The notes beneath the pieces are model-generated. The model was not told the origin of the DNA. It saw only the letters and a program-made list of their open reading frames with translations, and ran no database searches. A stretch of 64,000 nucleotides of DNA from Rhizobium binae (lineage in GTDB: Bacteria > Pseudomonadota > Alphaproteobacteria > Rhizobiales > Rhizobiaceae): the NCBI RefSeq assembly GCF_017357225.1, contig NZ_CP071604.1, positions 4,266,001 through 4,330,000 of the forward strand, read 5' to 3'. Below, piece after piece: positions 1-64,000 of the stretch. The position numbers were made by a program, and so were the translations under genes. Positions within the stretch are counted from its first letter, which is position 1. Every line of letters begins with the position of its first letter.

Positions 1-45
1 ATCGTGCGGTTCGGCCCGCCGGACATCGATCGACAACGTCTTCAT
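1..45 (-). CDS. Probable GNAT-family acetyltransferase, N-terminal fragment (cut by window edge)
   Basis: An ATG on the minus strand at 45 opens a frame that runs off the left edge, reading MKTLSIDVRRAEPHD. A short beta strand followed by 'RRAEPHDA'-like residues is the usual beginning of GNAT N-acetyltransferases, which use acetyl-CoA to acetylate small molecules or proteins. Only 15 residues are visible, so the family is a guess; the existence of a start here is supported by the reading frame and by the position upstream of nothing else on this strand. Confidence 0.3.
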   Translation of the reverse strand, partial: MKTLSIDVRRAEPHD

Positions 46-190
46 AACGTTTACTCTGGTCCTGCCGGGGGCAATTAACCATACGCGATGACGCATTCGG
101 CTCGATTGCCCACAGACTTAACATGTGGACGATGGTCAAAATTTAACGCTTTTTTAACGATTGTCACAAGTCGGAATCGGCGCAGCGCAC

Positions 191-220
191 AATAAAAAAC
201 CCCGGCGCGTAGGCCGGGGC
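191..220 (-). terminator. Rho-independent terminator of typA
   Basis: On the minus strand a 7-bp perfect GC stem (GCCCCGG... with arms at 200-206 and 213-219, loop of 6) is followed directly by a T-rich run (TTTTTTATT, plus-strand 191-199). It lies about 25 bases beyond the typA stop, exactly where a terminator is expected. Confidence 0.85.
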
Positions 221-242
221 TTTGAGGAATAACCCGAGACGC

Positions 243-2063
243 TCAGAGAGCCGCCTTGGTCTTTTCGAACCGCTTGCGGTCGTTGGCGTCGAGATACATC
301 TTGCGCAGGCGAATGGACTTCGGCGTCACCTCGACCAGCTCGTCCTCCTGGATCCAGGAGAGCGCGCGCTCCAGCGTCATGCGGATCGGCGGGGTGAGCT
401 TGACGGCCTCGTCCTTGCCGGCGGCGCGGATGTTGGTCAGCTTCTTGCCCTTCAGCACATTGACCTCAAGGTCGTTGTCGCGCGTATGGATGCCGATGAT
501 CATACCCATATAGACCTTTTCGCCGGCATCGATGATCATCGGGCCGCGGTCTTCCAGATTGAACAGGGCATAGGCCACCGCTTCACCAGCTTCGTTGGCG
601 AGCAGCACGCCGTTGACGCGGCCGCCGATCTCGCCCTTGTAAGGCTGATAGCTGTGGAACAGGCGGTTCATGATCGCCGTGCCGCGCGTATCCGTCAGCA
701 GTTCCGATTGGTAGCCGATCAGGCCGCGGGTCGGCGCGTAGAAAACCAGGCGGACGCGATTGCCGCCCGACGGACGAAGCTCGACCATTTCAGCCTTGCG
801 CTCCGACATCTTCTGAACGACGACTCCGGAATGTTCTTCGTCGACGTCGATGAGGACTTCCTCGATTGGCTCCAGCAGCTGGCCGCTCTCGTCCTTGTGC
901 ATGACGACGCGCGGACGCGAAACGGCAAGCTCGAAGCCTTCGCGGCGCATGTTTTCGATCAGAACCGCAAGCTGAAGTTCGCCGCGGCCGGAGACGAAGA
1001 AACTATCCTTGTCGGCGCTTTCCTCGATCTTCAGCGCAACGTTGCCTTCGGCTTCCTTGAACAGGCGGTCGCGAATGACGCGGCTGGTGACCTTGTCGCC
1101 TTCGGTGCCGGCAAGCGGCGAGTCGTTGACGATGAAGGACATGGTGACCGTCGGCGGGTCGATCGGCTGCGCCCTCAGGGCTTCCGTCACGGACGGATCG
1201 CAGAAGGTATCGGCGACCGTGCCCTTGGAAAGGCCGGCGATCGCGACGATGTCGCCCGCATGCGCCTCTTCGATCGGCTGACGCTCGATGCCGCGAAAAG
1301 CGAGAATCTTGGAAATTCGGCCCTGCTCAATCAGCTTGCCGTCCTGGCCGAGAACCTTGACCGCCTGGTTCGGCTTGATCGAACCGGAAGCGATACGGCC
1401 GGTGATGATGCGGCCGAGAAAGTTGTTGGCCTCGAGGATCGTGCCGATCATCCGGAACGGACCTTCCTCGACCTTCGGCTCGGGCACGTGCTTGACGACG
1501 AGGTCGAGCAGCGGTGCGAGGCCTTGATCGGTCGGGCCTGCCGGATCGTAGTTCATCCAGCCTGCGCGGCCGGAACCGTAGAGGATCGGGAAATCGAGCT
1601 GTTCGTCGGTGGCATCGAGCGCGGCGAAAAGGTCGAAAACTTCGTTGACCACTTCGTCGGCCCGGGCATCCGGACGATCGATCTTGTTGATGGCGACGAT
1701 CGGACGAAGGCCGACCTTGAGGGCCTTGCCGACGACGAACTTGGTCTGCGGCATCGGGCCTTCGGCCGCGTCCACGAGAACGATCGCGCCGTCCACCATC
1801 GACAGAATACGCTCGACTTCACCGCCGAAGTCGGCGTGGCCGGGCGTATCGACGATGTTGATGCGGGTGTCCTTCCACTCGATCGAGGTCGCCTTGGCGA
1901 GAATGGTGATGCCGCGCTCTTTTTCGATGTCGTTGGAGTCCATCACGCGTTCCATGACGCGCTGGTTCTCACGGAACGAGCCGGACTGTTTCAGAAGCTC
2001 GTCAACGAGAGTGGTCTTGCCATGGTCAACGTGCGCGATGATCGCGATGTTGCGAAGTGCCAT
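243..2063 (-). CDS. typA: Translational GTPase TypA/BipA
   Basis: Ribosome-binding GTPase of the EF-G/LepA superfamily, linked to 50S assembly and stress or cold adaptation. The 606-residue length is normal for the family. The G1 P-loop AHVDHGKT is at residues 10-17, the G2 region has RGIT, the G3 motif DTPGHADFGG is near residue 72, and NKID (G4) is near residue 126. EF-G-like domains and the BipA C-terminal domain ('PTRGLIGYQSELLTDTRG') follow. The start is the ATG immediately before the conserved 'LRNIAIIAHVDHG'. It is transcribed alone on the minus strand, with its own terminator; the upstream neighbour dcp is on the same strand but separated by 159 bases. Confidence 0.97.
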   Translation of the reverse strand: MALRNIAIIAHVDHGKTTLVDELLKQSGSFRENQRVMERVMDSNDIEKERGITILAKATSIEWKDTRINIVDTPGHADFGGEVERILSMVDGAIVLVDAAEGPMPQTKFVVGKALKVGLRPIVAINKIDRPDARADEVVNEVFDLFAALDATDEQLDFPILYGSGRAGWMNYDPAGPTDQGLAPLLDLVVKHVPEPKVEEGPFRMIGTILEANNFLGRIITGRIASGSIKPNQAVKVLGQDGKLIEQGRISKILAFRGIERQPIEEAHAGDIVAIAGLSKGTVADTFCDPSVTEALRAQPIDPPTVTMSFIVNDSPLAGTEGDKVTSRVIRDRLFKEAEGNVALKIEESADKDSFFVSGRGELQLAVLIENMRREGFELAVSRPRVVMHKDESGQLLEPIEEVLIDVDEEHSGVVVQKMSERKAEMVELRPSGGNRVRLVFYAPTRGLIGYQSELLTDTRGTAIMNRLFHSYQPYKGEIGGRVNGVLLANEAGEAVAYALFNLEDRGPMIIDAGEKVYMGMIIGIHTRDNDLEVNVLKGKKLTNIRAAGKDEAVKLTPPIRMTLERALSWIQEDELVEVTPKSIRLRKMYLDANDRKRFEKTKAAL

Positions 2064-2174
2064 ATGTCATAATCTCTGAGGCTGGGGCGCTACGCCAAGT
2101 GGACGCGCCATTTACGTTTGGCGCGCTCATACCGGTTTTTTCGCGATTGCGAAAGGGGGTCGCGCGCGAAAGCT

Positions 2175-2198
2175 GCGGCATGGCTGCCGCCATGCCGC
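2175..2198 (-). terminator. Strong hairpin downstream of dcp, possible terminator
   Basis: A perfect 10-bp inverted repeat (GCGGCATGGC / GCCATGCCGC) with a 4-base loop sits 25 bases past the dcp stop codon. There is no clean T run directly after it on the minus strand, so it may end or stabilise the dcp transcript rather than act as a classic intrinsic terminator. Confidence 0.4.
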
Positions 2199-2222
2199 GT
2201 GGGTCTCTGTCATCAAACTGTC

Positions 2223-4310
2223 TTAAGCGTCGCTGCCTGTCAATTCCTCGAAGGTCGCAAGCCCCTTCTTGACGAGCATCGCATCCGGCCTCGGCAGCTT
2301 GCCGCGGAAGCCCTTATAGGCATCCTCCGGATCGACCGAGCCGCCGGTGGAATAGATGTTTTCCTTGAGCTTTTTCGCCATCTCGCCGTTGAAGGCGTCG
2401 CCCGTCTCCTCGAAGGCGGCAAAGGCGTCGGCGTCGAGCACCTCGGACCACATGTAGGAATAATAGCCGGCCGAATAGCCGCCGGAGAAGATGTGCTGGA
2501 AGTGCGGCGTGGCGTGGCGCATGACGATCGATTTCGGCATGCCGATCTCGGCCAGCACCTCGGCCTGCACCGCCATCGGGTCTTCGACAGCCTCGCGCGT
2601 GTGAAACGCCATGTCGACCAGCGCCGACGAGGTGAACTCGACGGTGTTGAAGCCGGCATTGAAGGTGCGGGCCGCCAGCACCTTGTCGAGCAGCGCCTGC
2701 GGCATCGGCTCACCGGTTTCGAAATGCACGGCATAGTGCTTCAGGATGGCGGGCACCGTCAGCCAGTGCTCGTAGAGCTGCGACGGCAATTCGACGAAAT
2801 CGCGCGAGACGCCGGTGCCCGACACGGAAGGATAGGTGACGTTGGAAAGCATGCCGTGCAGCGCATGCCCGAATTCGTGGAACAGCGTGCGGGCATCGTC
2901 GAGCGACAGCAGCGCCGGCTTGCCCTCGGCCGGTTTGGCGAAGTTGCAGACATTGTAGATGATCGGCAATTCGCCGTGGCGGCCATTCTTCAGTTCCAGC
3001 TTGTGCTGCGATTGCAGCGAGCTCATCCAGGCGCCTGATCGCTTCGAACTCCGGGCGAAATAGTCGCCGAGGAACAGGGCGACCAGCCTGTCGTCGCGGT
3101 CCCTGATTTCGAAAACCCTGACATCGGGATGGTAGGCCGGCACGCCCTTCTTTTCGACCGCACGGATGCCGAACAGCCGTCCGGCGACGTCGAAGCAGGC
3201 CTCGATGATGTTCTCGAGCTGCAGATAGGGCTTCAGTTCAGCCTCGGAGAAATCGAATTTCCGCGCCCGGATCTTCTCGGCGTAGTGGCGCCAGTCCCAG
3301 GGCATGACCTCGTGGTTCCGGCCCTCTTCGGCGATCAGCGCCGCAATGTCGATCTCCTCTTCGCCGGCGCGCTTCACCGCCCGCGCCCAGACCGCTTTCA
3401 GCAGGCCGTTCACCGCTTCCGCCGTCTTCGCCATGGTGTTGTCGAGCTTCAGCTTGGCGAAATTCCCGTAGCCGAGCAGCCTCGCCACCTGGTGGCGCAG
3501 GGCGAGCGTTTCCTTGATGACGCCGCGGTTATCTGTTTCCCCGCCGTTGGCGCCGCGCGCCACCCATGCGTTGAAGGCCTGTTCGCGCAGGTCCCGGCGC
3601 TCCGAGAAGGTCAGGAACGGCTCGATGATCGAGCGCGACAGCGTCACGGCATACTTGCCGTCCTCGCCCCGCTCGCGCGCCGCCGCCGCCATCGCGTCGC
3701 GCAGGAATTCGGGAAGTCCGTCGAGTTCGGCGCCGTCCGAAAGCATGAGCGCCCAGGCCTTCTCGTCGGCCAGCACGTTCTGGCCGAACTGCGTGGCGAG
3801 ACCGGCGAGCTTCTCGTTGATCGCGGCAAGCTGCTCCTGCTCGGCCTTCTCAAGCTTGGCGCCCGACTTGACGAAGCCTTTCCAATGGCGTTCCAGCACG
3901 CGCATCTGTTCGAGCGTCAGTCCGAGGCTCTCGCGGTTTTCCCAAAGCGTATCGATACGGGCAAAGAGCGCGGCGTTCATCCCGATCTTCGAATAATGGC
4001 GCGACATTTTCGGCGAGATCTCCCGCTCCAGCGCCTGAATCACGTCGTTGGTATGGGCTCCCGCTCTGTTCCAGAATAGCGACGAGACGCGCGACAGCGC
4101 TTCGCCGGCGATTTCAAGCGCAACGATCGTATTCGCGAATGTCGGCGCGTCGCCGTTTCCGGCGATCTCGTCGATCTCCCTTTCATGCTCGGCAAGCGCG
4201 GCCTCGAAGGCGGCGGCGAAATCATCATCGTTCAAGGCATCGAACCGCGGCAGGCCATGAAGGCCGTCCCAATTGACGAGCGCCGGATTGAAATCATGTG
4301 GAGAAGGCAT
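2223..4310 (-). CDS. dcp: M3 family metallopeptidase, peptidyl-dipeptidase Dcp-like
   Basis: Zinc oligopeptidase of family M3 (Dcp/oligopeptidase A/thimet type), expected to be cytoplasmic because no signal peptide is visible, and to degrade short peptides. The catalytic zinc motif HEFGH lies near residue 475 in 'LFHEFGHALHGML', followed by the family's 'FVELPSQLYEHW' segment. The form HEFGHALHGML resembles Dcp more than oligopeptidase A. The start chosen is ATG at 4310 (MPSPHDF...), preceded by AAGGA about 8 bases upstream; an in-frame start 12 codons earlier lacks such support. The product of 695 residues is normal length. It is monocistronic, with typA 160 bases downstream on the same strand. 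Confidence 0.92.
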   Translation of the reverse strand: MPSPHDFNPALVNWDGLHGLPRFDALNDDDFAAAFEAALAEHEREIDEIAGNGDAPTFANTIVALEIAGEALSRVSSLFWNRAGAHTNDVIQALEREISPKMSRHYSKIGMNAALFARIDTLWENRESLGLTLEQMRVLERHWKGFVKSGAKLEKAEQEQLAAINEKLAGLATQFGQNVLADEKAWALMLSDGAELDGLPEFLRDAMAAAARERGEDGKYAVTLSRSIIEPFLTFSERRDLREQAFNAWVARGANGGETDNRGVIKETLALRHQVARLLGYGNFAKLKLDNTMAKTAEAVNGLLKAVWARAVKRAGEEEIDIAALIAEEGRNHEVMPWDWRHYAEKIRARKFDFSEAELKPYLQLENIIEACFDVAGRLFGIRAVEKKGVPAYHPDVRVFEIRDRDDRLVALFLGDYFARSSKRSGAWMSSLQSQHKLELKNGRHGELPIIYNVCNFAKPAEGKPALLSLDDARTLFHEFGHALHGMLSNVTYPSVSGTGVSRDFVELPSQLYEHWLTVPAILKHYAVHFETGEPMPQALLDKVLAARTFNAGFNTVEFTSSALVDMAFHTREAVEDPMAVQAEVLAEIGMPKSIVMRHATPHFQHIFSGGYSAGYYSYMWSEVLDADAFAAFEETGDAFNGEMAKKLKENIYSTGGSVDPEDAYKGFRGKLPRPDAMLVKKGLATFEELTGSDA

Positions 4311-4402
4311 CGGAGAATCCTTTTTGGCATGCGAATGGATCGTCAATATAGGAGAGCGTCCGGAGAATTGGTATGTCGCAGGCAGGGCCTTTTGCCTCGC
4401 CC

Positions 4403-4440
4403 GCCAAATCCGGTGGACATCCGCAAAATCTGGTGGACGA
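4403..4440. repeat. Two 18-bp direct repeats, 20-bp period, in a promoter region
   Basis: Units at 4403-4420 (CCGCCAAATCCGGTGGAC) and 4423-4440 (CCGCAAAATCTGGTGGAC) match at 16 of 18 positions and are phased at 20 bp, close to two helical turns. They sit between divergent genes (dcp at 4310 and the hypothetical gene at 4538) just upstream of a sigma-70-like promoter, so a tandem operator is possible. No regulator is identified. Confidence 0.45.
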
Positions 4441-4476
4441 AATTTGACGCGTGCAAATTAACCATTTGTTAACGAT

Positions 4477-4505
4477 TGACGCGAATCGGGCACAAGCGCT
4501 AGTTT
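4477..4505 (+). promoter_or_regulatory. Candidate sigma-70 promoter for the 4538 gene
   Basis: TTGACG at 4477-4482, a 17-base spacer, and CTAGTT at 4500-4505 fit the rhizobial housekeeping pattern moderately well, 33 bases ahead of the start codon at 4538. It is a visual match only. Confidence 0.4.
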
Positions 4506-4537
4506 TCGGGTGATCTTCCTGCCAGGGGACATGCGCC

Positions 4538-4969
4538 ATGGAAATTTTTTCCCTGCGGTCTTCTCAGAGTTTGCTATTTAAAAACAACCCTAATAACGCA
4601 AAAAATTCGAAGACTGCCGATATTCACATCGAGACAAAGGCTCCGGCCCCCGTCTCGTTTCACATCGAAGACAATCCCGATGAGGGCCCCGATTTTACTG
4701 CGGTCAGCCCCGGAGAGCTGCGTTCCTACGCGCGCCAAAGCTTCGATAGCGGCGTGATCGACCAGAACACCTACGCCGCGATCTCCGAGCCGTTGCCGAT
4801 GCATGCGATCGATCCGCTCGGCAACGTGATCGACCTCTCCAGCGTTACCGACGGCACGAGCTTCAATTTCCTCGATTATTACAAGAACCAGCTCCAGGTC
4901 GCCATGTCGATCGGCGATCCCAGCGAAGTTCAGACGCTGAAATCGGTGGTCAACTTCCTGGACGGTTGA
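4538..4969 (+). CDS. Conserved hypothetical protein
   Basis: A 143-residue soluble protein with no signal peptide, membrane segment or recognised domain. The N-terminal 30 residues are basic and Asn/Ser-rich (probably disordered). The rest is acidic, with helical segments around 'SPGELRSYARQSFDSGVIDQNTYAAISEPLPMHAIDP' shape residues 60-95 and a C-terminal helix. A ribosome-binding site (AGGGGACATGCGCC before ATG) and the promoter at 4477 support it as a real gene. It converges with the LysE gene, leaving a single base between the two stop codons. Function unknown; I recognise it only as a type of small protein found in rhizobia. Confidence 0.75.
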   Translation: MEIFSLRSSQSLLFKNNPNNAKNSKTADIHIETKAPAPVSFHIEDNPDEGPDFTAVSPGELRSYARQSFDSGVIDQNTYAAISEPLPMHAIDPLGNVIDLSSVTDGTSFNFLDYYKNQLQVAMSIGDPSEVQTLKSVVNFLDG

Positions 4970-4970
4970 A

Positions 4971-5612
4971 TCACGCCTTGCGCCAGCCGAAAAGGCCGGG
5001 CGTCGCGTGCCACAGCGCCTGGGCGGCAAAGCCCATGAAGAGGACGCCGGAACAGCGCACGATCAGCCGTTCATAGGCGCGATAGAAGCGTCGCACCGCG
5101 CCTGCGCCGATAATGCCGATCAGGATGATGTCGGCCGTCACGAAACCGACCAAGGACACGCCGAGAAGCACCGGCAGCGCCTCGAAATCGAGCGCGCCGG
5201 CAGATCCTGCAACCAGGGCGGTGAAGGTGGCAAGCGCCACCGGATAACCCTTCGGATTGGTGACGCCGAAGATCAGGCCACGCCGGAACGGACGCTCGAC
5301 CATGACAAGCGCCTGCCCATCCGCTTTCGGCTTGGTATTGACGGCGCTCCAGCCGATCCAGGCGAGATAGAAGCCGCAGGCGAGGCCGAGCAGATCGAAG
5401 ACGAAAGTCCCGATCGTCTTCGCGCCGACGATCGCGATCAGCGCCAACGACGACCAGATCAGATCCCCGACCAGATGCCCCATCATGAAGAAGGCCCCGG
5501 CCTTGCGCCCCTGCCCGGCGCCGATGCCGAGCAGTTGCAGGAAGGCGGGTCCGGGAATGAGCACATAGAAAAGCGCCGCCAGGAAGGCGCCGAACAGCAG
5601 GGACTGCGTCAT
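4971..5612 (-). CDS. LysE/RhtB family amino-acid exporter
   Basis: Inner-membrane translocator of about 213 residues with the family's six hydrophobic segments. The diagnostic N-terminal motif is 'LIPGPAFLQLLGIGAGQGRKAG' region (residues 17-38), where P-G-P after the first helix is characteristic, and 'GVTNPKGYPVALATF' corresponds to the conserved N-P-K segment. The start at 5612 (MTQSLLFG) has GGAG upstream and agrees with the family N-terminus; a start 20 codons earlier would add an unrelated polar stretch. The exported substrate (Lys, Thr, homoserine or other) cannot be read from sequence. It is a single gene ending tail-to-tail with the hypothetical gene. Confidence 0.88.
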   Translation of the reverse strand: MTQSLLFGAFLAALFYVLIPGPAFLQLLGIGAGQGRKAGAFFMMGHLVGDLIWSSLALIAIVGAKTIGTFVFDLLGLACGFYLAWIGWSAVNTKPKADGQALVMVERPFRRGLIFGVTNPKGYPVALATFTALVAGSAGALDFEALPVLLGVSLVGFVTADIILIGIIGAGAVRRFYRAYERLIVRCSGVLFMGFAAQALWHATPGLFGWRKA

Positions 5613-5720
5613 GGAAATGCTCCGAGGGTGACTGCGGCAGAGTAAGCCATCCCCGGCATCCGTCAAGGGCACGGCGGCGACTTCCGGCTCAAAGCGGACG
5701 CCGCCGAATTCGCCTCTAAA

Positions 5721-5821
5721 GCATGTCGCGCAAAACTGTGCAGCAGTTTTGCGCTAACGACATCCGAGAAGATAAAGTCCTAAAGCGCGGTAGCGAATCT
5801 GAAGGATCGCGGCGTGCTTTA
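5721..5821. repeat. RIME-like mosaic palindromic element
   Basis: The core is a perfect 11-bp inverted repeat GCGCAAAACTG / CAGTTTTGCGC (5728-5738 and 5744-5754), followed by 'TAACGACAT', a short A-rich stretch and 'TCCTAAAGCGCG', with a second imperfect inverted repeat ending in 'GTGCTTTA'. This block order is the one I know from dispersed intergenic repeats in Rhizobium genomes. It ends next to the stop codon of the gene at 5819. Confidence 0.65.
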
Positions 5822-6259
5822 GTGGCGCGCGCGGTCGATTGCCGGTACGGTAAACTTCACGACCTTTCCGCCCAGCACTTCATGTTCCGGCGTGGCCATT
5901 TCGATGAGCAACTTGTGCTCGCCTGGCGGCAGGGCGGTGAGGACTATAGCGCCGGTGCCGCCCGCGTCGGCCCACCGCCAGGGCAGGTCGTCGATACTGA
6001 CATGAAGGTGACCGGCCCTCGGCGAGACGTCCCTGGCACTGGCGCCAAAGATCGGCAGGATGCGGAAATTCTCGGTTCGATAGGGTATGATGGCTACCGC
6101 TCGGCTCGCGAGCGGTCCCGCAAGGGGCTGATCCACGACGAGTTTGGGTGCAGGCTCGTTCGTGATGGGAAGGAACTGCGTCGCCGTTTCCGCATGGATG
6201 GGCCTGCCGGCGGCAAGCAGTAAAGCTGCCGCTGCCAGGGCTCTTGCTATGGTGGTCAT
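5819..6259 (-). CDS. Secreted protein of unknown function (DUF6130-like)
   Basis: A 146-residue protein with a clear signal peptide (residues 1-23, ending AxA-like at 'PIHA'). The mature part has a beta-rich pattern: 'AGHLHVSIDDLPWRWADAGG' region, then 'LPPGEHKLLIEMATPEH' and 'GKVVKFTV'. This resembles small periplasmic domains that hold a substrate-like loop, and I associate it loosely with DUF6130. The start at 6259 is chosen because it gives the signal peptide and has AGGA upstream; the longer in-frame extension lacks sense. It lies downstream of the broken ohr gene on the same strand, 93 bases away, so the two may share a transcript. Function unknown. Confidence 0.7.
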   Translation of the reverse strand: MTTIARALAAAALLLAAGRPIHAETATQFLPITNEPAPKLVVDQPLAGPLASRAVAIIPYRTENFRILPIFGASARDVSPRAGHLHVSIDDLPWRWADAGGTGAIVLTALPPGEHKLLIEMATPEHEVLGGKVVKFTVPAIDRARH

Positions 6260-6351
6260 GACGGAATCCTCTGGTGTTCGCCCTGTCCTGGCCGGCATCT
6301 TCTCGGGACGCCGGCACGATATCGGGTCGGAAGGCCTTAATCGGAGACCGA

Positions 6352-6758
6352 TCAGGCAACGTTGAGTTCGACGGCGATATTGCCGCGGGTGGCCTTGGAA
6401 TAAGGGCAGAGCTGGTGCGAACGCTCGACCAGGGAGCTCGCGAGATCCGCCTCGATGCCCGGCAGCTTTGCGTTCAGCCGTGCCTGCAGCACATAGCGAC
6501 GTCATTCGAGACCAGGTCAATCTCGGCGTTGATGGCAGCGCCGGCGGGCACGCGAAGCTGACGCTCCGCGGCCGCTCTCCCGATCGCGCCGAGGAAACAG
6601 GCGGACCAGCCCGCAGCGAAGAACTGCTCGGGATTGGTGCCTTTGCCCGAGGAACCGGATGGGGATAATTTCACGTCGAGGCGACCATCGGAACTACGAG
6701 ACGCGCCGTCAAGCCCGCCGGTGGTGCTGGTTTCGCCTGTGTAGATGACTGTCGGCAT
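6352..6758 (-). pseudogene. ohr: Organic hydroperoxide resistance protein Ohr, frameshifted
   Basis: Ohr is a thiol peroxidase that reduces organic hydroperoxides. Frame 1 from ATG 6758 gives 'MPTVIYTGET...GLDGASRSSDG' and the peroxidatic cysteine C54 in 'GWSACFLGAI', and then hits a stop after 94 codons. In another frame the text continues 'YVLQARLNAKLPG' and 'HQLCPYSKATRGNIAVELNVA', which is the Ohr C-terminus with the resolving cysteine, ending in TGA at 6352-6354. Joining the two needs one extra base at about 6500, where GACGTCGC would become GACGGTCGC (Asn-Asp-Gly-Arg-Tyr). With the base restored the protein would be about 135 residues, normal for Ohr. The cause is either a real one-base deletion or a sequencing error. 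Confidence 0.88.
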
Positions 6759-6856
6759 TCACATACTCCTTGTTGGATTTCAGCCGGCGAGATGGCGGCG
6801 GCCGACTCGCGCTTTAGGCTGCGATGAGGGGAAGATGAGCTTCGCAAGACCGATCC

Positions 6857-6903
6857 GGTAGCGAGCAGAAGCGAGAGGGAGCCTCTCGTTTTCTCGCGCT
6901 ACC
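6857..6903. repeat. Long imperfect hairpin between ohr and the DUF2798 gene
   Basis: An inner perfect 7-bp stem (CGAGAGG 6872-6878 / CCTCTCG 6882-6888) followed by TTTT on the plus strand is nested inside outer arms GGTAGCGAG (6857-6865) and CTCGCGCTACC (6893-6903). It looks like a rightward terminator with no gene left in front of it. Confidence 0.4.
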
Positions 6904-6994
6904 GCCGGCACCGAAGCTGCGCGATCTTCAGGGCACCAACCGAAATCGCGACCGCTGAAGCGATCCCGCTTTCACATCCGTCCGGGAGACCGAC

Positions 6995-7240
6995 ATGAAC
7001 ACGCATTTCAAACGCAAGATCGTCTTCGCTCTGTCGATGGGCGTCGTGACGACAGGGCTGATCTCTTTCACGCTGCTCGCACTCAATCTGGGCTTCTCGA
7101 AGGAGTTCGTCCTGACATGGTTCCGCTCGTGGAGCATCGCCTATCTCATCGTCATTCCCGCCATCCTGCTGATCGGTCCCCGCCTTCAGGCGCAGATCGA
7201 TCGCGTCATCCGTGACGCGGAAGAGGAACCGTCAATATGA
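6995..7240 (+). CDS. DUF2798 family membrane protein
   Basis: An 81-residue protein with two transmembrane helices: residues 9-31 ('IVFALSMGVVTTGLISFTLL' region) and 46-66 ('SIAYLIVIPAILLIGPRL'). The 'W-x-x-S-W-x-I-A-Y' turn between them and the 'GPRLQAQIDR' tail are the DUF2798 pattern. GGGAGACCGACATG provides a ribosome-binding site. It is a small inner-membrane protein of unknown role, transcribed divergently from the broken ohr gene. Confidence 0.8.
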   Translation: MNTHFKRKIVFALSMGVVTTGLISFTLLALNLGFSKEFVLTWFRSWSIAYLIVIPAILLIGPRLQAQIDRVIRDAEEEPSI

Positions 7241-7284
7241 CAATGGCCACCCTTCGCCACGCCGTAGTCAAGAAAGTGGGCGCC

Positions 7285-8199
7285 TTATTCCGGTGACGGC
7301 GTATCGCCATAGCTGCCGCAGGCCGCGCGAAGCCGGGGGAGCGCCCAATCGATGAAGGCGCGCACCTTCAGAGCGAGCAAGCCCTGACGCGAATAGATGA
7401 TGTGGATCGGCTTGGGCTCGCCGTCATAGTCCTTCAATATCTGCACGAGCGCGCCGGAGGACACCTCCTCCGGAACTTGGTAATCGAAGAGGCGGGCGAT
7501 CCCGACCCCCTTCAGCGCGGCGACAACGCTATTGGCGGCCGTGTTCACCTCGATCCGGGACCGTGGCATGACCTCGACAGCCTTCCCTTCGATCTCGAAA
7601 CTCCAAAAGAACGACCGCTTGTGAAACATGATCCCATCGTGATTGGCGAGCTCGGTGGGATGTTGGGGGACGCCATGCCGTTCCAGATAGGCTGGGCTTG
7701 CGCATGTCAGCAGACGGAACTCGCCGGCTTTGACGGCGTAGAGCGAACTGTCGACCAACTCACCAAGCCGGATGGCGACATCGACCTGCTCATTGACCAG
7801 ATGAACCGAGCGGTCGAGCGAAAGAGCCCTCAGCGTCACCTCCGGATGCTTGTTCATGAAGTCGAGTGCGATCGGCAGAACGTAGCGTTGGCCGAACTCG
7901 ATCGGCATCGTGATGGTCAGCAGTCCCCGCGGCATCTGATATTCACCCGACGCCCTGCGTTCGACCTCCTCCAGATCGGCGATAATCTTACGCGCCGCCT
8001 CGACATAGTCGCGCCCGGCATCCGTGAGCTGCAGGTTGCGGCTCGTTCGTATGATGAGATTCGTGCCGAGGTATCGCTCCAGATCGGCGACCTTGCGGCT
8101 GACGCTCGGCAGCGGCGCGTTCAGCTTCCGGCTGCCCGCCGACAAGCTCCCGGCGTCCACCACCGCAAGGAGAACCCGCATTGCATCAAGCCGATCCAT
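7285..8199 (-). CDS. LysR-family transcriptional regulator
   Basis: A 304-residue regulator. The N-terminal winged helix-turn-helix covers residues 1-60, with 'FLAVVDAGSLSAGSRKLNAPLPSVSRKVADLE'-type sequence, and the effector-binding domain runs from about residue 90 to 290. The subgroup resembles the regulators with 'MDRLDAMRVLLAVVDAGS' starts that often act on exporters, dehydrogenases or their own promoter. The start at 8199 is the family N-terminus; an extension of 42 codons upstream is not homologous-looking. It is divergent from the DMT exporter (gap of 281 bases), which is a plausible target but unproven. Confidence 0.9.
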   Translation of the reverse strand: MDRLDAMRVLLAVVDAGSLSAGSRKLNAPLPSVSRKVADLERYLGTNLIIRTSRNLQLTDAGRDYVEAARKIIADLEEVERRASGEYQMPRGLLTITMPIEFGQRYVLPIALDFMNKHPEVTLRALSLDRSVHLVNEQVDVAIRLGELVDSSLYAVKAGEFRLLTCASPAYLERHGVPQHPTELANHDGIMFHKRSFFWSFEIEGKAVEVMPRSRIEVNTAANSVVAALKGVGIARLFDYQVPEEVSSGALVQILKDYDGEPKPIHIIYSRQGLLALKVRAFIDWALPRLRAACGSYGDTPSPE

Positions 8200-8480
8200 A
8201 ACGCCCCGACGATTAAAGCCGCGATATTGGAGGATATGAAAAATCAGTTCTGCTGGATAGCCGGTGCAATTGTCCGATTGAACCGTATTCCGTTCATAGC
8301 GCGATTGCCGCTTTGGGTGCGGCACACGCCCGAGAAATCGATGAGCACCAAGAGGGTGGCTCTCATTTTCACCGAGTACCGGCCAAGGCTCTCAGCCAGT
8401 AAATTGCGGCTAATCGATCAAAGCGGTTGGCGTCACGGAGGCAAAAGCTCGGGGCGCGCAACGTCAAAGGGGTGAAGATT

Positions 8481-9449
8481 ATGGACAGATCCTTCTATGT
8501 CGGCGTGTCGGCCGCTCTCTTTGCGGCCTTTGCCTTTTCGCTCAACTTTGTCGTGCCCTTCATCATCGGCGACTATTCCACCTTCGATTTCGCTCTCATC
8601 CGTCATCTCGTCTCGGCGCTCGTCGGCTTGTTCATCCTGTTTTCGAAGAAGCACGTCGTGCGCCATCTCACGCTCAGCAACGTTCTGAAGGCTCTGTGGC
8701 TCGCCTTTGTCGGATATGTCGGTTACTTCCTCACGGTAACGGGAGCGGCCATCTTTGCCGGCCCGGTCATCGCGCCGGCCTTTCTCGGCCTGGTACCGAT
8801 CACCTTGATGGTCATTGGCAATCAGCGTCAGGGATCCTTGCCGTGGCGGTCCCTTATGCCGCCTTTGGCGCTGGTGCTGATCGGACTTTTTCTGGTCAAT
8901 GGCACGGCATTCACCGCTGAAGGATTGAACTCCGTCGGATCCTTGTGGGTCGGCGTGCCGCTGGCGCTCGCGGCCGTGGGACTTTGGGTGTGGTTTGCTC
9001 TTGCCAATCAGGCTGCACTCGCCACCCGACCGGAAATGCCCTCCGGTGTGTGGTCGGCGCTGATACTGGCGGGCGGCGGCGTCTTTATGCTGGCCTTCTA
9101 TCCCGTCGGTGCCGCGATGGACCTCTTCAAGCTTCCGGCATTGGGATTCGGCTGGAGTGCCGCCGGCGGCCTGTATGTTTGGGGTGCATCTCTGGCGCTG
9201 CTGGCAACCGTAGGTGGCGTATGGGCCTGGAATGTTGCGTCACGCAGCCTGCCCGTGGCCTTGGCCGCGCAATTGATCGTTTCGGAAACAGCCTTCGGCG
9301 TCATCGGAGGACTTGTCGTGCATGCTCGCTGGCCGACCCCGATCGAAGTCGCTGGGGTGGCTGTTCTGATCGCCGGCGTCGTTCTGTCCGTGCGAATTTT
9401 CTACGATCGCCAATTTGCGCCGGGAAGGAAATTGCTTGCGCAGGAATGA
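8481..9449 (+). CDS. DMT-superfamily (EamA-like) transporter
   Basis: A 322-residue inner-membrane protein with about ten hydrophobic segments arranged as two repeats of five, the drug/metabolite transporter design. The start at 8481 (MDRSFYVGVSAALFAAFAFS) has AGGGG upstream. The C-terminal half contains 'GASLALLATVGGVWAWNVASRSLPVALAAQLIVSETAFG', the position where EamA proteins carry their second conserved helix pair. Substrate unknown. It is divergent from the LysR gene at 8199. A 16-bp tandem duplication covers its stop codon. Confidence 0.85.
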   Translation: MDRSFYVGVSAALFAAFAFSLNFVVPFIIGDYSTFDFALIRHLVSALVGLFILFSKKHVVRHLTLSNVLKALWLAFVGYVGYFLTVTGAAIFAGPVIAPAFLGLVPITLMVIGNQRQGSLPWRSLMPPLALVLIGLFLVNGTAFTAEGLNSVGSLWVGVPLALAAVGLWVWFALANQAALATRPEMPSGVWSALILAGGGVFMLAFYPVGAAMDLFKLPALGFGWSAAGGLYVWGASLALLATVGGVWAWNVASRSLPVALAAQLIVSETAFGVIGGLVVHARWPTPIEVAGVAVLIAGVVLSVRIFYDRQFAPGRKLLAQE

Positions 9450-9476
9450 CCTCGGGACGCAATGACCTCGGGACGC
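9445..9476. repeat. Exact tandem duplication of 16 bp over a stop codon
   Basis: AATGACCTCGGGACGC occurs at 9445-9460 and again at 9461-9476 without any gap. The first copy contains the TGA stop (9447-9449) of the DMT transporter gene, so the coding sequence is not changed. Confidence 0.9.
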
Positions 9477-9543
9477 AAGGCCACGTTCAACGAAATCTCC
9501 GCTCCTGTCGGAATCCGGCACCTCAAACGCTCTCGGGAGACAC

Positions 9544-9575
9544 GAAAACGCCCGCGCGGCAAAAGCCGGCGGGCG
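9544..9575 (-). terminator. Rho-independent terminator of argG
   Basis: On the minus strand, a GC-rich stem with arms CGCCCGC and GCGGGCG (plus-strand 9549-9575) and a small A/T loop is followed by TTTTC. It lies 28 bases past the argG stop codon. Confidence 0.75.
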
Positions 9576-9602
9576 CATAGCCGGTTCGAAAGCGAAGCGC
9601 GA

Positions 9603-10826
9603 TTACTTCGCGAGGTTTCGTTTGCCGAGCGTGCGCAGGCGCAGCGCGTTGAGCTTGATGAAGCCGGCTGCGTCCTTCTGGTCGTAGGCACCCTGGTCGT
9701 CCTCGAAAGTGACGAGCTTGTCGGAATAGAGCGACTTTTCGCTTTCGCGGCCGATGACCATGACATTGCCCTTGTAGAGCTTCAGCGTCACTTCGCCTTC
9801 GACATGCTCCTGGCTCTTGTCGATCAGCGCCTGCAGCATCTCGCGTTCCGGCGAGAACCAGAAGCCGTAATAGATCAGCTCGGCGTAGCGCGGCATGATC
9901 TCGTCCTTGAGATGGGCGGCACCCCGGTCGAGCGTGATCGATTCAATGGCGCGATGGGCCGAGAGCAGGATCGTGCCGCCGGGCGTTTCGTAAACGCCGC
10001 GGGATTTCATGCCGACGAAACGGTTCTCGACGAGATCGAGACGGCCGATGCCGTTGTCGCGGCCGTAGGTGTTGAGAGTGGCGAGCAGCGTCGCCGGCGA
10101 CATCTCGACACCATTGATAGACACGGCATCGCCCTTGCGGAAGCCGATCTTGATTGTCGTCGCCTTGTCGGGAGCGGCCTCCGGCGAGATCGTGCGCATG
10201 TGCACATATTCCGGCGCCTCCTGAGCAGGGTCTTCCAGAACCTTGCCCTCGGAAGAGGAATGCAGAAGGTTGGCGTCGACGGAGAAGGGAGCCTCGCCCT
10301 TCTTGTCCTTTGCAACCGGGATCTGATGCTTCTCTGCGAATTCGAGCAGGTCGGTGCGGCTCTTGAAGGACCAATCGCGCCACGGCGCAATGATCTTGAT
10401 GTCAGGGTTCAGGGCATAGGCGGAGAGCTCGAAGCGAACCTGATCGTTGCCCTTGCCCGTGGCGCCGTGGGCGATCGCATCGGCGCCGGTCTTGCGGGCG
10501 ATATCGATCAGATGCTTTGAGATCAGCGGACGGGCGATCGAGGTGCCGAGCAGGTAGACGCCCTCGTAGACGGCATTGGCGCGGAACATCGGAAAGACGA
10601 AGTCGCGCACGAATTCCTCGCGGACGTCCTCGATATAGATCTCCTTGATGCCGAGCATTTCGGCCTTCTTGCGCGCCGGCTCCAGCTCCTCGCCCTGGCC
10701 GAGATCGGCGGTGAAGGTGACGACTTCGGCGCCGAGTTCCGTCTGCAGCCACTTCAGGATGATCGAGGTGTCGAGGCCGCCGGAATAGGCGAGCACGACT
10801 TTCTTCACGTCTTTGTATGATGCCAT
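9603..10826 (-). CDS. argG: Argininosuccinate synthase
   Basis: Cytoplasmic enzyme that joins citrulline and aspartate using ATP, the penultimate step of arginine synthesis. The 407-residue product has the PP-loop ATP site SGGLDTS at residues 15-21, '[36 protein letters not shown]' region for citrulline/aspartate binding, and '[13 protein letters not shown]'-like C-terminal helix. The start at 10826 ([17 protein letters not shown]) matches the family; a much longer in-frame extension upstream overlaps the divergent SDR gene and is rejected. Own terminator at 9544. The 177-base gap to the divergent SDR gene must hold its promoter. Confidence 0.97.
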
Positions 10827-11003
10827 GATGATGAGGTCCGTTGCATAAAGCCGGCGAAAACCCGGTGTCGCGGCACTTTTAGCGAGATTGGCGCGCGACG
10901 CAAGGGCAAGTGCGATGGCTGAGGCGCCGATAGCGTTTGACAGTGCGAAAGCGCCGCCCATATTCGGCTGCGTGCGAACAATGCTCGAGGAGGGGCTGTC
11001 CCC

Positions 11004-11855
11004 GTGACGAATATTCAAGATATTTTCAAGAAGTCCAATGTTGCCGTCATCACCGGCGGCGCTTCCGGCATCGGACTTGCGGCGGCGAAGTATTTTGCCG
11101 GACGCGGCATGAGCGTCGTCATCGCCGATCTCGGCGGTGATCGGCTGGCCAACGCCGCCGAGGAGCTCAAAGCCATTGCCGGCGAAGAGGATGTGATGGC
11201 AGTTGAGACCGACGTCGCCAGCCGCGACTCCCTGGAGGCGCTCGAACGCGCCGTACTCCAGCGTTTCGGCCGCGTGCACGTGCTGATGAACAATGCCGGC
11301 ATCGGCCCGGAAACCTCGATCTTCAGTTCGCAGTCAAATTGGGACCATATCTTCGCCGTCAACCTGATGGGCGTGGTCAACGGCACGCGCGTCTTCGGGC
11401 CGAAGATGCTGTCCCACGGCGAGCCCGGCCTGATCATCAATACCGGCTCCAAGCAGGGCATCACCACGCCGCCGGGCAACCCCGCCTACAACATCTCCAA
11501 GGCTGGCGTGAAAGTCTTTACCGAAGCGCTCGAACACGAACTGCGCAACACCGCGGGTTCAAAGATCTCGGCGCATCTGCTGATCCCCGGCTTCGTCTTC
11601 ACCGGCCTCACCAAGGGCGACCGGGCGGAAAAGCCAGCCGGCGCCTGGACACCGGAACAGACGGTCGATTTCATGGTCGAAAGCCTGGAACGCGGCGATT
11701 TCTATATCCTCTGCCCCGACAACGACGTGACCCGCGCGGTCGATGAACGCCGCATGGCTTGGGCCGCCGGCGATATCATCGAGAACCGCCCGCCGCTGTC
11801 GCGCTGGCACAAGGATTACGCCGACAAGTTCAAGGCCTTCCTCGAAGAGAAGTAA
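11004..11855 (+). CDS. Short-chain dehydrogenase/reductase (SDR)
   Basis: A 283-residue NAD(P)-dependent oxidoreductase with a Rossmann fold. The cofactor motif TGGASGIG is at residues 17-24, the NNAG motif follows at about residue 96, a Ser in 'NTGSKQG' and the catalytic Y-x3-K ('PAYNISK') near residue 161 complete the active site. Translation starts at GTG 11004, preceded by a strong AGGAGG. The C-terminal part (residues 230-283) is longer than in minimal SDRs and carries '[23 protein letters not shown]'. The substrate is unknown. It is transcribed alone, divergently from argG. Confidence 0.9.
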
Positions 11856-11875
11856 TTGGTGCCACTGCATTTCAC

Positions 11876-11930
11876 CCGGAAGCGTGCAGCGGTCCCGGGA
11901 TAACGACATGCACAAAACAAACAGCGAATG
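11876..11930. repeat. Degenerate RIME-like repeat fragment
   Basis: The text CCCGGAAGCGTGCAGCGG followed by TCCCGGGATAACGACATGCACAAAAC matches the block order of the dispersed element at 5721 (palindrome with GTGCAGC in the loop, then ATAACGACAT and an A-rich stretch), but the arms are short (CCCGG/CCGGG). Probably an eroded copy downstream of the SDR gene. Confidence 0.5.
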
Positions 11931-12039
11931 CGCGCCGCATGAATCAAGTTTAGTGCGACGCGCATGAGAAGGTTTGATTGGTAATTTTCTGAAGGCTGGA
12001 TAAGTAGTCACCTTGACTGTCCAGCTTTCCGAGCGTGCT

Positions 12040-12681
12040 ATGGATTTCCTGCCGAACCTGCCGACCCTTCTCGCCTTTGCCGCCGCGACGCTGCTGCTCG
12101 CGGCGACCCCAGGTCCCGATATGACGCTGTCGATCAGCCGTTCACTCGCCCAGGGCAAGAAGGCGGCCCTTTTCGTCGTCGTCGGCACCAGCCTCGGCAT
12201 CGTCGTCCACACCATGCTGGTCGCTTTCGGCATCTCGGCGCTGATCACTGCCTCGCCGACCGCCTTCCTGATCCTGAAGACCGGCGGCGCCGGCTATCTG
12301 CTCTGGCTCGCCGTGCAGGCTATCCGCTTTGGCTCGAAGCTGACCGTCGCCAAGGTCGAGGAGCAGAAGGGCACCGCCCTTTCGAACATCTCGTCGGGCT
12401 TCTGGGTCAACCTTCTGAACCCGAAGGTCATCATCTTCTTCATGACGTTCCTGCCGCAATTCGTCAGCGCCGGCGATCCCGCCGTCACTCAGAAGCTGCT
12501 GTTCCTCGGGCTTTGCTTCATCCTGATCGGCATGCCGATCAATGTCGCGGTGGTCCTTGCCGCCGACTGGCTGGCTTCCTGGCTGCAGAACAACAGCAAG
12601 GTGCTGCGCGGCATGGACTATACTTTCGCCGGCGTCTTCTCGATCTTCGCCGCGAAGATCCTGCTCACCCAGGCTCGATAG
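12040..12681 (+). CDS. LysE/RhtB family translocator
   Basis: An inner-membrane exporter of 213 residues. The motif 'ATPGPDMTLSISRSLAQGKKAA' (P-G-P-D after helix 1), 'GGAGYLLWLAVQA' and 'GFWVNLLNPKVIIFFMTFLPQFV' (N-P-K) are the signature blocks of the RhtB/LysE family. I use ATG 12040 (MDFLPNLPTLLAF), which places helix 1 correctly; an in-frame TTG at 12013 is the alternative and neither has a strong ribosome-binding site. It differs from the LysE paralogue at 4971. It converges on the ABC importer genes; an inverted repeat lies between them. Confidence 0.88.
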   Translation: MDFLPNLPTLLAFAAATLLLAATPGPDMTLSISRSLAQGKKAALFVVVGTSLGIVVHTMLVAFGISALITASPTAFLILKTGGAGYLLWLAVQAIRFGSKLTVAKVEEQKGTALSNISSGFWVNLLNPKVIIFFMTFLPQFVSAGDPAVTQKLLFLGLCFILIGMPINVAVVLAADWLASWLQNNSKVLRGMDYTFAGVFSIFAAKILLTQAR

Positions 12682-12705
12682 GCCACGGCTATCAGCCTGG
12701 ATTCA

Positions 12706-12739
12706 GCTGATCGGCCCGCTGTCGGGCTAGCCGATCAGC
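12706..12739. repeat. Perfect 10-bp inverted repeat at converging gene ends
   Basis: GCTGATCGGC (12706-12715) and GCCGATCAGC (12730-12739) enclose a loop that itself can form CCG-ctgt-CGG. The right arm encodes the last residues of the ABC ATPase, whose stop is 12727-12729. No T run follows on either strand; it may work as a weak bidirectional terminator or a 3'-end stabiliser. Confidence 0.45.
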
Positions 12740-13521
12740 AAAGCGTCGTCGTCGAGCGTCTGGCCGCGCATCTTGCGGAACATGGCGATCAGATCCTCGA
12801 CCTGCAGGTTCTTTCGGTTGTCGCCCGCCACGTCGAGAACGATCTCGCCGCCATGCAGCATGATCGTGCGGTGGCCGTAATCCAGCGCCTGGCGCATGGA
12901 ATGGGTCACCATCATCGTCGTCAACTTGCGCTCGGCGACGATCTTCTGCGTCAGGTTCATCACGAACTCGGCCATCCCGGGATCGAGCGCGGCCGTATGC
13001 TCGTCGAGCAGCAGCACTTCCGAGCCGGCAAGTGTGGCCATGACGAGTGAGACCGCCTGCCGCTGACCGCCCGAGAGAAGATCCATGCGGTCCTTCAGCC
13101 GGTTTTCCAGCCCGAGATTGAGTTCAGCGATCCGCTCCTTGAAATAGTCGCGCCTCTTGCCGCCGAGCGCCGGCGCAAGCCCGCGCCGCTCGCCGCGGCG
13201 GGCGGCGAGAGCGAGATTCTCCTCGATCGACAATGAGCCGCAGCTTCCCGTCAGCGGATCCTGGAAGACGCGCGCCACCAGACCGGCGCGCGCCGCGGTC
13301 GACTTGCGCGTCACTTCGGTCTTGCCGATCAGCACCTGTCCCTCGCTCGGGATGACATCGCCGGCGAGTACGCCGAGCAGCGTCGATTTGCCGGCGCCGT
13401 TGGAGCCGATGACGGTGACGAAGGAGCCCTGTTCGATGGTCAGGCTGACGCCGTTCAGCGCCTGCTTCTGCAGCGGTGTGCCGCGTCCGAAGACGACCTT
13501 GATGTCCTTGACGCTGATCAC
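12727..13521 (-). CDS. ABC transporter ATP-binding protein
   Basis: A 264-residue ATPase energising an importer in the inner membrane. Walker A is GSNGAGKST (residues 39-47), the Q-loop is in 'RVFQDPLTGSCGSLSIEENL', the signature is 'LLSGGQRQAVSLVMA', Walker B is 'VLLLDEHTAALDP', and the H-loop His is in 'MMVTHSMRQALDYG'. The sequence after Walker B (DEHTAALDP) is typical of the ATPases that pair with ABC_sub_bind proteins. Start at 13521, overlapping the permease stop by 4 bases (ATGA), so the two are translationally coupled. It is the last gene of the three-gene operon running leftward from 15470. Confidence 0.92.
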   Translation of the reverse strand: MISVKDIKVVFGRGTPLQKQALNGVSLTIEQGSFVTVIGSNGAGKSTLLGVLAGDVIPSEGQVLIGKTEVTRKSTAARAGLVARVFQDPLTGSCGSLSIEENLALAARRGERRGLAPALGGKRRDYFKERIAELNLGLENRLKDRMDLLSGGQRQAVSLVMATLAGSEVLLLDEHTAALDPGMAEFVMNLTQKIVAERKLTTMMVTHSMRQALDYGHRTIMLHGGEIVLDVAGDNRKNLQVEDLIAMFRKMRGQTLDDDALLIG

Positions 13522-14396
13522 GATACGGCACCTCTGCGAAGGCGGGGAAGAATGAGCGCGAAGGTCACCAGGACCGCCGTCACGAAATTGAGGTCGGAGG
13601 CCTGCAGGCCGATGACGTCGCTCGACAGCGCCAGCTGGATGGCGATGCGATAGAGGATCGAGCCGAGCACGCAGCCGATGAGCGCGATCAGCAGGCCGCG
13701 CCGCCCGAGCAGCGTCTCGCCGATGATGACGGCGGCAAGACCGACGACGATCGTGCCGACGCCCGAAGTGACGTCGGCAAAGCCGTTGGTCTGGGCAAAC
13801 AAGGCGCCACCGAACGCCACCAGCGCGTTCGAGATCGCCATGCCGAGATAGATCTGCCGGCTGGTGTCGACGCCTTGGGCGCGGGCCATGCGGGCATTGG
13901 CGCCGGTCGCACGCATGGCAAGCCCGGCATCGCTTTCGAGGAAGCGCCAGACCAGGATGAGCGCGACGATGACAAGAACGCCGACGAAGAGCGGCCGCAC
14001 GTAGAAATCACGCAGGCCATGGCCGAAAAACGGGCTGATCATCGTATCGGCATTGATGAGGGCGACATTGGGTTTGCCCATCACTCTGAGGTTGACGGAA
14101 AACAACGCGATCATCGTCAGGATCGAGGCGAGCAGATTGAGGATCTTGAAGCGCACGTTGAGCAGCGCCGTCACCATGCCGGCCGCCGCACCCGCCGCCA
14201 TCGCGATCAGCGCCGCGAACCAGGCATTGACGCCGGCAATGATCAGCACCGCGGTCACCGCCGCGCCGAGCGGAAAGGAGCCGTCCACCGTGAGGTCAGG
14301 GAAATCGAGGACGCGGAAGGCGAGATAGACGCCGAGGGCGACGAAGGAATACACCAGGCCGAGCTCGACGGCCCCCCAGAATGCGATTTGGCTCAA
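13518..14396 (-). CDS. ABC transporter permease (TrpXYZ / BPD_transp_2 type)
   Basis: A 292-residue integral membrane permease with about eight to nine helices, of the branched-chain/ribose (BPD_transp_2) fold. 'AFRVLDFPDLTVDGSFPLGAAVTA' near residues 26-49 and 'ALSNALVAFGGALFAQTNGFADVTSGVGTIVVGLAAVIIGETLLGRRG'-type text in the C-terminal half are characteristic of the permeases that work with ABC_sub_bind receptors. The start is the ATG at 14396. It lies between the receptor gene (120 bases upstream) and the ATPase, with which it overlaps. The transported solute is unknown; tryptophan or other aromatic or purine compounds have been proposed for relatives. Confidence 0.9.
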   Translation of the reverse strand: MSQIAFWGAVELGLVYSFVALGVYLAFRVLDFPDLTVDGSFPLGAAVTAVLIIAGVNAWFAALIAMAAGAAAGMVTALLNVRFKILNLLASILTMIALFSVNLRVMGKPNVALINADTMISPFFGHGLRDFYVRPLFVGVLVIVALILVWRFLESDAGLAMRATGANARMARAQGVDTSRQIYLGMAISNALVAFGGALFAQTNGFADVTSGVGTIVVGLAAVIIGETLLGRRGLLIALIGCVLGSILYRIAIQLALSSDVIGLQASDLNFVTAVLVTFALILPRLRRGAVS

Positions 14397-14516
14397 GGCT
14401 TTCTGCCCCTTTTGTTTATGTTCCGCCCGTCGCGAAACCGCAGCCTTTTAATACTTCAGCCGCCCCCGCGCAAACGGGAGCGGCTGAATGTGAATGGTTG
14501 ATGCGACGATGAGCGC

Positions 14517-15470
14517 TTATTCGATGACCTTGTTGGCGCGCGAAAGTACGCTCTCGGGCAAGGTGATGCCCATCTTGGCCGCGGCCGCCTTGTTGACGAC
14601 GAGATCGCTGCCGGCGGCGGTCTTGACCGCGATATCGCCGGGGTTTTCGCCCTTCAGGACGCGCACGACGATTTCGCCCGTCTGCTTGCCGACATCATAA
14701 TAGTTGAAGCCGAGCGCGGCGATCGAGCCGCGCGACACCGAATCCGTATCGGCGGTGAAGAGCGGCAGCTTGCTTTCTTCGGCAACCGCAACGGCGCCTT
14801 CGAGCGCCGAGATGATCGTATTGTCGGTCGGGATGTAGATCGCATCGGCGCGGCCGACGAGGGCGCGGGCGGCACCCTGAACCTCGGCCGATTTGGTTGC
14901 GGCCGATTCGACCACTGTCAGGCCGGCCTTTTCGGCTTCGGCCTTCAGCACGGCGAGCAGCGAAACCGAATTCGCCTCGCCGGAGTTGTAGAGATAGCCG
15001 ATCGTCTTCACCTTCGGCAGGATTTCCTTGATCAGCGCCAGGTGCTCGCCGACGGGCGACATGTCGGAAAGGCCGGTCACATTGCCGCCCGGCTTGTCCA
15101 TGTTCTTGACGAGCTGGGCGCCGAGCGGATCAGAGACGGCCGTGAAGACGACAGGAATGTCGCGCGTCGCCGAGACGACGGCCTGGGCCGACGGCGTGGA
15201 AATCGGGATGATCACGTTGGGCTCGTCGCCGGCGAACTGACGGGCAATCTGGGCTGCCGTCGCCGGATTGCCCTGCGCCGATTCGAACATGAATTTCAGG
15301 TTCTCGCCTTCCTTGTAGCCGGCCGACGTCAGCACGTCGAGAACGCCCTTGCGGGCGGCATCGAGCGCGGGATGCTCGACGATCGCAGTGACGGCAACGG
15401 TCACATTATCGGCCTTGGCGGGCAGGGAAAGGGCCAAAGTGGCGGCAAGAGCGAGCAAAATCGGGCGCAT
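14517..15470 (-). CDS. ABC transporter substrate-binding protein (ABC_sub_bind family)
   Basis: Periplasmic receptor of 317 residues. The signal peptide is residues 1-20 (MRPILLALAATLALSLPAKA), followed by 'DNVTVAVTAIVEHPALDAARKGV', 'NPATAAQIARQFAGDEPNVIIPISTPSAQAVVSATRDIPVVFTAVSDPLGAQLV' and 'GNVTGLSDMSPVGEHLALIKEILP'. These are the PF04392 hallmarks (TrpX-like). The start at 15470 has AGGAGG upstream and creates the signal peptide; a start ten codons earlier does not. It is the first gene of the operon with the permease and ATPase, and the 93 bases to rlmN hold its promoter. Confidence 0.92.
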   Translation of the reverse strand: MRPILLALAATLALSLPAKADNVTVAVTAIVEHPALDAARKGVLDVLTSAGYKEGENLKFMFESAQGNPATAAQIARQFAGDEPNVIIPISTPSAQAVVSATRDIPVVFTAVSDPLGAQLVKNMDKPGGNVTGLSDMSPVGEHLALIKEILPKVKTIGYLYNSGEANSVSLLAVLKAEAEKAGLTVVESAATKSAEVQGAARALVGRADAIYIPTDNTIISALEGAVAVAEESKLPLFTADTDSVSRGSIAALGFNYYDVGKQTGEIVVRVLKGENPGDIAVKTAAGSDLVVNKAAAAKMGITLPESVLSRANKVIE

Positions 15471-15563
15471 GGATGTCCTCCTGAATGATTTTGGCGGCAC
15501 TATTAGGAAAAGCGCATACTTAAATCAATGCAGGAGAATTGTAGCGAGGATCAAACTTGCTGA

Positions 15564-16793
15564 TCAGTCGTCGGCGCCGTGATTGGCGATCATCATCGCC
15601 TCGAAGGCCAGGCGCTCGGTCTTGCGCATGCGTTCGGATTCCGATTTCAGCTGGCCGCAGGCGGCAAGGATGTCGCGGCCGCGCGGTGTGCGAATCGGCG
15701 AAGCGTAGCCGGCCGAATTGATGAAATCGGCGAACTTTTCGATCTGCTCCCAGTCCGAACACTGGTAATTGGTGCCGGGCCAGGGATTGAACGGAATGAG
15801 GTTGATCTTCGCCGGCACGCCTTTCAGGAGCTTGATCAACCCCTTGGCGTCCTCCAGGCTGTCATTGACATCCTTCAGCATCACATATTCGAAGGTGATG
15901 CGCCGCGCATTCGAAAGGCCCGGATAGGCCTTGCAGGCATCGATCAGTTCCTTCAGCGGGTACTTCTTGTTGATCGGCACCAGAATATCGCGCAGGTCGT
16001 CGCGCACAGCATGCAGCGAGATCGCCAGCATGACGCCGATCTCCTCGCCGGTGCGGAAGATCTCCGGCACGACGCCGGAGGTGGAAAGCGTCACACGGCG
16101 TTTGGACAGCGACAGGCCGTCGCCATCCGTGGCGATCAGCAGCGCCTGCTTGACGCTGTCGAAATTATAGAGCGGCTCGCCCATGCCCATCATGACGATA
16201 TTGCTGACCTTGCGGCCCTCGGCAGGCATGATCGTGCCTTGCGGCGCCTCACGATCCGGGAAGTCGCCGAGCCGGTCGCGAGCGAGAAGCAACTGCGACA
16301 GAATTTCCTCCGCCGTCAGGTTGCGCACCAGGCGCTGTGTACCGGTATGACAGAAGGAACAGGTCAGCGTGCAGCCGACCTGGCTTGAGATGCAGAGCGT
16401 GCCGCGGCCCTCTTCCGGAATGTAGACGGCCTCGATCTCGACCGGGCGGCCCGCGCCCCGCGCGGGAAAGCGCAGCAGCCATTTGCGGGTGCCGTCGTTG
16501 GAGACCTGCTCCTCGACGATCTCGGGACGCGCGATGGTGAAATGCTGTTTCAGCATTTCGCGCATGTCCTTGGCGACATTCGTCATGTGATCGAAATCGG
16601 AGACGCCGCGCACATAGATCCAGTTCCAGAGCTGCGCGACGCGCATCTTGATCTGCTTCTCGGCCACGCCTTTTTCCCTGAGCGCCGCCGCTATTTCCTC
16701 GCGCGACAGCCCGATCAGGGAAGGCTTTTCGACGCCGGAAGAGGCCTTCGGCGCCTGCGGCTTGGTGACATCAATCGCATCCATGACGGACAT
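15564..16793 (-). CDS. rlmN: 23S rRNA/tRNA m2A methyltransferase RlmN
   Basis: Radical-SAM methyltransferase that makes 2-methyladenosine at A2503 of 23S rRNA and A37 of some tRNAs, by a ping-pong mechanism through a methylated cysteine. The 409-residue protein has the cluster motif CxxxCxxC at C141, C145 and C148 ('[11 protein letters not shown]'), a conserved cysteine C134 ('[10 protein letters not shown]') and a C-terminal cysteine in 'LAACGQL', matching the two reactive cysteines of the E. coli enzyme. The first 20 residues are variable. It lies 93 bases upstream of the ABC importer operon on the same strand, and its own upstream region contains the ialB terminator. Confidence 0.96.
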
Positions 16794-16983
16794 GCTCTAT
16801 AGATCCCGAATTCGAACACGTAACCGCCCCGCAAGCCTCGCGGACTTCTGGAACAAGCCGGAAGAGGTGAGGCGCATGGCGGCACATTGACAGAATTGAA
16901 TGGCGGAACGGCGACTGATATCGCGATCTGTCCGCTGTTGGCCCGGCCTTTAGCACCATTTTGCCGGCGCGTCACTACAGTTG

Positions 16984-17017
16984 GAAAACAGCAAGGGCCG
17001 GCGCAAGGCCGGCCCTT
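16984..17017 (-). terminator. Rho-independent terminator of the ialB-like gene
   Basis: A perfect 10-bp stem AAGGGCCGGC / GCCGGCCCTT (16993-17002 and 17008-17017) with a five-base loop, followed on the minus strand by GCTGTTTTCC. It is located 25 bases past the stop codon at 17042. Confidence 0.85.
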
Positions 17018-17041
17018 GGAATTCCGCGGGCCAAAGGGCGC

Positions 17042-17551
17042 TTACTTGCAGCTTTCGATCTGCTTCAGCGCCGCCGAGATGCCCGAGAGCGAATAGCTGT
17101 AGGATGTGCCTGTGCCCTTGCGCGAGACGGCATTGACCGTCATCGAATGACCGGTCTTCATCGCCGCGACGAGTGCCGGCTCCTGAGCCGCGTTCTCGAC
17201 CCAGCCGGCCTTGTCCTTGGTGAACATCACGAAGGTCTTGTTGTCGATGACGACGTTGATCTTCGAATTCTCCTTCACCGTATAGCCCATCATCGCCTGC
17301 GGCTCGTAGGAGATGTTCTGGCCGGGGCGCTGCGAGACGATGAAGAAATTGTCGCCGTGGTCGACGCTTGCCGGCTGCTTTGCCGTCGGCACCGACAGCA
17401 CGTAGCAGACGGTGCTGGCGCCCGACTTGTAGGAATAGGCGCCCCATGCCTGAAACTGCTGGATGCGGGTTGGCGCGGCCTGCTGCGCTGCCGCCACTCC
17501 GGCCATTGTCAGGGTAAGGGCGAGGGCGGATACGATACTTCTTACAAACAT
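17042..17551 (-). CDS. Invasion-associated locus B (IalB)-like periplasmic protein
   Basis: A 169-residue protein with a signal peptide (residues 1-22, ending AAA). The mature part has 'WGAYSYKSGASTVCYVLSVPTAKQP', 'GDNFFIVSQRPGQNISYEPQAMMGYTVKENS' and a C-terminal 'ALKQIESCK', which is the IalB family pattern, with two cysteines likely to form a disulfide. Members occur across rhizobia and Bartonella and are outer-membrane-associated or periplasmic; the precise function is unknown. The start at 17551 has AGGAATCC upstream. It is transcribed alone with its own terminator. Confidence 0.85.
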   Translation of the reverse strand: MFVRSIVSALALTLTMAGVAAAQQAAPTRIQQFQAWGAYSYKSGASTVCYVLSVPTAKQPASVDHGDNFFIVSQRPGQNISYEPQAMMGYTVKENSKINVVIDNKTFVMFTKDKAGWVENAAQEPALVAAMKTGHSMTVNAVSRKGTGTSYSYSLSGISAALKQIESCK

Positions 17552-17888
17552 GGATTCCTGCCGGTTCTTGCGATTCAAGGCCCGAAGCGATCATAGCGGG
17601 CGGCGCATAATCACGATCTGCTTTATTTTGACTTAATTCAGGTTACCAAATGGTCAACAATAGCTGCGATTTGTATGTGCCTGTGTCATTTCAGCTCGAC
17701 CACGACTTTTGCCCCTTGCTGAAATCGGCTGCGATGCCGGTGCGCCGATGGCACCGGCCGGCCGTTCGGGTTGAATCTAAGACACAAAGATTCAGGCAAG
17801 AGTTTGACCTTTCAAAAATCCGTTGTACCTGATTAAGACTTTGGAAATCCGGGATGAAATTTTCGCCGCAGGGGGCTCGTGAGACGAC
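17552..17888. other. 337-base intergenic region between the ialB-like gene and an ECF sigma gene
   Basis: No gene is visible. It holds the divergent promoters of the two flanking genes. Visible structures are a perfect 8-bp hairpin GCCGGTGC / GCACCGGC (17736-17743 and 17751-17758), a 7-bp inverted repeat TGAATCT / AGATTCA (17772-17778 and 17788-17794), and a TTGACC-16-TACCTG pattern (17804-17831) about 58 bases ahead of the sigma gene start. Which of these function is unknown. Confidence 0.5.
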
Positions 17889-18449
17889 ATGGATGCCGAG
17901 GAAAGACAGCGTTTCGCTGCCCTCGCAAAGGCCGTCGCGGACGATCGCGACCAGCAGGCCTTTTCGATCCTGTTCGACTATTTCGCCCCGCGTCTGAAGA
18001 GCTGGCTGATGCGCCGGAAGATGACATCAGGCGAGGCCGAAGAGCTGGTTCAGGAGATCATGATCGTGCTCTGGCACAAGGCCCATCTCTACGATGCGAC
18101 GCGGTCCTCCCTCTCGACCTGGCTCTTTCGTATTGCCCGCAACCGCCGCATCGACCTGCAGCGCCGCGCGAACTCCCGCATCTTCGACGAGACGGACCCG
18201 GCCCTGCAGCCGCCGGCCGACATCGGCGCCGAAGAAATCATGGTCAATGACGATCGCGACGCCAAAATCCGTGCCGCAGTCGGCCAACTGCCGCAGGAAC
18301 AGCGCGACATGCTGCGTGCCGCCTTTTTTCTCGGCCAATCGCACTCCGAGATCGCTGAAGCGACCGGGCTGCCGCTCGGCACGGTGAAATCACGTATCCG
18401 GCTTGCCTTCGGCAAACTCCGCAAGGTGCTGGAGCAGGAACTCGGCTGA
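17889..18449 (+). CDS. RNA polymerase ECF sigma factor
   Basis: A 186-residue extracytoplasmic-function sigma factor. Region 2 covers about residues 25-95 ('FSILFDYFAPRLKSWLMRRKMTSGEAEELVQEIMIVLWHKAHLYDATRSSLSTWLFRIARNRRID'), region 4 covers about 127-180 with 'LPQEQRDMLRAAFFLGQSHSEIAEATGLPLGTVKSRIRLAFGKLR'. The overall sequence resembles the RpoE/ChrR-type ECF group of alphaproteobacteria. Normally an anti-sigma gene follows; here the next gene is a converging YkvA gene 17 bases away, so the anti-sigma factor is either elsewhere or absent. The start at 17889 is an ATG after GGGGGCTCGTGAGACGAC. Confidence 0.93.
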   Translation: MDAEERQRFAALAKAVADDRDQQAFSILFDYFAPRLKSWLMRRKMTSGEAEELVQEIMIVLWHKAHLYDATRSSLSTWLFRIARNRRIDLQRRANSRIFDETDPALQPPADIGAEEIMVNDDRDAKIRAAVGQLPQEQRDMLRAAFFLGQSHSEIAEATGLPLGTVKSRIRLAFGKLRKVLEQELG

Positions 18450-18465
18450 ACCGCGCGCCGGCCCT

Positions 18466-18858
18466 TCAGATCGTTTTCATCGTATCCGCAGGCGGGTCGG
18501 CGAGGACGCGGTCCGCCGCCTCGTAGTGGCCTGGCCGGATATGGCCGCGCACCATAGCGAAGGCGGCCGAAAGCACCGCGACGTCGTCAGAAAAGCCGAT
18601 GACGGCGAAAATATCCGGGATGATGTCGACCGGCATGACGAAATAGGCGAGTGCTGCGAGCAACACACCGCGCACCTTGGTCGGCGTTTGCGGATCGAGT
18701 GCGCAGTAGAAGCCGGCGACGACGTCGCGTGAGAACGGGATCTGCCGCACGGCCCGGCGGAACGTCGGCCAGAACTTCTGCCGCACCGTCTTCTCCCGGC
18801 GGCTCTGGGTGTCCTCGTCGCCCGGCAGCAGGATTTCCCCGAATTTGACCTCGTCCAT
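18466..18858 (-). CDS. YkvA family protein (DUF1232)
   Basis: A 130-residue protein with a DUF1232 helix: 'LDPQTPTKVRGVLLAALAYFVMPVDIIPDIFAVIGFSDDVAVLSAAFAMVRGHI' spans roughly residues 60-110, including the typical D-I-I-P-D turn. Two hydrophobic segments suggest membrane association. The start ATG at 18858 (MDEVKFGEILLPGDE) has AAGGA 8 bases upstream; ATG 18867 (MSGMDEV) is the alternative with poorer spacing. Function unknown. It is the second gene after phhB on the minus strand (79 bases), and converges on the sigma factor gene. Confidence 0.85.
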   Translation of the reverse strand: MDEVKFGEILLPGDEDTQSRREKTVRQKFWPTFRRAVRQIPFSRDVVAGFYCALDPQTPTKVRGVLLAALAYFVMPVDIIPDIFAVIGFSDDVAVLSAAFAMVRGHIRPGHYEAADRVLADPPADTMKTI

Positions 18859-18937
18859 CCCTGACATCCTTTCGTCCCCGCGCACATATGGTGATGGCGC
18901 CCAGGGTTTCAATCGACCCCTTTCAATTGGCTCGCCT

Positions 18938-19243
18938 TCAGCGCAGACGTCGCGCCGCAACCTTCTCCATCGCCCTGGCGAGCTTGAAATCCAGCTCCGT
19001 CAGCCCGCCGGCATCATGCGTGTTGAGCGTCACATCCACCCGGGAATAGACGTTGAACCATTCGGGATGATGGTTGAGTTTCTCAGCCATGATCGCTGCC
19101 TCCGTCATGAAACCGAAGGCTTCGATGAAATTCGAAAACTTGAACGTCTTCGAGATCGAAGAGGCCGCGTCATTGAGCGCCCAGCCGGCAAGCCCCGCCA
19201 GTTCCGCCTCGACTGCCGCCCTTTCCAGTCTTTCCCATTTCAT
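18938..19243 (-). CDS. phhB: Pterin-4a-carbinolamine dehydratase
   Basis: A 101-residue cytoplasmic enzyme that recycles the pterin cofactor of phenylalanine hydroxylase, dehydrating 4a-hydroxytetrahydropterin; homologues may also have other roles. The sequence has the PCD core 'FKFSNFIEAFGFMTEAAIMAEKLNHHPEWFNVYSRVDVTLNTHDAGGLTELDFKLARAMEKVA', with the catalytic His pair in 'NHHPEW' and the invariant 'TH-DAGG-T-D'. The ATG at 19243 gives the expected N-terminus. It overlaps nothing and faces the phosphatase gene at 19279 divergently, only 35 bases apart. Confidence 0.95.
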   Translation of the reverse strand: MKWERLERAAVEAELAGLAGWALNDAASSISKTFKFSNFIEAFGFMTEAAIMAEKLNHHPEWFNVYSRVDVTLNTHDAGGLTELDFKLARAMEKVAARRLR

Positions 19244-19278
19244 GCCATGCTCCTCTGGTTCTTCCGACAGGTCCGCCG

Positions 19279-19779
19279 ATGACGTCTATCAGTATCCTTT
19301 TCGTGTGCATGGGCAATATATGCCGTTCTCCGCTTGCCGAGGCAATTTTTCGTCACCTCGTCACCGAGGCTGGCCTCACCGGCCGTTTCACCATCGATTC
19401 CGCCGGCACCGGCGGCTGGCATGAAGGCGAGCCGCCCGACCGGCGTTCGGTCGCCACCGCTCAACGCCATGGCATCGACATAGCGGGGCTGCGCGGCCGC
19501 CGCATCCAGCCAGCTGATTTCAACAGTTTCGAGCTGATCCTTGCCATGGACCGCGACAATCTGGCGACGCTTGGCAAGATCGCGCCGCCCGAGGCGAATA
19601 TCCGGCTCTTCGGTGATGCTGCTCTAGGAACGGGAGAGGATATTCCCGATCCCTATTATGGCGGCCCTGATGGTTTCGAGCTGGTCTATACCAGGCTCTT
19701 GACCGGCTGCAGCAGCCTGCTCGAAGCGTTGGGCGTCGAACGTGCCTCGTGCAGCGGGAACACTTCCTCTGTCAGGTAG
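19279..19779 (+). CDS. Low-molecular-weight protein tyrosine phosphatase
   Basis: A 166-residue phosphatase with the catalytic loop C-x5-R-S at residues 10-17 ('CMGNICRSP') and the general-acid Asp in 'DIPDPYYGG' near residue 122. The final dozen residues exceed the usual family length, and exactly that part of the gene overlaps the opposing thpR gene. Substrates in rhizobia are unknown; relatives regulate exopolysaccharide kinases in other bacteria, but no such gene is nearby. It starts at ATG 19279 (MTSISILFVC). Confidence 0.92.
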   Translation: MTSISILFVCMGNICRSPLAEAIFRHLVTEAGLTGRFTIDSAGTGGWHEGEPPDRRSVATAQRHGIDIAGLRGRRIQPADFNSFELILAMDRDNLATLGKIAPPEANIRLFGDAALGTGEDIPDPYYGGPDGFELVYTRLLTGCSSLLEALGVERASCSGNTSSVR

Positions 19780-20279
19780 GGTCCGCCGCCAACCGATTCA
19801 CGCGACGAAAGCAGCACGAAGCGTGGCGCCGTGAAGGTTGCGGTGTGGAAGTTGCCGCGTCCGGCCAGATATTGCACGACATCGTCAAGCCGCGAGGATT
19901 TGAGCCGTGCCAGCGTCACATGCGGCATGAATTTGCGCGGGTCGGGCGGCAGCCCGATGCGCTGGCAGATACGCTCGATCTCACCCTGCAGGGCGTACAT
20001 TTCCGGTGATTGCGAGACGCCGGCCCAGACCGAATGCGGTTTCTTCGAGCCGAAGGAGCCGATGCCTTCGAGCCGGAACTGGAATTCCGGCCGGTCGATC
20101 CGGTCGAGGCGTTCGACGATTTCATCGGCCGTACGGCCGTCGACATCACCGATGAAGCGCAGGGTGATGTGGTAATTCTCCACATCGATCCATCGTGCTC
20201 CGGGGAGGCCACCGCGCAGCAATGAAAGGCTCATCGCCGCATTGCGCGGAATTTCGAGGGCGGTAAACAGTCTCGGCAT
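19686..20279 (-). CDS. thpR: RNA 2',3'-cyclic phosphodiesterase ThpR (LigT family)
   Basis: A 197-residue 2H phosphoesterase. The two catalytic HxT motifs are HITL at residue 37 ('VENYHITLRFIGDV') and HVTL at residue 120 ('FMPHVTLARLK'). The enzyme opens 2',3'-cyclic phosphates at RNA ends, and relatives act as RNA ligases. The start at 20279 is ATG before 'PRLFTALEIP', the conserved N-terminus. The gene's 3' end overlaps the phosphatase gene by 94 bases, tail to tail. Its left end (residues 170-197) has no counterpart in the core domain. Confidence 0.93.
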   Translation of the reverse strand: MPRLFTALEIPRNAAMSLSLLRGGLPGARWIDVENYHITLRFIGDVDGRTADEIVERLDRIDRPEFQFRLEGIGSFGSKKPHSVWAGVSQSPEMYALQGEIERICQRIGLPPDPRKFMPHVTLARLKSSRLDDVVQYLAGRGNFHTATFTAPRFVLLSSRESVGGGPYLTEEVFPLHEARSTPNASSRLLQPVKSLV

Positions 20280-20347
20280 AACGAGCACTCCCCGAATCTT
20301 TTGCAGGTGCTTACACGGAATCACGCAATCAATGGCCGCGCAAGCCC

Positions 20348-20992
20348 TTATTTCTTCACAGTAGAAATCGTCCTGACGAAATTTGTGACATCGGATTCCA
20401 TCTTTTCGACCATGACATCGACACCTCTCGCATTTGGATGCATCCCGTCGTCGAGTTTCAGCCCCGCATCGAGCGCCACCCCGTCGAGGAAGAAGGCATA
20501 AAGCGGAACCCCATGTTTTTCCGAAAGCTTCTGATAGATCGGATTGAAGCGTGCGGCATAATCCGCCCCCATATTGGGCGGCGCCATCATGCCAACGAGC
20601 AGCACCGCGATGCCCCGCTGCTTCAGCCGGCCAATCATCTGGTCGAGGTTCTTCTCGCTCTCTTCCGGCGGGATGCCGCGCAGCGCATCGTTGGCGCCTA
20701 GCTCCAGGATGACGCCGTCGGTGCCGTCGGGCACGGACCAGTCGATGCGGGCAAGCCCGGCCGTCGTCGTGTCGCCCGAGACGCCGGCATTGGCAACGGC
20801 GACGTCGAGCCCCTTCGCCTTCAAGGCCGCCTGCAGCTTCTCCGGAAAGCCATTCCCGGGCGGCAGTTGATAGCCCGCCATCAGGCTGTCCCCAAAACCG
20901 ACGAGATTGATCGTCCGGGCCGCGGCGGCACCGGCAAAGATCAGCGAGATGGCGATGACGGTGAATTGAAGGGCGGCAACTTTAAATCTCAT
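20348..20992 (-). CDS. tesA: Secreted SGNH-family arylesterase (TesA-like)
   Basis: A 214-residue hydrolase with a signal peptide (residues 1-25). The catalytic serine is S36 in 'GFGDSLMAGY' (block I), Gly is in 'GVSGDTTTAG' (block II), Asn in 'LELGANDALRG' (block III) and the Asp/His pair in 'DGMHPNARG' (block V), all as in E. coli TesA (thioesterase I/arylesterase/lysophospholipase L1). Expected in the periplasm. The start at 20992 gives the signal peptide. It is divergent from the YbbA-YbbP ABC genes with only 72 bases between, an arrangement also found in E. coli, where tesA and ybbAP are neighbours. Confidence 0.94.
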   Translation of the reverse strand: MRFKVAALQFTVIAISLIFAGAAAARTINLVGFGDSLMAGYQLPPGNGFPEKLQAALKAKGLDVAVANAGVSGDTTTAGLARIDWSVPDGTDGVILELGANDALRGIPPEESEKNLDQMIGRLKQRGIAVLLVGMMAPPNMGADYAARFNPIYQKLSEKHGVPLYAFFLDGVALDAGLKLDDGMHPNARGVDVMVEKMESDVTNFVRTISTVKK

Positions 20993-21064
20993 TCTGGCTT
21001 CCCTAGATTGGCGAGGTGCCGTCATCCGGCCATTCGGTTAGAGATTCATATAGGGCGATTTCTG

Positions 21065-21772
21065 TTGGCAAAAACCATCATCGAGTTGAAGGGCGCCGAT
21101 CTGACCCTTGGCAGTGCAGCCGCTTCCGTCCATGTGCTGAAGGGCATCGATCTCGATATATCAGTCGGCGAATCCGTCGGCATCGTCGGCCCCTCCGGTT
21201 CCGGCAAGTCGACGCTGCTGATGGTGCTTGCCGGATTGGAGAAGCTCGACAACGGTGAAATCAACATCAACGACACGCCGCTCCATGCGCTCAGCGAGGA
21301 CGAGGTCGCCGATTTCCGCGGCCGCAACATCGGGATCGTCTTCCAGTCCTTCCACCTGATCGCCAATATGACGGCGCTGGAAAACGTCGCCGTGCCACTG
21401 GAGCTCGCCAATGTTCGCAACGCCTTCGAAATCGCCCATCGCGAGCTGAATTCGGTCGGCCTCGGCGAACGCCTGAACCACTATCCCGGCCAGCTTTCCG
21501 GCGGCGAACAGCAGCGCGTGGCGATCGCCAGAGCGCTCGCCCCCTCGCCCGCTTTGCTGATCGCCGACGAGCCCACCGGCAATCTCGATACCGAGACCGG
21601 CCGCCAGATCGCCGACCTGCTGTTTTCCAAACAGGCCGAACGCGGCATGACCCTGCTGCTCGTCACCCACGACGTCTCGCTTGCGAACCGCTGCTCGCGC
21701 CAGATCCGCGTCCGCTCCGGCCGGATCGAAGGCGACAGCGCCGCCCGCCGCAGCGAGGCGGCGATCGCATGA
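21065..21772 (+). CDS. ybbA: ABC transporter ATP-binding protein, YbbA/LolD type
   Basis: A 235-residue ATPase with Walker A GPSGSGKST (residues 42-50), Q-loop 'IVFQSFHLIANMTALENVAVPLE', signature 'LSGGEQQRVAIARALA', Walker B 'LLIADEPTGNLD' and H-loop 'LLLVTHD'. The subfamily is MacB/LolD/FtsE. The conserved start is a TTG at 21065 (read as Met, then AKTIIELKG) after AGGGCGATTTCTG; an ATG 66 codons earlier would extend into the tesA promoter and is not homologous. Overlaps the permease gene by 4 bases (ATGA), so the two are coupled. Confidence 0.93.
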   Translation: MAKTIIELKGADLTLGSAAASVHVLKGIDLDISVGESVGIVGPSGSGKSTLLMVLAGLEKLDNGEININDTPLHALSEDEVADFRGRNIGIVFQSFHLIANMTALENVAVPLELANVRNAFEIAHRELNSVGLGERLNHYPGQLSGGEQQRVAIARALAPSPALLIADEPTGNLDTETGRQIADLLFSKQAERGMTLLLVTHDVSLANRCSRQIRVRSGRIEGDSAARRSEAAIA

Positions 21773-24312
21773 GGATGATCACGCCGCGCACCGCGCTTGC
21801 TTTTCGCCTGGCGCTCCGTGAGCTGCGCGGCGGCATTCGCGGCTTCTACATCTTCCTCGCCTGCATCGCGCTCGGCACAGGCGCGATTGCCGCCGTCAAT
21901 TCGGTTTCGCAGTCAATCACCGACACGATTGCCTCGCAGGGGCAGGAGCTCTTGGCCGGCGACGTCCGCTTCGAACTCAACAACCGCGAGGCTACACCTG
22001 AGGAAATGGCTTTCCTCGAAAGTCTCGGCACCGTCTCGGTGTCGACCGGTCTGCGCTCGATGGCCCGCACGCCGGATGGTTCCGACCAGGCGCTGGTCGA
22101 GGTCAAGGCCGTCGACGATGCCTACCCGCTCTATGGCAGCTTCGCGGCCGAGCCGGACTATCCGCTTGCAGCCCTGCTTTCGGCCCAGAGCGGCACCTAT
22201 GGCGCGGTCGCAGCCCCGCTGCTGCTTGATCGGCTTGGCCTTGCGGTCGGCGACGAATTGCTGCTCGGCAATGTCAAACTCAGCATCACCGGCACCGTCA
22301 AGACCGAACCGGACGCCCTCTCCGAAGGCTTCGGGTTTGCGCCGCGCCTGCTCGTCAGCCGTCGGGCGCTCCAGGCCTCGGGGTTGATCCAGACCGGAAG
22401 CCTGGTCGAACATGCCTACAAGATCCGGCTGGAGGACAAGAGCGCTATATCGGGCATCCAGGCGCGCGCCTCCAGGGAATTCCCCTCCGCCGGCTGGGCG
22501 ATCCGCACCAGCGACCGGGCCGCGCCCTCGCTTACCGAAAACATCACCCGCTTCTCGCAGTTCCTGACGCTGGTCGGCTTGACTGCGCTGATCGTCGGCG
22601 GCGTCGGCGTCGCCAATGCGGTGCGGGCCTTTCTCGATTCCAAACGCACCACCATCGCAAGCTTCAAATGCCTCGGTGCGCCGGCCGCCGTCGTCGTGCT
22701 GATCTATCTATTCCAGATCTCCATCATCGCGCTTGGCGGCATCATGATCGGCCTTGTCGTCGGCGCCCTGTCGCCGATCTTCGCCGCGCAGTTCCTGGCG
22801 CAATTCCTGCCGGTGTCGACAGCGCCGACGCTCTATCCCGGCGCCCTGCTGCTTGCGGCGCTCTTCGGCATCCTCACGACGCTCGCCTTCGCCATCCTGC
22901 CGCTCGGCCATGCCCGCGAGGTGCCGGCGACGGCGCTCTTCCGCGAGCAGGGTTTCGAGGCCCGCCGCCTGCCGTCCTGGCCCTATATCCTGCTGGCCGC
23001 CTTCTTCATGGCGGCACTTGCCGGCCTCGCCGTCCTCACCGCCTATGACCGCTTCATCGCCGTCGTCTTCGTCGGCGCGATCCTCTTCGCCTTTGTCATG
23101 CTGCGCCTGGTCGCCGCCCTGATCGCCTGGCTCGCGCGCCGCAGCCCGCGCGTCAACTCGCCGGCGCTAAGGCTTGCGATCGGCAACATCCACCGTCCCG
23201 GCGCCCTGACGCCCTCGGTGGTGCTGTCGCTCGGCCTTGGCCTGGCGTTGCTGGTGACGCTGACCTTGATCGACGGCAACCTGCGCCAGCAGCTGACCGG
23301 TCGGATGAACGAGGGGGCGCCGAACTTCTTCTTCGTCGATATCCAGAGCGCCGAGGTCGATGCATTCCGCAATCTCGTCCAGGCGCAGGCGCCAAAGGGC
23401 AAGCTCATGGAGGTGCCGATGCTGCGCGGCCGCATCGTCGCCTTCAACGGCGAGGACGTCAGCAAGATGAACGTGCCGGCCGCCGGCCGCTGGGTGCTGA
23501 ACGGCGATCGCGGCATCACCTACGCCGACACCCTGCCGGAAAATGCGGCGCTGACGGAAGGCAGTTGGTGGGAAAAGGATTACAATGGCGAGCCGCTCGT
23601 CTCCTTCTCCTCGGAAGAAGCGCATGAACTCGGCCTGAAGATCGGCGACAGCGTCACCGTCAATGTGCTCGGACGCAATATCACGGCCAAGATCGCCAAT
23701 CTGCGCCGCGTCCAGTGGGAATCGCTGTCAATCAATTTCGTCATGGTCTTCTCGCCGAACACCTTCCGCGGCGCTCCGCATGCCTGGCTCGCGACGCTGA
23801 CCGATCCCGGCTCGACGCCGGCCGAAGATGCGGCGATCCTCAAATCCGTCACCAACACCTATCCGACGATCACCAGCGTGCGCGTCAAGGATGCGATCGA
23901 TATAGTCAACCAGCTGGTGGCCCAGCTTGCGACCGCGATCCGCGCCGCGGCATCGGTGGCCCTGATCGCCTCGATCCTCGTCCTCGCCGGAGCGCTTGCC
24001 GCCGGCAACCGGGCGCGCACCCATGATGCGGTGGTGCTGAAGACGCTCGGCGCCACCCGGGCCATGCTGATCCGCGCCTTCAGTTACGAATATCTGATCC
24101 TGGGGCTCGCAACCGCGATCTTCGCGCTATTCGCCGGCGCCGTCGCCGCCTGGTTCATCGTCGCCCGCATCATGCGCCTGCCCTCGGCCTTTCTGCCCGA
24201 TGTGGCGGGACTGACGCTGGTGACGGCGCTCGTCCTGACCGTCGGTATCGGCCTGATCGGCACCTGGCGCATCCTCGGGCAGAAGGCGGCGCCCGTCCTG
24301 CGCGAGCTATGA
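21769..24312 (+). CDS. ybbP: ABC transporter permease, YbbP-like (FtsX family)
   Basis: An 847-residue inner-membrane protein with the YbbP design: an N-terminal helix, a large periplasmic domain (about residues 50-260), FtsX-like helices at 270-430, another large periplasmic domain (about 490-710) and a C-terminal FtsX helix set ('VALIASILVLAGALAAGNRARTHDAVVLKTLGATRAMLIRAFSYEYLILG'). It is presumed to move a lipid-linked or hydrophobic molecule or to act as a mechanotransmitter with YbbA. It overlaps the ATPase gene by 4 bases. The divergent esterase TesA may process the substrate. Function remains inferred. Confidence 0.9.
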   Translation: MRMITPRTALAFRLALRELRGGIRGFYIFLACIALGTGAIAAVNSVSQSITDTIASQGQELLAGDVRFELNNREATPEEMAFLESLGTVSVSTGLRSMARTPDGSDQALVEVKAVDDAYPLYGSFAAEPDYPLAALLSAQSGTYGAVAAPLLLDRLGLAVGDELLLGNVKLSITGTVKTEPDALSEGFGFAPRLLVSRRALQASGLIQTGSLVEHAYKIRLEDKSAISGIQARASREFPSAGWAIRTSDRAAPSLTENITRFSQFLTLVGLTALIVGGVGVANAVRAFLDSKRTTIASFKCLGAPAAVVVLIYLFQISIIALGGIMIGLVVGALSPIFAAQFLAQFLPVSTAPTLYPGALLLAALFGILTTLAFAILPLGHAREVPATALFREQGFEARRLPSWPYILLAAFFMAALAGLAVLTAYDRFIAVVFVGAILFAFVMLRLVAALIAWLARRSPRVNSPALRLAIGNIHRPGALTPSVVLSLGLGLALLVTLTLIDGNLRQQLTGRMNEGAPNFFFVDIQSAEVDAFRNLVQAQAPKGKLMEVPMLRGRIVAFNGEDVSKMNVPAAGRWVLNGDRGITYADTLPENAALTEGSWWEKDYNGEPLVSFSSEEAHELGLKIGDSVTVNVLGRNITAKIANLRRVQWESLSINFVMVFSPNTFRGAPHAWLATLTDPGSTPAEDAAILKSVTNTYPTITSVRVKDAIDIVNQLVAQLATAIRAAASVALIASILVLAGALAAGNRARTHDAVVLKTLGATRAMLIRAFSYEYLILGLATAIFALFAGAVAAWFIVARIMRLPSAFLPDVAGLTLVTALVLTVGIGLIGTWRILGQKAAPVLREL

Positions 24313-24376
24313 CCGGATAGCGACGGCCAAACCCTTCACCTTACGGCGATTTAACCGGCCGGGCCTTTGCAAGCCT

Positions 24377-24405
24377 CTTGTTTGCAAGGGGCGGAGGCCT
24401 CATAT
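24377..24405 (+). promoter_or_regulatory. Possible RpoH (heat-shock) promoter of the Bax inhibitor-1 gene
   Basis: CTTG at 24377-24380, 17 bases, then CCTCATAT at 24398-24405, about 85 bases ahead of the start codon. It approaches the rhizobial sigma-32 pattern (CTTG-N17-CCATAT-like) in the -35 part and partly in the -10 part. Visual match only. Confidence 0.3.
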
Positions 24406-24491
24406 TGTCTGCAGGCATGCTGGAGCTCCGCAGCGGCGCCCGGGTCGAAAACCCGACACCGTAACTCCATCGGAGCTTGTAAGAGGAAACT

Positions 24492-25220
24492 ATGGCTGAC
24501 CTTCGTAACTATCAAAGCCGCGCTCAGACCGGCGAGATGATTGATCAAGGCCTCCGCGCTTATATGCTCAAGGTCTACAACCTGATGGCGCTGGGTCTGG
24601 CGATCACCGGTGTGGCCGCATATCTGTCGTTCCAACTCGCTTTCTCCAATGGCGAGATTACCGCTTTCGGCCAGGCGATCTATCTGAGCCCGCTGAAATG
24701 GGTGGTCATTCTGGCGCCGCTGGCTCTGGTGTTCTTCCTGAGCTTTCGGATCCATAGCATGACGGTGAGCGCCGCCCAGACGACCTTCGCGATCTATGCC
24801 GCGCTCGTCGGCCTGTCGCTTTCGTCGATCTTCCTGATCTATACCGGTCAGAGCGTCGTGCAGACCTTCTTCGTCACCGCGGCCTCGTTCGGCGCGCTGT
24901 CGCTTTACGGTTACTCGACGAAGCGTGACCTGTCGGCAATCGGCTCGTTCCTGATCATGGGTCTCTTCGGCCTGATCATCGCCTCGCTCGTAAACGTCTT
25001 CCTGGCCTCATCCGCGATGCAGTTCGCAATCTCGGTGATCGGCGTGCTGATCTTCGCGGGCCTCACCGCCTACGACACGCAGCGGATCAAGGAGCTTTAC
25101 TATGAAGCTGATGACGTGGCTGTTGCCGGCCGCAAGGCGATCATGGGCGCGCTGACGCTCTATCTCGACTTCATCAACCTCTTTATGTTCCTGCTGCAGT
25201 TCATGGGCAACCGTAAATAA
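24492..25220 (+). CDS. Bax inhibitor-1/YccA family membrane protein
   Basis: A 242-residue inner-membrane protein with seven hydrophobic segments and the BI-1 family motifs 'YNLMALGLAITGVAAYLSF' (helix 1) and 'GLTAYDTQRIKELYYEADD' near residue 190, which contains the conserved Asp of the pH-sensing/ion-leak region. Relatives in E. coli (YccA) bind the FtsH protease and protect SecY. The start at 24492 has AAGAGGAAACTATG. Its original terminator palindrome is just beyond the stop and has been duplicated by an IS1182-family element, so the copy next to it has lost its T run. Confidence 0.92.
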   Translation: MADLRNYQSRAQTGEMIDQGLRAYMLKVYNLMALGLAITGVAAYLSFQLAFSNGEITAFGQAIYLSPLKWVVILAPLALVFFLSFRIHSMTVSAAQTTFAIYAALVGLSLSSIFLIYTGQSVVQTFFVTAASFGALSLYGYSTKRDLSAIGSFLIMGLFGLIIASLVNVFLASSAMQFAISVIGVLIFAGLTAYDTQRIKELYYEADDVAVAGRKAIMGALTLYLDFINLFMFLLQFMGNRK

Positions 25221-25240
25221 GCAGGTCCATCAAGATCGAA

Positions 25241-25260
25241 AAGGCGGCTTCGGCCGCCTT
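25241..25260. repeat. Left copy of the IS target duplication (former terminator palindrome)
   Basis: The 20-bp palindrome AAGGCGGCTTCGGCCGCCTT ends directly at the IS left end (25261). The identical text follows the right end at 26789-26808. It is the stem of the BI-1 gene's terminator; in this copy the following bases are CAGACAGC rather than a T run. Confidence 0.95.
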
Positions 25261-26788
25261 CAGACAGCTGACAAACCCGTCGATATTTTTCGGCGGGTTT
25301 TATTTTGGAGTTGGCTGCTTCGAATTGGGTGCGGCTGCGGAGCGGAGGTGGCGGCCTGTGGCCCTCATGCCATGGCTGGTTTGGGTGCTTTGGTGAGCGC
25401 CATTGCGATCTTCTTGATGTTTTGGGCTGCGGCGGCCAGCAGGCACTGACAAGCGACGCGGGTCAGACTTCGAAAGCGCGCATAGCGGTGCCCGTGAAGC
25501 TGCTTGGCATCGGCGAAGGAGCGCTCGACTGTCTCCTTGCGGCGCTTGTAGATCGCCTTGCCCCAGGGCGTCAGGCGATGAGCGTCGGTGCGCTCCCGGG
25601 CGTCTTGCCAGACATGACGGGTGATGGTGCGGACGGCCTTGCTGTTGCTGGTGCACGACGCCAGCAACGGGCAGGAACAGCAGATGGCCGGATCGGATGT
25701 GTAGTGTTTGTAGCCGTTGCGGTCGGTGGTGGCATAGGTCAAGAGCTGACCTTCGGGGCAGCGGTAGCCGTCTGTCTCGGGCTCATAGTCGAATTTCGAC
25801 TTGCGCATCATGCCGGCCTTGGGCGGCGTCGGATTGCGGTAGCCGGTGACGCCGAGAATAGTGCGATCTTCAAGACCCTTGGCGATGCCGGATGTGGCAT
25901 AGCCGGCATCGAGCCCGACCGCCTTCACATCGAAGTCGAAGCGATGCCGCTGCCGGTCCAGCCGATCGAGATAGACGATACTGTCATGCACATTGGCCGG
26001 CGTCACATGCGTGTCGGTGATGATGGCGAGCTTGCCGTCCACCGTGCGGTGATCGAGATAGAAGAAGCCCTTCGGCTTGCCGTCGCGCACCATGTAGCCG
26101 GCCTGGGGGTCGGTACGGCTGACCTTGGTCTGCTTCACCTGCGGCTCGCGCTCCTTCTCCGTCAACGGCTTCTGCCCATGCAGCGCCCGCTCAGCCTCGA
26201 TCGCCCGGTCGAGATCGGCCCAATAGTCGGCACGCGACTTCTCGATCATGGCAAGATCGTACTTGCCCTTGTTGGCATTGGCCTTCAGATGCGTCGAGTC
26301 GGTATAAAGCACCGTGCCGTCTACCAGCTTGTGGGCGATCGCCTGTTCGACGATATGGTCGAAGATATCCTGGGCCACCGATGTGTCGCTGAAGCGCCGA
26401 CGCCGGTTCTGGCTCAGCGTCGAGGCGTCGAACACGCCATCTGCCAGCTTCAACCGCAGGAACCAGCGATAGGCGACGTTGACCTCGATCTCGCGCACCA
26501 GCTGACGCTCGGAGCGGATGCCGAACAAATAACCGATGAACAAGGCCCTGAACATCAAGGTCGGATCAAGCGCTGGCCGGCCGTTGTCCGGGCAGTAAAG
26601 CAAAGCCACACGATCATGAATGAAGGAAAAGTCGATCACCTGATCAATCTTGCGAAGCAGGTGATCCTTCGGCACTAGGCTATCGAGCGTCACCATCTCG
26701 ATCGCCGTCTGTTCGGCAGAGGGTTTCTTCAACATGTCCCAATGAATCACAAAACCCCCGGCATCGCCAGGGGTTTGTCAGCAGTCTG
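25261..26788 (-). mobile_element. IS1182-family insertion sequence
   Basis: A 1528-bp element bounded by near-identical inverted ends: left CAGACAGCTGACAAACCC (25261-25278) and, read inward from the right, CAGACTGCTGACAAACCC (26771-26788), 17 of 18 bases alike. It carries one transposase gene and is flanked by a perfect 20-bp direct repeat that is itself the palindromic stem of a terminator. Family members are known to insert into palindromic, terminator-like targets with variable duplication length. Just inside each end lies a further hairpin with AAACCC / GGGTTT arms (about 25273-25302 and 26751-26776), which could shield the transposase gene from outside transcription. Confidence 0.95.
25365..26750 (-). 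CDS. IS1182-family transposase (DDE type)
   Basis: A 461-residue transposase with an N-terminal DUF772 helix-turn-helix domain ('DHLLRKIDQVIDFSFI' through 'ALFIGYLFGIRSERQLVREIEVNVAYRWFLRL') and an RNase H-like DDE domain. The acidic residues are in 'LYTDSTHLKANANKGKYD', 'KAVGLDAGYATSGIAKG' and 'KETVERSFADAKQLHGHRYARFR'; a CxxC-rich segment ('PAICCSCPLLASCTSNSK') precedes the last one. The reading frame is intact, so the protein may be active. The start is taken as GTG 26750; an internal ATG at 26735 (MLKKPSAEQ) is equally plausible. Confidence 0.93.
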   Translation of the reverse strand: MIHWDMLKKPSAEQTAIEMVTLDSLVPKDHLLRKIDQVIDFSFIHDRVALLYCPDNGRPALDPTLMFRALFIGYLFGIRSERQLVREIEVNVAYRWFLRLKLADGVFDASTLSQNRRRRFSDTSVAQDIFDHIVEQAIAHKLVDGTVLYTDSTHLKANANKGKYDLAMIEKSRADYWADLDRAIEAERALHGQKPLTEKEREPQVKQTKVSRTDPQAGYMVRDGKPKGFFYLDHRTVDGKLAIITDTHVTPANVHDSIVYLDRLDRQRHRFDFDVKAVGLDAGYATSGIAKGLEDRTILGVTGYRNPTPPKAGMMRKSKFDYEPETDGYRCPEGQLLTYATTDRNGYKHYTSDPAICCSCPLLASCTSNSKAVRTITRHVWQDARERTDAHRLTPWGKAIYKRRKETVERSFADAKQLHGHRYARFRSLTRVACQCLLAAAAQNIKKIAMALTKAPKPAMA

Positions 26789-26812
26789 AAGGCGGCTTCG
26801 GCCGCCTTTTTT
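26789..26812 (+). terminator. Right copy of the target duplication: intact Bax inhibitor-1 terminator
   Basis: The same 20-bp palindrome as at 25241, here followed by TTTT (26809-26812, part of a T6 run), so it still looks like a complete terminator, but now 1.5 kb downstream of the gene it served. Confidence 0.85.
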
Positions 26813-26876
26813 GTTGCGCCGTTTTCGGAGGAATGGTTTTAGAGGAGCTCTGCCCCGCCGCTGGACCAGCTGCCCG

Positions 26877-27434
26877 ATGTCCTTTCTTCTGCGCGACGCC
26901 TTTGAGGCCGATATCCCCGCCATTACCGGGATCTATGGCGACTCCGTCCTGAACGGCGTTGCAAGCTACGAGATCACACCGCCCTCCGAGACCGAGATGG
27001 CGCAACGTTTTGCGGCGATCATCGACCAGCGATATCCCTATATCGCCGCAGTCGATGCGGATGGAGACCTGCTCGGCTACGCCTATGCCTCGGCCTTCCG
27101 CACCCGCCCGGCCTATCGCTGGATGGTCGAGGATTCGATTTACCTGGCGCCCGAAGCCCGCGGTCAAGGCATCGGCAAGGTGCTGATGAGCGAGTTGATC
27201 GACCGCTGCACTGCCCTCGGTTTTCGTCAGATGGTGGCCGTCATCGGCGGCGCAAGCCCCGCCTCGATCGCGCTTCATCTGAAGGCGGGTTTCGTGGAGG
27301 TCGGCCTGATGCAGGGCACGGGCTACAAGCATGGGCGCTGGCTGGATACGATGTTCATGCAGCGCAGCCTCGGCGAAGGCATGACGACCGATCCGGATCC
27401 ATCCGTTTATCCCGGGACGCTGTCTGCACGCTGA
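26877..27434 (+). CDS. GNAT N-acetyltransferase, phosphinothricin acetyltransferase-like
   Basis: A 185-residue GNAT enzyme acting in the cytoplasm. The sequence shape 'LLRDAFEADIPAITGIYGDSVLNGVASYEITPPSETEMAQRF', the acetyl-CoA motif 'YLAPEARGQGIGKVLMSELIDRCTALGFRQMVAVIGG' and the ending 'GRWLDTMFMQRSLG' match the Pat/Bar and MddA-type acetyltransferases, which act on phosphinothricin, methionine sulfoximine or similar amino acids. The natural substrate here is uncertain. The start is ATG 26877, upstream of which the IS-disrupted region lies; 6 bases separate its stop from the converging DUF2794 gene. Confidence 0.88.
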   Translation: MSFLLRDAFEADIPAITGIYGDSVLNGVASYEITPPSETEMAQRFAAIIDQRYPYIAAVDADGDLLGYAYASAFRTRPAYRWMVEDSIYLAPEARGQGIGKVLMSELIDRCTALGFRQMVAVIGGASPASIALHLKAGFVEVGLMQGTGYKHGRWLDTMFMQRSLGEGMTTDPDPSVYPGTLSAR

Positions 27435-27440
27435 CGAGGC

Positions 27441-27842
27441 TTACTTATCGACGAGCTTCAAGGCCTTGTCGAATACCTTCAGCACTTGGTTCAGCTCGTG
27501 TCCGCGCTTCAGGATCATACCGTTGACGTTAATGACGGAATAGGCGCCTTGCTTGGCGGCGAGCTTCGGGTTCTTTTCGATTCGGAAGAACGGCATTTCA
27601 CCGGAGCGTTTGAAGACGGAAAACACCGCCCTGTCTTTCAGGTGATCGATGGCGTAATCGCGCCATTCGCCCTCGCCGACCATGCGGCCGTAGATCCAGA
27701 GGATCGCATCGAGTTCGCGCCTATGGAAAGTCACCGGAAGCGGGTCCTTGCTTTGTCTGTACTCCCTGAGATCGACGACGACCGAGGAACTATTGTCGAC
27801 GGAGCGGCTTTCGCCGTGTCGCAAATCCGGCTGATCTGTCAT
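27441..27842 (-). CDS. DUF2794 domain protein
   Basis: A 133-residue cytoplasmic protein conserved in alphaproteobacteria as DUF2794: 'PVTFHRRELDAILWIYGRMVGEGEWRDYAIDHLKDRAVFSVFKRSGEMPFFRIEKNPKLAAKQGAYSVINVNGMILKRGHEL' covers residues 37-118. The N-terminal 30 residues are variable. Function unknown. The start at 27842 (MTDQPDL) has GGAGACCTG directly upstream; an earlier in-frame ATG lacks this. It converges with the GNAT gene and has a 289-base gap before the DUF1223 gene, in which I see no other gene. Confidence 0.88.
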   Translation of the reverse strand: MTDQPDLRHGESRSVDNSSSVVVDLREYRQSKDPLPVTFHRRELDAILWIYGRMVGEGEWRDYAIDHLKDRAVFSVFKRSGEMPFFRIEKNPKLAAKQGAYSVINVNGMILKRGHELNQVLKVFDKALKLVDK

Positions 27843-28131
27843 CAGGTCTCCAAGGCCTCCGCTTGTGACAGGAGAATGACAGTTTGCCCGAGCCGCCACA
27901 AATTGCAAGAGTGCGGCCCGTCACATTCGACTGCAGTGGACTGTGGACAGATGCGATGCTTTCTCGGCAGCGCCGCATTTCAGTCAAAACAGCGCCTCAT
28001 TTGCAGGAGAATTATGCATCCCGGTTTGGCGCCAGCGCGCCAAAGGGCCCGGCGGAGCGTATCGACCTTAACCCCAGCCCCGAATACGTTCAGCCGGGCC
28101 GCCCGGACCTTCATCCGTATAGGATGAAATC

Positions 28132-28872
28132 TCAGATATTTTTACCCGCCAGCACCACGGTCGCGCCAAGGATCGCGGCCGGATCGCCTTCCGCGGTCGC
28201 CGACTGCAGCAGGATAGCGCAACCCTCGAGCTGCGGCCGCTGCAGCACGCTTGCCGGCAGCGTCAGATTGGTCGCCTTGCCATCCCACATGCCGACGGTT
28301 TCGACATTGGTGACGCTGTGCAGATAGGCGATCTTCTTGCCGCTGTTTTCACCCTTTTCGACGTCGATCGTCTTTTCCTTGTCGAAATAGACCATGACGA
28401 CATTGGCTTTGCCCTGCCCTGCGCCGATCTTGATCTCCAATTCGTCACCACGCATCGATGCGCTGATGGGAACGGTCAGCCCGTTACCTTCGCCGCTGTA
28501 AACGTCGATCTGCCGGTTGATTCCGGTGAGATCGGAGCCGGCCAGATGACCGCGCCCGTTGACGATGGCCTGCGGCGTATAGACGTTGCTGCGGCCCATT
28601 GTCCTGGCATAGCCGTACTGGCGCTCGGTGTTTTCCTTGGAGCTCAGCGTATCGGCCCAGCCGAGATAATTCCAGTAATCGACGTGATAGGCGAGCGCAA
28701 TGACATTGCCTTGGTTCACCAGCTTGCGGAACGCCGCGTCAGCGGGCGGACAGGAGGAGCAGCCCTGCGACGTGAACAACTCGACGACGCCTTTCGGCGT
28801 GCCGTCTTCGGCATGCAACGAGCCTGCGAAAACAACACCGGCGAACAGCGGGATCAAGAAACGGGGGGACAT
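28132..28872 (-). CDS. Secreted DUF1223 (thioredoxin-like) protein
   Basis: A 246-residue protein with a signal peptide (residues 1-21) followed by the DUF1223 fold: 'VVELFTSQGCSSCPPADAAFRKLV' with the C-x2-C pair C38/C41, 'VIALAYHVDYWNYLGWADTLSSKENTERQYGYARTMGRSNVYTPQAIVNGRGHLAG' and the C-terminal beta region. This arrangement suggests a periplasmic thioredoxin-like redox protein, although the reaction has not been assigned. The ATG at 28872 is the start. The gene stands alone on the minus strand. Confidence 0.88.
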   Translation of the reverse strand: MSPRFLIPLFAGVVFAGSLHAEDGTPKGVVELFTSQGCSSCPPADAAFRKLVNQGNVIALAYHVDYWNYLGWADTLSSKENTERQYGYARTMGRSNVYTPQAIVNGRGHLAGSDLTGINRQIDVYSGEGNGLTVPISASMRGDELEIKIGAGQGKANVVMVYFDKEKTIDVEKGENSGKKIAYLHSVTNVETVGMWDGKATNLTLPASVLQRPQLEGCAILLQSATAEGDPAAILGATVVLAGKNI

Positions 28873-29046
28873 TCACCTGCACCTCTTATTCAGCGCCGAC
28901 GGCAGATCGGATCCGGAAGCTCTGAGATATGAACGTACGAATAATCCTTCCGGGTCCAAACGAAAAGTCACGAACGGGTGAGACGTAGCCCGCCCGGAAG
29001 CCACAGAAAACAAATCATCGTGAACCCGCTCGAATGCTGCCGCCGC

Positions 29047-29081
29047 AAAAGAAAAGCCGCCGGAAATTACTCCCCGGCGGC
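29047..29081 (-). terminator. Rho-independent terminator of acnA
   Basis: An 8-bp stem GCCGCCGG / CCGGCGGC (plus-strand 29056-29063 and 29074-29081) is followed on the minus strand by TTTTCTTTT. It lies about 25 bases beyond the acnA stop codon. Confidence 0.9.
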
Positions 29082-29106
29082 CATTATCATGTCAGGCTCT
29101 TGACGA

Positions 29107-31797
<2,691 letters not shown>

Positions 31798-32059
31798 GAG
31801 AGACCCCGTTTCTGATAGCCAACACAGTCGTGCGAACGCCTATGCACTTAATGCACATCAGGATGCGGGTACGGCCATTTCCGCTGTCCGCACGTGGAGC
31901 AAACGCTCCAAGTTCGGCGCAAGGATGAAATTCACGCCGACCGCTGGCGTGGTTGCAGGTCTTATAGATAATTTCCTAAAAACTTGCCATACCCGGAAAC
32001 GGTCAAATTCGGACATTTTTTGACTCCTCCGCAAGCCGAAACGAAGAAAGAATTGATGC

Positions 32060-32707
32060 ATGCATCTCACCGCCGAAAATCTGGCCGCAAGGCGCGGTGA
32101 CGATCTCATTTTCGTTAATCTTTCCTTTCACTTGGCGGCCGGCGAGGCGCTTGTGCTGACGGGGAGAAATGGATCCGGAAAGTCTACTTTGCTGCGCGTT
32201 GTCGCCGGGCTCCTGCGGCCGGAAAAGGGCACTGTCATCTTTCATGGCGACGGCAGCCGGGAAGGCCGGCATCCCGGCGAGGTCAGCCACTACCTCGGCC
32301 ATCGAAATGCAATGAAAAATGAACTTACGGTTGCAGAGAACCTCGATTTCTGGCGCGACTTTCTCGAAGAAACGCAAGCCCCTGCCGGCCTGTCCCTCGA
32401 GGAGGCAGCCGAAGCCGTCGGCCTCTCGGGAATAACCCACCTTCCCTTCGGTTATCTCTCCGCCGGCCAGCAGCGCCGATTCGCCTTCGCCAAGCTGCTC
32501 GTCGCGCACCGCCCCGTCTGGATCCTCGACGAGCCCACCGCGGCCCTCGATGCCAGCGCCGACCGGCTGTTTGCTGGATTGATCGAAGCGCATCTGGCAA
32601 AAGGCGGCATCGTGCTGGCGGCAACTCATCAGCCGCTGGGACTCCAGAATGTGCAGGAATTGAAGATGACGGGCTTTGCCGGTGTGGATCAGGGAGTGTG
32701 GGGATGA
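32060..32707 (+). CDS. ccmA: Cytochrome c maturation ABC ATPase CcmA
   Basis: ATPase of the haem-handling CcmABCD complex of the inner membrane (system I cytochrome c maturation), which releases holo-CcmE. A 215-residue protein with Walker A GRNGSGKST (residues 35-43), signature 'YLSAGQQRRFAFAKLL', Walker B 'VWILDEPTAALDASA' and H-loop 'VLAATHQPLG'. The start is ATG 32060, followed in order by ccmB, ccmC, ccmD and ccmG; ccmA and ccmB overlap by 4 bases. The other maturation genes (ccmE, ccmF, ccmH, ccmI) are not in the window. Confidence 0.95.
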   Translation: MHLTAENLAARRGDDLIFVNLSFHLAAGEALVLTGRNGSGKSTLLRVVAGLLRPEKGTVIFHGDGSREGRHPGEVSHYLGHRNAMKNELTVAENLDFWRDFLEETQAPAGLSLEEAAEAVGLSGITHLPFGYLSAGQQRRFAFAKLLVAHRPVWILDEPTAALDASADRLFAGLIEAHLAKGGIVLAATHQPLGLQNVQELKMTGFAGVDQGVWG

Positions 32708-33363
32708 CCGCCCTCTTCCTCCGCGACCTGAAACTTTCCATCCGCGCCGGCGGCGGCGCGCTGATCGGCGTGCTGTTCTTCCTGACCGTCGTCGCCGTCA
32801 TCCCCTTCGGCGTCGGGCCGGATCTCAAGCTGCTCTCGCGCATCGGCCCCGCCATCGTCTGGATCGGCGCGCTGCTTGCCGCCCTTCTCGGCCTCGACCG
32901 GCTGTTCCAGGCCGAGCGCGACGATGGGTCGCTCGACCTGATGCTGATGCAGGAAACGCCGCTTGTGCTCACCGTACTCCTCAAATGCTTCGCCCACTGG
33001 ACCGCCACCGGCCTGCCGCTGGTCATCGCCTCGCCGCTGCTCGGCCTATTCATGAACATGGACGAGACGGCGATCGGCGCGACCATGCTGACGCTCCTTG
33101 TCGGCTCGCCGGCGATCACCTTCATCGGCGCCGTCGGCGCCGCCGTTGCCGTCGCCCTGCCTCGCGGCGGCCTGCTGGTATCGATCCTGGTCCTGCCGCT
33201 GACCATCCCGGTGCTGATCTTCGGCGTCAGCGCCACCTATGCCGCGGTCGAGGATCCTGCCCCCTTCCTACCGCCCTTCCTCATCCTGACCGCCCTGACA
33301 CTGTTCTTCGCGGTGATCGGCCCGGCCGCCGCTGCGCTCGCGCTGCGAAACACGTCGGATTGA
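32704..33363 (+). CDS. ccmB: Cytochrome c maturation permease CcmB
   Basis: A 219-residue inner-membrane protein with six helices, partner of CcmA and CcmC. The N-terminal text 'LFLRDLKLSIRAGGGALIGVLFFLTVVAVIPFGVGPDLKLLSRIGPAIVWIGALLAALLGLDRLFQAERDDGSLDLMLMQ' carries the conserved 'F-x-D-x-x-x-G-x-L-D' block. The start is ATG 32704, overlapping the ccmA stop (ATGA), rather than the in-frame GTG at 32698. There are 47 bases to ccmC. Confidence 0.95.
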   Translation: MTALFLRDLKLSIRAGGGALIGVLFFLTVVAVIPFGVGPDLKLLSRIGPAIVWIGALLAALLGLDRLFQAERDDGSLDLMLMQETPLVLTVLLKCFAHWTATGLPLVIASPLLGLFMNMDETAIGATMLTLLVGSPAITFIGAVGAAVAVALPRGGLLVSILVLPLTIPVLIFGVSATYAAVEDPAPFLPPFLILTALTLFFAVIGPAAAALALRNTSD

Positions 33364-33410
33364 ATGCCATTCGATTGCGGGAAAAGCCGGATCGAGGTAA
33401 GGAAGCGCTC

Positions 33411-34172
33411 ATGAGCCAAACCAGCCTTGCCATCAGCAAAATCAGCGATCTCGCCAACCCGACGCGGTTCTTGGCGCTGGCGGCCCGCGTCATTCCCTGG
33501 TTGGCCGGCATCACCACCCTCTGTTTTGCGGTCGGCCTTTATTTGAGCTTTGCGACAGAAGGCGATTACCAGCAGGGCGAGACCGTGCGCATCATGTATA
33601 TCCATGTGCCCGCCGCCTGGCTGTCGATGATGTGCTACACGATCATGAGCCTTTCGGCGATCGGCACGCTCGTCTGGCGCCATCCGCTCGCTGATGTTTC
33701 CGCCAAGGCCGCAGCCCCGCTCGGCGCCGCCTTTACGCTGCTGGCGCTCATCACCGGCTCGCTCTGGGGCAAGCCGATGTGGGGCACCTGGTGGGTCTGG
33801 GACGCGCGCCTGACCTCCGTCTTCGTTCTCTTTCTGATGTATCTCGGCCTGATTGCGCTGAGCCGCGCCATCGACGATCCCTCGAGGGCTGCGCGCGTCT
33901 CCGCCGTGCTGATCCTGGTCGGCTTTGTCAACATCCCGATCATCAAGTTTTCCGTCGACTGGTGGAATACGCTGCACCAGTCGGCAAGCGTGCTCAGGAT
34001 CGGCGGTCCGGCGATCGACCCGGAATTCCTGCGCCCGCTCTTCGTCATGGCGATCGCCTTCACGCTGCTGTTCTTCACGCTGCACATCATGGCGATACGA
34101 AACGAGATCTGGCGCCGCCGCGTCGCCGCCCAGCGCCGTCTTGCCGCCCGCATGGCCAGCCGGGAGGAATAG
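33411..34172 (+). CDS. ccmC: Haem handling protein CcmC
   Basis: A 253-residue inner-membrane protein of the HCP family that delivers haem to CcmE. The tryptophan-rich WWD segment 'GSLWGKPMWGTWWVWDARLTSVFVLFLMYLGL' lies at about residues 118-150, and two periplasmic haem-ligand histidines are in 'IMYIHVPAAWL' (near residue 63) and 'WWNTLHQSASV' (near residue 188). The ATG at 33411 has AAGGAAGCGCTC upstream and follows the ccmB stop by 47 bases. A far longer in-frame reading upstream of 33411 overlaps ccmB and is not real. Confidence 0.96.
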   Translation: MSQTSLAISKISDLANPTRFLALAARVIPWLAGITTLCFAVGLYLSFATEGDYQQGETVRIMYIHVPAAWLSMMCYTIMSLSAIGTLVWRHPLADVSAKAAAPLGAAFTLLALITGSLWGKPMWGTWWVWDARLTSVFVLFLMYLGLIALSRAIDDPSRAARVSAVLILVGFVNIPIIKFSVDWWNTLHQSASVLRIGGPAIDPEFLRPLFVMAIAFTLLFFTLHIMAIRNEIWRRRVAAQRRLAARMASREE

Positions 34173-34175
34173 GTC

Positions 34176-34343
34176 GTGACGCACGCCTTTTATGTCTATG
34201 CATCCTATGGCATCGCCGCATTGGTGACGATCGCCGTCGTCCTGTGGACATGGGCCGACGGCCGGGCGCGCCGCCGCGAGCTTGCGAGCCTCGAAGCCGC
34301 CGGTATCCGCCGCCGCTCGGCGCGGCCAAAGGATGGCGAATGA
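34176..34343 (+). CDS. ccmD: Haem exporter protein CcmD (small)
   Basis: A 55-residue small protein: '[40 protein letters not shown]' in outline, with one transmembrane helix at about residues 9-30 and a basic tail ending '...[11 protein letters not shown]'. These are exactly the properties of CcmD, which helps release holo-CcmE from CcmABC. It begins with GTG 34176, 3 bases after the ccmC stop, and its TGA (34341-34343) overlaps the ATG of ccmG (34340). Located in the expected place in the ccmABCDG order. Short enough to be missed by automatic gene calling. Confidence 0.9.
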
Positions 34344-34948
34344 CCGATGCGCCCGACACCAAAACTGCCAAGCCACGCGGATTTGGCCGCTATGCGCTAG
34401 CGCTTCTGCCGCTGATCGTGTTCGGCGGTATTGCCGCGACGGCCGCGAAGATGCTCTACGACCAAGATTTTCACGGCAAGAACATCGCCGAAATCCCGTC
34501 CGCCCTGATCGGCACCAAGGCGCCGTCGCTGAACCTTCCGCCACTCGACGGCGCCAACCTGCCGGCGCTGACCGACGCGGCAGTCAAAGGCAAGCTGACG
34601 CTTGTCAATGTCTTCGCCTCCTGGTGCATCCCCTGCCGCGACGAGCACCCTATTCTCAAGGAACTGGCGAAAAACGGTCGGCTGAACATCGTCGCCATCA
34701 ATTACAAGGACAAGAACGAGAACGCCCTGCGCTTCCTCGGCGAACTCGGCAATCCCTATCAAGCGATCGGCGTCGACCCGAACGGCAAGGCGGCGATCGA
34801 CTGGGGCGTCTACGGCATCCCGGAAAGCTACCTCGTCGGCCCAGACGGCACCATCCTCTATAAGCGCGTCGGCCCCTTCGACGACATCAGCCTGAAGGAA
34901 GGCCTGTATCCGGCGATGGAAAAGGCGCTGGGCAAGCCGGCTTCGTAA
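34340..34948 (+). CDS. ccmG: Thiol:disulfide interchange protein CcmG/DsbE (CycY)
   Basis: A 202-residue membrane-anchored periplasmic thioredoxin that keeps apocytochrome c cysteines reduced. One helix anchors it (residues 18-38), then the thioredoxin domain has the active site C96-x2-C99 in '[19 protein letters not shown]' and the family '[23 protein letters not shown]' near the end, including the cis-proline. It overlaps ccmD by 4 bases (ATGA), so the operon ccmABCD-ccmG is fully coupled. In rhizobia the gene is also called cycY. Confidence 0.95.
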
Positions 34949-35112
34949 GTTTCTCCCTACGAATATACGATCTAGCTGTCGATTACGCCCGCCGAGGGCG
35001 ATGCCTCCAACTCCCGCGCCTCCAGTGATCATTGATCCGGCTCCACGGACCGGTCGCACGCCATTCACCGCGATCGATCTTTTCGCGATGGTTCATATCA
35101 AAACCTCTGCTT

Positions 35113-35144
35113 AGACATCAGAATATTGATTTCAGACATCAATA
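35113..35144. promoter_or_regulatory. Phased direct repeats upstream of the XRE-regulator/hyf operon
   Basis: AGACATCA occurs at 35113-35120 and 35134-35141, each followed by an A/T-rich AATA-like tail (AGACATCAGAATA and AGACATCAATA). The period of 21 bp is two helical turns, and the second copy ends 9 bases before the ATG at 35153. This is a plausible autoregulatory operator of the XRE protein, but unproven. Confidence 0.4.
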
Positions 35145-35152
35145 GGCACATC

Positions 35153-35515
35153 ATGGACCTCAACTGTCAGAGTGTGCGCAAGATAAGCGATGCTTTAATC
35201 GTGATCACTGCAGCTCAGATGCGGGCCGCCAGGGCCATTCTCGGTATCGACCAGCGGCAGTTGGCCGAACTGACAGGAATTTCGGTTCCGACGATCCAGA
35301 GAATGGAGGCGAGTGCCGATGTGGTGCGCGGGAATGTCGACACCCTGATGCGTCTGCTGGCGGCGCTGGACAGTGCAGGTGTCGAGGTGATCAACGAGGG
35401 AGCCGTTAGCACGGATGGCGGGCGCGGGGTCAGGCTCAAAGCGAAGACCAAGCCCTCAGAGAGCGCAACCACGGAACGGTCGGCGTCCTTGTCCACAGCG
35501 AGGACGAACTCGTGA
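35153..35515 (+). CDS. XRE-family (HTH_3) transcriptional regulator
   Basis: A 120-residue putative repressor. The Cro/CI helix-turn-helix is 'ITAAQMRAARAILGIDQRQLAELTGISVPTIQRMEASADVVRGNVDTLMRLLAALDSAGVEVINEGAV' spanning about residues 17-85; the second part is a basic, Ser/Thr-rich tail. The start ATG 35153 (MDLNCQSVRK) is preferred over a TTG nine codons earlier. Its stop overlaps the GTG of hyfB (35512), so it is cotranscribed and translationally coupled with the hyf genes, which suggests that it controls them. Phased repeats lie just upstream. Confidence 0.85.
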   Translation: MDLNCQSVRKISDALIVITAAQMRAARAILGIDQRQLAELTGISVPTIQRMEASADVVRGNVDTLMRLLAALDSAGVEVINEGAVSTDGGRGVRLKAKTKPSESATTERSASLSTARTNS

Positions 35516-37533
35516 CATCGGTTTCAGTCCTATTGTTATGCGCGGCGGCATTGCTTGGGACGGCGGTTTTGGCGGTAGTGCTCACTCATTCGAGCCGGTC
35601 GACGCCAGTTGTCTACGGTGTGAGCCTGGCTTTCTCCGCCATCGCCTTTGTCACTGCCCTCGCATATCTTGTCGGAGAGCCTCCTTCCGCCGAAGCATCG
35701 TTGCTTGCCCTTCCTATCGGCCTTCCATGGCTGGGAAGCCATTTCCGGCTCGACGCGCTCGCTGCCTTCTTCATAGTCGTCGTCAATCTCGGCAGTACCC
35801 TTTCAGCTCTCTACGCCCTTGGTTACGGCCGTCACGAACATGCGCGGCATCGCGTGCTGCCGTTCTTTCCCGCCTTCCTCTCCGGCATGAACCTGGTGAT
35901 CCTGGCGGACGATGCCTTCACCTTCCTCATCTCCTGGGAGTTCATGTCGCTTGCTTCCTGGGCACTGGTGATGGCCCACCACCGCGATGCCGATAACCGG
36001 AAGGCCGGCTACGTCTACATCGTCATGGCGAGCACCGGCTCGCTTGCCCTGTTGCTCGCATTCGGCCTCCTCGCAGGATTTGCCGGCGATTATAGCTTCG
36101 CAGCCATGCGGTTGTCGGCGCACAGTCCGTTCATGGCCGGCCTTACGCTTGTCCTGCTGCTGCTCGGCGCCGGTTCCAAGGCTGGTCTCGTGCCGTTGCA
36201 TGTCTGGTTGCCGCTGGCGCATCCTGCAGCCCCAAGCCATGTTTCCGCCTTGATGAGCGGCGTCATGACCAAGGTCGCGGTCTATGGTTTCATCCGGGTG
36301 GTCTTCGATCTGCTCGGCATGCCGACCTGGTGGTCGGGTATCGTCGTGCTGATTATCGGCAGCGGGAGCGCCGTGCTCGGCATCCTGCAGGCGCTGATGG
36401 AGAGCGATCTGAAACGGTTGCTCGCCTACAGCACTATCGAAAATATCGGGATGATCTTCGTCAGCCTCGGGCTGGCGCTTGCCTTTAAGGCGAATGGTAT
36501 GGAGCTGGCGGCAGCATTGGCGCTGACTGCCGCGCTATTTCATGTCCTCAACCATTCATTCTTCAAGAGCTTGCTCTTCTTCGGCGCCGGCGCGGTGCTG
36601 ACGGCGACGGGTGAGCGGAACATAGACAAGCTCGGCGGCCTCATCCATCGCATGCCAGTCACGAGCGTCGTTTTCCTCGTCGGCTGCGTCGCGATCTCGG
36701 CCCTGCCGCCATTCAATGGCTTTGTTTCCGAGTGGCTGGCGTTCCAGGCTATGCTGCAGAGCCCGATTCTGCCGCAATGGGGCTTGAAGATTCTGGTGCC
36801 GGCGGTGGGCGGCATGCTGGCTTTATCAGCTGCCCTGGCGGCAGCCTGTTTCGTCAAGACATTCGGTGTGACCTTTCTCGGTCGTCCTCGCACCATTGTG
36901 GCCGAGAAGGCCGTGGAGGTCGATCGCTTCTCGCTCGCGGCGATGTGCGTGCTGGCCGCGCTGTGTCTTCTGGCGGGCATCCTGCCGGGGATTGTCATCG
37001 ACGCGCTCGCGCCCGTAACGCTGTCGCTGATCGGGGAACAGATGCCGGTGCAGACGGATATTCCATGGCTGTCGATCATGCCGATCGCCGAAAGCCGCAG
37101 TACCTATAATGGTCTGCTGGTATTCCTGTTCACCCTCTTCTCAGCGTCGTCGACGGCCTATCTCATCCACCGTTTCGCCTCGCGGGCGCTGCGCCGGGCG
37201 CCCGCCTGGGATTGCGGCTTTCCCGAAATCAACCCGGCGACGCAATACACGGCAGGCAGCTTCGCCCAGCCGGTTCGGCGCGTTTTCGGGACGGTGGTTT
37301 TCCGCGCCCGCGAAAGGGTGGACATGCCGCCGCCGGGGGATCTTCGGCCGGCGCGTTTTGCCGTCGAGGCGCGTGATCTGATTTGGGAGGGACTCTACCA
37401 GCCGATCGTCGGCGTCGTCGGGTTCACCGCCGAAAAGCTCAACCATCTGCAATTCCTGACGATCCGGCGCTATCTAAGCCTGGTCTTCCTCGCGCTCGTC
37501 TTCCTGCTTCTGGTGCTGGCGCTATGGTCGTGA
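35512..37533 (+). CDS. hyfB: Hydrogenase-4-like antiporter subunit HyfB
   Basis: A 673-residue proton-pumping membrane subunit of the NuoL/MrpA family, about 15-16 helices. The TM5 glutamate is in 'FLISWEFMSLASWALVMAH', the TM7 lysine is in 'GAGSKAGLVPLHVWLPLAHPAAPSHVSALMSG', and 'YSTIENIGMIFVSLG' is the broken-helix lysine/histidine channel region. These residues are the ones that drive ion pumping in complex I. It begins at GTG 35512, overlapping the XRE stop by 4 bases. The C-terminal 100 residues resemble the HyfB/HycC extension. First membrane gene of hyfB-C-E-F-G-I. Confidence 0.93.
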   Translation: MTSVSVLLLCAAALLGTAVLAVVLTHSSRSTPVVYGVSLAFSAIAFVTALAYLVGEPPSAEASLLALPIGLPWLGSHFRLDALAAFFIVVVNLGSTLSALYALGYGRHEHARHRVLPFFPAFLSGMNLVILADDAFTFLISWEFMSLASWALVMAHHRDADNRKAGYVYIVMASTGSLALLLAFGLLAGFAGDYSFAAMRLSAHSPFMAGLTLVLLLLGAGSKAGLVPLHVWLPLAHPAAPSHVSALMSGVMTKVAVYGFIRVVFDLLGMPTWWSGIVVLIIGSGSAVLGILQALMESDLKRLLAYSTIENIGMIFVSLGLALAFKANGMELAAALALTAALFHVLNHSFFKSLLFFGAGAVLTATGERNIDKLGGLIHRMPVTSVVFLVGCVAISALPPFNGFVSEWLAFQAMLQSPILPQWGLKILVPAVGGMLALSAALAAACFVKTFGVTFLGRPRTIVAEKAVEVDRFSLAAMCVLAALCLLAGILPGIVIDALAPVTLSLIGEQMPVQTDIPWLSIMPIAESRSTYNGLLVFLFTLFSASSTAYLIHRFASRALRRAPAWDCGFPEINPATQYTAGSFAQPVRRVFGTVVFRARERVDMPPPGDLRPARFAVEARDLIWEGLYQPIVGVVGFTAEKLNHLQFLTIRRYLSLVFLALVFLLLVLALWS

Positions 37534-38480
37534 TCTCCGCTCTCCTCGTCCAGGCCGTTCAGATGGCGCTCGTCGTGCTGATCGCGCCACTGCTGACCGG
37601 TTTCATCCGTCTGATCAAGGCGAGGTTGCTGCGCCGGCGAGGGCCTTCCATGATCCAGCCATACCGCGACATTCTGCGGCTCGTGCGCAAGGAAGTGGTG
37701 CTGGCCGAGAATGCCTCATGGCTGTTCCGGGTGACGCCCTATCTCATCTTCGCCGCGACTTGGGTCGCGGCGGCAATCATCCCGACTTTCGCCACTGGCC
37801 TCATCTTTAGCTGGACGGCGGATCTGATCGCCATCATCGCACTGCTTGGCAGTGCGCGTTTCTTTCTGGCGCTCGCCGGCATGGACGTCGGCACCAGCTT
37901 CGGCGGCATCGGATCGAGCCGCGAAGTGATGATCGCAACGCTGGCAGAACCGTCGATGCTGCTCATCATCTTCACGCTCGCCCTGATCGCCGGTTCGACC
38001 CAGCTTTCGAGCATCGCCGCCTTCATGACGTCACCGCAGGTGGGGCTGCGCGTTTCGCTGGCGATCGCCTTGATCGCGCTCGTCATGGTCGCAATCGCCG
38101 AAAACGCACGTATTCCCGTTGATAATCCCGCAACTCATCTGGAACTGACCATGGTGCACGAGGCCATGGTGCTCGAATATTCCGGACGGCACCTCGCAAT
38201 CATCGAACTGGCGGCCTTTCTGAAGCTCGAGCTCTACATCTCGTTGATCGCCTGCATGTTCGTTCCGTGGAAACTCGCCGGATTGGGAGAAGGCCCTTCT
38301 GCCTATCTGGCGGGCATGCTTGCCTATCTCGCCAAGCTCGCAGTCGGCGGTGCTCTCCTCGCCCTGTTCGAAACGGCAACCGCCAAGATGCGGGTTTTCC
38401 GGGTGCCGGAGTTTCTTGGCGCCGCGCTGATGCTTGGCCTGCTCGCGACTCTGCTGCGCTTCGTTTCGAGGAGCCTTTGA
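37524..38480 (+). CDS. hyfC: Membrane subunit HyfC (NuoH/HycD-like)
   Basis: A 318-residue protein with eight hydrophobic segments, the counterpart of NuoH/HycD, which connects the hydrophilic arm to the ion-pumping arm. 'MIQPYRDILRLVRKEVVLAENASWLFRVTPY' (residues 36-66) and 'AIAENARIPVDNPATHLELTMVHEAMVLEYSGRHLAIIELAAFLK' (residues 191-235) hold the conserved charged residues of the proton-loop. The start is ATG 37524 (MVVISALLVQ), which overlaps hyfB by 10 bases. A longer in-frame reading begins inside hyfB and is not used. It ends in an ATGA overlap with hyfE. Confidence 0.93.
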   Translation: MVVISALLVQAVQMALVVLIAPLLTGFIRLIKARLLRRRGPSMIQPYRDILRLVRKEVVLAENASWLFRVTPYLIFAATWVAAAIIPTFATGLIFSWTADLIAIIALLGSARFFLALAGMDVGTSFGGIGSSREVMIATLAEPSMLLIIFTLALIAGSTQLSSIAAFMTSPQVGLRVSLAIALIALVMVAIAENARIPVDNPATHLELTMVHEAMVLEYSGRHLAIIELAAFLKLELYISLIACMFVPWKLAGLGEGPSAYLAGMLAYLAKLAVGGALLALFETATAKMRVFRVPEFLGAALMLGLLATLLRFVSRSL

Positions 38481-39145
38481 TGAACGGTGCGGTCTTCGAC
38501 ATCGCCCATATGCTCGCCGGCGGTCTGGTCTTGGTCAGCATGATGATGCTCTATCAGGACCGTCTCTACGCATTGCTCAACGTCTTCGCGCTGCATTCGC
38601 TGATATTGACCCTGTCGGTCGCCTGGCAGGCCTTCGTCCAGGATGCTCCGCATCTCTATGTCACTGCGGCGATCGCTCTCGTCTTCAAAGCCATCATTAT
38701 CCCCGTCGTACTTCATCGCATGATCCGCCAACTCGGCATCCACCGTGAGATCGAAACCGTTGTCGGCATCGGCCCCACCATGCTCGCCGGCATCGGCCTC
38801 GTCGCTTTGGCGACGGTGGTAATGCTGCGGGTGACGCCGGAGGCGGATCCTCTGGCGCGCGAGGACCTCGCATTCGCATTGTCCGTCCTGCTGCTGGGAC
38901 TGCTGATCATGGTCACGCGCCGCAACGCGGTCAGTCAGGTCGTGGGCTTCATGTCGCTCGAAAACGGGCTGGTGCTCGCCGCGACCGGCGCCAAGGGCAT
39001 GCCGCTCGTCGTCGAGATCAGCGTCGCCTTCTCGATCCTGATCGCCTTCATCGTCATCGGCGTTTTTCTGTTTCGCATCCGCGAACGCTTCGACACGGTC
39101 GATGTCCGCGCGCTGGATGACTTTAAAGGGAGACGGCGGAAATGA
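38480..39145 (+). CDS. hyfE: Membrane subunit HyfE (NuoK-containing)
   Basis: A 221-residue membrane protein with about seven helices. The C-terminal half resembles NuoK/MrpC ('LLGLLIMVTRRNAVSQVVGFMSLENGLVLAATGAKGMPLVVEISVAFSILIAFIVIGVFLFRIRERFDTVD'), with the 'SLENG' glutamate that lies in the complex I proton path. The N-terminal half is an extra membrane domain as in HyfE. The start is ATG 38480, overlapping the hyfC stop (tga at 38478-38480). It overlaps hyfF by 4 bases (ATGA at 39142). Confidence 0.92.
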   Translation: MNGAVFDIAHMLAGGLVLVSMMMLYQDRLYALLNVFALHSLILTLSVAWQAFVQDAPHLYVTAAIALVFKAIIIPVVLHRMIRQLGIHREIETVVGIGPTMLAGIGLVALATVVMLRVTPEADPLAREDLAFALSVLLLGLLIMVTRRNAVSQVVGFMSLENGLVLAATGAKGMPLVVEISVAFSILIAFIVIGVFLFRIRERFDTVDVRALDDFKGRRRK

Positions 39146-40605
39146 ATGCGTTCTCCTCCGTCGTGGCCTTTGATGCCGTGACAGCCGTCCTTGTGATTCC
39201 GCTCGCTGCGGCTGCTCTCCTGGCGCTTTTGCCCGGTTATCGGATGACGGCACGGCTGAACGTATTTGCAAGCCTGCTGACCTTGCTCGCCGCGCTTTCC
39301 TTGTTCCTGACCACGCGGCCGGCACCGGGGCAATATCTCCTCGTCGACGATCTCAATATCGTCTTCATCGTCCTCAACAGCTTCGTGGGCTTTACCACCA
39401 GCATGTTCAGTGCCAGCTACATCGCGCATGAACTGGATATCGGCCGGCTGACACCTGCAAACCTTCGTTTCTACCATGCCATGTATCAGATCATGATGTT
39501 CGGCATGAATCTGGCATTCGTGTCGAACAATATCGGCCTGATGTGGGTCGCCGTCGAGCTTGCAACGCTCGCCACCGTGCTGATGGTCGGCATCTACCGT
39601 ACCCACGAAGCACTGGAAGCTGCCTGGAAATATTTCATTCTGGGAAGCGTCGGCATCGCGTTTGCGCTCTTCGGCACCATTCTCATCTACCTGGCGGCGC
39701 AGCCGGTCGTCGGCGAAGGGTATGACGCCATGGTCTGGACCATTCTGATCGATCACGCCTCGGCCTTCGATCCGGCGATTCTCAACGTCGCTTTCGTCTT
39801 TCTGCTGCTTGGCTATGGCACCAAGATCGGTCTCGCGCCATTGCATGCCTGGCTGCCCGACGCCCATGCCGAAGGCCCGACGCCGATCTCGGCGGTCCTG
39901 TCCGGCTTGCTCCTGAATGTCGCGCTCTATGCGGTCTTGCGCTTCAAGATGCTGTTGTCGGCCAATCCCGAAGCTCTTGCGCCTGGACCGCTGATGATGA
40001 CGATGGGGCTTGCCTCGCTGATTTTCGCAGCCTTCATGCTCTATCGTCGCCGCGACATCAAACGCCTGTTCGCCTATTCTTCGATCGAGCACATGGGCAT
40101 TATCGTCTTTGCTTTCGGCCTCGGCGGACCATTCGCCAATTTCGCCGGACTATTGCATATGGTCATGCATTCGCTGACGAAATCGGCGATCTTCTTCGCC
40201 GTCGGCCATATTGCTCAGGTCAAGGGAACGCAAAGGCTCTCCGCTATCCGCGGCCTCAGCGAAACGCATCCCGGGCTGGGCTGGGGCTTGCTGACCGGCG
40301 TTGTCGCCATCGCCGGCGTGCCGCCGGCGGGGATATTCATGAGCGAGTTCCTGATCGTCAGTTCAGCTTTCGCAAAGCAACCGCTGCTCGCCATTCCGCT
40401 CGTCTTCGGATTGCTGGTCGCTTTCGGTGCACTGCTGCTGCGGCTCACGGGAGCGGTGTTCGGACAGCCCCGCGGCAGCACGGCGCCCGCCGAGGCATCC
40501 TATGTGCCGATGTATGCTCATCTCGTGCTGGTGCTGGTCGCCGGCGTCTATCTGCCGTCAGAGCTGGTTGCCTGGTTCCAGCATATCGCCAACCTTCTTC
40601 GATGA
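39142..40605 (+). CDS. hyfF: Hydrogenase-4-like antiporter subunit HyfF
   Basis: A 487-residue second NuoL/M/N-like subunit of the same complex, about 14 helices. It contains 'MWVAVELATLATVLMVGIYR' (TM5 glutamate), 'GYGTKIGLAPLHAWLPDAHAEGPTPISAVLSGLLLNVALYAVLRF' (TM7 lysine and conserved P-T-P-x-S loop) and 'LFAYSSIEHMGIIVFAFG' (TM12 region). Together with HyfB it provides two ion channels. It starts at ATG 39142, overlapping hyfE, and its stop overlaps the start of hyfG (40602). Confidence 0.94.
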   Translation: MNAFSSVVAFDAVTAVLVIPLAAAALLALLPGYRMTARLNVFASLLTLLAALSLFLTTRPAPGQYLLVDDLNIVFIVLNSFVGFTTSMFSASYIAHELDIGRLTPANLRFYHAMYQIMMFGMNLAFVSNNIGLMWVAVELATLATVLMVGIYRTHEALEAAWKYFILGSVGIAFALFGTILIYLAAQPVVGEGYDAMVWTILIDHASAFDPAILNVAFVFLLLGYGTKIGLAPLHAWLPDAHAEGPTPISAVLSGLLLNVALYAVLRFKMLLSANPEALAPGPLMMTMGLASLIFAAFMLYRRRDIKRLFAYSSIEHMGIIVFAFGLGGPFANFAGLLHMVMHSLTKSAIFFAVGHIAQVKGTQRLSAIRGLSETHPGLGWGLLTGVVAIAGVPPAGIFMSEFLIVSSAFAKQPLLAIPLVFGLLVAFGALLLRLTGAVFGQPRGSTAPAEASYVPMYAHLVLVLVAGVYLPSELVAWFQHIANLLR

Positions 40606-42134
40606 TGCGAGGGGAGATGTCGACGCTCAGTGATATCCTCAAGAAAGGTCGTTCCGTTCCGCACCACGCTCCGTGGCAGCGCGCCATCGTCGATGCGGCC
40701 ACATGGACATTGGCCATATCGGCGCTATCCGAAGGGCGCCTGATCCTGCTCGGCCTATGGGGCGAGGCGAGTGCCGTTCATATGGCCTTACTCGACGAAC
40801 CGACCCGCGCGATCGGAGTCCTCAGTCTGGAAGAGCAGGAGGAGGGCGGATATCCTTCCGTCGCGCAATTGCATCCGCCGGCGTTGCGGCTGGAGCGGGC
40901 GCTCCGCGACCTCACGGGGCTTGAACCGCAGGATTTGCCGGATGGCCGGCCGTGGCTCGATCACGGCCGCTGGGATCTGCGCCATCCTCTCGGAGAGCGC
41001 GGGGTTGCGTTGCCGGAAGTCGGGCCTTATGCCTTTTTGCCCGCCGAAGGTGATAGTCTGCACCAGATCGCGGTTGGCCCGGTGCACGCCGGCATCATCG
41101 AGCCGGGACATTTCCGCTTTGCAGCCAATGGCGAGACGGTCGTCCGCCTTGAGGAGCGACTCGGCTATGTCCACAAGGGGATAGAGGCGCTGATGGCAGG
41201 CGCGGATCTGATCCGCGGAGCCCAGCTCGCCGGGAGAGTCTCCGGCGACAGCACCGTCGCATACGCCTATGCTTTTTCGCGGGCCGTCGAGGCCGCGTTA
41301 GGGATTGATGTTCCGCCTCGGGCAATCTGGTTGCGCGCCCTGATGGCGGAATTGGAAAGGCTCGCCAACCATCTCGGCGACATCGGCGCCATCTGCAACG
41401 ACGCCGCGTTTCCACTGATGCTGGCTCATTGCGGCGTGCTGCGCGAGCGTGTGTTGCGGGCAGCCGATGCCGCCTTCGGTCACCGCCTGATGCGCGACCG
41501 TATCGTGCCCGGCGGCGTCACCAGCGATCTGAATGGCGACGGGGCGGCCGGCTTGCGAAGCCTTCTTCTCGAAATCCGCCGTCAGTTTCCGGCCCTGGTC
41601 GAGCTCTACGACAACACTGCCTCCTTGCAGGACCGGACGGTCGGCACAGGTAGGCTGCGCGCCGAATTGGCACGCGCGTACGGGGCAGGCGGCTACGTCG
41701 GGCGCGCATCCGGGCGCGGTTTCGATACCCGGCAGGCCCTGCGCTTTCCGCCGTATGATCATTTGGTCTTCGACGTTCCGGTGCTTAACGACGGCGATGT
41801 CAACGCCCGCGTCTGGATCCGTATTCGGGAGGTCGAGGAGAGCCTGTTGCTCATCGAGCAGATTCTCGATCGTCTCCCGATCGGATCTGTCCTCAAAGCA
41901 ATCCCTTCCGTCGGTGAACGTCGGGAAGGCATGGCGCTTGTCGAGGGTTTTCGTGGTGACGTGCTGGTCTGGCTTCGGCTTGCACCGGAGGGTGTCGTCG
42001 AACGCTGCCATCTACGCGATCCATCCTGGTTTCAGTGGCCGCTGATCGAGGCAGCGATCGAAGGCAATATCGTTGCCGATTTCCCGCTCTGCAACAAGTC
42101 GTTCAATTGTTCCTATTCTGGTCATGATCTTTGA
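40602..42134 (+). CDS. hyfG: Hydrogenase-4-like large subunit HyfG, without NiFe-binding cysteines
   Basis: A 510-residue NuoCD/HycE-type large subunit. Residues about 40-130 look NuoC-like ('YPSVAQLHPPALRLERALRDLTGLEPQDLPDG') and residues 155-510 are NuoD/hydrogenase-like, with 'RLGYVHKGIEALMAGADLIRGAQLAGRV' and 'MAELERLANHLGDIGA'. In HycE the NiFe site is held by R-V-C-G-I-C and D-P-C-Y-S-C; here the first reads R212-V-S-G-D-S and the second N502-C-S-Y-S-G, so S214, S217, S504 and G507 take the place of all four cysteines. The protein therefore cannot bind the NiFe centre as known hydrogenases do; compare the Ehr complexes. It starts at ATG 40602 and is followed, 12 bases on, by hyfI. Confidence 0.9.
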   Translation: MMRGEMSTLSDILKKGRSVPHHAPWQRAIVDAATWTLAISALSEGRLILLGLWGEASAVHMALLDEPTRAIGVLSLEEQEEGGYPSVAQLHPPALRLERALRDLTGLEPQDLPDGRPWLDHGRWDLRHPLGERGVALPEVGPYAFLPAEGDSLHQIAVGPVHAGIIEPGHFRFAANGETVVRLEERLGYVHKGIEALMAGADLIRGAQLAGRVSGDSTVAYAYAFSRAVEAALGIDVPPRAIWLRALMAELERLANHLGDIGAICNDAAFPLMLAHCGVLRERVLRAADAAFGHRLMRDRIVPGGVTSDLNGDGAAGLRSLLLEIRRQFPALVELYDNTASLQDRTVGTGRLRAELARAYGAGGYVGRASGRGFDTRQALRFPPYDHLVFDVPVLNDGDVNARVWIRIREVEESLLLIEQILDRLPIGSVLKAIPSVGERREGMALVEGFRGDVLVWLRLAPEGVVERCHLRDPSWFQWPLIEAAIEGNIVADFPLCNKSFNCSYSGHDL

Positions 42135-42146
42135 AGGCAGGCTCGC

Positions 42147-42680
42147 ATGCGAAAACTCCTCTTCGAAAACCTGATCCGCCTGCCGCTGACGGAACCGGCG
42201 CCATCCCCCTCCGATGCGGCAATGGAAGAGCTCATCGCCGCTATCGACAAAACCGCTCGCCGGCGCCTTGGGCGCAGCCTGTCAATCCGCGCAGTCGATG
42301 CCGGTTCCTGTAACGGCTGCGAGTTGGAGATGCACGCGCTGAGCAATGCCTTCTACGATATAGAGCGTTTCGGCATGCGTTTCGTTGCCTCGCCGCGCCA
42401 TGCCGACGTGCTGCTCGTAACTGGTCCCGTAACCAAGAACATGCGCGAAGCGCTGGAACGGACAAACAACGCCACACCGGCTCCAAAGTGGGTGGTTGCG
42501 CTCGGTGGTTGCGCCCGCGACGGTGGCTGTTTTGCGGGCAGTTATGCGGTTGTCGGCGGGGTCTCCAAGGTCATACCCGTCGACCTGCATATTCCAGGTT
42601 GCCCGCCGTCGCCGACGGACATCCTCCGAGGTCTTCTTTCTTTACTTGAATACGTGGACACAGGAGGCCGCGCTTCGTGA
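42147..42680 (+). CDS. hyfI: Hydrogenase-4-like small subunit HyfI (NuoB-like)
   Basis: A 177-residue Fe-S protein, partner of HyfG. The proximal [4Fe-4S] cluster ligands are visible: 'SCNGCELEM' (C55, C58), 'GGCARDGGCF' (C122, C128) and 'HIPGCPPSPTD' (C152), in the hydrogenase (CxxC) rather than the NuoB (tandem CC) arrangement. The cluster site is thus intact even though the large subunit lacks the NiFe site. It starts at ATG 42147, 12 bases after hyfG, and is the last recognisable hyf gene; no HyfH/HyfA ferredoxin is present in the operon. Confidence 0.93.
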   Translation: MRKLLFENLIRLPLTEPAPSPSDAAMEELIAAIDKTARRRLGRSLSIRAVDAGSCNGCELEMHALSNAFYDIERFGMRFVASPRHADVLLVTGPVTKNMREALERTNNATPAPKWVVALGGCARDGGCFAGSYAVVGGVSKVIPVDLHIPGCPPSPTDILRGLLSLLEYVDTGGRAS

Positions 42681-42839
42681 CGGCGAGCTTCAATGGTTCG
42701 ACTTCTCCAGGCTGGACTTGTTGCAATAAGGATGCTGATCACGGCGGCACTCACCCTTCTCGCTGCCGTCCGGCGTAGGGCCTTTCCGCCGGAGCCGCCA
42801 CGGCGACGGTTACAATCTCGAAAGCCGGACATCCATCAA

Positions 42840-43736
42840 ATGGATCCGTCCACACGCATTGGCATTGACCTGGTCGAGAAGGTTTTCATCCGGGATTTCG
42901 GATGGTCTTTCCGCAGGCAGACGGATTCGAACATCGGTATCGACGCTCGCGCTGAAATCCTCGAAAACGGTTGGCCAACGGGCCGGCTTCTGCCGCTGCA
43001 GATCCGGCCGATATCCTGCGTGGAGAGAACCGAAGGCCATTACATCTATCGCGGCGAAAAACACCATCTGGACTGTTGGGCGAGGTATTCGCTACCCATT
43101 TGCGTCATCATCGTTGACACCGAAACCGGACTGATATCGTGGCAGCGAATAGAGAAGCAGCTATGTGAGGAAGTGAGGATGGAATGGTCTATTGCCATCC
43201 CAGCAACCAACTTACTCGACGCCACCGCCAGGCTCTGTTTCGAGGAGGCGATACCGACCGATCCGGAATCCCTGATGCGCTCGGCCTTTGCGCTCGATCT
43301 CGTTTTGATGGAGCAAATACAAGACCAGACAACCTTTTTCGTATGGGACGAGTGGGGCGATACAACCGCGATCTTTGGCAATCTGCGCATCTACATCGGT
43401 GAAGGCCAGGAGGCAGAGCCGGATGTGCAGATCGATTATCGGCTCCGAGCTCAAAATCTCCACGACGTCATGGTCAGGCTTTTCCCTTGGGCGAGCTATT
43501 CGTATGCTGAGCCTATTTCGGAATATTCCGGTGAGGTTGCCGTTCATACTCTCGAAGTCGCACTGCGGCCCGAAGCGCGTGCCTATCTCGAGGCCGAGAA
43601 TTTTCTGGTTGCAGGCTATCCCGAGGATGAGGCGCCATCGGCCCCGGAACCTGAGGACTTCATCACGGAAGAAGAGGAAAGTGAGTTTTGGCGCAGCCGG
43701 GGAACACCTCACGATCCTCGCGATCGGCAGGATTAG
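42840..43736 (+). CDS. DUF4365 domain protein
   Basis: A 298-residue cytoplasmic protein with an N-terminal DUF4365 domain: 'STRIGIDLVEKVFIRDFGWSFRRQTDSNIGIDARAEILENGWPTGRLLPLQIRPISC' and 'YIYRGEKHHLDCWARYSLPICVIIVDTETGLISWQRI' cover residues 3-110. DUF4365 is related to PD-(D/E)xK nuclease folds; the usual Q-I-K motif reads Q-I-R here, so the catalytic lysine may be replaced. The rest (120-298) is acidic and unassigned. The start ATG 42840 agrees with the domain start, but the ribosome-binding site is weak; ATG 42732, giving a hydrophobic N-terminus, is an alternative. It lies 159 bases downstream of hyfI on the same strand, with no clear terminator between. Confidence 0.7.
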   Translation: MDPSTRIGIDLVEKVFIRDFGWSFRRQTDSNIGIDARAEILENGWPTGRLLPLQIRPISCVERTEGHYIYRGEKHHLDCWARYSLPICVIIVDTETGLISWQRIEKQLCEEVRMEWSIAIPATNLLDATARLCFEEAIPTDPESLMRSAFALDLVLMEQIQDQTTFFVWDEWGDTTAIFGNLRIYIGEGQEAEPDVQIDYRLRAQNLHDVMVRLFPWASYSYAEPISEYSGEVAVHTLEVALRPEARAYLEAENFLVAGYPEDEAPSAPEPEDFITEEEESEFWRSRGTPHDPRDRQD

Positions 43737-43784
43737 GAGCAGCGGGAGGGATTGGGGTGGGATTGGGGAGGGATCTTCTAAACC

Positions 43785-44372
43785 CTAAACCCCACCCTGC
43801 CAGATCTTGATCGCCTCAACCGGCCAGATCAGCATCAGCACATTCAGCGTCAGATTATCCCGGATCACATAACCGGTGAAAATCTCGAAGAATATGGCGA
43901 CGACCACGGTCAGTGCCACCGGCGCCCGCCAGGCGAAGAAGAAGCCGACACACATGAAGACGGTGTCCATCGCCGAATTCAGGATGCTGTCGCCGTAATA
44001 GTCGAGCGCGATCGTCGCGGTGCGGTAGCGGTCGATGATGAGAGGGGAGTTTTCCAGCAATTCCCAGCCGGACTCGATGACCAGCGCCAGAAGCAGTCGT
44101 GCCACCAGTGGCTGGCGGCGCAGGACGAGATATCCGAGCCCGTAGAACAGGAAGCCGTGGATGATGTGCGACGGCGTGTACCAGTCGGACAGATGCTGCG
44201 AATTGCCGCTGGTATTGACCCCGCCTTCCCATAGCTTGACATAACCGCAGGCGCAGATCGGCACGCGGCCCATCAGATATTCGGCGACGATCTGCGCGCC
44301 CAGCACGGCAAGGCAGGCGACGAACCAGAAACTCTGCTGTCTGACACGATATTCGGCGTCTGCAGCGCTCAC
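43785..44372 (-). CDS. UPF0314 (DUF2585) membrane protein
   Basis: A 195-residue inner-membrane protein with about five to six helices. Conserved blocks are '[123 protein letters not shown]', i.e. the UPF0314 signature with its H-x-x-H-G and E-x-x-W-E-L-x-E-N-S. The function is unknown. It begins at GTG 44372, overlapping the ispZ stop by 4 bases (GTGA), so it belongs to the ftsY-ispZ transcript. The longer in-frame reading upstream is inside ispZ. Confidence 0.9.
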
Positions 44373-45013
44373 TTCTCGCCGTCCGTTTCCAGGTTGATAC
44401 TGTGTTTCAGCACCAGCGGCATCTGCGCCAGCGTGAAGATGACGGTGATCGGCATCGTGCCCCAGACCTTGAACGCGACCCAGGTATCGTCGGAAAAATT
44501 CCGCCAGACGACTTCGTTCAGCACGGCGAGGAACAGAAAGAAGATGCCCCAACGGATGGTGAGTTTGCGCCAGCCTTCGGCATCGAGCTGGAAGGCGGCG
44601 TTGAAGACATAGCCGAGCAGCGACCGGCCAAAGGCGAGCCCGCCGAGCAGCGCCACCCCGAAGAGCGTGTTGACGATGGTCGGCTTCATCTTGATGAAGG
44701 TCTCGTTCTGCAGCCAGATCGACAGCGAACCGAAGATAATGACGACGATGCCGGAGACGAAGGGCATGATCGGCAGATGGCCGAGCACGATCTTCGAAAC
44801 GACGAGCGAAATCACCGTTGCCGCCATGAAGAGCCCGGTCGCGACGAACAACGGCCCGCCCAGTTCGGAAAGGGCGGGAAATTTTTCGACCAGCCATTGG
44901 CCACGCAGATTGGCGAAGAAGAAGATCATCAGCGGCCCGAGTTCCAACGCCAGCTTCAGCATCGGATGATGGCGGTCGGCCGCGGACGGGGTGATATCGC
45001 TTTCGGTGGTCAT
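44369..45013 (-). CDS. ispZ: Inner-membrane septation protein IspZ/YciB
   Basis: A 214-residue inner-membrane protein with five hydrophobic segments and the YciB blocks '[19 protein letters not shown]', '[127 protein letters not shown]'. Relatives take part in cell-envelope integrity and septation in Shigella and E. coli. It lies 76 bases downstream of ftsY on the same strand and overlaps the UPF0314 gene. The start at 45013 is the ATG before the variable 17-residue tail. Confidence 0.94.
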
Positions 45014-45089
45014 GCGTTCTTCGAACCTGCTATTCCTGAAAACCTGTTCCCGTCATGCCCTGCAGGCTTTCGGCGGCATATCTGTGGCA

Positions 45090-46688
45090 TTATTGGGGAA
45101 GTCCGGCAATGGCATGGGCGAAATCCTCGGCCTCGAACGGCTCGAGATCGTCGACACCCTCGCCGACGCCGATGAAATAGACCGGCAGCTTGTGCTTGGC
45201 GGAAATGGCAACGAGGATGCCGCCGCGCGCCGTGCCGTCGAGCTTGGTCATGATCAGCCCGTTGACGCCGGCGACATTGCGGAAGATCTCGACCTGGCTC
45301 AGCGCATTCTGCCCCGTCGTCGCGTCAAGCGTCTGCAGTACGGTGTGCGGCGCATCGGGATCGAGCTTGCCGAGCACGCGCACGATCTTCTCGAGCTCGG
45401 CCATCAGCTCGGCCTTGTTCTGCAGCCGGCCGGCGGTATCGACGATCAGCACGTCGCATTTTTTTGCTTTCGCCTGTTCGAAGGCATCGTATGCGAGGCC
45501 GGCAGCATCGGCGCCAAGCTTGGTGCCGACGAATTCCGAGTTCGTCCGCTCGGCCCAGATCTTCAGCTGCTCGATCGCTGCCGCGCGGAACGTATCACCG
45601 GCCGCCAGCATCACCTTCAGCCCGGCGCCCGAAAGCTTCGCCGCAAGCTTGCCGATCGTCGTCGTCTTGCCGGTACCGTTGACGCCGACGACGAGGATGA
45701 CATGCGGCTTGTGCGAGAGATCGAGCTGCAGCGGCTTGGCGACCGGCGTCAAAACCTTGGCGATTTCGGACGCCATAATCCGGCTGACATCCTCGCCGGT
45801 CACATCCTTGCCATAGCGCTCGGAAGCCAGCGTATCGGTAACGCGCAACGCCGTTTCGACACCGAGATCGGCCTGGATCAACAGGTCTTCGAGATCCTGC
45901 AGCGTCTCGTCGTCGAGCTTGCGCTTGGTGAAGAGCGCCGTGATCTGGTTGGTGAGCTGCGAGGAGGTGCGCGCAAGCCCGTTCCGCAGACGCTGGAACC
46001 AGCTGAGCTTCGGCTGTGGGGCAATGGGCTCGGGTTCGGCGACCTTCGGGCCGGTGGCGAAGCCTTTGGGGAGGACGGGAGATTCAGCCTTCGGCCATTC
46101 CGTGATCGTCTCGGAAGGCTCGGCGAATGTGATACCCCCCTCTGCCCTGCCGGGCATCTCCCCCACAAGGGGGGAGATCGGCTGAACCGAGGTGTCTGGT
46201 ACCTCATCGATCTCAGGCGAAATCTCCTCTGGAGGCGCTTCTGCAACTTCCTCGGTCCCTTCGATCGAAACCGGCGCGTCAGGCTCCAAATGATCTCCCC
46301 CCTTGTGGGGGAGATGTCCCGAAGGGACAGAGGGGGGTATTTCCGCAGCGGTTTCGACAGGTGCCTGGATCTCGGACTGCGCCTCCGCTGCCGCCTCGGC
46401 TTCCAGCAATGAAAGCGGCACGACGCCCATATCGCTCAACTGGTCGGCAGCGGGCAGGATCGCAGGTTCCGCATCGTCTGGAGCAACAGGCGCCTCGCCC
46501 CTGTCCTCGTCAATATCAGCCGCCGGCCCGCCGGCCGTATCCATTTCCTCGGCCAGCACCGGATCATCTGCAATCGGCAGATCTTCGTCGCGCGAGCGTG
46601 GCCCCAGCTCCTTTTCCACGGCCTCGGGCATAGGCTCTTCTGCCGGCTTGCCGAAGGTGAAGACCTTTTTGATGAAACTGAGCGCCAT
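45090..46688 (-). CDS. ftsY: Signal recognition particle receptor FtsY
   Basis: A 532-residue SRP receptor that docks ribosome-SRP complexes at the inner membrane. The GTPase (NG) domain covers about residues 222-532: 'ILVVGVNGTGKTTTIGKLAA' contains G1 (GxNGTGKT), followed by 'DTFRAAAIEQLKIWAERT', 'VLIVDTAGRL' (G3) and 'TKLDGTARGG' (G4). The acidic A-domain (1-220) targets the membrane and is unusually long and repeat-interrupted: translated inserts 'PPSVPSGHLPHKGGDHLE' at about residues 117-133 and 'ISPLVGEMPGRAEGGI' at about 170-187 come from two inverted copies of a rhizobial palindromic repeat. The reading frame is intact. It lies 16 bases from mtaB upstream. Confidence 0.96.
   Translation of the reverse strand: MALSFIKKVFTFGKPAEEPMPEAVEKELGPRSRDEDLPIADDPVLAEEMDTAGGPAADIDEDRGEAPVAPDDAEPAILPAADQLSDMGVVPLSLLEAEAAAEAQSEIQAPVETAAEIPPSVPSGHLPHKGGDHLEPDAPVSIEGTEEVAEAPPEEISPEIDEVPDTSVQPISPLVGEMPGRAEGGITFAEPSETITEWPKAESPVLPKGFATGPKVAEPEPIAPQPKLSWFQRLRNGLARTSSQLTNQITALFTKRKLDDETLQDLEDLLIQADLGVETALRVTDTLASERYGKDVTGEDVSRIMASEIAKVLTPVAKPLQLDLSHKPHVILVVGVNGTGKTTTIGKLAAKLSGAGLKVMLAAGDTFRAAAIEQLKIWAERTNSEFVGTKLGADAAGLAYDAFEQAKAKKCDVLIVDTAGRLQNKAELMAELEKIVRVLGKLDPDAPHTVLQTLDATTGQNALSQVEIFRNVAGVNGLIMTKLDGTARGGILVAISAKHKLPVYFIGVGEGVDDLEPFEAEDFAHAIAGLPQ
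46132..46179. repeat. RIME-like palindromic repeat inside ftsY, copy 1
   Basis: The 48-bp unit contains CATCTCCCCCACAAGGGGGGAGAT-type palindromic text (46154-46178) preceded by CCCCCCTCTGCCCTGCCGGG. It encodes 'ISPLVGEMPGRAEGGI' on the minus strand. The same unit occurs inverted at 46292. It is a repeat I know from many rhizobial genomes, normally intergenic. Confidence 0.85.
46292..46340. repeat. RIME-like palindromic repeat inside ftsY, copy 2 (inverted)
   Basis: A 49-bp unit in reverse orientation to copy 1, reading GATCTCCCCCCTTGTGGGGG and ending AGAGGGGGGTAT. It encodes the PPSVPSGHLPHKGGD-like peptide on the minus strand. The two copies are about 110 bp apart and could pair to form a large hairpin in the mRNA or DNA. 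Confidence 0.85.
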
Positions 46689-46704
46689 GAGAATTCCGTG
46701 AAAG

Positions 46705-47976
46705 TCAGGCCGCTGCGGCCGTCAATTGCATGTCGAGATGCCTGCCATTGTGGCCGGTGATGGTGGCCGGCACAAGTTCGCCGGGGCGGAGGCCGTCGGC
46801 TGCGACCAGCGTGAAGTTCTCCGTATGCGCCAGGCCGTTGTTTTCGACAAGCAGCCATTGCCGGGTTCCGACCATGCCATCGAGATGGGATTGATAGAGC
46901 CTATGTCCAGCGGCGCGCAGGCGTGCGGCGCGATCCTTGACCAGCGACCGGTCGAGCTGCGGCATGCGGGCGGCCGGTGTGCCGGGACGCGGGCTATAGG
47001 GGAAAACATGCAGATGCGCGATCCCGGCCTCTTCGGCCAGCCGCACGGCATTGCCGAACATCTCCTCCGTTTCGGTGGGGAAACCGGCGATCATATCGGC
47101 GCCGAAGCTCATCCCAGGGCGGAGGCGACGGGCGTCTTCAATGAAACGCAGCGCATCGGCACGCGAATGCCGGCGCTTCATCCGTTTCAGGATCATGTCG
47201 TCGCCATGCTGCAGCGACAGATGCAGATGCGGCATGAAGCGCGGTTCTTCGGCGATGAGATCCATCAGATGGGCATCGGCCTCGATGCTGTCGATCGAGG
47301 AAAGCCTGAGGCGCCGGATATCCGGGATCTGCTTCAACAGCGTCTTCGCCAGCAGCCCAAGGGTCGGGGTACCCGGCAGATCGCCGCCATAGCTGGTGGC
47401 GTCGACGCCGGTCAGGACGATCTCGCGGTAACCGCTGTCGGCGAGCTTGCGGGCCTGGTCGACGACCGCCCCCATCGGCACGGAGCGGGAATTGCCACGG
47501 CCATAAGGGATGATGCAGAAAGTGCAGCGGTGGTCGCAGCCGTTCTGCACCTGGATGAAGGCGCGCACATGGCCGTCGATGTGCCTCACCATCTGCGGCG
47601 CCGTCGCCTTGACGCTCATGATATCGTTGACGCGCAGCTTCTCTTCGGCCGAAACGCCGAAATCCGGCAGGCTTCGGTAGGAGGCGCTCGCAAGCTTCTC
47701 CTCGTTGCCGAGTACGGCATCGACTTCCGCCATGGCGGCGAAGGTCTGCTTTTCCGTCTGCGCGGCGCAGCCGGTGACGATGATGCGGGCATGCGGATTG
47801 TCGCGCCGCGCCCGGCGGATCGCCTGGCGGGCCTGACGCACAGCCTCGCCGGTCACCGCACAGGTATTGACCAGGACGGCGTTGTTGAGCCCGGCCTCCT
47901 CGGCCTGCGCCTTCATCACTTCGGATTCATATGTGTTGAGGCGGCAGCCGAAGGTAATGACCTCGATGCCGCTCAC
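46705..47976 (-). CDS. mtaB: tRNA ct6A/t6A methylthiotransferase MtaB
   Basis: A 423-residue radical-SAM enzyme adding a methylthio group to t6A at position 37 of tRNAs. The UPF0004 domain supplies cluster cysteines C11 ('TFGCRLN'), C39 ('VNTCAVT') and C70 ('VTGCAAQ'), the radical-SAM motif is C147-x3-C151-x2-C154 ('[17 protein letters not shown]') and a C-terminal TRAM domain follows ('[18 protein letters not shown]...'). The start is GTG 47976 ([12 protein letters not shown]), overlapping the dapF stop by 4 bases. Residues upstream of that start in the same frame are inside dapF. It is followed by ftsY with 16 bases between. Confidence 0.95.
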
Positions 47977-48878
47977 TGCGCCTCTGCTCCCCGGTCCGCA
48001 TCGCGCGACCAGAGGCCGGTCGAAGGATCGAGCCTGCCCGACCACTCCCATTCAGCCGGACCGGTCATGATGACGTGGTCGTCGCGCTCGCGCCATTCGA
48101 TTGAAAGCGTGCCCGGCGGCTTGGCGCTCGCCACATTGATCGTCACCTTGCGGCCGGTGCGGCCGGTGCGCGCGGCGCTGACGGCGGCGGAACAGGCGGC
48201 CGAGCCGCAGGCAAGCGTCAGGCCCGCACCGCGCTCCCAGGTGCGCGTCGTCATCGACGTCGGTGAGGTCACTTGCGCCAAGGTGATATTGGCACGCTCG
48301 GGAAACATCGGATGGTTTTCCAGCAGCGGCCCGAAGCGGGCGAGATCATAGGACATCACGTCCTTGTCCACCCAAAAGATGGCATGCGGATTGCCCATAG
48401 ACATGGCGGAAGGCGAATGCAGCACCGGATTGTCGATCGGACCGATCTGCATTTCGATGCGGCTGGTGTCGTGGAATTCTTCCGCCAGCGGGATCTTGTC
48501 CCAATCGAAGACCGGCTTTCCCATATCGACGGAGATCGTCCCGTCCTCGTGTTCGACGGCGTTGAGAATGCCGGCGACCGTTTGGAAGGTGAAGGCCTTC
48601 CGGCCGGTCTCGGCGGCAAGCGCCTGCACGACGCAGCGCGTGCCGTTGCCGCAGGCCTGCGCCTTCGAGCCGTCGGAATTCAGGATATCGACGAACGCGT
48701 CGGTGCCGTCGGCCTTCGGATCATGGATCGCCATGATCTGATCGAACTCGGTCTCAGGATCGGCATTGAGCGCGACCGCCGCCGCGGGCGTCACCTTGTC
48801 CGGCCGTCCGCGCATGTCGACGACCAGGATCTTGTTGCCAAGCCCATTCATCCTCGCGAATTCGACCGTTGCGTTCAT
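47973..48878 (-). CDS. dapF: Diaminopimelate epimerase
   Basis: A 301-residue cytoplasmic isomerase converting LL-diaminopimelate to the meso form for lysine and peptidoglycan synthesis. The two catalytic cysteines are C76 ('[11 protein letters not shown]') and C224 ('[10 protein letters not shown]'). '[15 protein letters not shown]' is the N-terminal phosphate-site block. The start at 48878 ([12 protein letters not shown]) is the family start; a 50-codon extension upstream is not homologous. The C-terminal tail (residues 280-301) is longer than usual. First gene of dapF-mtaB-ftsY-ispZ-UPF0314, each closely spaced or overlapping. Confidence 0.96.
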
Positions 48879-48990
48879 GATATCATTCCGTCCGTCTTTC
48901 CGCTGTATATGGCGGAAACGTGAGGGAATTACCAGTGGGTGAGTGCCATGCAGGCCTTGCAGCCGACCGAGGTCTCGGGCCGTCCGGCTT

Positions 48991-49194
48991 CTACCGCTGC
49001 CCGCCGTCGGGCTCGAACGACGCCGCATGCGCCTCGACGATAGCGGCGGTGATGACCTTTCTCAGCTCATAGACCAGCGAGCGGGACCGTTTGCGGTCCA
49101 GATCCTGTGCCGCTTTTGCAAGACTAAGGCCTTCGTTGAGAACAATATGATGGGCCCGTGTCAGCGCCCAACTTTCAATATCAGCATTGATCAT
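48991..49194 (-). CDS. Small conserved hypothetical protein
   Basis: A 67-residue soluble protein, helix-rich, '[65 protein letters not shown]' in outline. The basic '[15 protein letters not shown]' segment and a helix-turn-helix-like '[22 protein letters not shown]' stretch hint at nucleic-acid binding, but no family is recognised. ATG 49194 follows GGAGATATCGA, a reasonable ribosome-binding site. It lies upstream of dapF on the same strand with 112 bases between, and might be cotranscribed. Confidence 0.65.
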
Positions 49195-49616
49195 TCGATA
49201 TCTCCGCCGGATCATCCGGCATCAAGGATATTCACGAATCATTTTACAGGACGCACTTAAGTAGAAAATAGAATCACAAGCAGAATATTTTGCAACTCGC
49301 CTGAATAGCGAATTTGAACTGTGAGCGGGAATTCAACCGCTTGCCCCATGCGGCGCCGCTTCCGAAAAGTCCGCCATGCGGCCATCTGCCCGCATTCGCC
49401 TTGACTTTCCCGCCGCTTTCCTGTTTATCGCGCCCAATCCGCGACGAGCCACATGACTCCGAGCCGCCGACCGGGACTTCGAGATTCCGGAGGTCAACAC
49501 CCGACAGCGCGATGCGCCCTCGGGTGCTTTTTGGCTTTGCGTCTTGTTTTCGTCAAGGAAAAGCACGACGATTCCGGGCATGTCGAACCCGCCCGAAACG
49601 TATCAAGGAAGAGCCG
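49195..49616. other. 422-base intergenic region upstream of ffh, with promoter and leader
   Basis: No gene is visible. It holds the divergent promoters of the small hypothetical gene and ffh. A good sigma-70 match (TTGACT-17-TTTATC) is at 49401-49429. A leader of about 180 bases follows, containing a short hairpin GCGCC-ctcg-GGTGC and a TTTTT run (49514-49532), which could be an attenuator-like structure; the arms are only 5 bp with one G-U pair, so this is weak. Confidence 0.5.
49401..49429 (+). promoter_or_regulatory. Candidate sigma-70 promoter of the ffh-trmD operon
   Basis: TTGACT at 49401-49406, a 17-base spacer, and TTTATC at 49424-49429. The -35 element is nearly consensus. It would give a leader of roughly 180 bases before the ffh start at 49617. 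Confidence 0.45.
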
Positions 49617-51200
49617 ATGTTTGAAAACCTCCAGGACCGTCTTGGATCCATTCTGAATGGACTGACAGGCCGTGGCTCGCTTTCGGAAGCCGATGTTTCC
49701 GTAGCGCTGCGCGAGGTTCGCCGTGCGCTGCTGGAAGCCGACGTCGCGCTCGACGTCGTGCGCTCCTTCACCGACCGCGTGCGTGAAAAGGCCGTCGGCG
49801 CCGAGATCCTGAAGTCGATCAAGCCCGGCCAGATGGTCGTCAAGATTGTCCATGACGAACTGATCGAGATGCTCGGCGGCGAAGGCGTCGGCATCGATCT
49901 GCATGCGCCCGCCCCCGTCGTGGTCATGATGGTCGGCCTGCAGGGCTCCGGCAAGACGACGACGACCGCCAAGATCGCCAATCGCCTGTCGACGCGCGAG
50001 AAGAAGAAAGTGCTGATGGCGTCGCTCGATACGCGCCGCCCGGCAGCCCAGGAGCAGCTTCGCCAGCTCGGCGCCCAGGCCAGCATCGACACGCTGCCTG
50101 TTATCGCAGGTCAGTCGCCGACCGATATCGCCGCCCGCGCCGTGCAGGCGGCGAGACTCGGCGGCCATGACGTCGTCATCCTCGATACCGCCGGCCGCAC
50201 CCATATCGACGAGCCCTTGATGGTCGAAATGGCCGACATCAAGAGAAAGTCGAACCCGCATGAAATCCTGCTGGTCGCCGACAGCCTCACCGGCCAGGAT
50301 GCCGTCAACCTCGCCCGCAATTTTGACGAACGCGTCGGCATCACCGGCCTCGTGCTGACCCGCATGGACGGCGACGGCCGCGGCGGCGCGGCGCTTTCGA
50401 TGCGCGCCGTCACCGGCAAGCCGATCAAGCTGATCGGCGTCGGCGAGAAGATGAGCGAGCTCGAGGAATTCCATCCCCGCCGCATTGCCGACCGCATCCT
50501 CGGCATGGGCGACATCGTCTCTCTGGTCGAGCGCGCCGCCGAGAATATCGACGCCGAAAAGGCGGCGGCCATGGCCGCCAAGATGGCCAAGGGCAAGTTC
50601 GACCTCGACGACCTCGCCGATCAGCTGCGCCAGATGCAGAAGATGGGCGGCATGGGCGGCATCATGGGCATGATGCCGGGCATGGCCGGCATGAAGGACA
50701 AGATGGCCGCCGCCGGCCTCGACGACAAGCTTTTCGGCCGCCAGATCGCCATCATCCAGTCGATGACCAAGGCCGAGCGCGCCAATCCCGACCTGCTCAA
50801 GCATTCGCGCAAGAAGCGCATCGCCGCCGGCTCCGGCACTGACGCCGCCGCCATCAACAAACTTCTGAAAATGCACCGCCAGATGGCGGATATGATGAAG
50901 ATGATGGGCGGCAAGGGCAAAGGCGGCCTGATGAAGCAGATGATGGGTGGCCTTGCCGGCAAGATGGGGCTTGGCGGCCTCGGCGCCATGGGTGGCGGCA
51001 TGCCCGATCTCTCGAATATCGATCCCCGGCAGCTCGAAGCCCTGCAGAAGCAGGCGGAAGCTGCGGGTTTGGGAAAACCGGGTGGGGGTATGCCCGGTCT
51101 CGGCGGTCTGCCGGGTGGTTTGCCCGGCCTTGGCGGCGCCAAGCTGCCGGGCCTAGGCGGTGGTTTCCCGGGATTGCCCGGCTTGCCGAAGAAGAAGTGA
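49617..51200 (+). CDS. ffh: Signal recognition particle protein Ffh
   Basis: A 527-residue GTPase that binds signal peptides and 4.5S RNA. The NG domain has 'VGLQGSGKTTTTAKIA' (G1, residues 107-114), 'DTRRPAAQEQLRQLG', 'VILDTAGRTHIDE' (G3) and 'TRMDGDGRGG' (G4). The methionine-rich M domain follows from about residue 330 ('LRQMQKMGGMGGIMGMMPGMAGM'). The C-terminal tail of about 85 residues is glycine/methionine/proline/leucine-rich and ends in 'GLPKKK', longer than E. coli Ffh. The start at 49617 has AAGGAAGAGCCG upstream. A longer in-frame reading (from 49314) is inside the upstream region and lacks homology. Confidence 0.97.
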   Translation: MFENLQDRLGSILNGLTGRGSLSEADVSVALREVRRALLEADVALDVVRSFTDRVREKAVGAEILKSIKPGQMVVKIVHDELIEMLGGEGVGIDLHAPAPVVVMMVGLQGSGKTTTTAKIANRLSTREKKKVLMASLDTRRPAAQEQLRQLGAQASIDTLPVIAGQSPTDIAARAVQAARLGGHDVVILDTAGRTHIDEPLMVEMADIKRKSNPHEILLVADSLTGQDAVNLARNFDERVGITGLVLTRMDGDGRGGAALSMRAVTGKPIKLIGVGEKMSELEEFHPRRIADRILGMGDIVSLVERAAENIDAEKAAAMAAKMAKGKFDLDDLADQLRQMQKMGGMGGIMGMMPGMAGMKDKMAAAGLDDKLFGRQIAIIQSMTKAERANPDLLKHSRKKRIAAGSGTDAAAINKLLKMHRQMADMMKMMGGKGKGGLMKQMMGGLAGKMGLGGLGAMGGGMPDLSNIDPRQLEALQKQAEAAGLGKPGGGMPGLGGLPGGLPGLGGAKLPGLGGGFPGLPGLPKKK

Positions 51201-51216
51201 AAGGATCGCTTGCCCC

Positions 51217-51537
51217 ATGATTGATCCAAACGTCAAAGCCCAGCTCGCGAGCTATCGTCAGTCGATCGACAATATCGATGCCGCTCTTGTGCACATGCTG
51301 GCCGAACGCTTCCGCTGCACCAAAGAGGTCGGCGTGCTGAAGGCCAAATACAATCTGCCGCCGGCCGACCCGGCGCGCGAGGAATACCAGATCGAACGCC
51401 TTCGCCAGCTGGCAAAGGCCGCCAATCTGGACCCGGATTTCGCCGAGAAGTTCCTGAACTTCGTCATCAAGGAAGTCATCCGGCATCATGAGCAGATCGC
51501 TGCGGATCACGCTGAACAGAGCGCCGCAGCCCGATAA
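51217..51537 (+). CDS. Chorismate mutase (AroQ type)
   Basis: A 106-residue all-helical chorismate mutase, the first step from chorismate to phenylalanine and tyrosine. 'SYRQSIDNIDAALVHMLAERFRCTKEVGVLKAKYNLPPADPAREEYQIERLRQLAKAANLDPDFAEKFLNFVIKEVIRHHEQI' covers the AroQ fold, with the active-site Arg/Lys residues in 'RFRCTKEVGVLK' and 'R-E-E-Y-Q'. The start is ATG 51217 (MIDPNVKAQ), 16 bases after ffh, so it is part of the ffh-rpsP transcript. An upstream in-frame ATG is inside ffh and not used. Confidence 0.93.
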   Translation: MIDPNVKAQLASYRQSIDNIDAALVHMLAERFRCTKEVGVLKAKYNLPPADPAREEYQIERLRQLAKAANLDPDFAEKFLNFVIKEVIRHHEQIAADHAEQSAAAR

Positions 51538-51584
51538 CCACACCGCCCACGAAGCGGTCAAGAAAAGCCTAAGGAGTAAAGAAC

Positions 51585-51956
51585 ATGGCACTGAAAATTC
51601 GTCTCGCCCGCGGTGGCTCCAAGAAACGCCCGTACTACCACGTCGTGCTCGCCGATGCGCGCAGCCCGCGTGATGGCCGCTTCCTCGAGAACCTCGGTTC
51701 CTGGAACCCGATGCTCGCCAAGGACGACGAGAAGCGCGTTCAGCTGAACGCCGAGCGCATCAAGCATTGGCTCGACAACGGCGCCCAGCCGACCGACCGC
51801 GTTCTCCGCTTCCTCAATGAAGCAGGCGTTGCCAAGCGCGAAGCCAAGAACAACCCGATCAAGGCGAAGCCCGGCAAGCGCGCCCAGGAACGCGCCGCCG
51901 AAAAGGCTCAGAAGGCCGCTGACGCCGCCGCTGCTGCTGCCGACGCCGCCGAATAA
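51585..51956 (+). CDS. rpsP: 30S ribosomal protein S16
   Basis: A 123-residue ribosomal protein. Residues 1-85 are the S16 core ('[76 protein letters not shown]' in outline) and the remaining part is an Ala/Lys/Glu-rich tail ('[20 protein letters not shown]'), typical of rhizobia. A strong ribosome-binding site (CTAAGGAGTAAAGAAC) precedes ATG 51585. It lies 47 bases after chorismate mutase. A perfect stem-loop with a T run lies just behind it, before rimM. Confidence 0.97.
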
Positions 51957-51974
51957 TCGGGACCTTCCCAATCG

Positions 51975-52011
51975 AACGGGCGGCGTGGCGACATGCCGCC
52001 CGTTTTCGTTT
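51975..52011 (+). terminator. Intrinsic terminator/attenuator between rpsP and rimM
   Basis: A perfect 10-bp stem AACGGGCGGC / GCCGCCCGTT (51975-51984 and 51995-52004) with a ten-base loop is followed by TTCGTTT. It lies 19 bases past the rpsP stop and 60 bases before the rimM start. It looks like a partial terminator that would reduce rimM-trmD expression relative to rpsP. Confidence 0.7.
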
Positions 52012-52070
52012 CCAATTACCCGCACTTCGTTTATGAGAAGCTGTCTTTCCGGCTTCACATGAAGGAACCC

Positions 52071-52640
52071 ATGACAAAGCTCGAAAACCCCGTTCTGATG
52101 GCGACGATCGGCGGCGCACAGGGCCTGCGCGGCGAAGTGCGCGCCAAGGCCTACACCGCCGACCCGGTCGCGCTCGGCGACTACGGCCATCTCCACAGCT
52201 TGGACGGACGCAGCTTCGAAATCCTCGAGATCCGCGAGATGAAGAATGTCGTGGTGGTCCGTTTCCGCGGCATCAACGACCGCAACGCCGCTGACGCGCT
52301 GAACGGGCTGGAACTCTATATCGAGCGCGACAATCTGCCCGACGAGGAGCTGGAGGACGACGAATTCTACTATGCCGATCTCGAAGGACTCGAGGCGCGG
52401 GACGACCAGGGCGTCAGCTACGGCACGGTCACAGGCGTGTTCGATTTCGGCGCCGGCGATCTCCTGGAGCTCAAGGGTCCGGGCAAGCGCCCGGTGCTAA
52501 TCCCCTTCTCCGAAGCTTCGGTGCTGGAAATCGACCTCGAAGCCGGCACCCTGCTGATCGATCCGCTGGCGGCGGGGCTGATCGACGATCCCGAAGAGCT
52601 TTCTAAATTCACCCCGGACAAGCCGAAAAAGAAGAAGTGA
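52071..52640 (+). CDS. rimM: Ribosome maturation factor RimM
   Basis: A 189-residue 30S maturation factor that binds S19 near the 3' domain of 16S rRNA. '[43 protein letters not shown]' is the RimM N-terminal domain and '[74 protein letters not shown]' is the PRC-barrel domain. The start ATG 52071 ([15 protein letters not shown]) has AAGGA upstream. A longer in-frame reading begins at 51993 but has no ribosome-binding site. Its stop overlaps the trmD start (tgatg). Confidence 0.94.
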
Positions 52641-53341
52641 TGGCTTTCCGGGCGAGCGTACTGACACTCTATCCGGAGATGTTTCCGGGACATCTGGGCT
52701 TTTCGCTCGCCGGCAAGGCGATGCAGCGCGGGCAATGGTCGCTGGACGCGGTGCAGATCCGCGATTTCGCCACCGACAAACACCGCACCGTCGACGACAC
52801 GCCGGCCGGCGGCGGCGCCGGCATGGTGCTGAAACCCGACGTTCTAGCCCGCGCCGTCGACAGCACCGGCCAAGGCGATACCCGCCCGCGCCTGTTGATG
52901 AGCCCGCGCGGCCGACCACTGACGCAGCGGCGCGTGCGCGAACTTGCGGCGGGCGACGGCGTCATCATCGTCTGCGGCCGCTTCGAGGGAGTCGACCAGC
53001 GGGTGATCGAGGCGCGCGGACTGGAAGAGGTCTCGGTCGGCGACTATGTGCTGTCGGGCGGCGAGCCGGCGGCGCTGATCGTGCTCGATGCGATCATCCG
53101 CATCCTGCCCGGCGTCATGGGCAACGATATTTCCGGTCTGCACGAGAGCTTCGAAGGCGGACTGCTGGAACATCCCCATTATACGCGGCCGCAGGAGTGG
53201 GAAGGCCGGGAAATACCCCCCATTCTGACATCGGGCAACCACGGCGCCATCGAAAAGTGGCGCCACGAGGAGGCGTTGCGGCTGACGCGGGAGCGGCGGC
53301 CGGATCTCTTCGAAAAGGCTGAGCCCAAGAAAAACGGCTGA
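52640..53341 (+). CDS. trmD: tRNA (guanine37-N1)-methyltransferase
   Basis: A 233-residue SPOUT-class enzyme methylating G37 of tRNAs with SAM, dimeric. The trefoil-knot motifs are visible: '[55 protein letters not shown]' and the C-terminal part '[48 protein letters not shown]', including the catalytic Asp in 'GNDIS'-'ESFEGG' and the conserved Arg/His. The start is ATG 52640, sharing its A with the rimM stop codon. An alternative GTG three bases earlier is unlikely. Confidence 0.97.
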
Positions 53342-53555
53342 TTCCACCCTCCCCCTTCACAAAAATGTCGTGCGAGGGATGACAAGCCCCGGCCTTTCGT
53401 GTATTGGCGCACGCGGAAATGGGGTTAGCCCTGTCTGCCAGCAAACAAAGAATGGCGAATCCGCTCCCGCCCCCAATGGGGCAAAATCCTGAGGCTGGTC
53501 CAAGGGATCTGTGTCGAGCGCTCTGGCTGTTTCAGAAGAACCAAAGGTTAAGACG

Positions 53556-54098
53556 ATGAACATCATTCAGCAGCTTGAGGCCGAACAGGCCGCCAAGATC
53601 GAAGCCAAGCGCACCCTCCCCGAATTCTCCCCGGGCGACACCGTCCGCGTCAACGTGAAGGTCACGGAAGGCAACCGTACCCGCGTTCAGGCCTATGAAG
53701 GCGTCTGCATCGCCCGCTCCGGCGGCGGCCTGCAGGAAAACTTCACCGTTCGCAAGATCTCCTACGGCGAAGGCGTCGAGCGCGTATTCCCGGTCTACTC
53801 GCCGCTGATCGAAAGCGTCGACGTCGTCCGCCGCGGTAAGGTCCGTCGCGCCAAGCTCTATTACCTGCGCGACCGTCGCGGCAAGTCCGCCCGTATCGTT
53901 GAAGACACGGGCGTCCGCGCCCGCAAGCTCAACGACGCCGAACGCGCTGCGGTTGCCGAGGAAAAGGCACGCATCGAAGCTGAAAAGGTTGCAGCCGCCC
54001 AGGCGCTCGCCGCCGAGAAGGCAGCAGCAGAAGCCGCCGAAGCCAAAGCCGCTGCTGAAGCAGCAGCCGCCGCCGCAGCGGAGCCGGCAGCAGAATAA
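53556..54098 (+). CDS. rplS: 50S ribosomal protein L19
   Basis: A 180-residue ribosomal protein that sits at the subunit interface. Residues 1-120 are the L19 core ('[91 protein letters not shown]'), and residues 125-180 are an Ala/Glu/Lys-rich coiled tail as in other rhizobia. The start is ATG 53556. It follows trmD after a 214-base gap in which an ATGACA-17-TATTGG pattern (53379-53407) may be a promoter with a long leader. A terminator is at 54147. Confidence 0.96.
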
Positions 54099-54112
54099 GA
54101 TCTGCTCCAGGC

Positions 54113-54147
54113 AAATTCTTCGCTTGGAGCGAAATTCTTCGCTTGGA
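54113..54147. repeat. Direct repeat downstream of rplS
   Basis: AAATTCTTCGCTTGGA occurs at 54113-54128 and 54132-54147, separated by three bases, between the rplS stop and its terminator. Its purpose is unknown; it may be a duplication. Confidence 0.6.
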
Positions 54148-54180
54148 AAGGCGGCCTTCGGGTCGCCTTTTCTCTTTTTT
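54147..54180 (+). terminator. Rho-independent terminator of the trmD-rplS operon
   Basis: A stem AAAGGCGGCC / GGTCGCCTTT (54147-54156 and 54161-54170, with one G-T pair) capped by the very stable TTCG tetraloop and followed by TCTCTTTTTT. It closes the rplS transcript. Confidence 0.92.
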
Positions 54181-54258
54181 GCGTCGGCGCGCCGCCGGCG
54201 GCCTTGCCTTCGGCAGGTCTTCCGTGACAATTTTCGCGTTCAATCTGGGAGCCATTCC

Positions 54259-55056
54259 ATGCTGTTTCGTCGTACCGTTCTTGCGGGCTTTGCCGCCCTT
54301 GCGCTCGCCCCTTTGACCGTATCGGCCGCCGAGCTGCCCGATCTTGGCGGCAAGAGCGTCGTCGTCGTCACCGAGAATGCCTATCCGCCGCTGCAGTTCG
54401 TCGACCCGAAATCCGGCAAGGCGATCGGGTGGGAATATGATGCGATGAACGAGATCGCCAAGCGGCTGAATTTCAAGGTCGAATACCAGAACACCAGCTG
54501 GGACGCGATGATCCAGGCGGTTTCGGACGGCCAGTACAACATTGGCATGACCGGCATCACCATCAAGGACGACCGCAAGCAGAAGGTCGATTTCTCCGAT
54601 CCCTATATGCGCTCACAGCAATTCATGCTGGTGCGCGGCGACGAGAAGCGCTTCACCGACGCCAAGAGCTTTTCCGCTTTCAACGACGGCCTGATTGGCG
54701 CCCAGCCGGGCACGTCACCATTCTACACCGCCGTCTATGAAATCCTCGACGGCAACGAACAGAACCCGCGCATCAAGCTTTTCGAAACCTTCGGCGCGAC
54801 CGTGCAGGCGCTGAAAACCGGCGACGTCGACCTCGTTCTCACCGACAGCGTCGCTGCCAAGGGCTATGTCGATTCCTCGAACGGCGCCCTGAAGGTGGTC
54901 GGCGAACCGCTCGGCACCGAGGACTTCGGGTTCATCTTCCCGAAGGGCTCCGATCTCGTCGCTCCGGTCAACGCGGCCATCGCCGCTCTGAAAGCGGACG
55001 GCACCTTTGATGCGCTGAACAAGAAGTGGTTCCTCGACTACAAGATGGGCGAATAG
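54259..55056 (+). CDS. Amino-acid ABC transporter substrate-binding protein
   Basis: A periplasmic type-3 binding protein of 265 residues with a signal peptide (residues 1-23, ending at VSAAE). Blocks 'VVVVTENAYPPLQFVDPKSGKAIGWEYDAMNEIAKRLNFKVEYQNTSWDAMIQAVSDGQYNIGMTGITIKDDRKQKVDFSDPYMRSQQFMLV' match glutamine/arginine/polar amino-acid receptors. Start ATG 54259. It is followed by a permease 16 bases later, without an ATPase gene nearby; the missing ATPase must be encoded elsewhere if the pair forms a transporter. The ligand is unknown. Confidence 0.92.
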   Translation: MLFRRTVLAGFAALALAPLTVSAAELPDLGGKSVVVVTENAYPPLQFVDPKSGKAIGWEYDAMNEIAKRLNFKVEYQNTSWDAMIQAVSDGQYNIGMTGITIKDDRKQKVDFSDPYMRSQQFMLVRGDEKRFTDAKSFSAFNDGLIGAQPGTSPFYTAVYEILDGNEQNPRIKLFETFGATVQALKTGDVDLVLTDSVAAKGYVDSSNGALKVVGEPLGTEDFGFIFPKGSDLVAPVNAAIAALKADGTFDALNKKWFLDYKMGE

Positions 55057-55072
55057 TCCCGAGCAATCGCAG

Positions 55073-55888
55073 ATGGCGCCACAACCATCCCTGCGACACG
55101 AGAAGGACGACCGTCCCTGGTGGCTGGCCGTCCTCGTTCTGATCGGAATCATTCTCGCCGTCGTCATCGCCACAAACGACATTTACGCGCAGGTGTTCCG
55201 GACTGTGGTAAATGGCGCCGGCATCACCGTATTCGTGACCCTCGTGGCCTTCATGCTGGCGACAGTGCTTGGTCTCGGCATCGCGCTGCTTGGCCTCGCC
55301 GACAGCATCGTGCTGCGCCAGATCGCCCGCTTCTATATCGAAACCATCCGCGGCATCCCGATCCTGGTGCTGCTCTTCTACATCGCTTTCGTCGGCGCAC
55401 CTGGTCTTGTGGCGGCCTATAACTTCATCATCACGCCACTTGTGCAGGCTGGCATTGCCGAACCGATCCTCGTGCGCGACCTGTCGCTGATGTGGCGGGC
55501 CATCATCGCATTGATGATCGGCTATTCCTCCTTCATTGCCGAAATCTTCCGCGCCGGTTTCCAGTCGGTCGATATCGGCCAGATCGAGGCTGCAAAGTCG
55601 CTCGGCCTGTCGCGCTATCGCCGCTTCCGGCTCGTCGTCTTCCCGCAGGCGATCCGGGTCATCTTCCCGCCGCTCTCCAACGACTTCGTCTCGATGGTGA
55701 AGGATTCATCGCTCGTCTCCGTCCTCGGGGTGGCCGACATTACCCAGATGGGCAAGGTCTATGCCTCCGGCTCGTTTCGCTTCTTCGAGACCTATTCGAT
55801 CGTCACCTATATCTACCTGATCCTGACGATCGGCCTGTCGTTGGCGCTGCGGCGCATTGAACAGAAGATGAAGCAGAAGCCGCGCTGA
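55073..55888 (+). CDS. Amino-acid ABC transporter permease (HisMQ type)
   Basis: A 271-residue permease of the HisM/HisQ family. Hydrophobic segments run from residue 17, and the binding-protein-dependent loop 'EAAKSLGLSRYRRFRLVVFPQAIRVIFPPLSNDFVSMVKDSSLVSVLGVADITQMGKVYASGSF' (EAA motif, about residues 178-240) docks with the ATPase. Start ATG 55073, 16 bases after the receptor gene. No ATPase gene is seen within this window; it could be shared with another locus. Confidence 0.92.
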   Translation: MAPQPSLRHEKDDRPWWLAVLVLIGIILAVVIATNDIYAQVFRTVVNGAGITVFVTLVAFMLATVLGLGIALLGLADSIVLRQIARFYIETIRGIPILVLLFYIAFVGAPGLVAAYNFIITPLVQAGIAEPILVRDLSLMWRAIIALMIGYSSFIAEIFRAGFQSVDIGQIEAAKSLGLSRYRRFRLVVFPQAIRVIFPPLSNDFVSMVKDSSLVSVLGVADITQMGKVYASGSFRFFETYSIVTYIYLILTIGLSLALRRIEQKMKQKPR

Positions 55889-55906
55889 GCCACATCACGA
55901 TTCGAA

Positions 55907-55934
55907 TTGCCGTTTCGTTCAAAAATCGCTATAT
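55907..55934 (+). promoter_or_regulatory. Candidate sigma-70 promoter of leuC
   Basis: TTGCCG at 55907-55912, a 16-base spacer, and CTATAT at 55929-55934, the common rhizobial -10 form. It lies about 198 bases ahead of the leuC start, giving a long leader. Visual match only. Confidence 0.45.
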
Positions 55935-56131
55935 GCGGGCGATGGAATCCAAGTTCAGATGCACTGGCGCGCATATTTTCGTGCTGCAGGACCACTATCG
56001 CCTGCCGGCCCGGTTTTTCGCATGCGTATCCGGTGCGCTCAACAGCCGACTTCGTTGATCGAATGACGGCCGGCGGAGCCTGATCCGCTTTTTCCGATTT
56101 TCCAAAGCTTCCAAAAAACGGACTTAACGCC

Positions 56132-57541
56132 ATGAGCGCACCGCGTACCCTCTACGACAAGATCTGGGACGACCACCTGGTCGACGAACAGGCCGACGGA
56201 ACCTGTCTTCTCTACATCGACCGCCACCTGGTCCACGAAGTCACCTCGCCGCAGGCCTTCGAAGGCCTGCGCATGAGCGGCCGCAAGGTCCGCGCGCCAG
56301 AAAAGACGCTCGCCGTCGTCGACCACAACGTTCCGACCTCGGCCGACCGCCATCTCGGCATCAAGAACGAAGAAAGTCGCATTCAGGTCGAGCAGCTCGC
56401 CAAGAATGCCGCCGAGTTCAATGTCGAATATTATTCCGAGAACGACAAGCGCCAGGGCATCGTCCACATCATCGGGCCGGAACAGGGCTTCACCCTGCCC
56501 GGCATGACGATCGTCTGCGGCGACAGCCACACCTCCACCCATGGTGCTTTCGGCTCGCTCGCCCACGGCATCGGCACGTCTGAGGTCGAGCATGTTCTCG
56601 CCACCCAGACGCTGATCCAGAAGAAGGCCAAGAACATGCTGGTGCAGGTCGACGGCCAGCTACCGGCAGGCGTCACCGCCAAGGACATCGTTCTTGCCAT
56701 CATCGGCGAGATCGGCACGGCGGGCGGCACCGGCTACGTCATCGAATATGCCGGCGAAGCGATCCGCTCGCTGTCGATGGAAGGGCGCATGACGATCTGC
56801 AACATGTCGATCGAAGGCGGCGCCCGTGCCGGCCTGATCGCCCCCGACGAAGTCACCTTCGAATATATCAAGGGCAAGCCGCGCGCGCCGAAGGGCGAAG
56901 CGCTGGAACAGGCGATCGCCTACTGGAAGACGCTGAAATCGGACGAAGGCGCCCATTTTGATCGCGTCGTCAAGCTGAACGCCGCCGAATTGCCGCCGAT
57001 CGTTTCCTGGGGCTCTTCACCTGAGGACGTCGTCTCGGTCCAGGGCACCGTGCCGAACCCCGACGAAATCCAGGACGAGACGAAGCGCGCTTCCAAGTGG
57101 CGCGCCCTCGATTACATGGGCCTGAAGCCGGGCACGAAAATGACCGACATCAACGTCGACCGCGTCTTCATCGGCTCCTGCACCAACGGCCGCATCGAGG
57201 ATCTGCGCGCCGCCGCCAAAGTGGTCGAAGGCAAGACCGTTGCCGCGACGGTGAACGCGATGATCGTCCCAGGTTCAGGCCTCGTCAAGGAACAGGCGGA
57301 AGCCGAAGGCCTCGACAAGATCTTCAAGGCCGCGGGCTTCGATTGGCGCGAGCCTGGCTGCTCGATGTGCCTCGCCATGAACGACGACCGCCTGAAGCCG
57401 GGCGAACGCTGCGCCTCCACCTCGAACCGCAACTTCGAAGGCCGTCAGGGCTTCAAGGGCCGCACGCACCTCGTCTCGCCGGCAATGGCCGCCGCCGCGG
57501 CAATCGCCGGTCACTTCGTCGATATCCGCGAGTGGAATTGA
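56132..57541 (+). CDS. leuC: 3-isopropylmalate dehydratase large subunit
   Basis: The 469-residue large subunit of the leucine-pathway isomerase (with LeuD), a [4Fe-4S] aconitase-like protein in the cytoplasm. The cluster cysteines are in '[16 protein letters not shown]' and '[34 protein letters not shown]', and the substrate block '[34 protein letters not shown]' is near residue 130. The start is ATG 56132 ([15 protein letters not shown]). It is monocistronic here; leuD is not in the window. A promoter and a terminator-like stem flank it. Confidence 0.97.
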
Positions 57542-57568
57542 TCCGTCATCCCTCGGAACGAGAATGAG

Positions 57569-57609
57569 AGCCGCCCGATGCGCAGAGCGCACCGGGCGGC
57601 TTCGTATTT
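57569..57609 (+). terminator. Terminator-like stem of leuC
   Basis: The arms AGCCGCCC and GGGCGGCT (57569-57576 and 57594-57601) enclose a second small stem TGCGC / GCGCA, followed by TTCGTATTTC. The T run is short, so efficiency is uncertain. It is 28 bases past the leuC stop. Confidence 0.6.
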
Positions 57610-57803
57610 CATGGCAGCGGCGCCTCCGTTTCCGGGCGTTGTGAATCAGCGGGCGAGCCCGTTTGTGCATGGGCCGTGTTCCCGATTTCATCCTTTCGGG
57701 CAATCGACACCCGGAAATGCCTATGGCCTCATCGGCTTAGGGCGCGATACGCGATAAATAGCGTTCAGGCTTCGGCGAATTCCGCGCCAATGGGGGAATG
57801 GCC

Positions 57804-58148
57804 ATGAGGCAGAGAATAGTAAGGCGTTTACTGCAAACCAGCTTGATCGCGCTTACCTCGCTGGCATCGAACGAGGCCGCCGGCGCCGCGCCGATCCATT
57901 CGGCGATCCCTCCGGTCATAACGCCCTCCGGCCTGCTGCAACAGGTCGCGCGAAGCAAGATACCGTCTCTCAATGGATATCGCGGCTATGACAGGGCCCG
58001 GCCCGGTTATATCAAGAGTTCCAACGGTTATTGGTATCCCTCGCGCGCCTTTGACGATTATACGGGCTCGATCGGACGGTCGCAGCCCAGGAGCAATAGC
58101 TGCGACTATGGCTTTGCCCCGACCAACGGATCGGGCTGCAATTATTGA
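57804..58148 (+). CDS. Small secreted protein, BA14K-like
   Basis: A 114-residue protein with a signal peptide (residues 1-26, ending AAGA). The mature part is Gly/Tyr/Arg/Ser-rich: 'LNGYRGYDRARPGYIKSSNGYWYPSRAFDDYTGSIG', the 'GYRG...RPGY...NGYWYP...AF' pattern resembling the rhizobial BA14K-type lectin-like proteins, and it ends in two cysteines ('SNSCDYGFAPTNGSGCNY'). ATG 57804 has GGGGG about 7 bases upstream; an ATG two codons earlier has poor spacing. Function unknown. It converges with the aldo/keto reductase gene. Confidence 0.65.
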   Translation: MRQRIVRRLLQTSLIALTSLASNEAAGAAPIHSAIPPVITPSGLLQQVARSKIPSLNGYRGYDRARPGYIKSSNGYWYPSRAFDDYTGSIGRSQPRSNSCDYGFAPTNGSGCNY

Positions 58149-58229
58149 CTCGACGGCTGCATGTCTCGTCGTCGGCGGCCGCGGCGAGTATCCTTCCCTC
58201 GGAGCGGCCGCTGATGATCGGAAGGGCGG

Positions 58230-59060
58230 TCAGAACGCCGCTGTCATCGGGTCCGGTCCCATGCGCGCGCCGGCGCTGTCGAGCTTGGCGATCGCCGCCA
58301 TGTCATCGGCATCGAGCTTGAAATCGAACACCTGGAAATTCTCCTCGATGCGCGACGGTGTCACCGACTTCGGAATAACGACGAGGCCGGTGTCGACGTG
58401 CCAGCGGATAATGACCTGAGCCGGCGTCTTCCGATGTTTCCTGGCGATCTCGCCGATGACAGGGTTCGAGATGAACTGCCCCTGGCCGAGCGGGCTCCAG
58501 GATTCGGTGGCGATGTTCAGTTTCTTGTGCGCCTCTTGCGCCGCCTTCTGCTGGAAATCGGGATGCAGCTCGATCTGGTTGATAACAGGAACGACTCCGG
58601 TTTCGCCGATGATCCGCTCCAGATGCTCAGGATAGAAATTTGACACACCGATCGAGCGGGCGCGCCCCTCTTCCTTGATGCGAACGAACGCCTTCCAGGT
58701 TTCGGTGTAGAGGCCTCGATGTGGCGACGGCCAGTGTACGAGATAAAGGTCGACATAGTCTAATCCGAGCTTCTTCAGGCTGCCGTCGAAGGCACGCAGC
58801 GTATTGTCGTAGCCCTGGTCGGTGTTTCTGAGCTTGGTGGTGACGAAGATGTCCTTGCGGTCGAGGCCGGAGGATCGGATGCCTTCGCCGACACCCTCCT
58901 CATTGTCGTAACCGGACGCTGTATCGATATGGCGGTAGCCGGCGGCAATGGCTGTGCGTACGGTCGGAGCGGCAATCTCCTGCGGTGTCTGCCAGACGCC
59001 GAGCCCGACCTGCGGAATGGAATGTCCGTCATGGAAAGTGATGATGGGTTGAGTGGTCAC
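58230..59060 (-). CDS. Aldo/keto reductase
   Basis: A 276-residue NADPH-dependent aldehyde/ketone reductase of the (beta/alpha)8 AKR fold. The catalytic tetrad is D46, Y51, K76 and H109 ('HIDTASGYDNEE', 'FVTTKLRN', 'LYLVHWP'), and the cofactor 'IPKSVTPSRIEENFQVFDF' is near residue 232. The start is GTG 59060 (VTTQPIITFHDGHSIPQVGLG), with GGAGATATATT upstream. Subfamily AKR5-like (2,5-diketo-D-gluconate reductase/YvgN-type). Substrate unknown. Transcribed alone on the minus strand. Confidence 0.93.
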   Translation of the reverse strand: MTTQPIITFHDGHSIPQVGLGVWQTPQEIAAPTVRTAIAAGYRHIDTASGYDNEEGVGEGIRSSGLDRKDIFVTTKLRNTDQGYDNTLRAFDGSLKKLGLDYVDLYLVHWPSPHRGLYTETWKAFVRIKEEGRARSIGVSNFYPEHLERIIGETGVVPVINQIELHPDFQQKAAQEAHKKLNIATESWSPLGQGQFISNPVIGEIARKHRKTPAQVIIRWHVDTGLVVIPKSVTPSRIEENFQVFDFKLDADDMAAIAKLDSAGARMGPDPMTAAF

Positions 59061-59191
59061 AATATATCTCCGGGAGTTTGAAAAATTGGACGAGGCATAA
59101 ATTGCGCCCGCACGCGGGGCGTCCCCGGAACGCATCTCAGCCTGAGCGTTCGGTCACCGAAAAGATATAGGCAGCCGCATCCGGAAGACAA

Positions 59192-59740
59192 TCAGACCAC
59201 CCGGACAATTGTCCCCTTGCGAAGATGCGGCAGGAGGCGGCGCATGTCGCCGAGGCTCACCGCCACGCAGCCGGCCGTCGGCTCGTAGCCCGGCCGGATG
59301 AGATGGAAGAAAATCGCCGAGCCGCGGTTGCGCGCCCGCGGGGAGATATTCCAGTCCATCACCAGGCAGATATCGTAGAGCCCGTCGCTGCGCCGCATCT
59401 CCTCGTGACTGGCACCGAACGGCGCTCTGACGAGGCGGTTGTAATTGGCATCGCCGGACTGGTCGCACCAGAGCATGCCGGCGACGATGCGGCGGATGGG
59501 AAGCGCAGTGGCGAGCCGGCCGTTCCGCTCGCCGCGCCGGAAGCCTGACAGCAGTTTCATCGATGTGATCGGCGTGGCGCCATCGCCCTCGCGTTTCAGG
59601 ACGGTGCGGCCGGAGCGGCCGATCGCGGCAGGCACGATGATCGCGCCGAGCCGGACGATCGCGCGGCTCTTTCTCCCTGGTGCCGGGCGCACCACGACCG
59701 TCAACGGCCTAACTCTCGGCTTTCGCCTTGCTTTTTCCAT
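59192..59740 (-). CDS. L,D-transpeptidase (YkuD) family protein
   Basis: A 182-residue protein whose C-terminal YkuD catalytic domain contains H146 and C158 in 'HLIRPGYEPTAGCVAVSLGDMRR'. These enzymes make 3-3 cross-links in peptidoglycan or attach proteins to it; relatives without a signal peptide exist and their role is uncertain. No convincing signal peptide is visible in the chosen start (ATG 59740, MEKARRKPRV), which is preceded by a weak site; ATG 59785 is an alternative. It is divergent from the response-regulator gene, 140 bases away. Confidence 0.85.
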   Translation of the reverse strand: MEKARRKPRVRPLTVVVRPAPGRKSRAIVRLGAIIVPAAIGRSGRTVLKREGDGATPITSMKLLSGFRRGERNGRLATALPIRRIVAGMLWCDQSGDANYNRLVRAPFGASHEEMRRSDGLYDICLVMDWNISPRARNRGSAIFFHLIRPGYEPTAGCVAVSLGDMRRLLPHLRKGTIVRVV

Positions 59741-59880
59741 TTTTCTCGCATGTCTTGCATTGCCTGAGGCTTTGATTGAAATCATATGCAAACATGCCCG
59801 GCAACAGCCCCGCCGGCCGATCCTTGCCAAACCTACAATTTGGCGTAGGACTAGGGGACCTAACATGAGGACGCAACGGC

Positions 59881-60564
59881 ATGACTGCACGCACCATTCT
59901 TTTGGTGGATGACGACGAAGACCTTCGGCAGACGCTGACGGAGCAGTTGTCGCTTTATGAGGAATTCACGGTTCTGCAGGAAGCCAACGCCGGCAAGGGT
60001 GTTGCGACCGCCCGTTCGACGCCGGTCGATCTGTTGATCATGGATGTCGGCCTGCCTGACATGGATGGCCGCGAAGCGGTGAAGCTCCTGCGCAAGGGCG
60101 GCTTCAAGGCGCCGATCATCATGCTGACCGGCCATGATACGGATTCCGATACGATCCTCGGCCTCGAGGCCGGCGCCAACGATTATGTCACCAAACCCTT
60201 CCGCTTCGCCGTACTGCTGGCGCGCATCCGCGTGCAACTGCGCCAGCACGAGCAGAGCGAGGACGCCACCTTTACCGTCGGCCCCTATCTCTTCAAGCCG
60301 AGCCAGAAGCTGCTGACCACCGACAACGGCCAGAAGATCCGCCTGACCGAAAAGGAAGCGGCAATCATCCGCTATCTCTACCGCGCCGAACAGAAGGTCG
60401 TCACCCGCGACGTGCTTCTCGAAGAGGTCTGGGGCTATAATTCCGGCGTGACCACACATACGCTGGAAACCCACGTCTACCGGCTGCGCCAGAAGATCGA
60501 GCGCGATCCCTCTAACGCCGAAATCCTGGTGACGGAAAACGGCGGCTACAAGATCATCCCCTAG
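59881..60564 (+). CDS. cenR: OmpR-family response regulator, CenR-like
   Basis: A 227-residue two-component regulator: receiver domain 1-120 with D10/D11, phospho-acceptor D55 in 'LLIMDVGLPDMDG', T/K in 'MLTGHD' and 'TKPF', then a winged-helix DNA-binding domain (130-227) with 'RLTEKEAAIIRYLYRAEQKVVTRDVLLEEVWGYNSGVTTHTLETHVYRLRQKIE'. The sequence resembles the CenR regulators of alphaproteobacteria (cell-envelope control, partner CenK). The partner kinase is not in this window. The start is ATG 59881. A composite repeat region follows its stop codon. Confidence 0.88.
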   Translation: MTARTILLVDDDEDLRQTLTEQLSLYEEFTVLQEANAGKGVATARSTPVDLLIMDVGLPDMDGREAVKLLRKGGFKAPIIMLTGHDTDSDTILGLEAGANDYVTKPFRFAVLLARIRVQLRQHEQSEDATFTVGPYLFKPSQKLLTTDNGQKIRLTEKEAAIIRYLYRAEQKVVTRDVLLEEVWGYNSGVTTHTLETHVYRLRQKIERDPSNAEILVTENGGYKIIP

Positions 60565-60778
60565 AACAGGATGATATTAGGCCAGCTCGGCCTGAAATCT
60601 GAATCCTGTTCTCAATGAAAGAGTTGGAACATGATGTCGCCCGAAAGCCACTCACGCCTTTCGGCATGATGCTCTGGAGAATTTCCGTTTTCTCCGAATC
60701 ACGGTAATCCTCTATCTCTTTGTTTTCACGCAGTTCCGCACACAAGCCGCTCGGCAGTTTTGTTGGAATTGCTCTAAG
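60563..60778. repeat. Composite RIME-like mosaic repeat region
   Basis: Nearly all of the space between cenR and the next gene is built of palindromic blocks: GAACAGGAT / ATCCTGTTC arms (60564-60572 and 60603-60611) around GGCCAGCTCGGCC (60580-60592); CCGAAAG / CTTTCGG (60641-60664) inside ATGATG repeats; and a third block starting TTTGTTTTCACGCAG with TTGCTCTAA at its end. I recognise these as the mosaic palindromic elements dispersed in Rhizobium genomes, here joined in series. Confidence 0.75.
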
Positions 60779-60791
60779 GCGAAAAGCCCAC

Positions 60792-61247
60792 ATGGCGCTG
60801 ACGGACGACATTCATCTGCTCTCGCAGCTTCCGCTGTTCAAGGACATGAGCGAGGACCAGCTGCGCCTGATCGCCTTCGGCGCCGACCGGCGCATGATCG
60901 CGGCCGGCCAGATGCTGTTTCGCCAGGGCGCGCCGGCCGAGAGCGCCTATGTCGTCTTGAGCGGCAGCCTGGCACTCAGCACGACGAGCAGCGACGGCAT
61001 GCAGCGGACCGATGCGGTTGCCGGACCCGGCACGCTGATTTCCGAGCTGGCGCTGGTGACGCTGGTCGAGCGCAAGTTCACCGCGATCGCGCGTGAGGAC
61101 ACGAACATCATCCGCATCACCCGCGCCCTCTTCCACCGGCTGCTCGAGGAATATCCTGATGCGGCCCGTCTGATCGAAAATCGCATCCGCGACAATCTCG
61201 TCGAACTTGCCGCCAAGGCCGCAAGCCAGTTCCACCGGTTCAGCTGA
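60792..61247 (+). CDS. Cyclic-nucleotide-binding domain protein
   Basis: A 151-residue protein that is essentially one cNMP-binding (CRP-like) beta-barrel domain: 'LLSQLPLFKDMSEDQLRLIAFGADRRMIAAGQMLFRQGAPAESAYVVLSGSLAL', 'GPGTLISELALVTLVERKFTAIAREDTNIIRITRALFHRLLEEYP'. No DNA-binding helix-turn-helix follows, so it may sense a nucleotide or act as a modulator of another protein. ATG 60792 has AAGGCGAAAAGCCCAC in front. It lies downstream of the composite repeat region and is the last plus-strand gene before the xthA block. Confidence 0.85.
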   Translation: MALTDDIHLLSQLPLFKDMSEDQLRLIAFGADRRMIAAGQMLFRQGAPAESAYVVLSGSLALSTTSSDGMQRTDAVAGPGTLISELALVTLVERKFTAIAREDTNIIRITRALFHRLLEEYPDAARLIENRIRDNLVELAAKAASQFHRFS

Positions 61248-61273
61248 TCCACCTGGATACAACTGAAAAAACG

Positions 61274-62059
61274 TCAGTCGCAGACGAGGCCATCGATCGC
61301 TGCGGCGAGCTTTGTGAGGTCCGCGGCGTAGAAGCCGGCAGCATTGAGACAGTTCGTCTCGAGGAGCTTCAGGCCCTCTTCTGTACGGCAGACGTCAATG
61401 ACATAGGCCGGAGAGTAGCCCGGATTGAGATCGGCCATCCGCTGCCCGAATTCGAGCGCGTCGTCATCGATCTCATGACGGTGGATGACGCGCGATCCTT
61501 CTTTGTAAAGCGAATAGGTGACGATCCTGTCATTGACGACCCAGAGACGCCATTCGCGCAGGATGCGGACAGGCTTGGTGAACATCAGCAGCGTGTTATG
61601 GCGCAGCGATCCCGCCGGGATCTCATCTTCGTCGAGCGCCAGGACCCTCTCGGCCATACGGACGATCTCGCCGGCCGATTTCACGTTGCCGGGCTCTTCC
61701 TTGCTGTCGTCGACGGGACGCAGGAACCATTCCCGCCCATCGTCAGCCAGACGCGCGGGAACCTCGCGGAGCGTCAGGAACAACGCATCGGCGCCGTTGA
61801 GTAGGTAGGGATGCCACACCTTTTCCTGGACAAACGGACGCAGTTTGAACATGCCCGGCCGGTAGCCGTTCGTCTCGGCGTTTCTCCAGAGCGTGTAGGA
61901 ACCGAACATCACCACCGCGCTGGGATCGGCGACAACCGGCTCGGGAATAAGCTCGCCGATGAACGGAACGACCCTGTGCCAAGTGTAGCGGATACCGAGC
62001 CGGTCGAGTGCCTCGGCAAGCTTGTGATGGTCCTCGAACTCCTGAAGAATCCACTGCAT
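61274..62059 (-). CDS. ATP-grasp domain protein (DUF4343-like)
   Basis: A 261-residue cytoplasmic protein with an ATP-grasp-like fold: 'GSYTLWRNAETNGYRPGMFKL' early, 'FLRPVDDSKE' and 'IVRMAERVLALDEDEIPAGSLRHNTLLMFTKPVRILREWRLWVVNDRIVTYSLYKEG' in the middle, and 'PAYVIDVCRTEEGLKLLETNCLNAAGFYAADLTKLAAAI' at the end with D/E-N-x-x-N metal ligands. The substrate is unknown. Its ATG shares its first base with the TGA of xthA, so the two are translationally coupled. The long reading upstream of the chosen start overlaps xthA and is not real. Confidence 0.82.
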   Translation of the reverse strand: MQWILQEFEDHHKLAEALDRLGIRYTWHRVVPFIGELIPEPVVADPSAVVMFGSYTLWRNAETNGYRPGMFKLRPFVQEKVWHPYLLNGADALFLTLREVPARLADDGREWFLRPVDDSKEEPGNVKSAGEIVRMAERVLALDEDEIPAGSLRHNTLLMFTKPVRILREWRLWVVNDRIVTYSLYKEGSRVIHRHEIDDDALEFGQRMADLNPGYSPAYVIDVCRTEEGLKLLETNCLNAAGFYAADLTKLAAAIDGLVCD

Positions 62060-62862
62060 CAGAGATCGAAATGCGCCGTCACCGGCACATGGTCGGAAGG
62101 CCGGTCCCAGCCGCGCGCTTCCTTCAGGATATCGATGCGCTTGAGATGCGGCCCGAGATCCGATGAGGACCAGATGTGGTCGAGCCGCCGGCCGCGGTCG
62201 GCCGCTTCCCAATCCTTGGCGCGATAGCTCCACCAGGTGTAGAGCTTCTCGCTGATCGGCACATGCTGGCGCATGAGATCGAGCCAGGCGCCGCGTCGCA
62301 TCACCTCGAGCAGCCCGTCGGTTTCGACGGGCGTATGGCTGACGATCTTCAGCAACTGCTTGTGCGACCAGACGTCGTGTTCCAGCGGCGCGATGTTGAG
62401 ATCCCCGACTAGGATGGCCGAAGTATTGGCCTCGCCATTGGCCTTCAAAAGCTTCATCTCCTCGATGAAATCGAGTTTATGGCCGAATTTCGGATTGATC
62501 GTCCGGTCCGGCTCGTCGCCGCCGGCCGGGACGTAAAAATTGTGCAGCCGGATGCGGCGGTTGCCGCGTTCGAAGATCGCCGATATGTGGCGGGCGTCGC
62601 CGACGCCGCAGTAATCCTGCCGGTGATCTTCGGTCAGCGGAATGCGCGAGGCGATCGCCACGCCGTGATAACCCTTCTGACCGTGGATGATGATGTGATC
62701 ATAGCCCATGGCCCGCAAAGGCGCGGCGGGAAAGAGCTCGTTCGGCACCTTGGTTTCCTGCAGGCAGAGAATATCCGGCCGGTGCTTGAGAACGAGCTGC
62801 TCGACGATCGGCATACGCAGCCGTACCGAATTGATATTCCAGGTGGTAATCGAAAAGCTCAT
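62059..62862 (-). CDS. xthA: Exodeoxyribonuclease III
   Basis: A 267-residue DNA repair enzyme (AP endonuclease/3'-5' exonuclease) of the EEP family. It contains 'TTWNINSVRLR' (N-x-N), 'LCLQETK' (catalytic Glu), 'GYHGVAIASR', 'GDLNIAP' (Asp-x-Asn), and 'SDHVPVTAHFDL' (catalytic His) in the expected order. Start ATG 62862. The ribosome-binding site lies inside an imperfect hairpin just upstream. The gene is coupled to the ATP-grasp gene that follows and has lolA 101 bases upstream on the same strand. Confidence 0.96.
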   Translation of the reverse strand: MSFSITTWNINSVRLRMPIVEQLVLKHRPDILCLQETKVPNELFPAAPLRAMGYDHIIIHGQKGYHGVAIASRIPLTEDHRQDYCGVGDARHISAIFERGNRRIRLHNFYVPAGGDEPDRTINPKFGHKLDFIEEMKLLKANGEANTSAILVGDLNIAPLEHDVWSHKQLLKIVSHTPVETDGLLEVMRRGAWLDLMRQHVPISEKLYTWWSYRAKDWEAADRGRRLDHIWSSSDLGPHLKRIDILKEARGWDRPSDHVPVTAHFDL

Positions 62863-62867
62863 GCGGC

Positions 62868-62895
62868 AAGCCCTTTCACTGTCATGAAGGGGCTT
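62868..62895 (-). promoter_or_regulatory. Hairpin covering the xthA ribosome-binding site
   Basis: Minus-strand arms AAGCCCCTTCA and TGAAAGGGCTT (plus-strand 62885-62895 and 62868-62878) pair at 10 of 11 positions with a six-base loop. The AAAGGG of the second arm is the likely Shine-Dalgarno sequence, 8 bases ahead of the ATG, so it would be hidden when the hairpin forms. No T run follows, so it is not a terminator of lolA. Confidence 0.5.
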
Positions 62896-62962
62896 TAGAA
62901 CAAAGGCGGACAGGAGGGAACCGGGCCGCGTGCAAAAGCGTCAGGAGATCAACCGAAAAGCC

Positions 62963-63631
62963 TCAGTCGCGCGATTGCGGCGTGCCGGGAATGCTCTCAT
63001 AGGGAACCCGGAAGACGCGATCATCGAACTGCACGCCGGTCTTGACGTTGAAGATCATCACCGAGGTGTCCTTGCCCTGATTGTCGGTGATCGTCCACTG
63101 ACGCAGGTCATAGGTTTTTGGGTCGAACATCATGGTGATGGTCGAGTTGCCGAACACCGTATTGTTGCCGAGCGCGATCGTCGTCAGGTCCGACTCCTCC
63201 TTGACACCCTTCACCATTCCGGCCGACAGGTCGATATGCTGCGCCAGCAGCAGGCTGAGCGGCGTCTTGGAGAGCGGATAGAGATCCCAGGTCTTGAGCT
63301 TGGTATTGCCGATGGCGACATTCTTGCCGTCGGCAATCACCCGCATCGGCGAAGGGTCGTCATAATTGAAACGCAGCTTGCCGGGGCGCTGGATGAAAAA
63401 TTTGCCGCCGGTCTGCTCGCCGCGCGGGCCGAATTGCACGAACTCGCCCTGCATCGTCGTGACGCCGGAGAAATGGTCGGCAATCGCCTGCGCCGTGCCG
63501 GAGGCGGGCGCCGCCGCCTGCGCAAGGGCGCCGAAGGGAATGGCGCTCGCCATCGCAGCGACGGCGAAAGCGCCGAGAAGATCGCGCCGCGTCATCGTCA
63601 GGCCGGAGAGGGAAGAATCGGAGTTACGCAT
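62963..63631 (-). CDS. lolA: Outer-membrane lipoprotein carrier protein LolA
   Basis: A 222-residue periplasmic protein that carries lipoproteins from LolCDE to the outer membrane. It has a signal peptide of about 38 residues with a twin-arginine-like start ('MTRRDLLGAFAVAAMASAIPFGALAQ'), and the LolA core 'GEFVQFGPRGEQTGGKFFIQRPGKLRFNYDDPSPMRVIADGKNVAIGNTKLKTWDLYPLSKTPLSLLLAQHIDLSAG' and 'KTGVQFDDRVFRVPYES'. The ATG at 63631 is used; an internal ATG 12 codons later (MTRRDLL) would also give a signal peptide. It lies between ftsK and xthA. Confidence 0.93.
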   Translation of the reverse strand: MRNSDSSLSGLTMTRRDLLGAFAVAAMASAIPFGALAQAAAPASGTAQAIADHFSGVTTMQGEFVQFGPRGEQTGGKFFIQRPGKLRFNYDDPSPMRVIADGKNVAIGNTKLKTWDLYPLSKTPLSLLLAQHIDLSAGMVKGVKEESDLTTIALGNNTVFGNSTITMMFDPKTYDLRQWTITDNQGKDTSVMIFNVKTGVQFDDRVFRVPYESIPGTPQSRD

Positions 63632-63771
63632 CTAAAGTCTCCTTTATGCGATCTGCATGCTGCCGAAAGACGGCGTCTTCAAGGCGTTGCGATCGGCCCG
63701 CCAGAGGTAACGGCTTTGCTGCGATCAGGTTTCCGCAAAAGCGGCCCTCTCTGAAATATATGGCTGTTATG

Positions 63772-64000
63772 TCAGCGATCGAGGATGTCGTCTTCGGTCG
63801 GAACCAGGATTTCGCGTTTGCCGGCATGGTTGGCTGGCCCGATGATGCCCTCCTTCTCCATGCGCTCGATCAGCGAGGCGGCTCTGTTATAGCCGATGCC
63901 CAGCCGGCGCTGCACGTAGGAGGTCGACGCCTTGCCGTCACGGAGCACAACGGCGACGGCCTGATCATAGGGATCTTCCGAATCTGAAAGGTTCGACGTG
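63772..64000 (-). CDS. ftsK: DNA translocase FtsK, C-terminal fragment (cut by window edge)
   Basis: The minus strand reads through the right edge and ends at the TGA at 63774-63772. The visible part is the FtsK gamma (winged-helix) domain: '[58 protein letters not shown]'. This domain recognises the chromosome-orienting KOPS sequences and activates XerCD at dif. The remaining motor and membrane domains are beyond the window. It is followed by lolA 140 bases later. Confidence 0.96.

Follow-up and report, generated by a model that had tools for sequence, protein, structure and literature searches.

Hyq of Rhizobium binae, a probable redox-driven ion pump with a conserved pocket in place of the NiFe site

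The Hyq complex of Rhizobium binae is very unlikely to be a NiFe hydrogenase; on sequence evidence it is likely to be a redox-driven ion pump. Its genes lie in the window examined in this study (a stretch of 64,000 nt, GCF_017357225.1, NZ_CP071604.1 positions 4,266,001-4,330,000), where six intact and nearly contiguous open reading frames occupy positions 35512-42680 of the + strand. This operon, which a first-pass annotation had named hyfB-C-E-F-G-I, is identified as hyqBCEFGI, known from Azorhizobium caulinodans, by its gene order, its motifs and what has been published on the operon of that species. The explanation preferred here as a whole, with somewhat better than even confidence, is that Hyq belongs to the Ehr type, is related to group 4 hydrogenases and complex I, and pumps ions at the expense of a redox reaction at a conserved site. 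That the large subunit lacks both CxxC motifs was already pointed out by the A. caulinodans authors in 2012 (PMC2650096, PMC2930871, PMC3357923); what is new here is the conservation of the HyqG pocket and the distribution of hyq relative to nifD and hypD. The genes of the operon are:

35512..37533, + strand: hyqB (hyfB), antiporter-like subunit (NF005086, 893 bits, over the cut-off)
37524..38480, + strand: hyqC (hyfC), NuoH-like membrane anchor (PF00146)
38480..39145, + strand: hyqE (hyfE), HyfE-like membrane subunit (NF008556, 93.7 bits, under the cut-off of 136)
39142..40605, + strand: hyqF (hyfF), antiporter-like subunit (NF005043, 905 bits, over the cut-off)
40602..42134, + strand: hyqG (hyfG), fused NuoC/NuoD-like large subunit without NiFe cysteines (PF00346, alignments)
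42147..42680, + strand: hyqI (hyfI), NuoB-like subunit, [4Fe-4S] ligands of the hydrogenase type (PF01058, alignment)

Neighbouring genes from hyqB to hyqG share 1 to 10 bases and 12 bases separate hyqG from hyqI, in keeping with the tightly overlapping operon described at first pass; another possible start of hyqG is the ATG at 40617. The gene order, without hyfA and hyfD, is the one that the published definition of Hyq requires. The earlier observation that the operon has no HyfA- or HyfH-like gene held for all open reading frames and Pfam matches of the unit, and none was recognised among the families recurring around hyq, as delimited by simple gene calls and clustering only. HyqE is 30% identical to HyfE in the alignment. 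Compared to E. coli hydrogenase-3 and -4 (Hyc, Hyf), the subunits are homologous and HyqI shares the hydrogenase-type cluster motif, whereas the hyq unit lacks the NiFe cysteines, counterparts of HyfA, HyfD, HyfH and HyfJ, and the C-terminal tail of the large subunit.

When HyqG is aligned with HycE, HyfG and HyaB of E. coli, S214, S217, S504 and G507 fall at the NiFe cysteine positions, which confirms that all four cysteines have been replaced. The relevant features of HyqG, all located by alignment, are:

41235..41252, + strand: R212-V-S-G-D-S217, where RxCGxC stands in hydrogenases
42090..42122, + strand: C497-NKSFNCSYS-G507, where DPCxxC stands in hydrogenases
41100..41102, + strand: E167, opposite the Glu that transfers protons in NiFe hydrogenases (MbhL E21, HyaB E28), in 101 of 101 loci
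41952..41954, + strand: R451, opposite HyaB R509, in 101 of 101 loci

A conserved Ser/Asp/Asn/Cys pocket replaces the four NiFe thiolates in these alignments, and HyqG retains both the proton-transfer Glu and the counterpart of HyaB R509, an active-site Arg of NiFe hydrogenases. Across the 101 hyq loci (99 distinct HyqG sequences), E167, R212, G215, D216, C265, R451, N498-N502, S504, Y505 and G507 are invariant, and the same residues are intact in all 19 surveyed carriers without nifD and hypD, two of which are already among the 101. To judge from this conservation, the pseudo-site shows no decay. HyqG shares 30-32% identity with HyfG and HycE, and a PDB fold search with its AlphaFold model, which ranked HycE first and NuoCD next, confirms the fold only; the mean pLDDT of the model is 76 and drops below 50 at residues 134-192 and 486-510, stretches that would make up much of the cavity.

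The C-terminal tail of the hydrogenase large subunit is cleaved on maturation. HyqG ends 3 residues past G507, while HycE and HyfG extend more than 30 residues further in the alignment. The absence of hyp maturation genes, expected at first pass, was borne out for HypD, the one checked as a proxy for hypABCDEF: it is missing from the window's genome (0/1; E. coli control positive). The sole PF00374 match in this genome is HyqG itself, so there is no other NiFe large subunit. Judged as a group 4 [NiFe] hydrogenase, Hyq thus lacks the four NiFe cysteines and, by the HypD proxy, the maturation system. Because cysteine ligands, HypD, C-terminal tail and any other NiFe large subunit are all missing, a NiFe hydrogenase is very unlikely here, and the earlier conclusion that the complex is very unlikely to be a hydrogenase stands for this type.

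The survey drew 397 genomes from the order, of which 52 have hyqG and 345 do not; 25 of the carriers have no nifD, 22 no hypD and 19 neither gene. It is conceivable that HyqG still binds NiFe through other cysteines, given that C265, C497 and C503 are highly conserved. These residues most likely correspond to the conserved Cys-258, 491 and 497 of A. caulinodans (spacing 233 and 6 there, 232 and 6 here), and three conserved cysteines together with the absence of both CxxC motifs characterise Hyq as published. A few relatives have lost C497 or C503. Leu replaces C497 in 2 of the 19 carriers without nifD and hypD and in 1 of the 101 loci, C503 is Gly in 2 of the 101 sequences, and HypD was found neither in the 22 carriers mentioned above nor in the window's genome, all of which makes NiFe binding of this kind extremely improbable.

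Both antiporter-like subunits have the TM5 Glu and TM7 Lys attributed to them (E143 and K223 in HyqB, E139 and K228 in HyqF); H344 and E407 are also retained in HyqB (alignment with NuoL and HyfB), as are H317 and E402 in HyqF. The charged loop attributed to HyqC is only half as described: relative to the NuoH acids D213, E216, E218 and E220, D200 and E207 are present but the other two positions are A203 and H205, a pattern repeated in 6 of 6 other aligned Hyq sequences. All the cluster cysteines claimed for HyqI are there, in a CxxC motif (C55, C58) like that of hydrogenases rather than the CC of NuoB, and at C122 and C152; the four are present in 100 of 100 aligned sequences (alignment without locus L133). 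PMC6349859 describes Ehr complexes as group 4 relatives without Ni- and Fe-coordinating residues and with antiporter-like subunits. This description fits Hyq, with its large and small subunits without Ni/Fe ligands and its antiporter-like membrane subunits, and the missing ligands plus the conserved pump residues support the Ehr-like assignment made at first pass. The Ehr of that source is proposed to work with formate dehydrogenase, whereas simple gene calls and clustering revealed no formate-dehydrogenase-like family among those recurring beside hyq.

In the preferred explanation, HyqB, HyqF and HyqC would form a membrane ion pump, and HyqI would hold one [4Fe-4S] cluster with hydrogenase-type ligands, on which a small cytosolic carrier (ferredoxin or flavodoxin) may dock directly. 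Electrons would be exchanged between this carrier and a substrate in the HyqG cavity, the likeliest candidates being quinones and other small hydrophobic molecules. Protonation via E167 could couple electron transfer to ion pumping. In hyq carriers that fix N2, A. caulinodans among them, the electron flow may supply nitrogenase and H2 metabolism or be supplied by them. The hyq unit contains no carrier-docking subunit. A carrier-to-quinone reaction in particular is a tentative suggestion: the core subunits of complex I are homologous to those of Hyq, but the unit has no NADH module, and the quinone step is weakened by the replacement of the quinone headgroup ligands (T. thermophilus Nqo4 His38 and Tyr87 align with I166 and G215).

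There are several potential alternatives to this pump. Hyq may have lost redox catalysis altogether; ion flow would then be coupled to some task in the HyqG cavity other than redox chemistry, or the complex would serve as an ion-transport module only. HyqI is the only electron-input subunit, and related membrane subunits are reported to serve elsewhere, for example in vectorial CO2 hydration (PMC13144422); however, the fully conserved cluster cysteines of HyqI and the invariant HyqG pocket favour retained redox chemistry, and this alternative is considered unlikely. Reduction of sulfane sulfur at the proximal cluster, as in MBS, is far less probable still. According to PMC7684303, MBS is likewise a group 4 descendant with an altered pocket, without part of the NiFe ligands and without the complex I quinone ligands, and HyqG has conserved cysteines near the site; however, that source also describes a shorter MbsJ motif that displaces one cluster ligand and a missing E21 equivalent, whereas the CxxC of HyqI is complete and HyqG retains the proton-transfer Glu.

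The genetics of A. caulinodans, where hyqRBCEFGI was published in 2009-2012 as an "endo-hydrogenase" (PMC2650096, PMC2930871, PMC3357923), bear on hydrogen itself. Gene order, subunit set and the loss of both CxxC motifs are the same there as in the window, and the ortholog list in these papers includes R. leguminosarum bv. viciae. According to the same papers, deletion of hyq slowed diazotrophic growth, raised H2 release at 20 uM O2 and lowered it below 1 uM O2; nodules released 0.32 umol H2 per g and hour with a hup single mutant and 27 with a hup hyq double mutant; complete hup/hyp deletion strains retained H2 recycling; and Rhodocista centenaria has hyq without hup/hyp. The authors inferred a reversible H2:quinone reaction, and Hyq could accordingly be a genuine H2:quinone oxidoreductase with a way of activating H2 that needs no NiFe centre, a reading favoured by these phenotypes, by the retained Glu and Arg, by the enrichment of nif and hyp genes among carriers and by hup/hyp or hox/hyp clusters close to hyq in two genera. 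It is nevertheless held to be improbable, as Hyq has none of the ligand sets known to bind a metal centre for H2 activation, the deletion took out the regulator along with the whole operon, the authors had no cell-free assay at hand (PMC2650096, PMC2930871, PMC3357923), and 19 of the 52 carriers have neither nifD nor hypD, though outside H2 could still serve. About equally doubtful is a new type of catalytic site, in which the Ser/Asp/Asn/Cys pocket of a former hydrogenase cavity, with its Glu and Arg, would process H2, or catalyse an equivalent reaction of two electrons and two protons, in the absence of nickel and drive a proton pump in aerobic bacteria.

Compared to the other genomes of the draw, a higher proportion of hyqG carriers contain nifD (27/52 versus 43/345), which is present in the window's genome, and hypD (30/52 versus 67/345). 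In genus g99, all 12 carriers of the draw have the start of hyqG 7.6 to 8.2 kb from hypD; in one genus g69 genome that distance is 16 kb. CO dehydrogenase was rejected as a partner (CoxL in 9/52 carriers versus 50/345 others, p = 0.54), a null result which indicates that an arbitrarily chosen gene does not show the same enrichment as nif. Two genera hold nif and hyq in different genomes. Recycling of nitrogenase H2 is not the general role of Hyq, since the 19 carriers without nifD and hypD all have an intact pocket. The first-pass statement that the reaction is unknown was fair but missed the hyqBCEFGI identity and the A. caulinodans H2 genetics; the link to hydrogenase genes is statistical, and physical in two genera. 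These genetics, the nif and hyp enrichment, the closeness to hypD and the lack of a docking subunit count against the preferred pump explanation.

HyqG is variously named nickel-dependent hydrogenase, NADH-quinone oxidoreductase subunit C and hydrogenase expression protein HypE in sources, and the conserved pocket together with the distribution argues against all three names and makes a testable question of the name "endo-hydrogenase" used in the literature. The puzzle is a complex I relative without NiFe or quinone ligands that has a strictly conserved site, and its function would bear on how this enzyme family passed from hydrogen to quinone.

The A. caulinodans operon is NifA-dependent, whereas the region upstream of the window's operon, in a genome without HypD, yielded no sigma-54 site. 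Among 88 upstream regions of relatives, a relaxed sigma-54 pattern matched 2 (0.26 expected), none with a NifA box; it had been relaxed after inspection of the nifH promoter of the window's genome, which it then matched, so that nifH is not an independent control. The strict pattern matched 1 of the 88, and a scored pattern reached 11 or 12 matches in none of 90 regions and 10 matches in 3 (3.1 expected), both requiring GC at -12 and both missing that nifH promoter. NifA-box-like sites occurred in 8 of 88 regions, compared to 6.8 expected from shuffles. NifA/sigma-54 control as a general hyq feature was rejected, as none of the 88 regions combines a site with a NifA box; it belongs to the regulation described for A. 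caulinodans, not to the traits of the protein family. FNR/FixK-like sites were seen in 2 of 88 regions (L062, L069; 0.05 expected).

The neighbourhood of the operon contains the following features:

35126..35515, + strand: XRE-family helix-turn-helix (HTH) gene, first in the unit (Pfam HTH_3; start codon uncertain)
42693..43736, + strand: DUF4365 gene (PF14280, 61 bits)
34949..43784, no strand: extra segment (HTH gene, hyqBCEFGI, DUF4365) between ccmG and a septation-protein gene, ends approximate

Called genes from 94 sources (the window, 13 loci and 80 loci) were clustered in a search for a donor enzyme, and no linked one was found with this simple gene caller, small families not being profiled; the recurring families were the operon, the HTH gene, DUF4365, antisense frames and apparently generic families. 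The stop of the HTH gene overlaps the start of hyqB and, judged by position, this gene is a putative hyqR counterpart. An HTH homologue comes first in the gene order at 69 of 101 hyq loci, and lies at most 400 bases before hyqB in 58 of the 89 loci with upstream sequence, slightly overlapping hyqB in 9 more. The DUF4365 gene accompanies hyq in 12 of 101 loci overall and in 8 of 11 other carriers of the same genus. In non-carrier genomes of the genus, the ccmG and septation-protein flanks lie at most 0.7 kb apart (12/12).

The six genes hyqBCEFGI are intact on the + strand of the window (35512-42680), with gene ends overlapping from B through G, and profile searches assigned them to the same families as the first-pass annotation, which had described a tightly overlapping operon of hyf type. 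In the large subunit HyqG, the reported loss of both NiFe-binding cysteine pairs was confirmed by alignment with HycE (7z0s), where RVCGIC corresponds to RVSGDS and DPCYSC to NCSYSG; the same replacements appeared in a wider alignment adding E. coli HyfG, HyaB and NuoCD, and in a pairwise comparison with HyfG. HycE and HyfG continue for more than 30 residues past this point, while HyqG stops three residues after G507. The small subunit HyqI retains its [4Fe-4S] cysteines as described (C55-x-x-C58, C122 and C152), a pattern common to HycG and HyfI but not to NuoB, which has adjacent cysteines instead. Likewise, the antiporter-like subunits keep the TM5 Glu and TM7 Lys that had been noted, together with a later Glu (E143, K223 and E407 in HyqB; E139, K228 and E402 in HyqF). 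The charged loop attributed to HyqC is only partly preserved, with two of the four NuoH loop acids retained and the other two being Ala and His, as in all six other Hyq sequences aligned. The genome containing the window carries nifD on another contig; a search of this genome found no HypD, in line with the predicted absence of hyp maturation genes, and no PF00374 match besides HyqG. These observations, together with the replaced cysteines, uphold the earlier judgement that a NiFe hydrogenase is a very improbable identity for the Hyq family here. HyqG relatives (P0001-P0120) are variously named nickel-dependent hydrogenase, NADH-quinone oxidoreductase subunit C and hydrogenase expression protein HypE, none of which suits the HyqG sequence (40602-42134).

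The HyqG pocket is strongly conserved among the 101 hyq loci compared (the 80 closest matches listed from a named collection, 13 others, and 8 from further searches), which comprise 99 distinct HyqG sequences. Among the matches listed, E167, R212, G215, D216, H257, C265, R451, N498, K499, S500, F501, N502, S504, Y505 and G507 are identical in all 101 loci, while S214 (100), S217 (98), C497 (100), C503 (99) and S506 (93) are less than invariant. In the alignments, E167 lies opposite MbhL E21 and HyaB E28, and R451 opposite HyaB R509; in NiFe hydrogenases, HyaB E28 is the proton-transfer Glu and HyaB R509 an active-site Arg. At the positions of the quinone-binding His and Tyr of Thermus thermophilus complex I, HyqG has I166 and G215. 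A 2012 paper calls certain HyqG cysteines completely conserved (PMC3357923); given the counts for C497 and C503, only C265 of these is completely conserved among the matches listed here.

Searches for HyqG, NifD and HypD were run separately on 397 genomes of the order (at least 90% complete). The listings do not name every negative genome; that all three cover one and the same set is deduced from their matching totals and common identifiers. HyqG was found in 52 genomes (E 1e-100 or better), NifD in 69 that passed the cut-off and in one more where it is divided between two contigs, and HypD in 97. With phylogeny ignored, both NifD (27/52 hyqG carriers versus 43/345 others; odds ratio 7.6, p 7e-10) and HypD (30/52 versus 67/345; odds ratio 5.7, p 3e-8) were associated with hyqG, while the control CoxL was not (9/52 versus 50/345, p 0.54). 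The nif association was also seen at genus level (13/22 genera with hyq versus 15/115 others, p 1e-5). The match in one carrier scored without nifD (G315) resembles nifE, so carriers without nifD may number 24 rather than 25. Neither nifD nor hypD was found in 19 of the 52 carriers, some of them incomplete drafts, spread over 11 of the 22 carrier genera. The HyqG pocket is maintained in these genomes: all invariant residues are present in 19/19, with C497 replaced by Leu in two (two of the 19 sequences were already counted among the 101 loci).

In some genomes hyq lies close to hydrogenase genes, which is evidence in favour of a link with hydrogen. The hypD start is 7.6 to 8.2 kb from hyqG in 12/12 carriers of genus g99 in the draw; called genes in one of these, G336, run hypB-F-C-D-E, then hyqBCEFGI. 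Of four g99 genomes checked, three (G336, G224 and G385) encode a NiFe large subunit on the hypD contig, roughly 10 kb away from that gene; in the fourth (G244) the large subunits are on other contigs. A hox-like hydrogenase and hyp cluster adjoins hyq in G375 (genus g69). Genes in the G336 and G375 clusters were named by reading their sequences; family matches back the names hypD and large subunit. By the listed positions, hyq and hyp are close in 2 of the draw's 13 genera having a genome with both hyqG and hypD; short contigs could hide more. Loci L130 and L132 show these arrangements, hyq behind a hyp cluster (g99) and beside a hox/hyp cluster (one g69 genome). According to PMC2930871, the hyq and hup/hyp gene sets are unlinked in its authors' genomes.

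In Azorhizobium caulinodans the hyq operon likewise runs B-C-E-F-G-I and lacks A, D and H. Its authors report that after deletion of the operon growth on N2 is roughly a fifth slower and that H2 release rises at 20 uM O2 and falls below 1 uM O2 (PMC2650096, PMC2930871, PMC3357923), that its expression needs NifA (PMC2650096), and that in nodules much H2 is released only by the hup hyq double mutant (PMC2930871). A literature search, with most subscription journals outside its coverage, found no further hyq publications, including from 2012 on; three other papers are listed as using the term endo-hydrogenase, a single time each. Since a NiFe hydrogenase is very unlikely, these H2 phenotypes must reflect either a nickel-free reaction or an indirect effect on electron flow, of which the indirect effect is favoured. 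The shared Hyq function would be a carrier-linked, ion-pumping redox reaction, of which we infer the substrate step.

Comparison with same-genus non-carriers shows an additional segment in the window, with approximate ends:
34949-43784, extra hyq segment between ccmG and the septation-protein gene
42693-43736, DUF4365 gene, 12 bases behind hyqI
These flanks are at most 0.7 kb apart in 12/12 non-carriers, drawn from 48 known non-carrier genomes of the genus, compared to 8.8 kb in the window, occupied by the HTH gene, hyqBCEFGI and the DUF4365 gene. Within 20 kb around hyq, none of the 11 other same-genus carriers has these flanks, and hyq sits elsewhere in all 11; in R. johnstonii 3841 the operon is on plasmid pRL11. 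The DUF4365 gene accompanies hyq in 8 of these 11 carriers and, among the matches listed, in 12/101 loci overall. Near hyq, 9/94 sources share a gene family whose products are some 254 residues long (for example at 11535-12299 of locus L034), and FNR/FixK-like boxes lie upstream of the operon in 2/88 regions (L062 and L069) versus 0.05 expected from shuffles.
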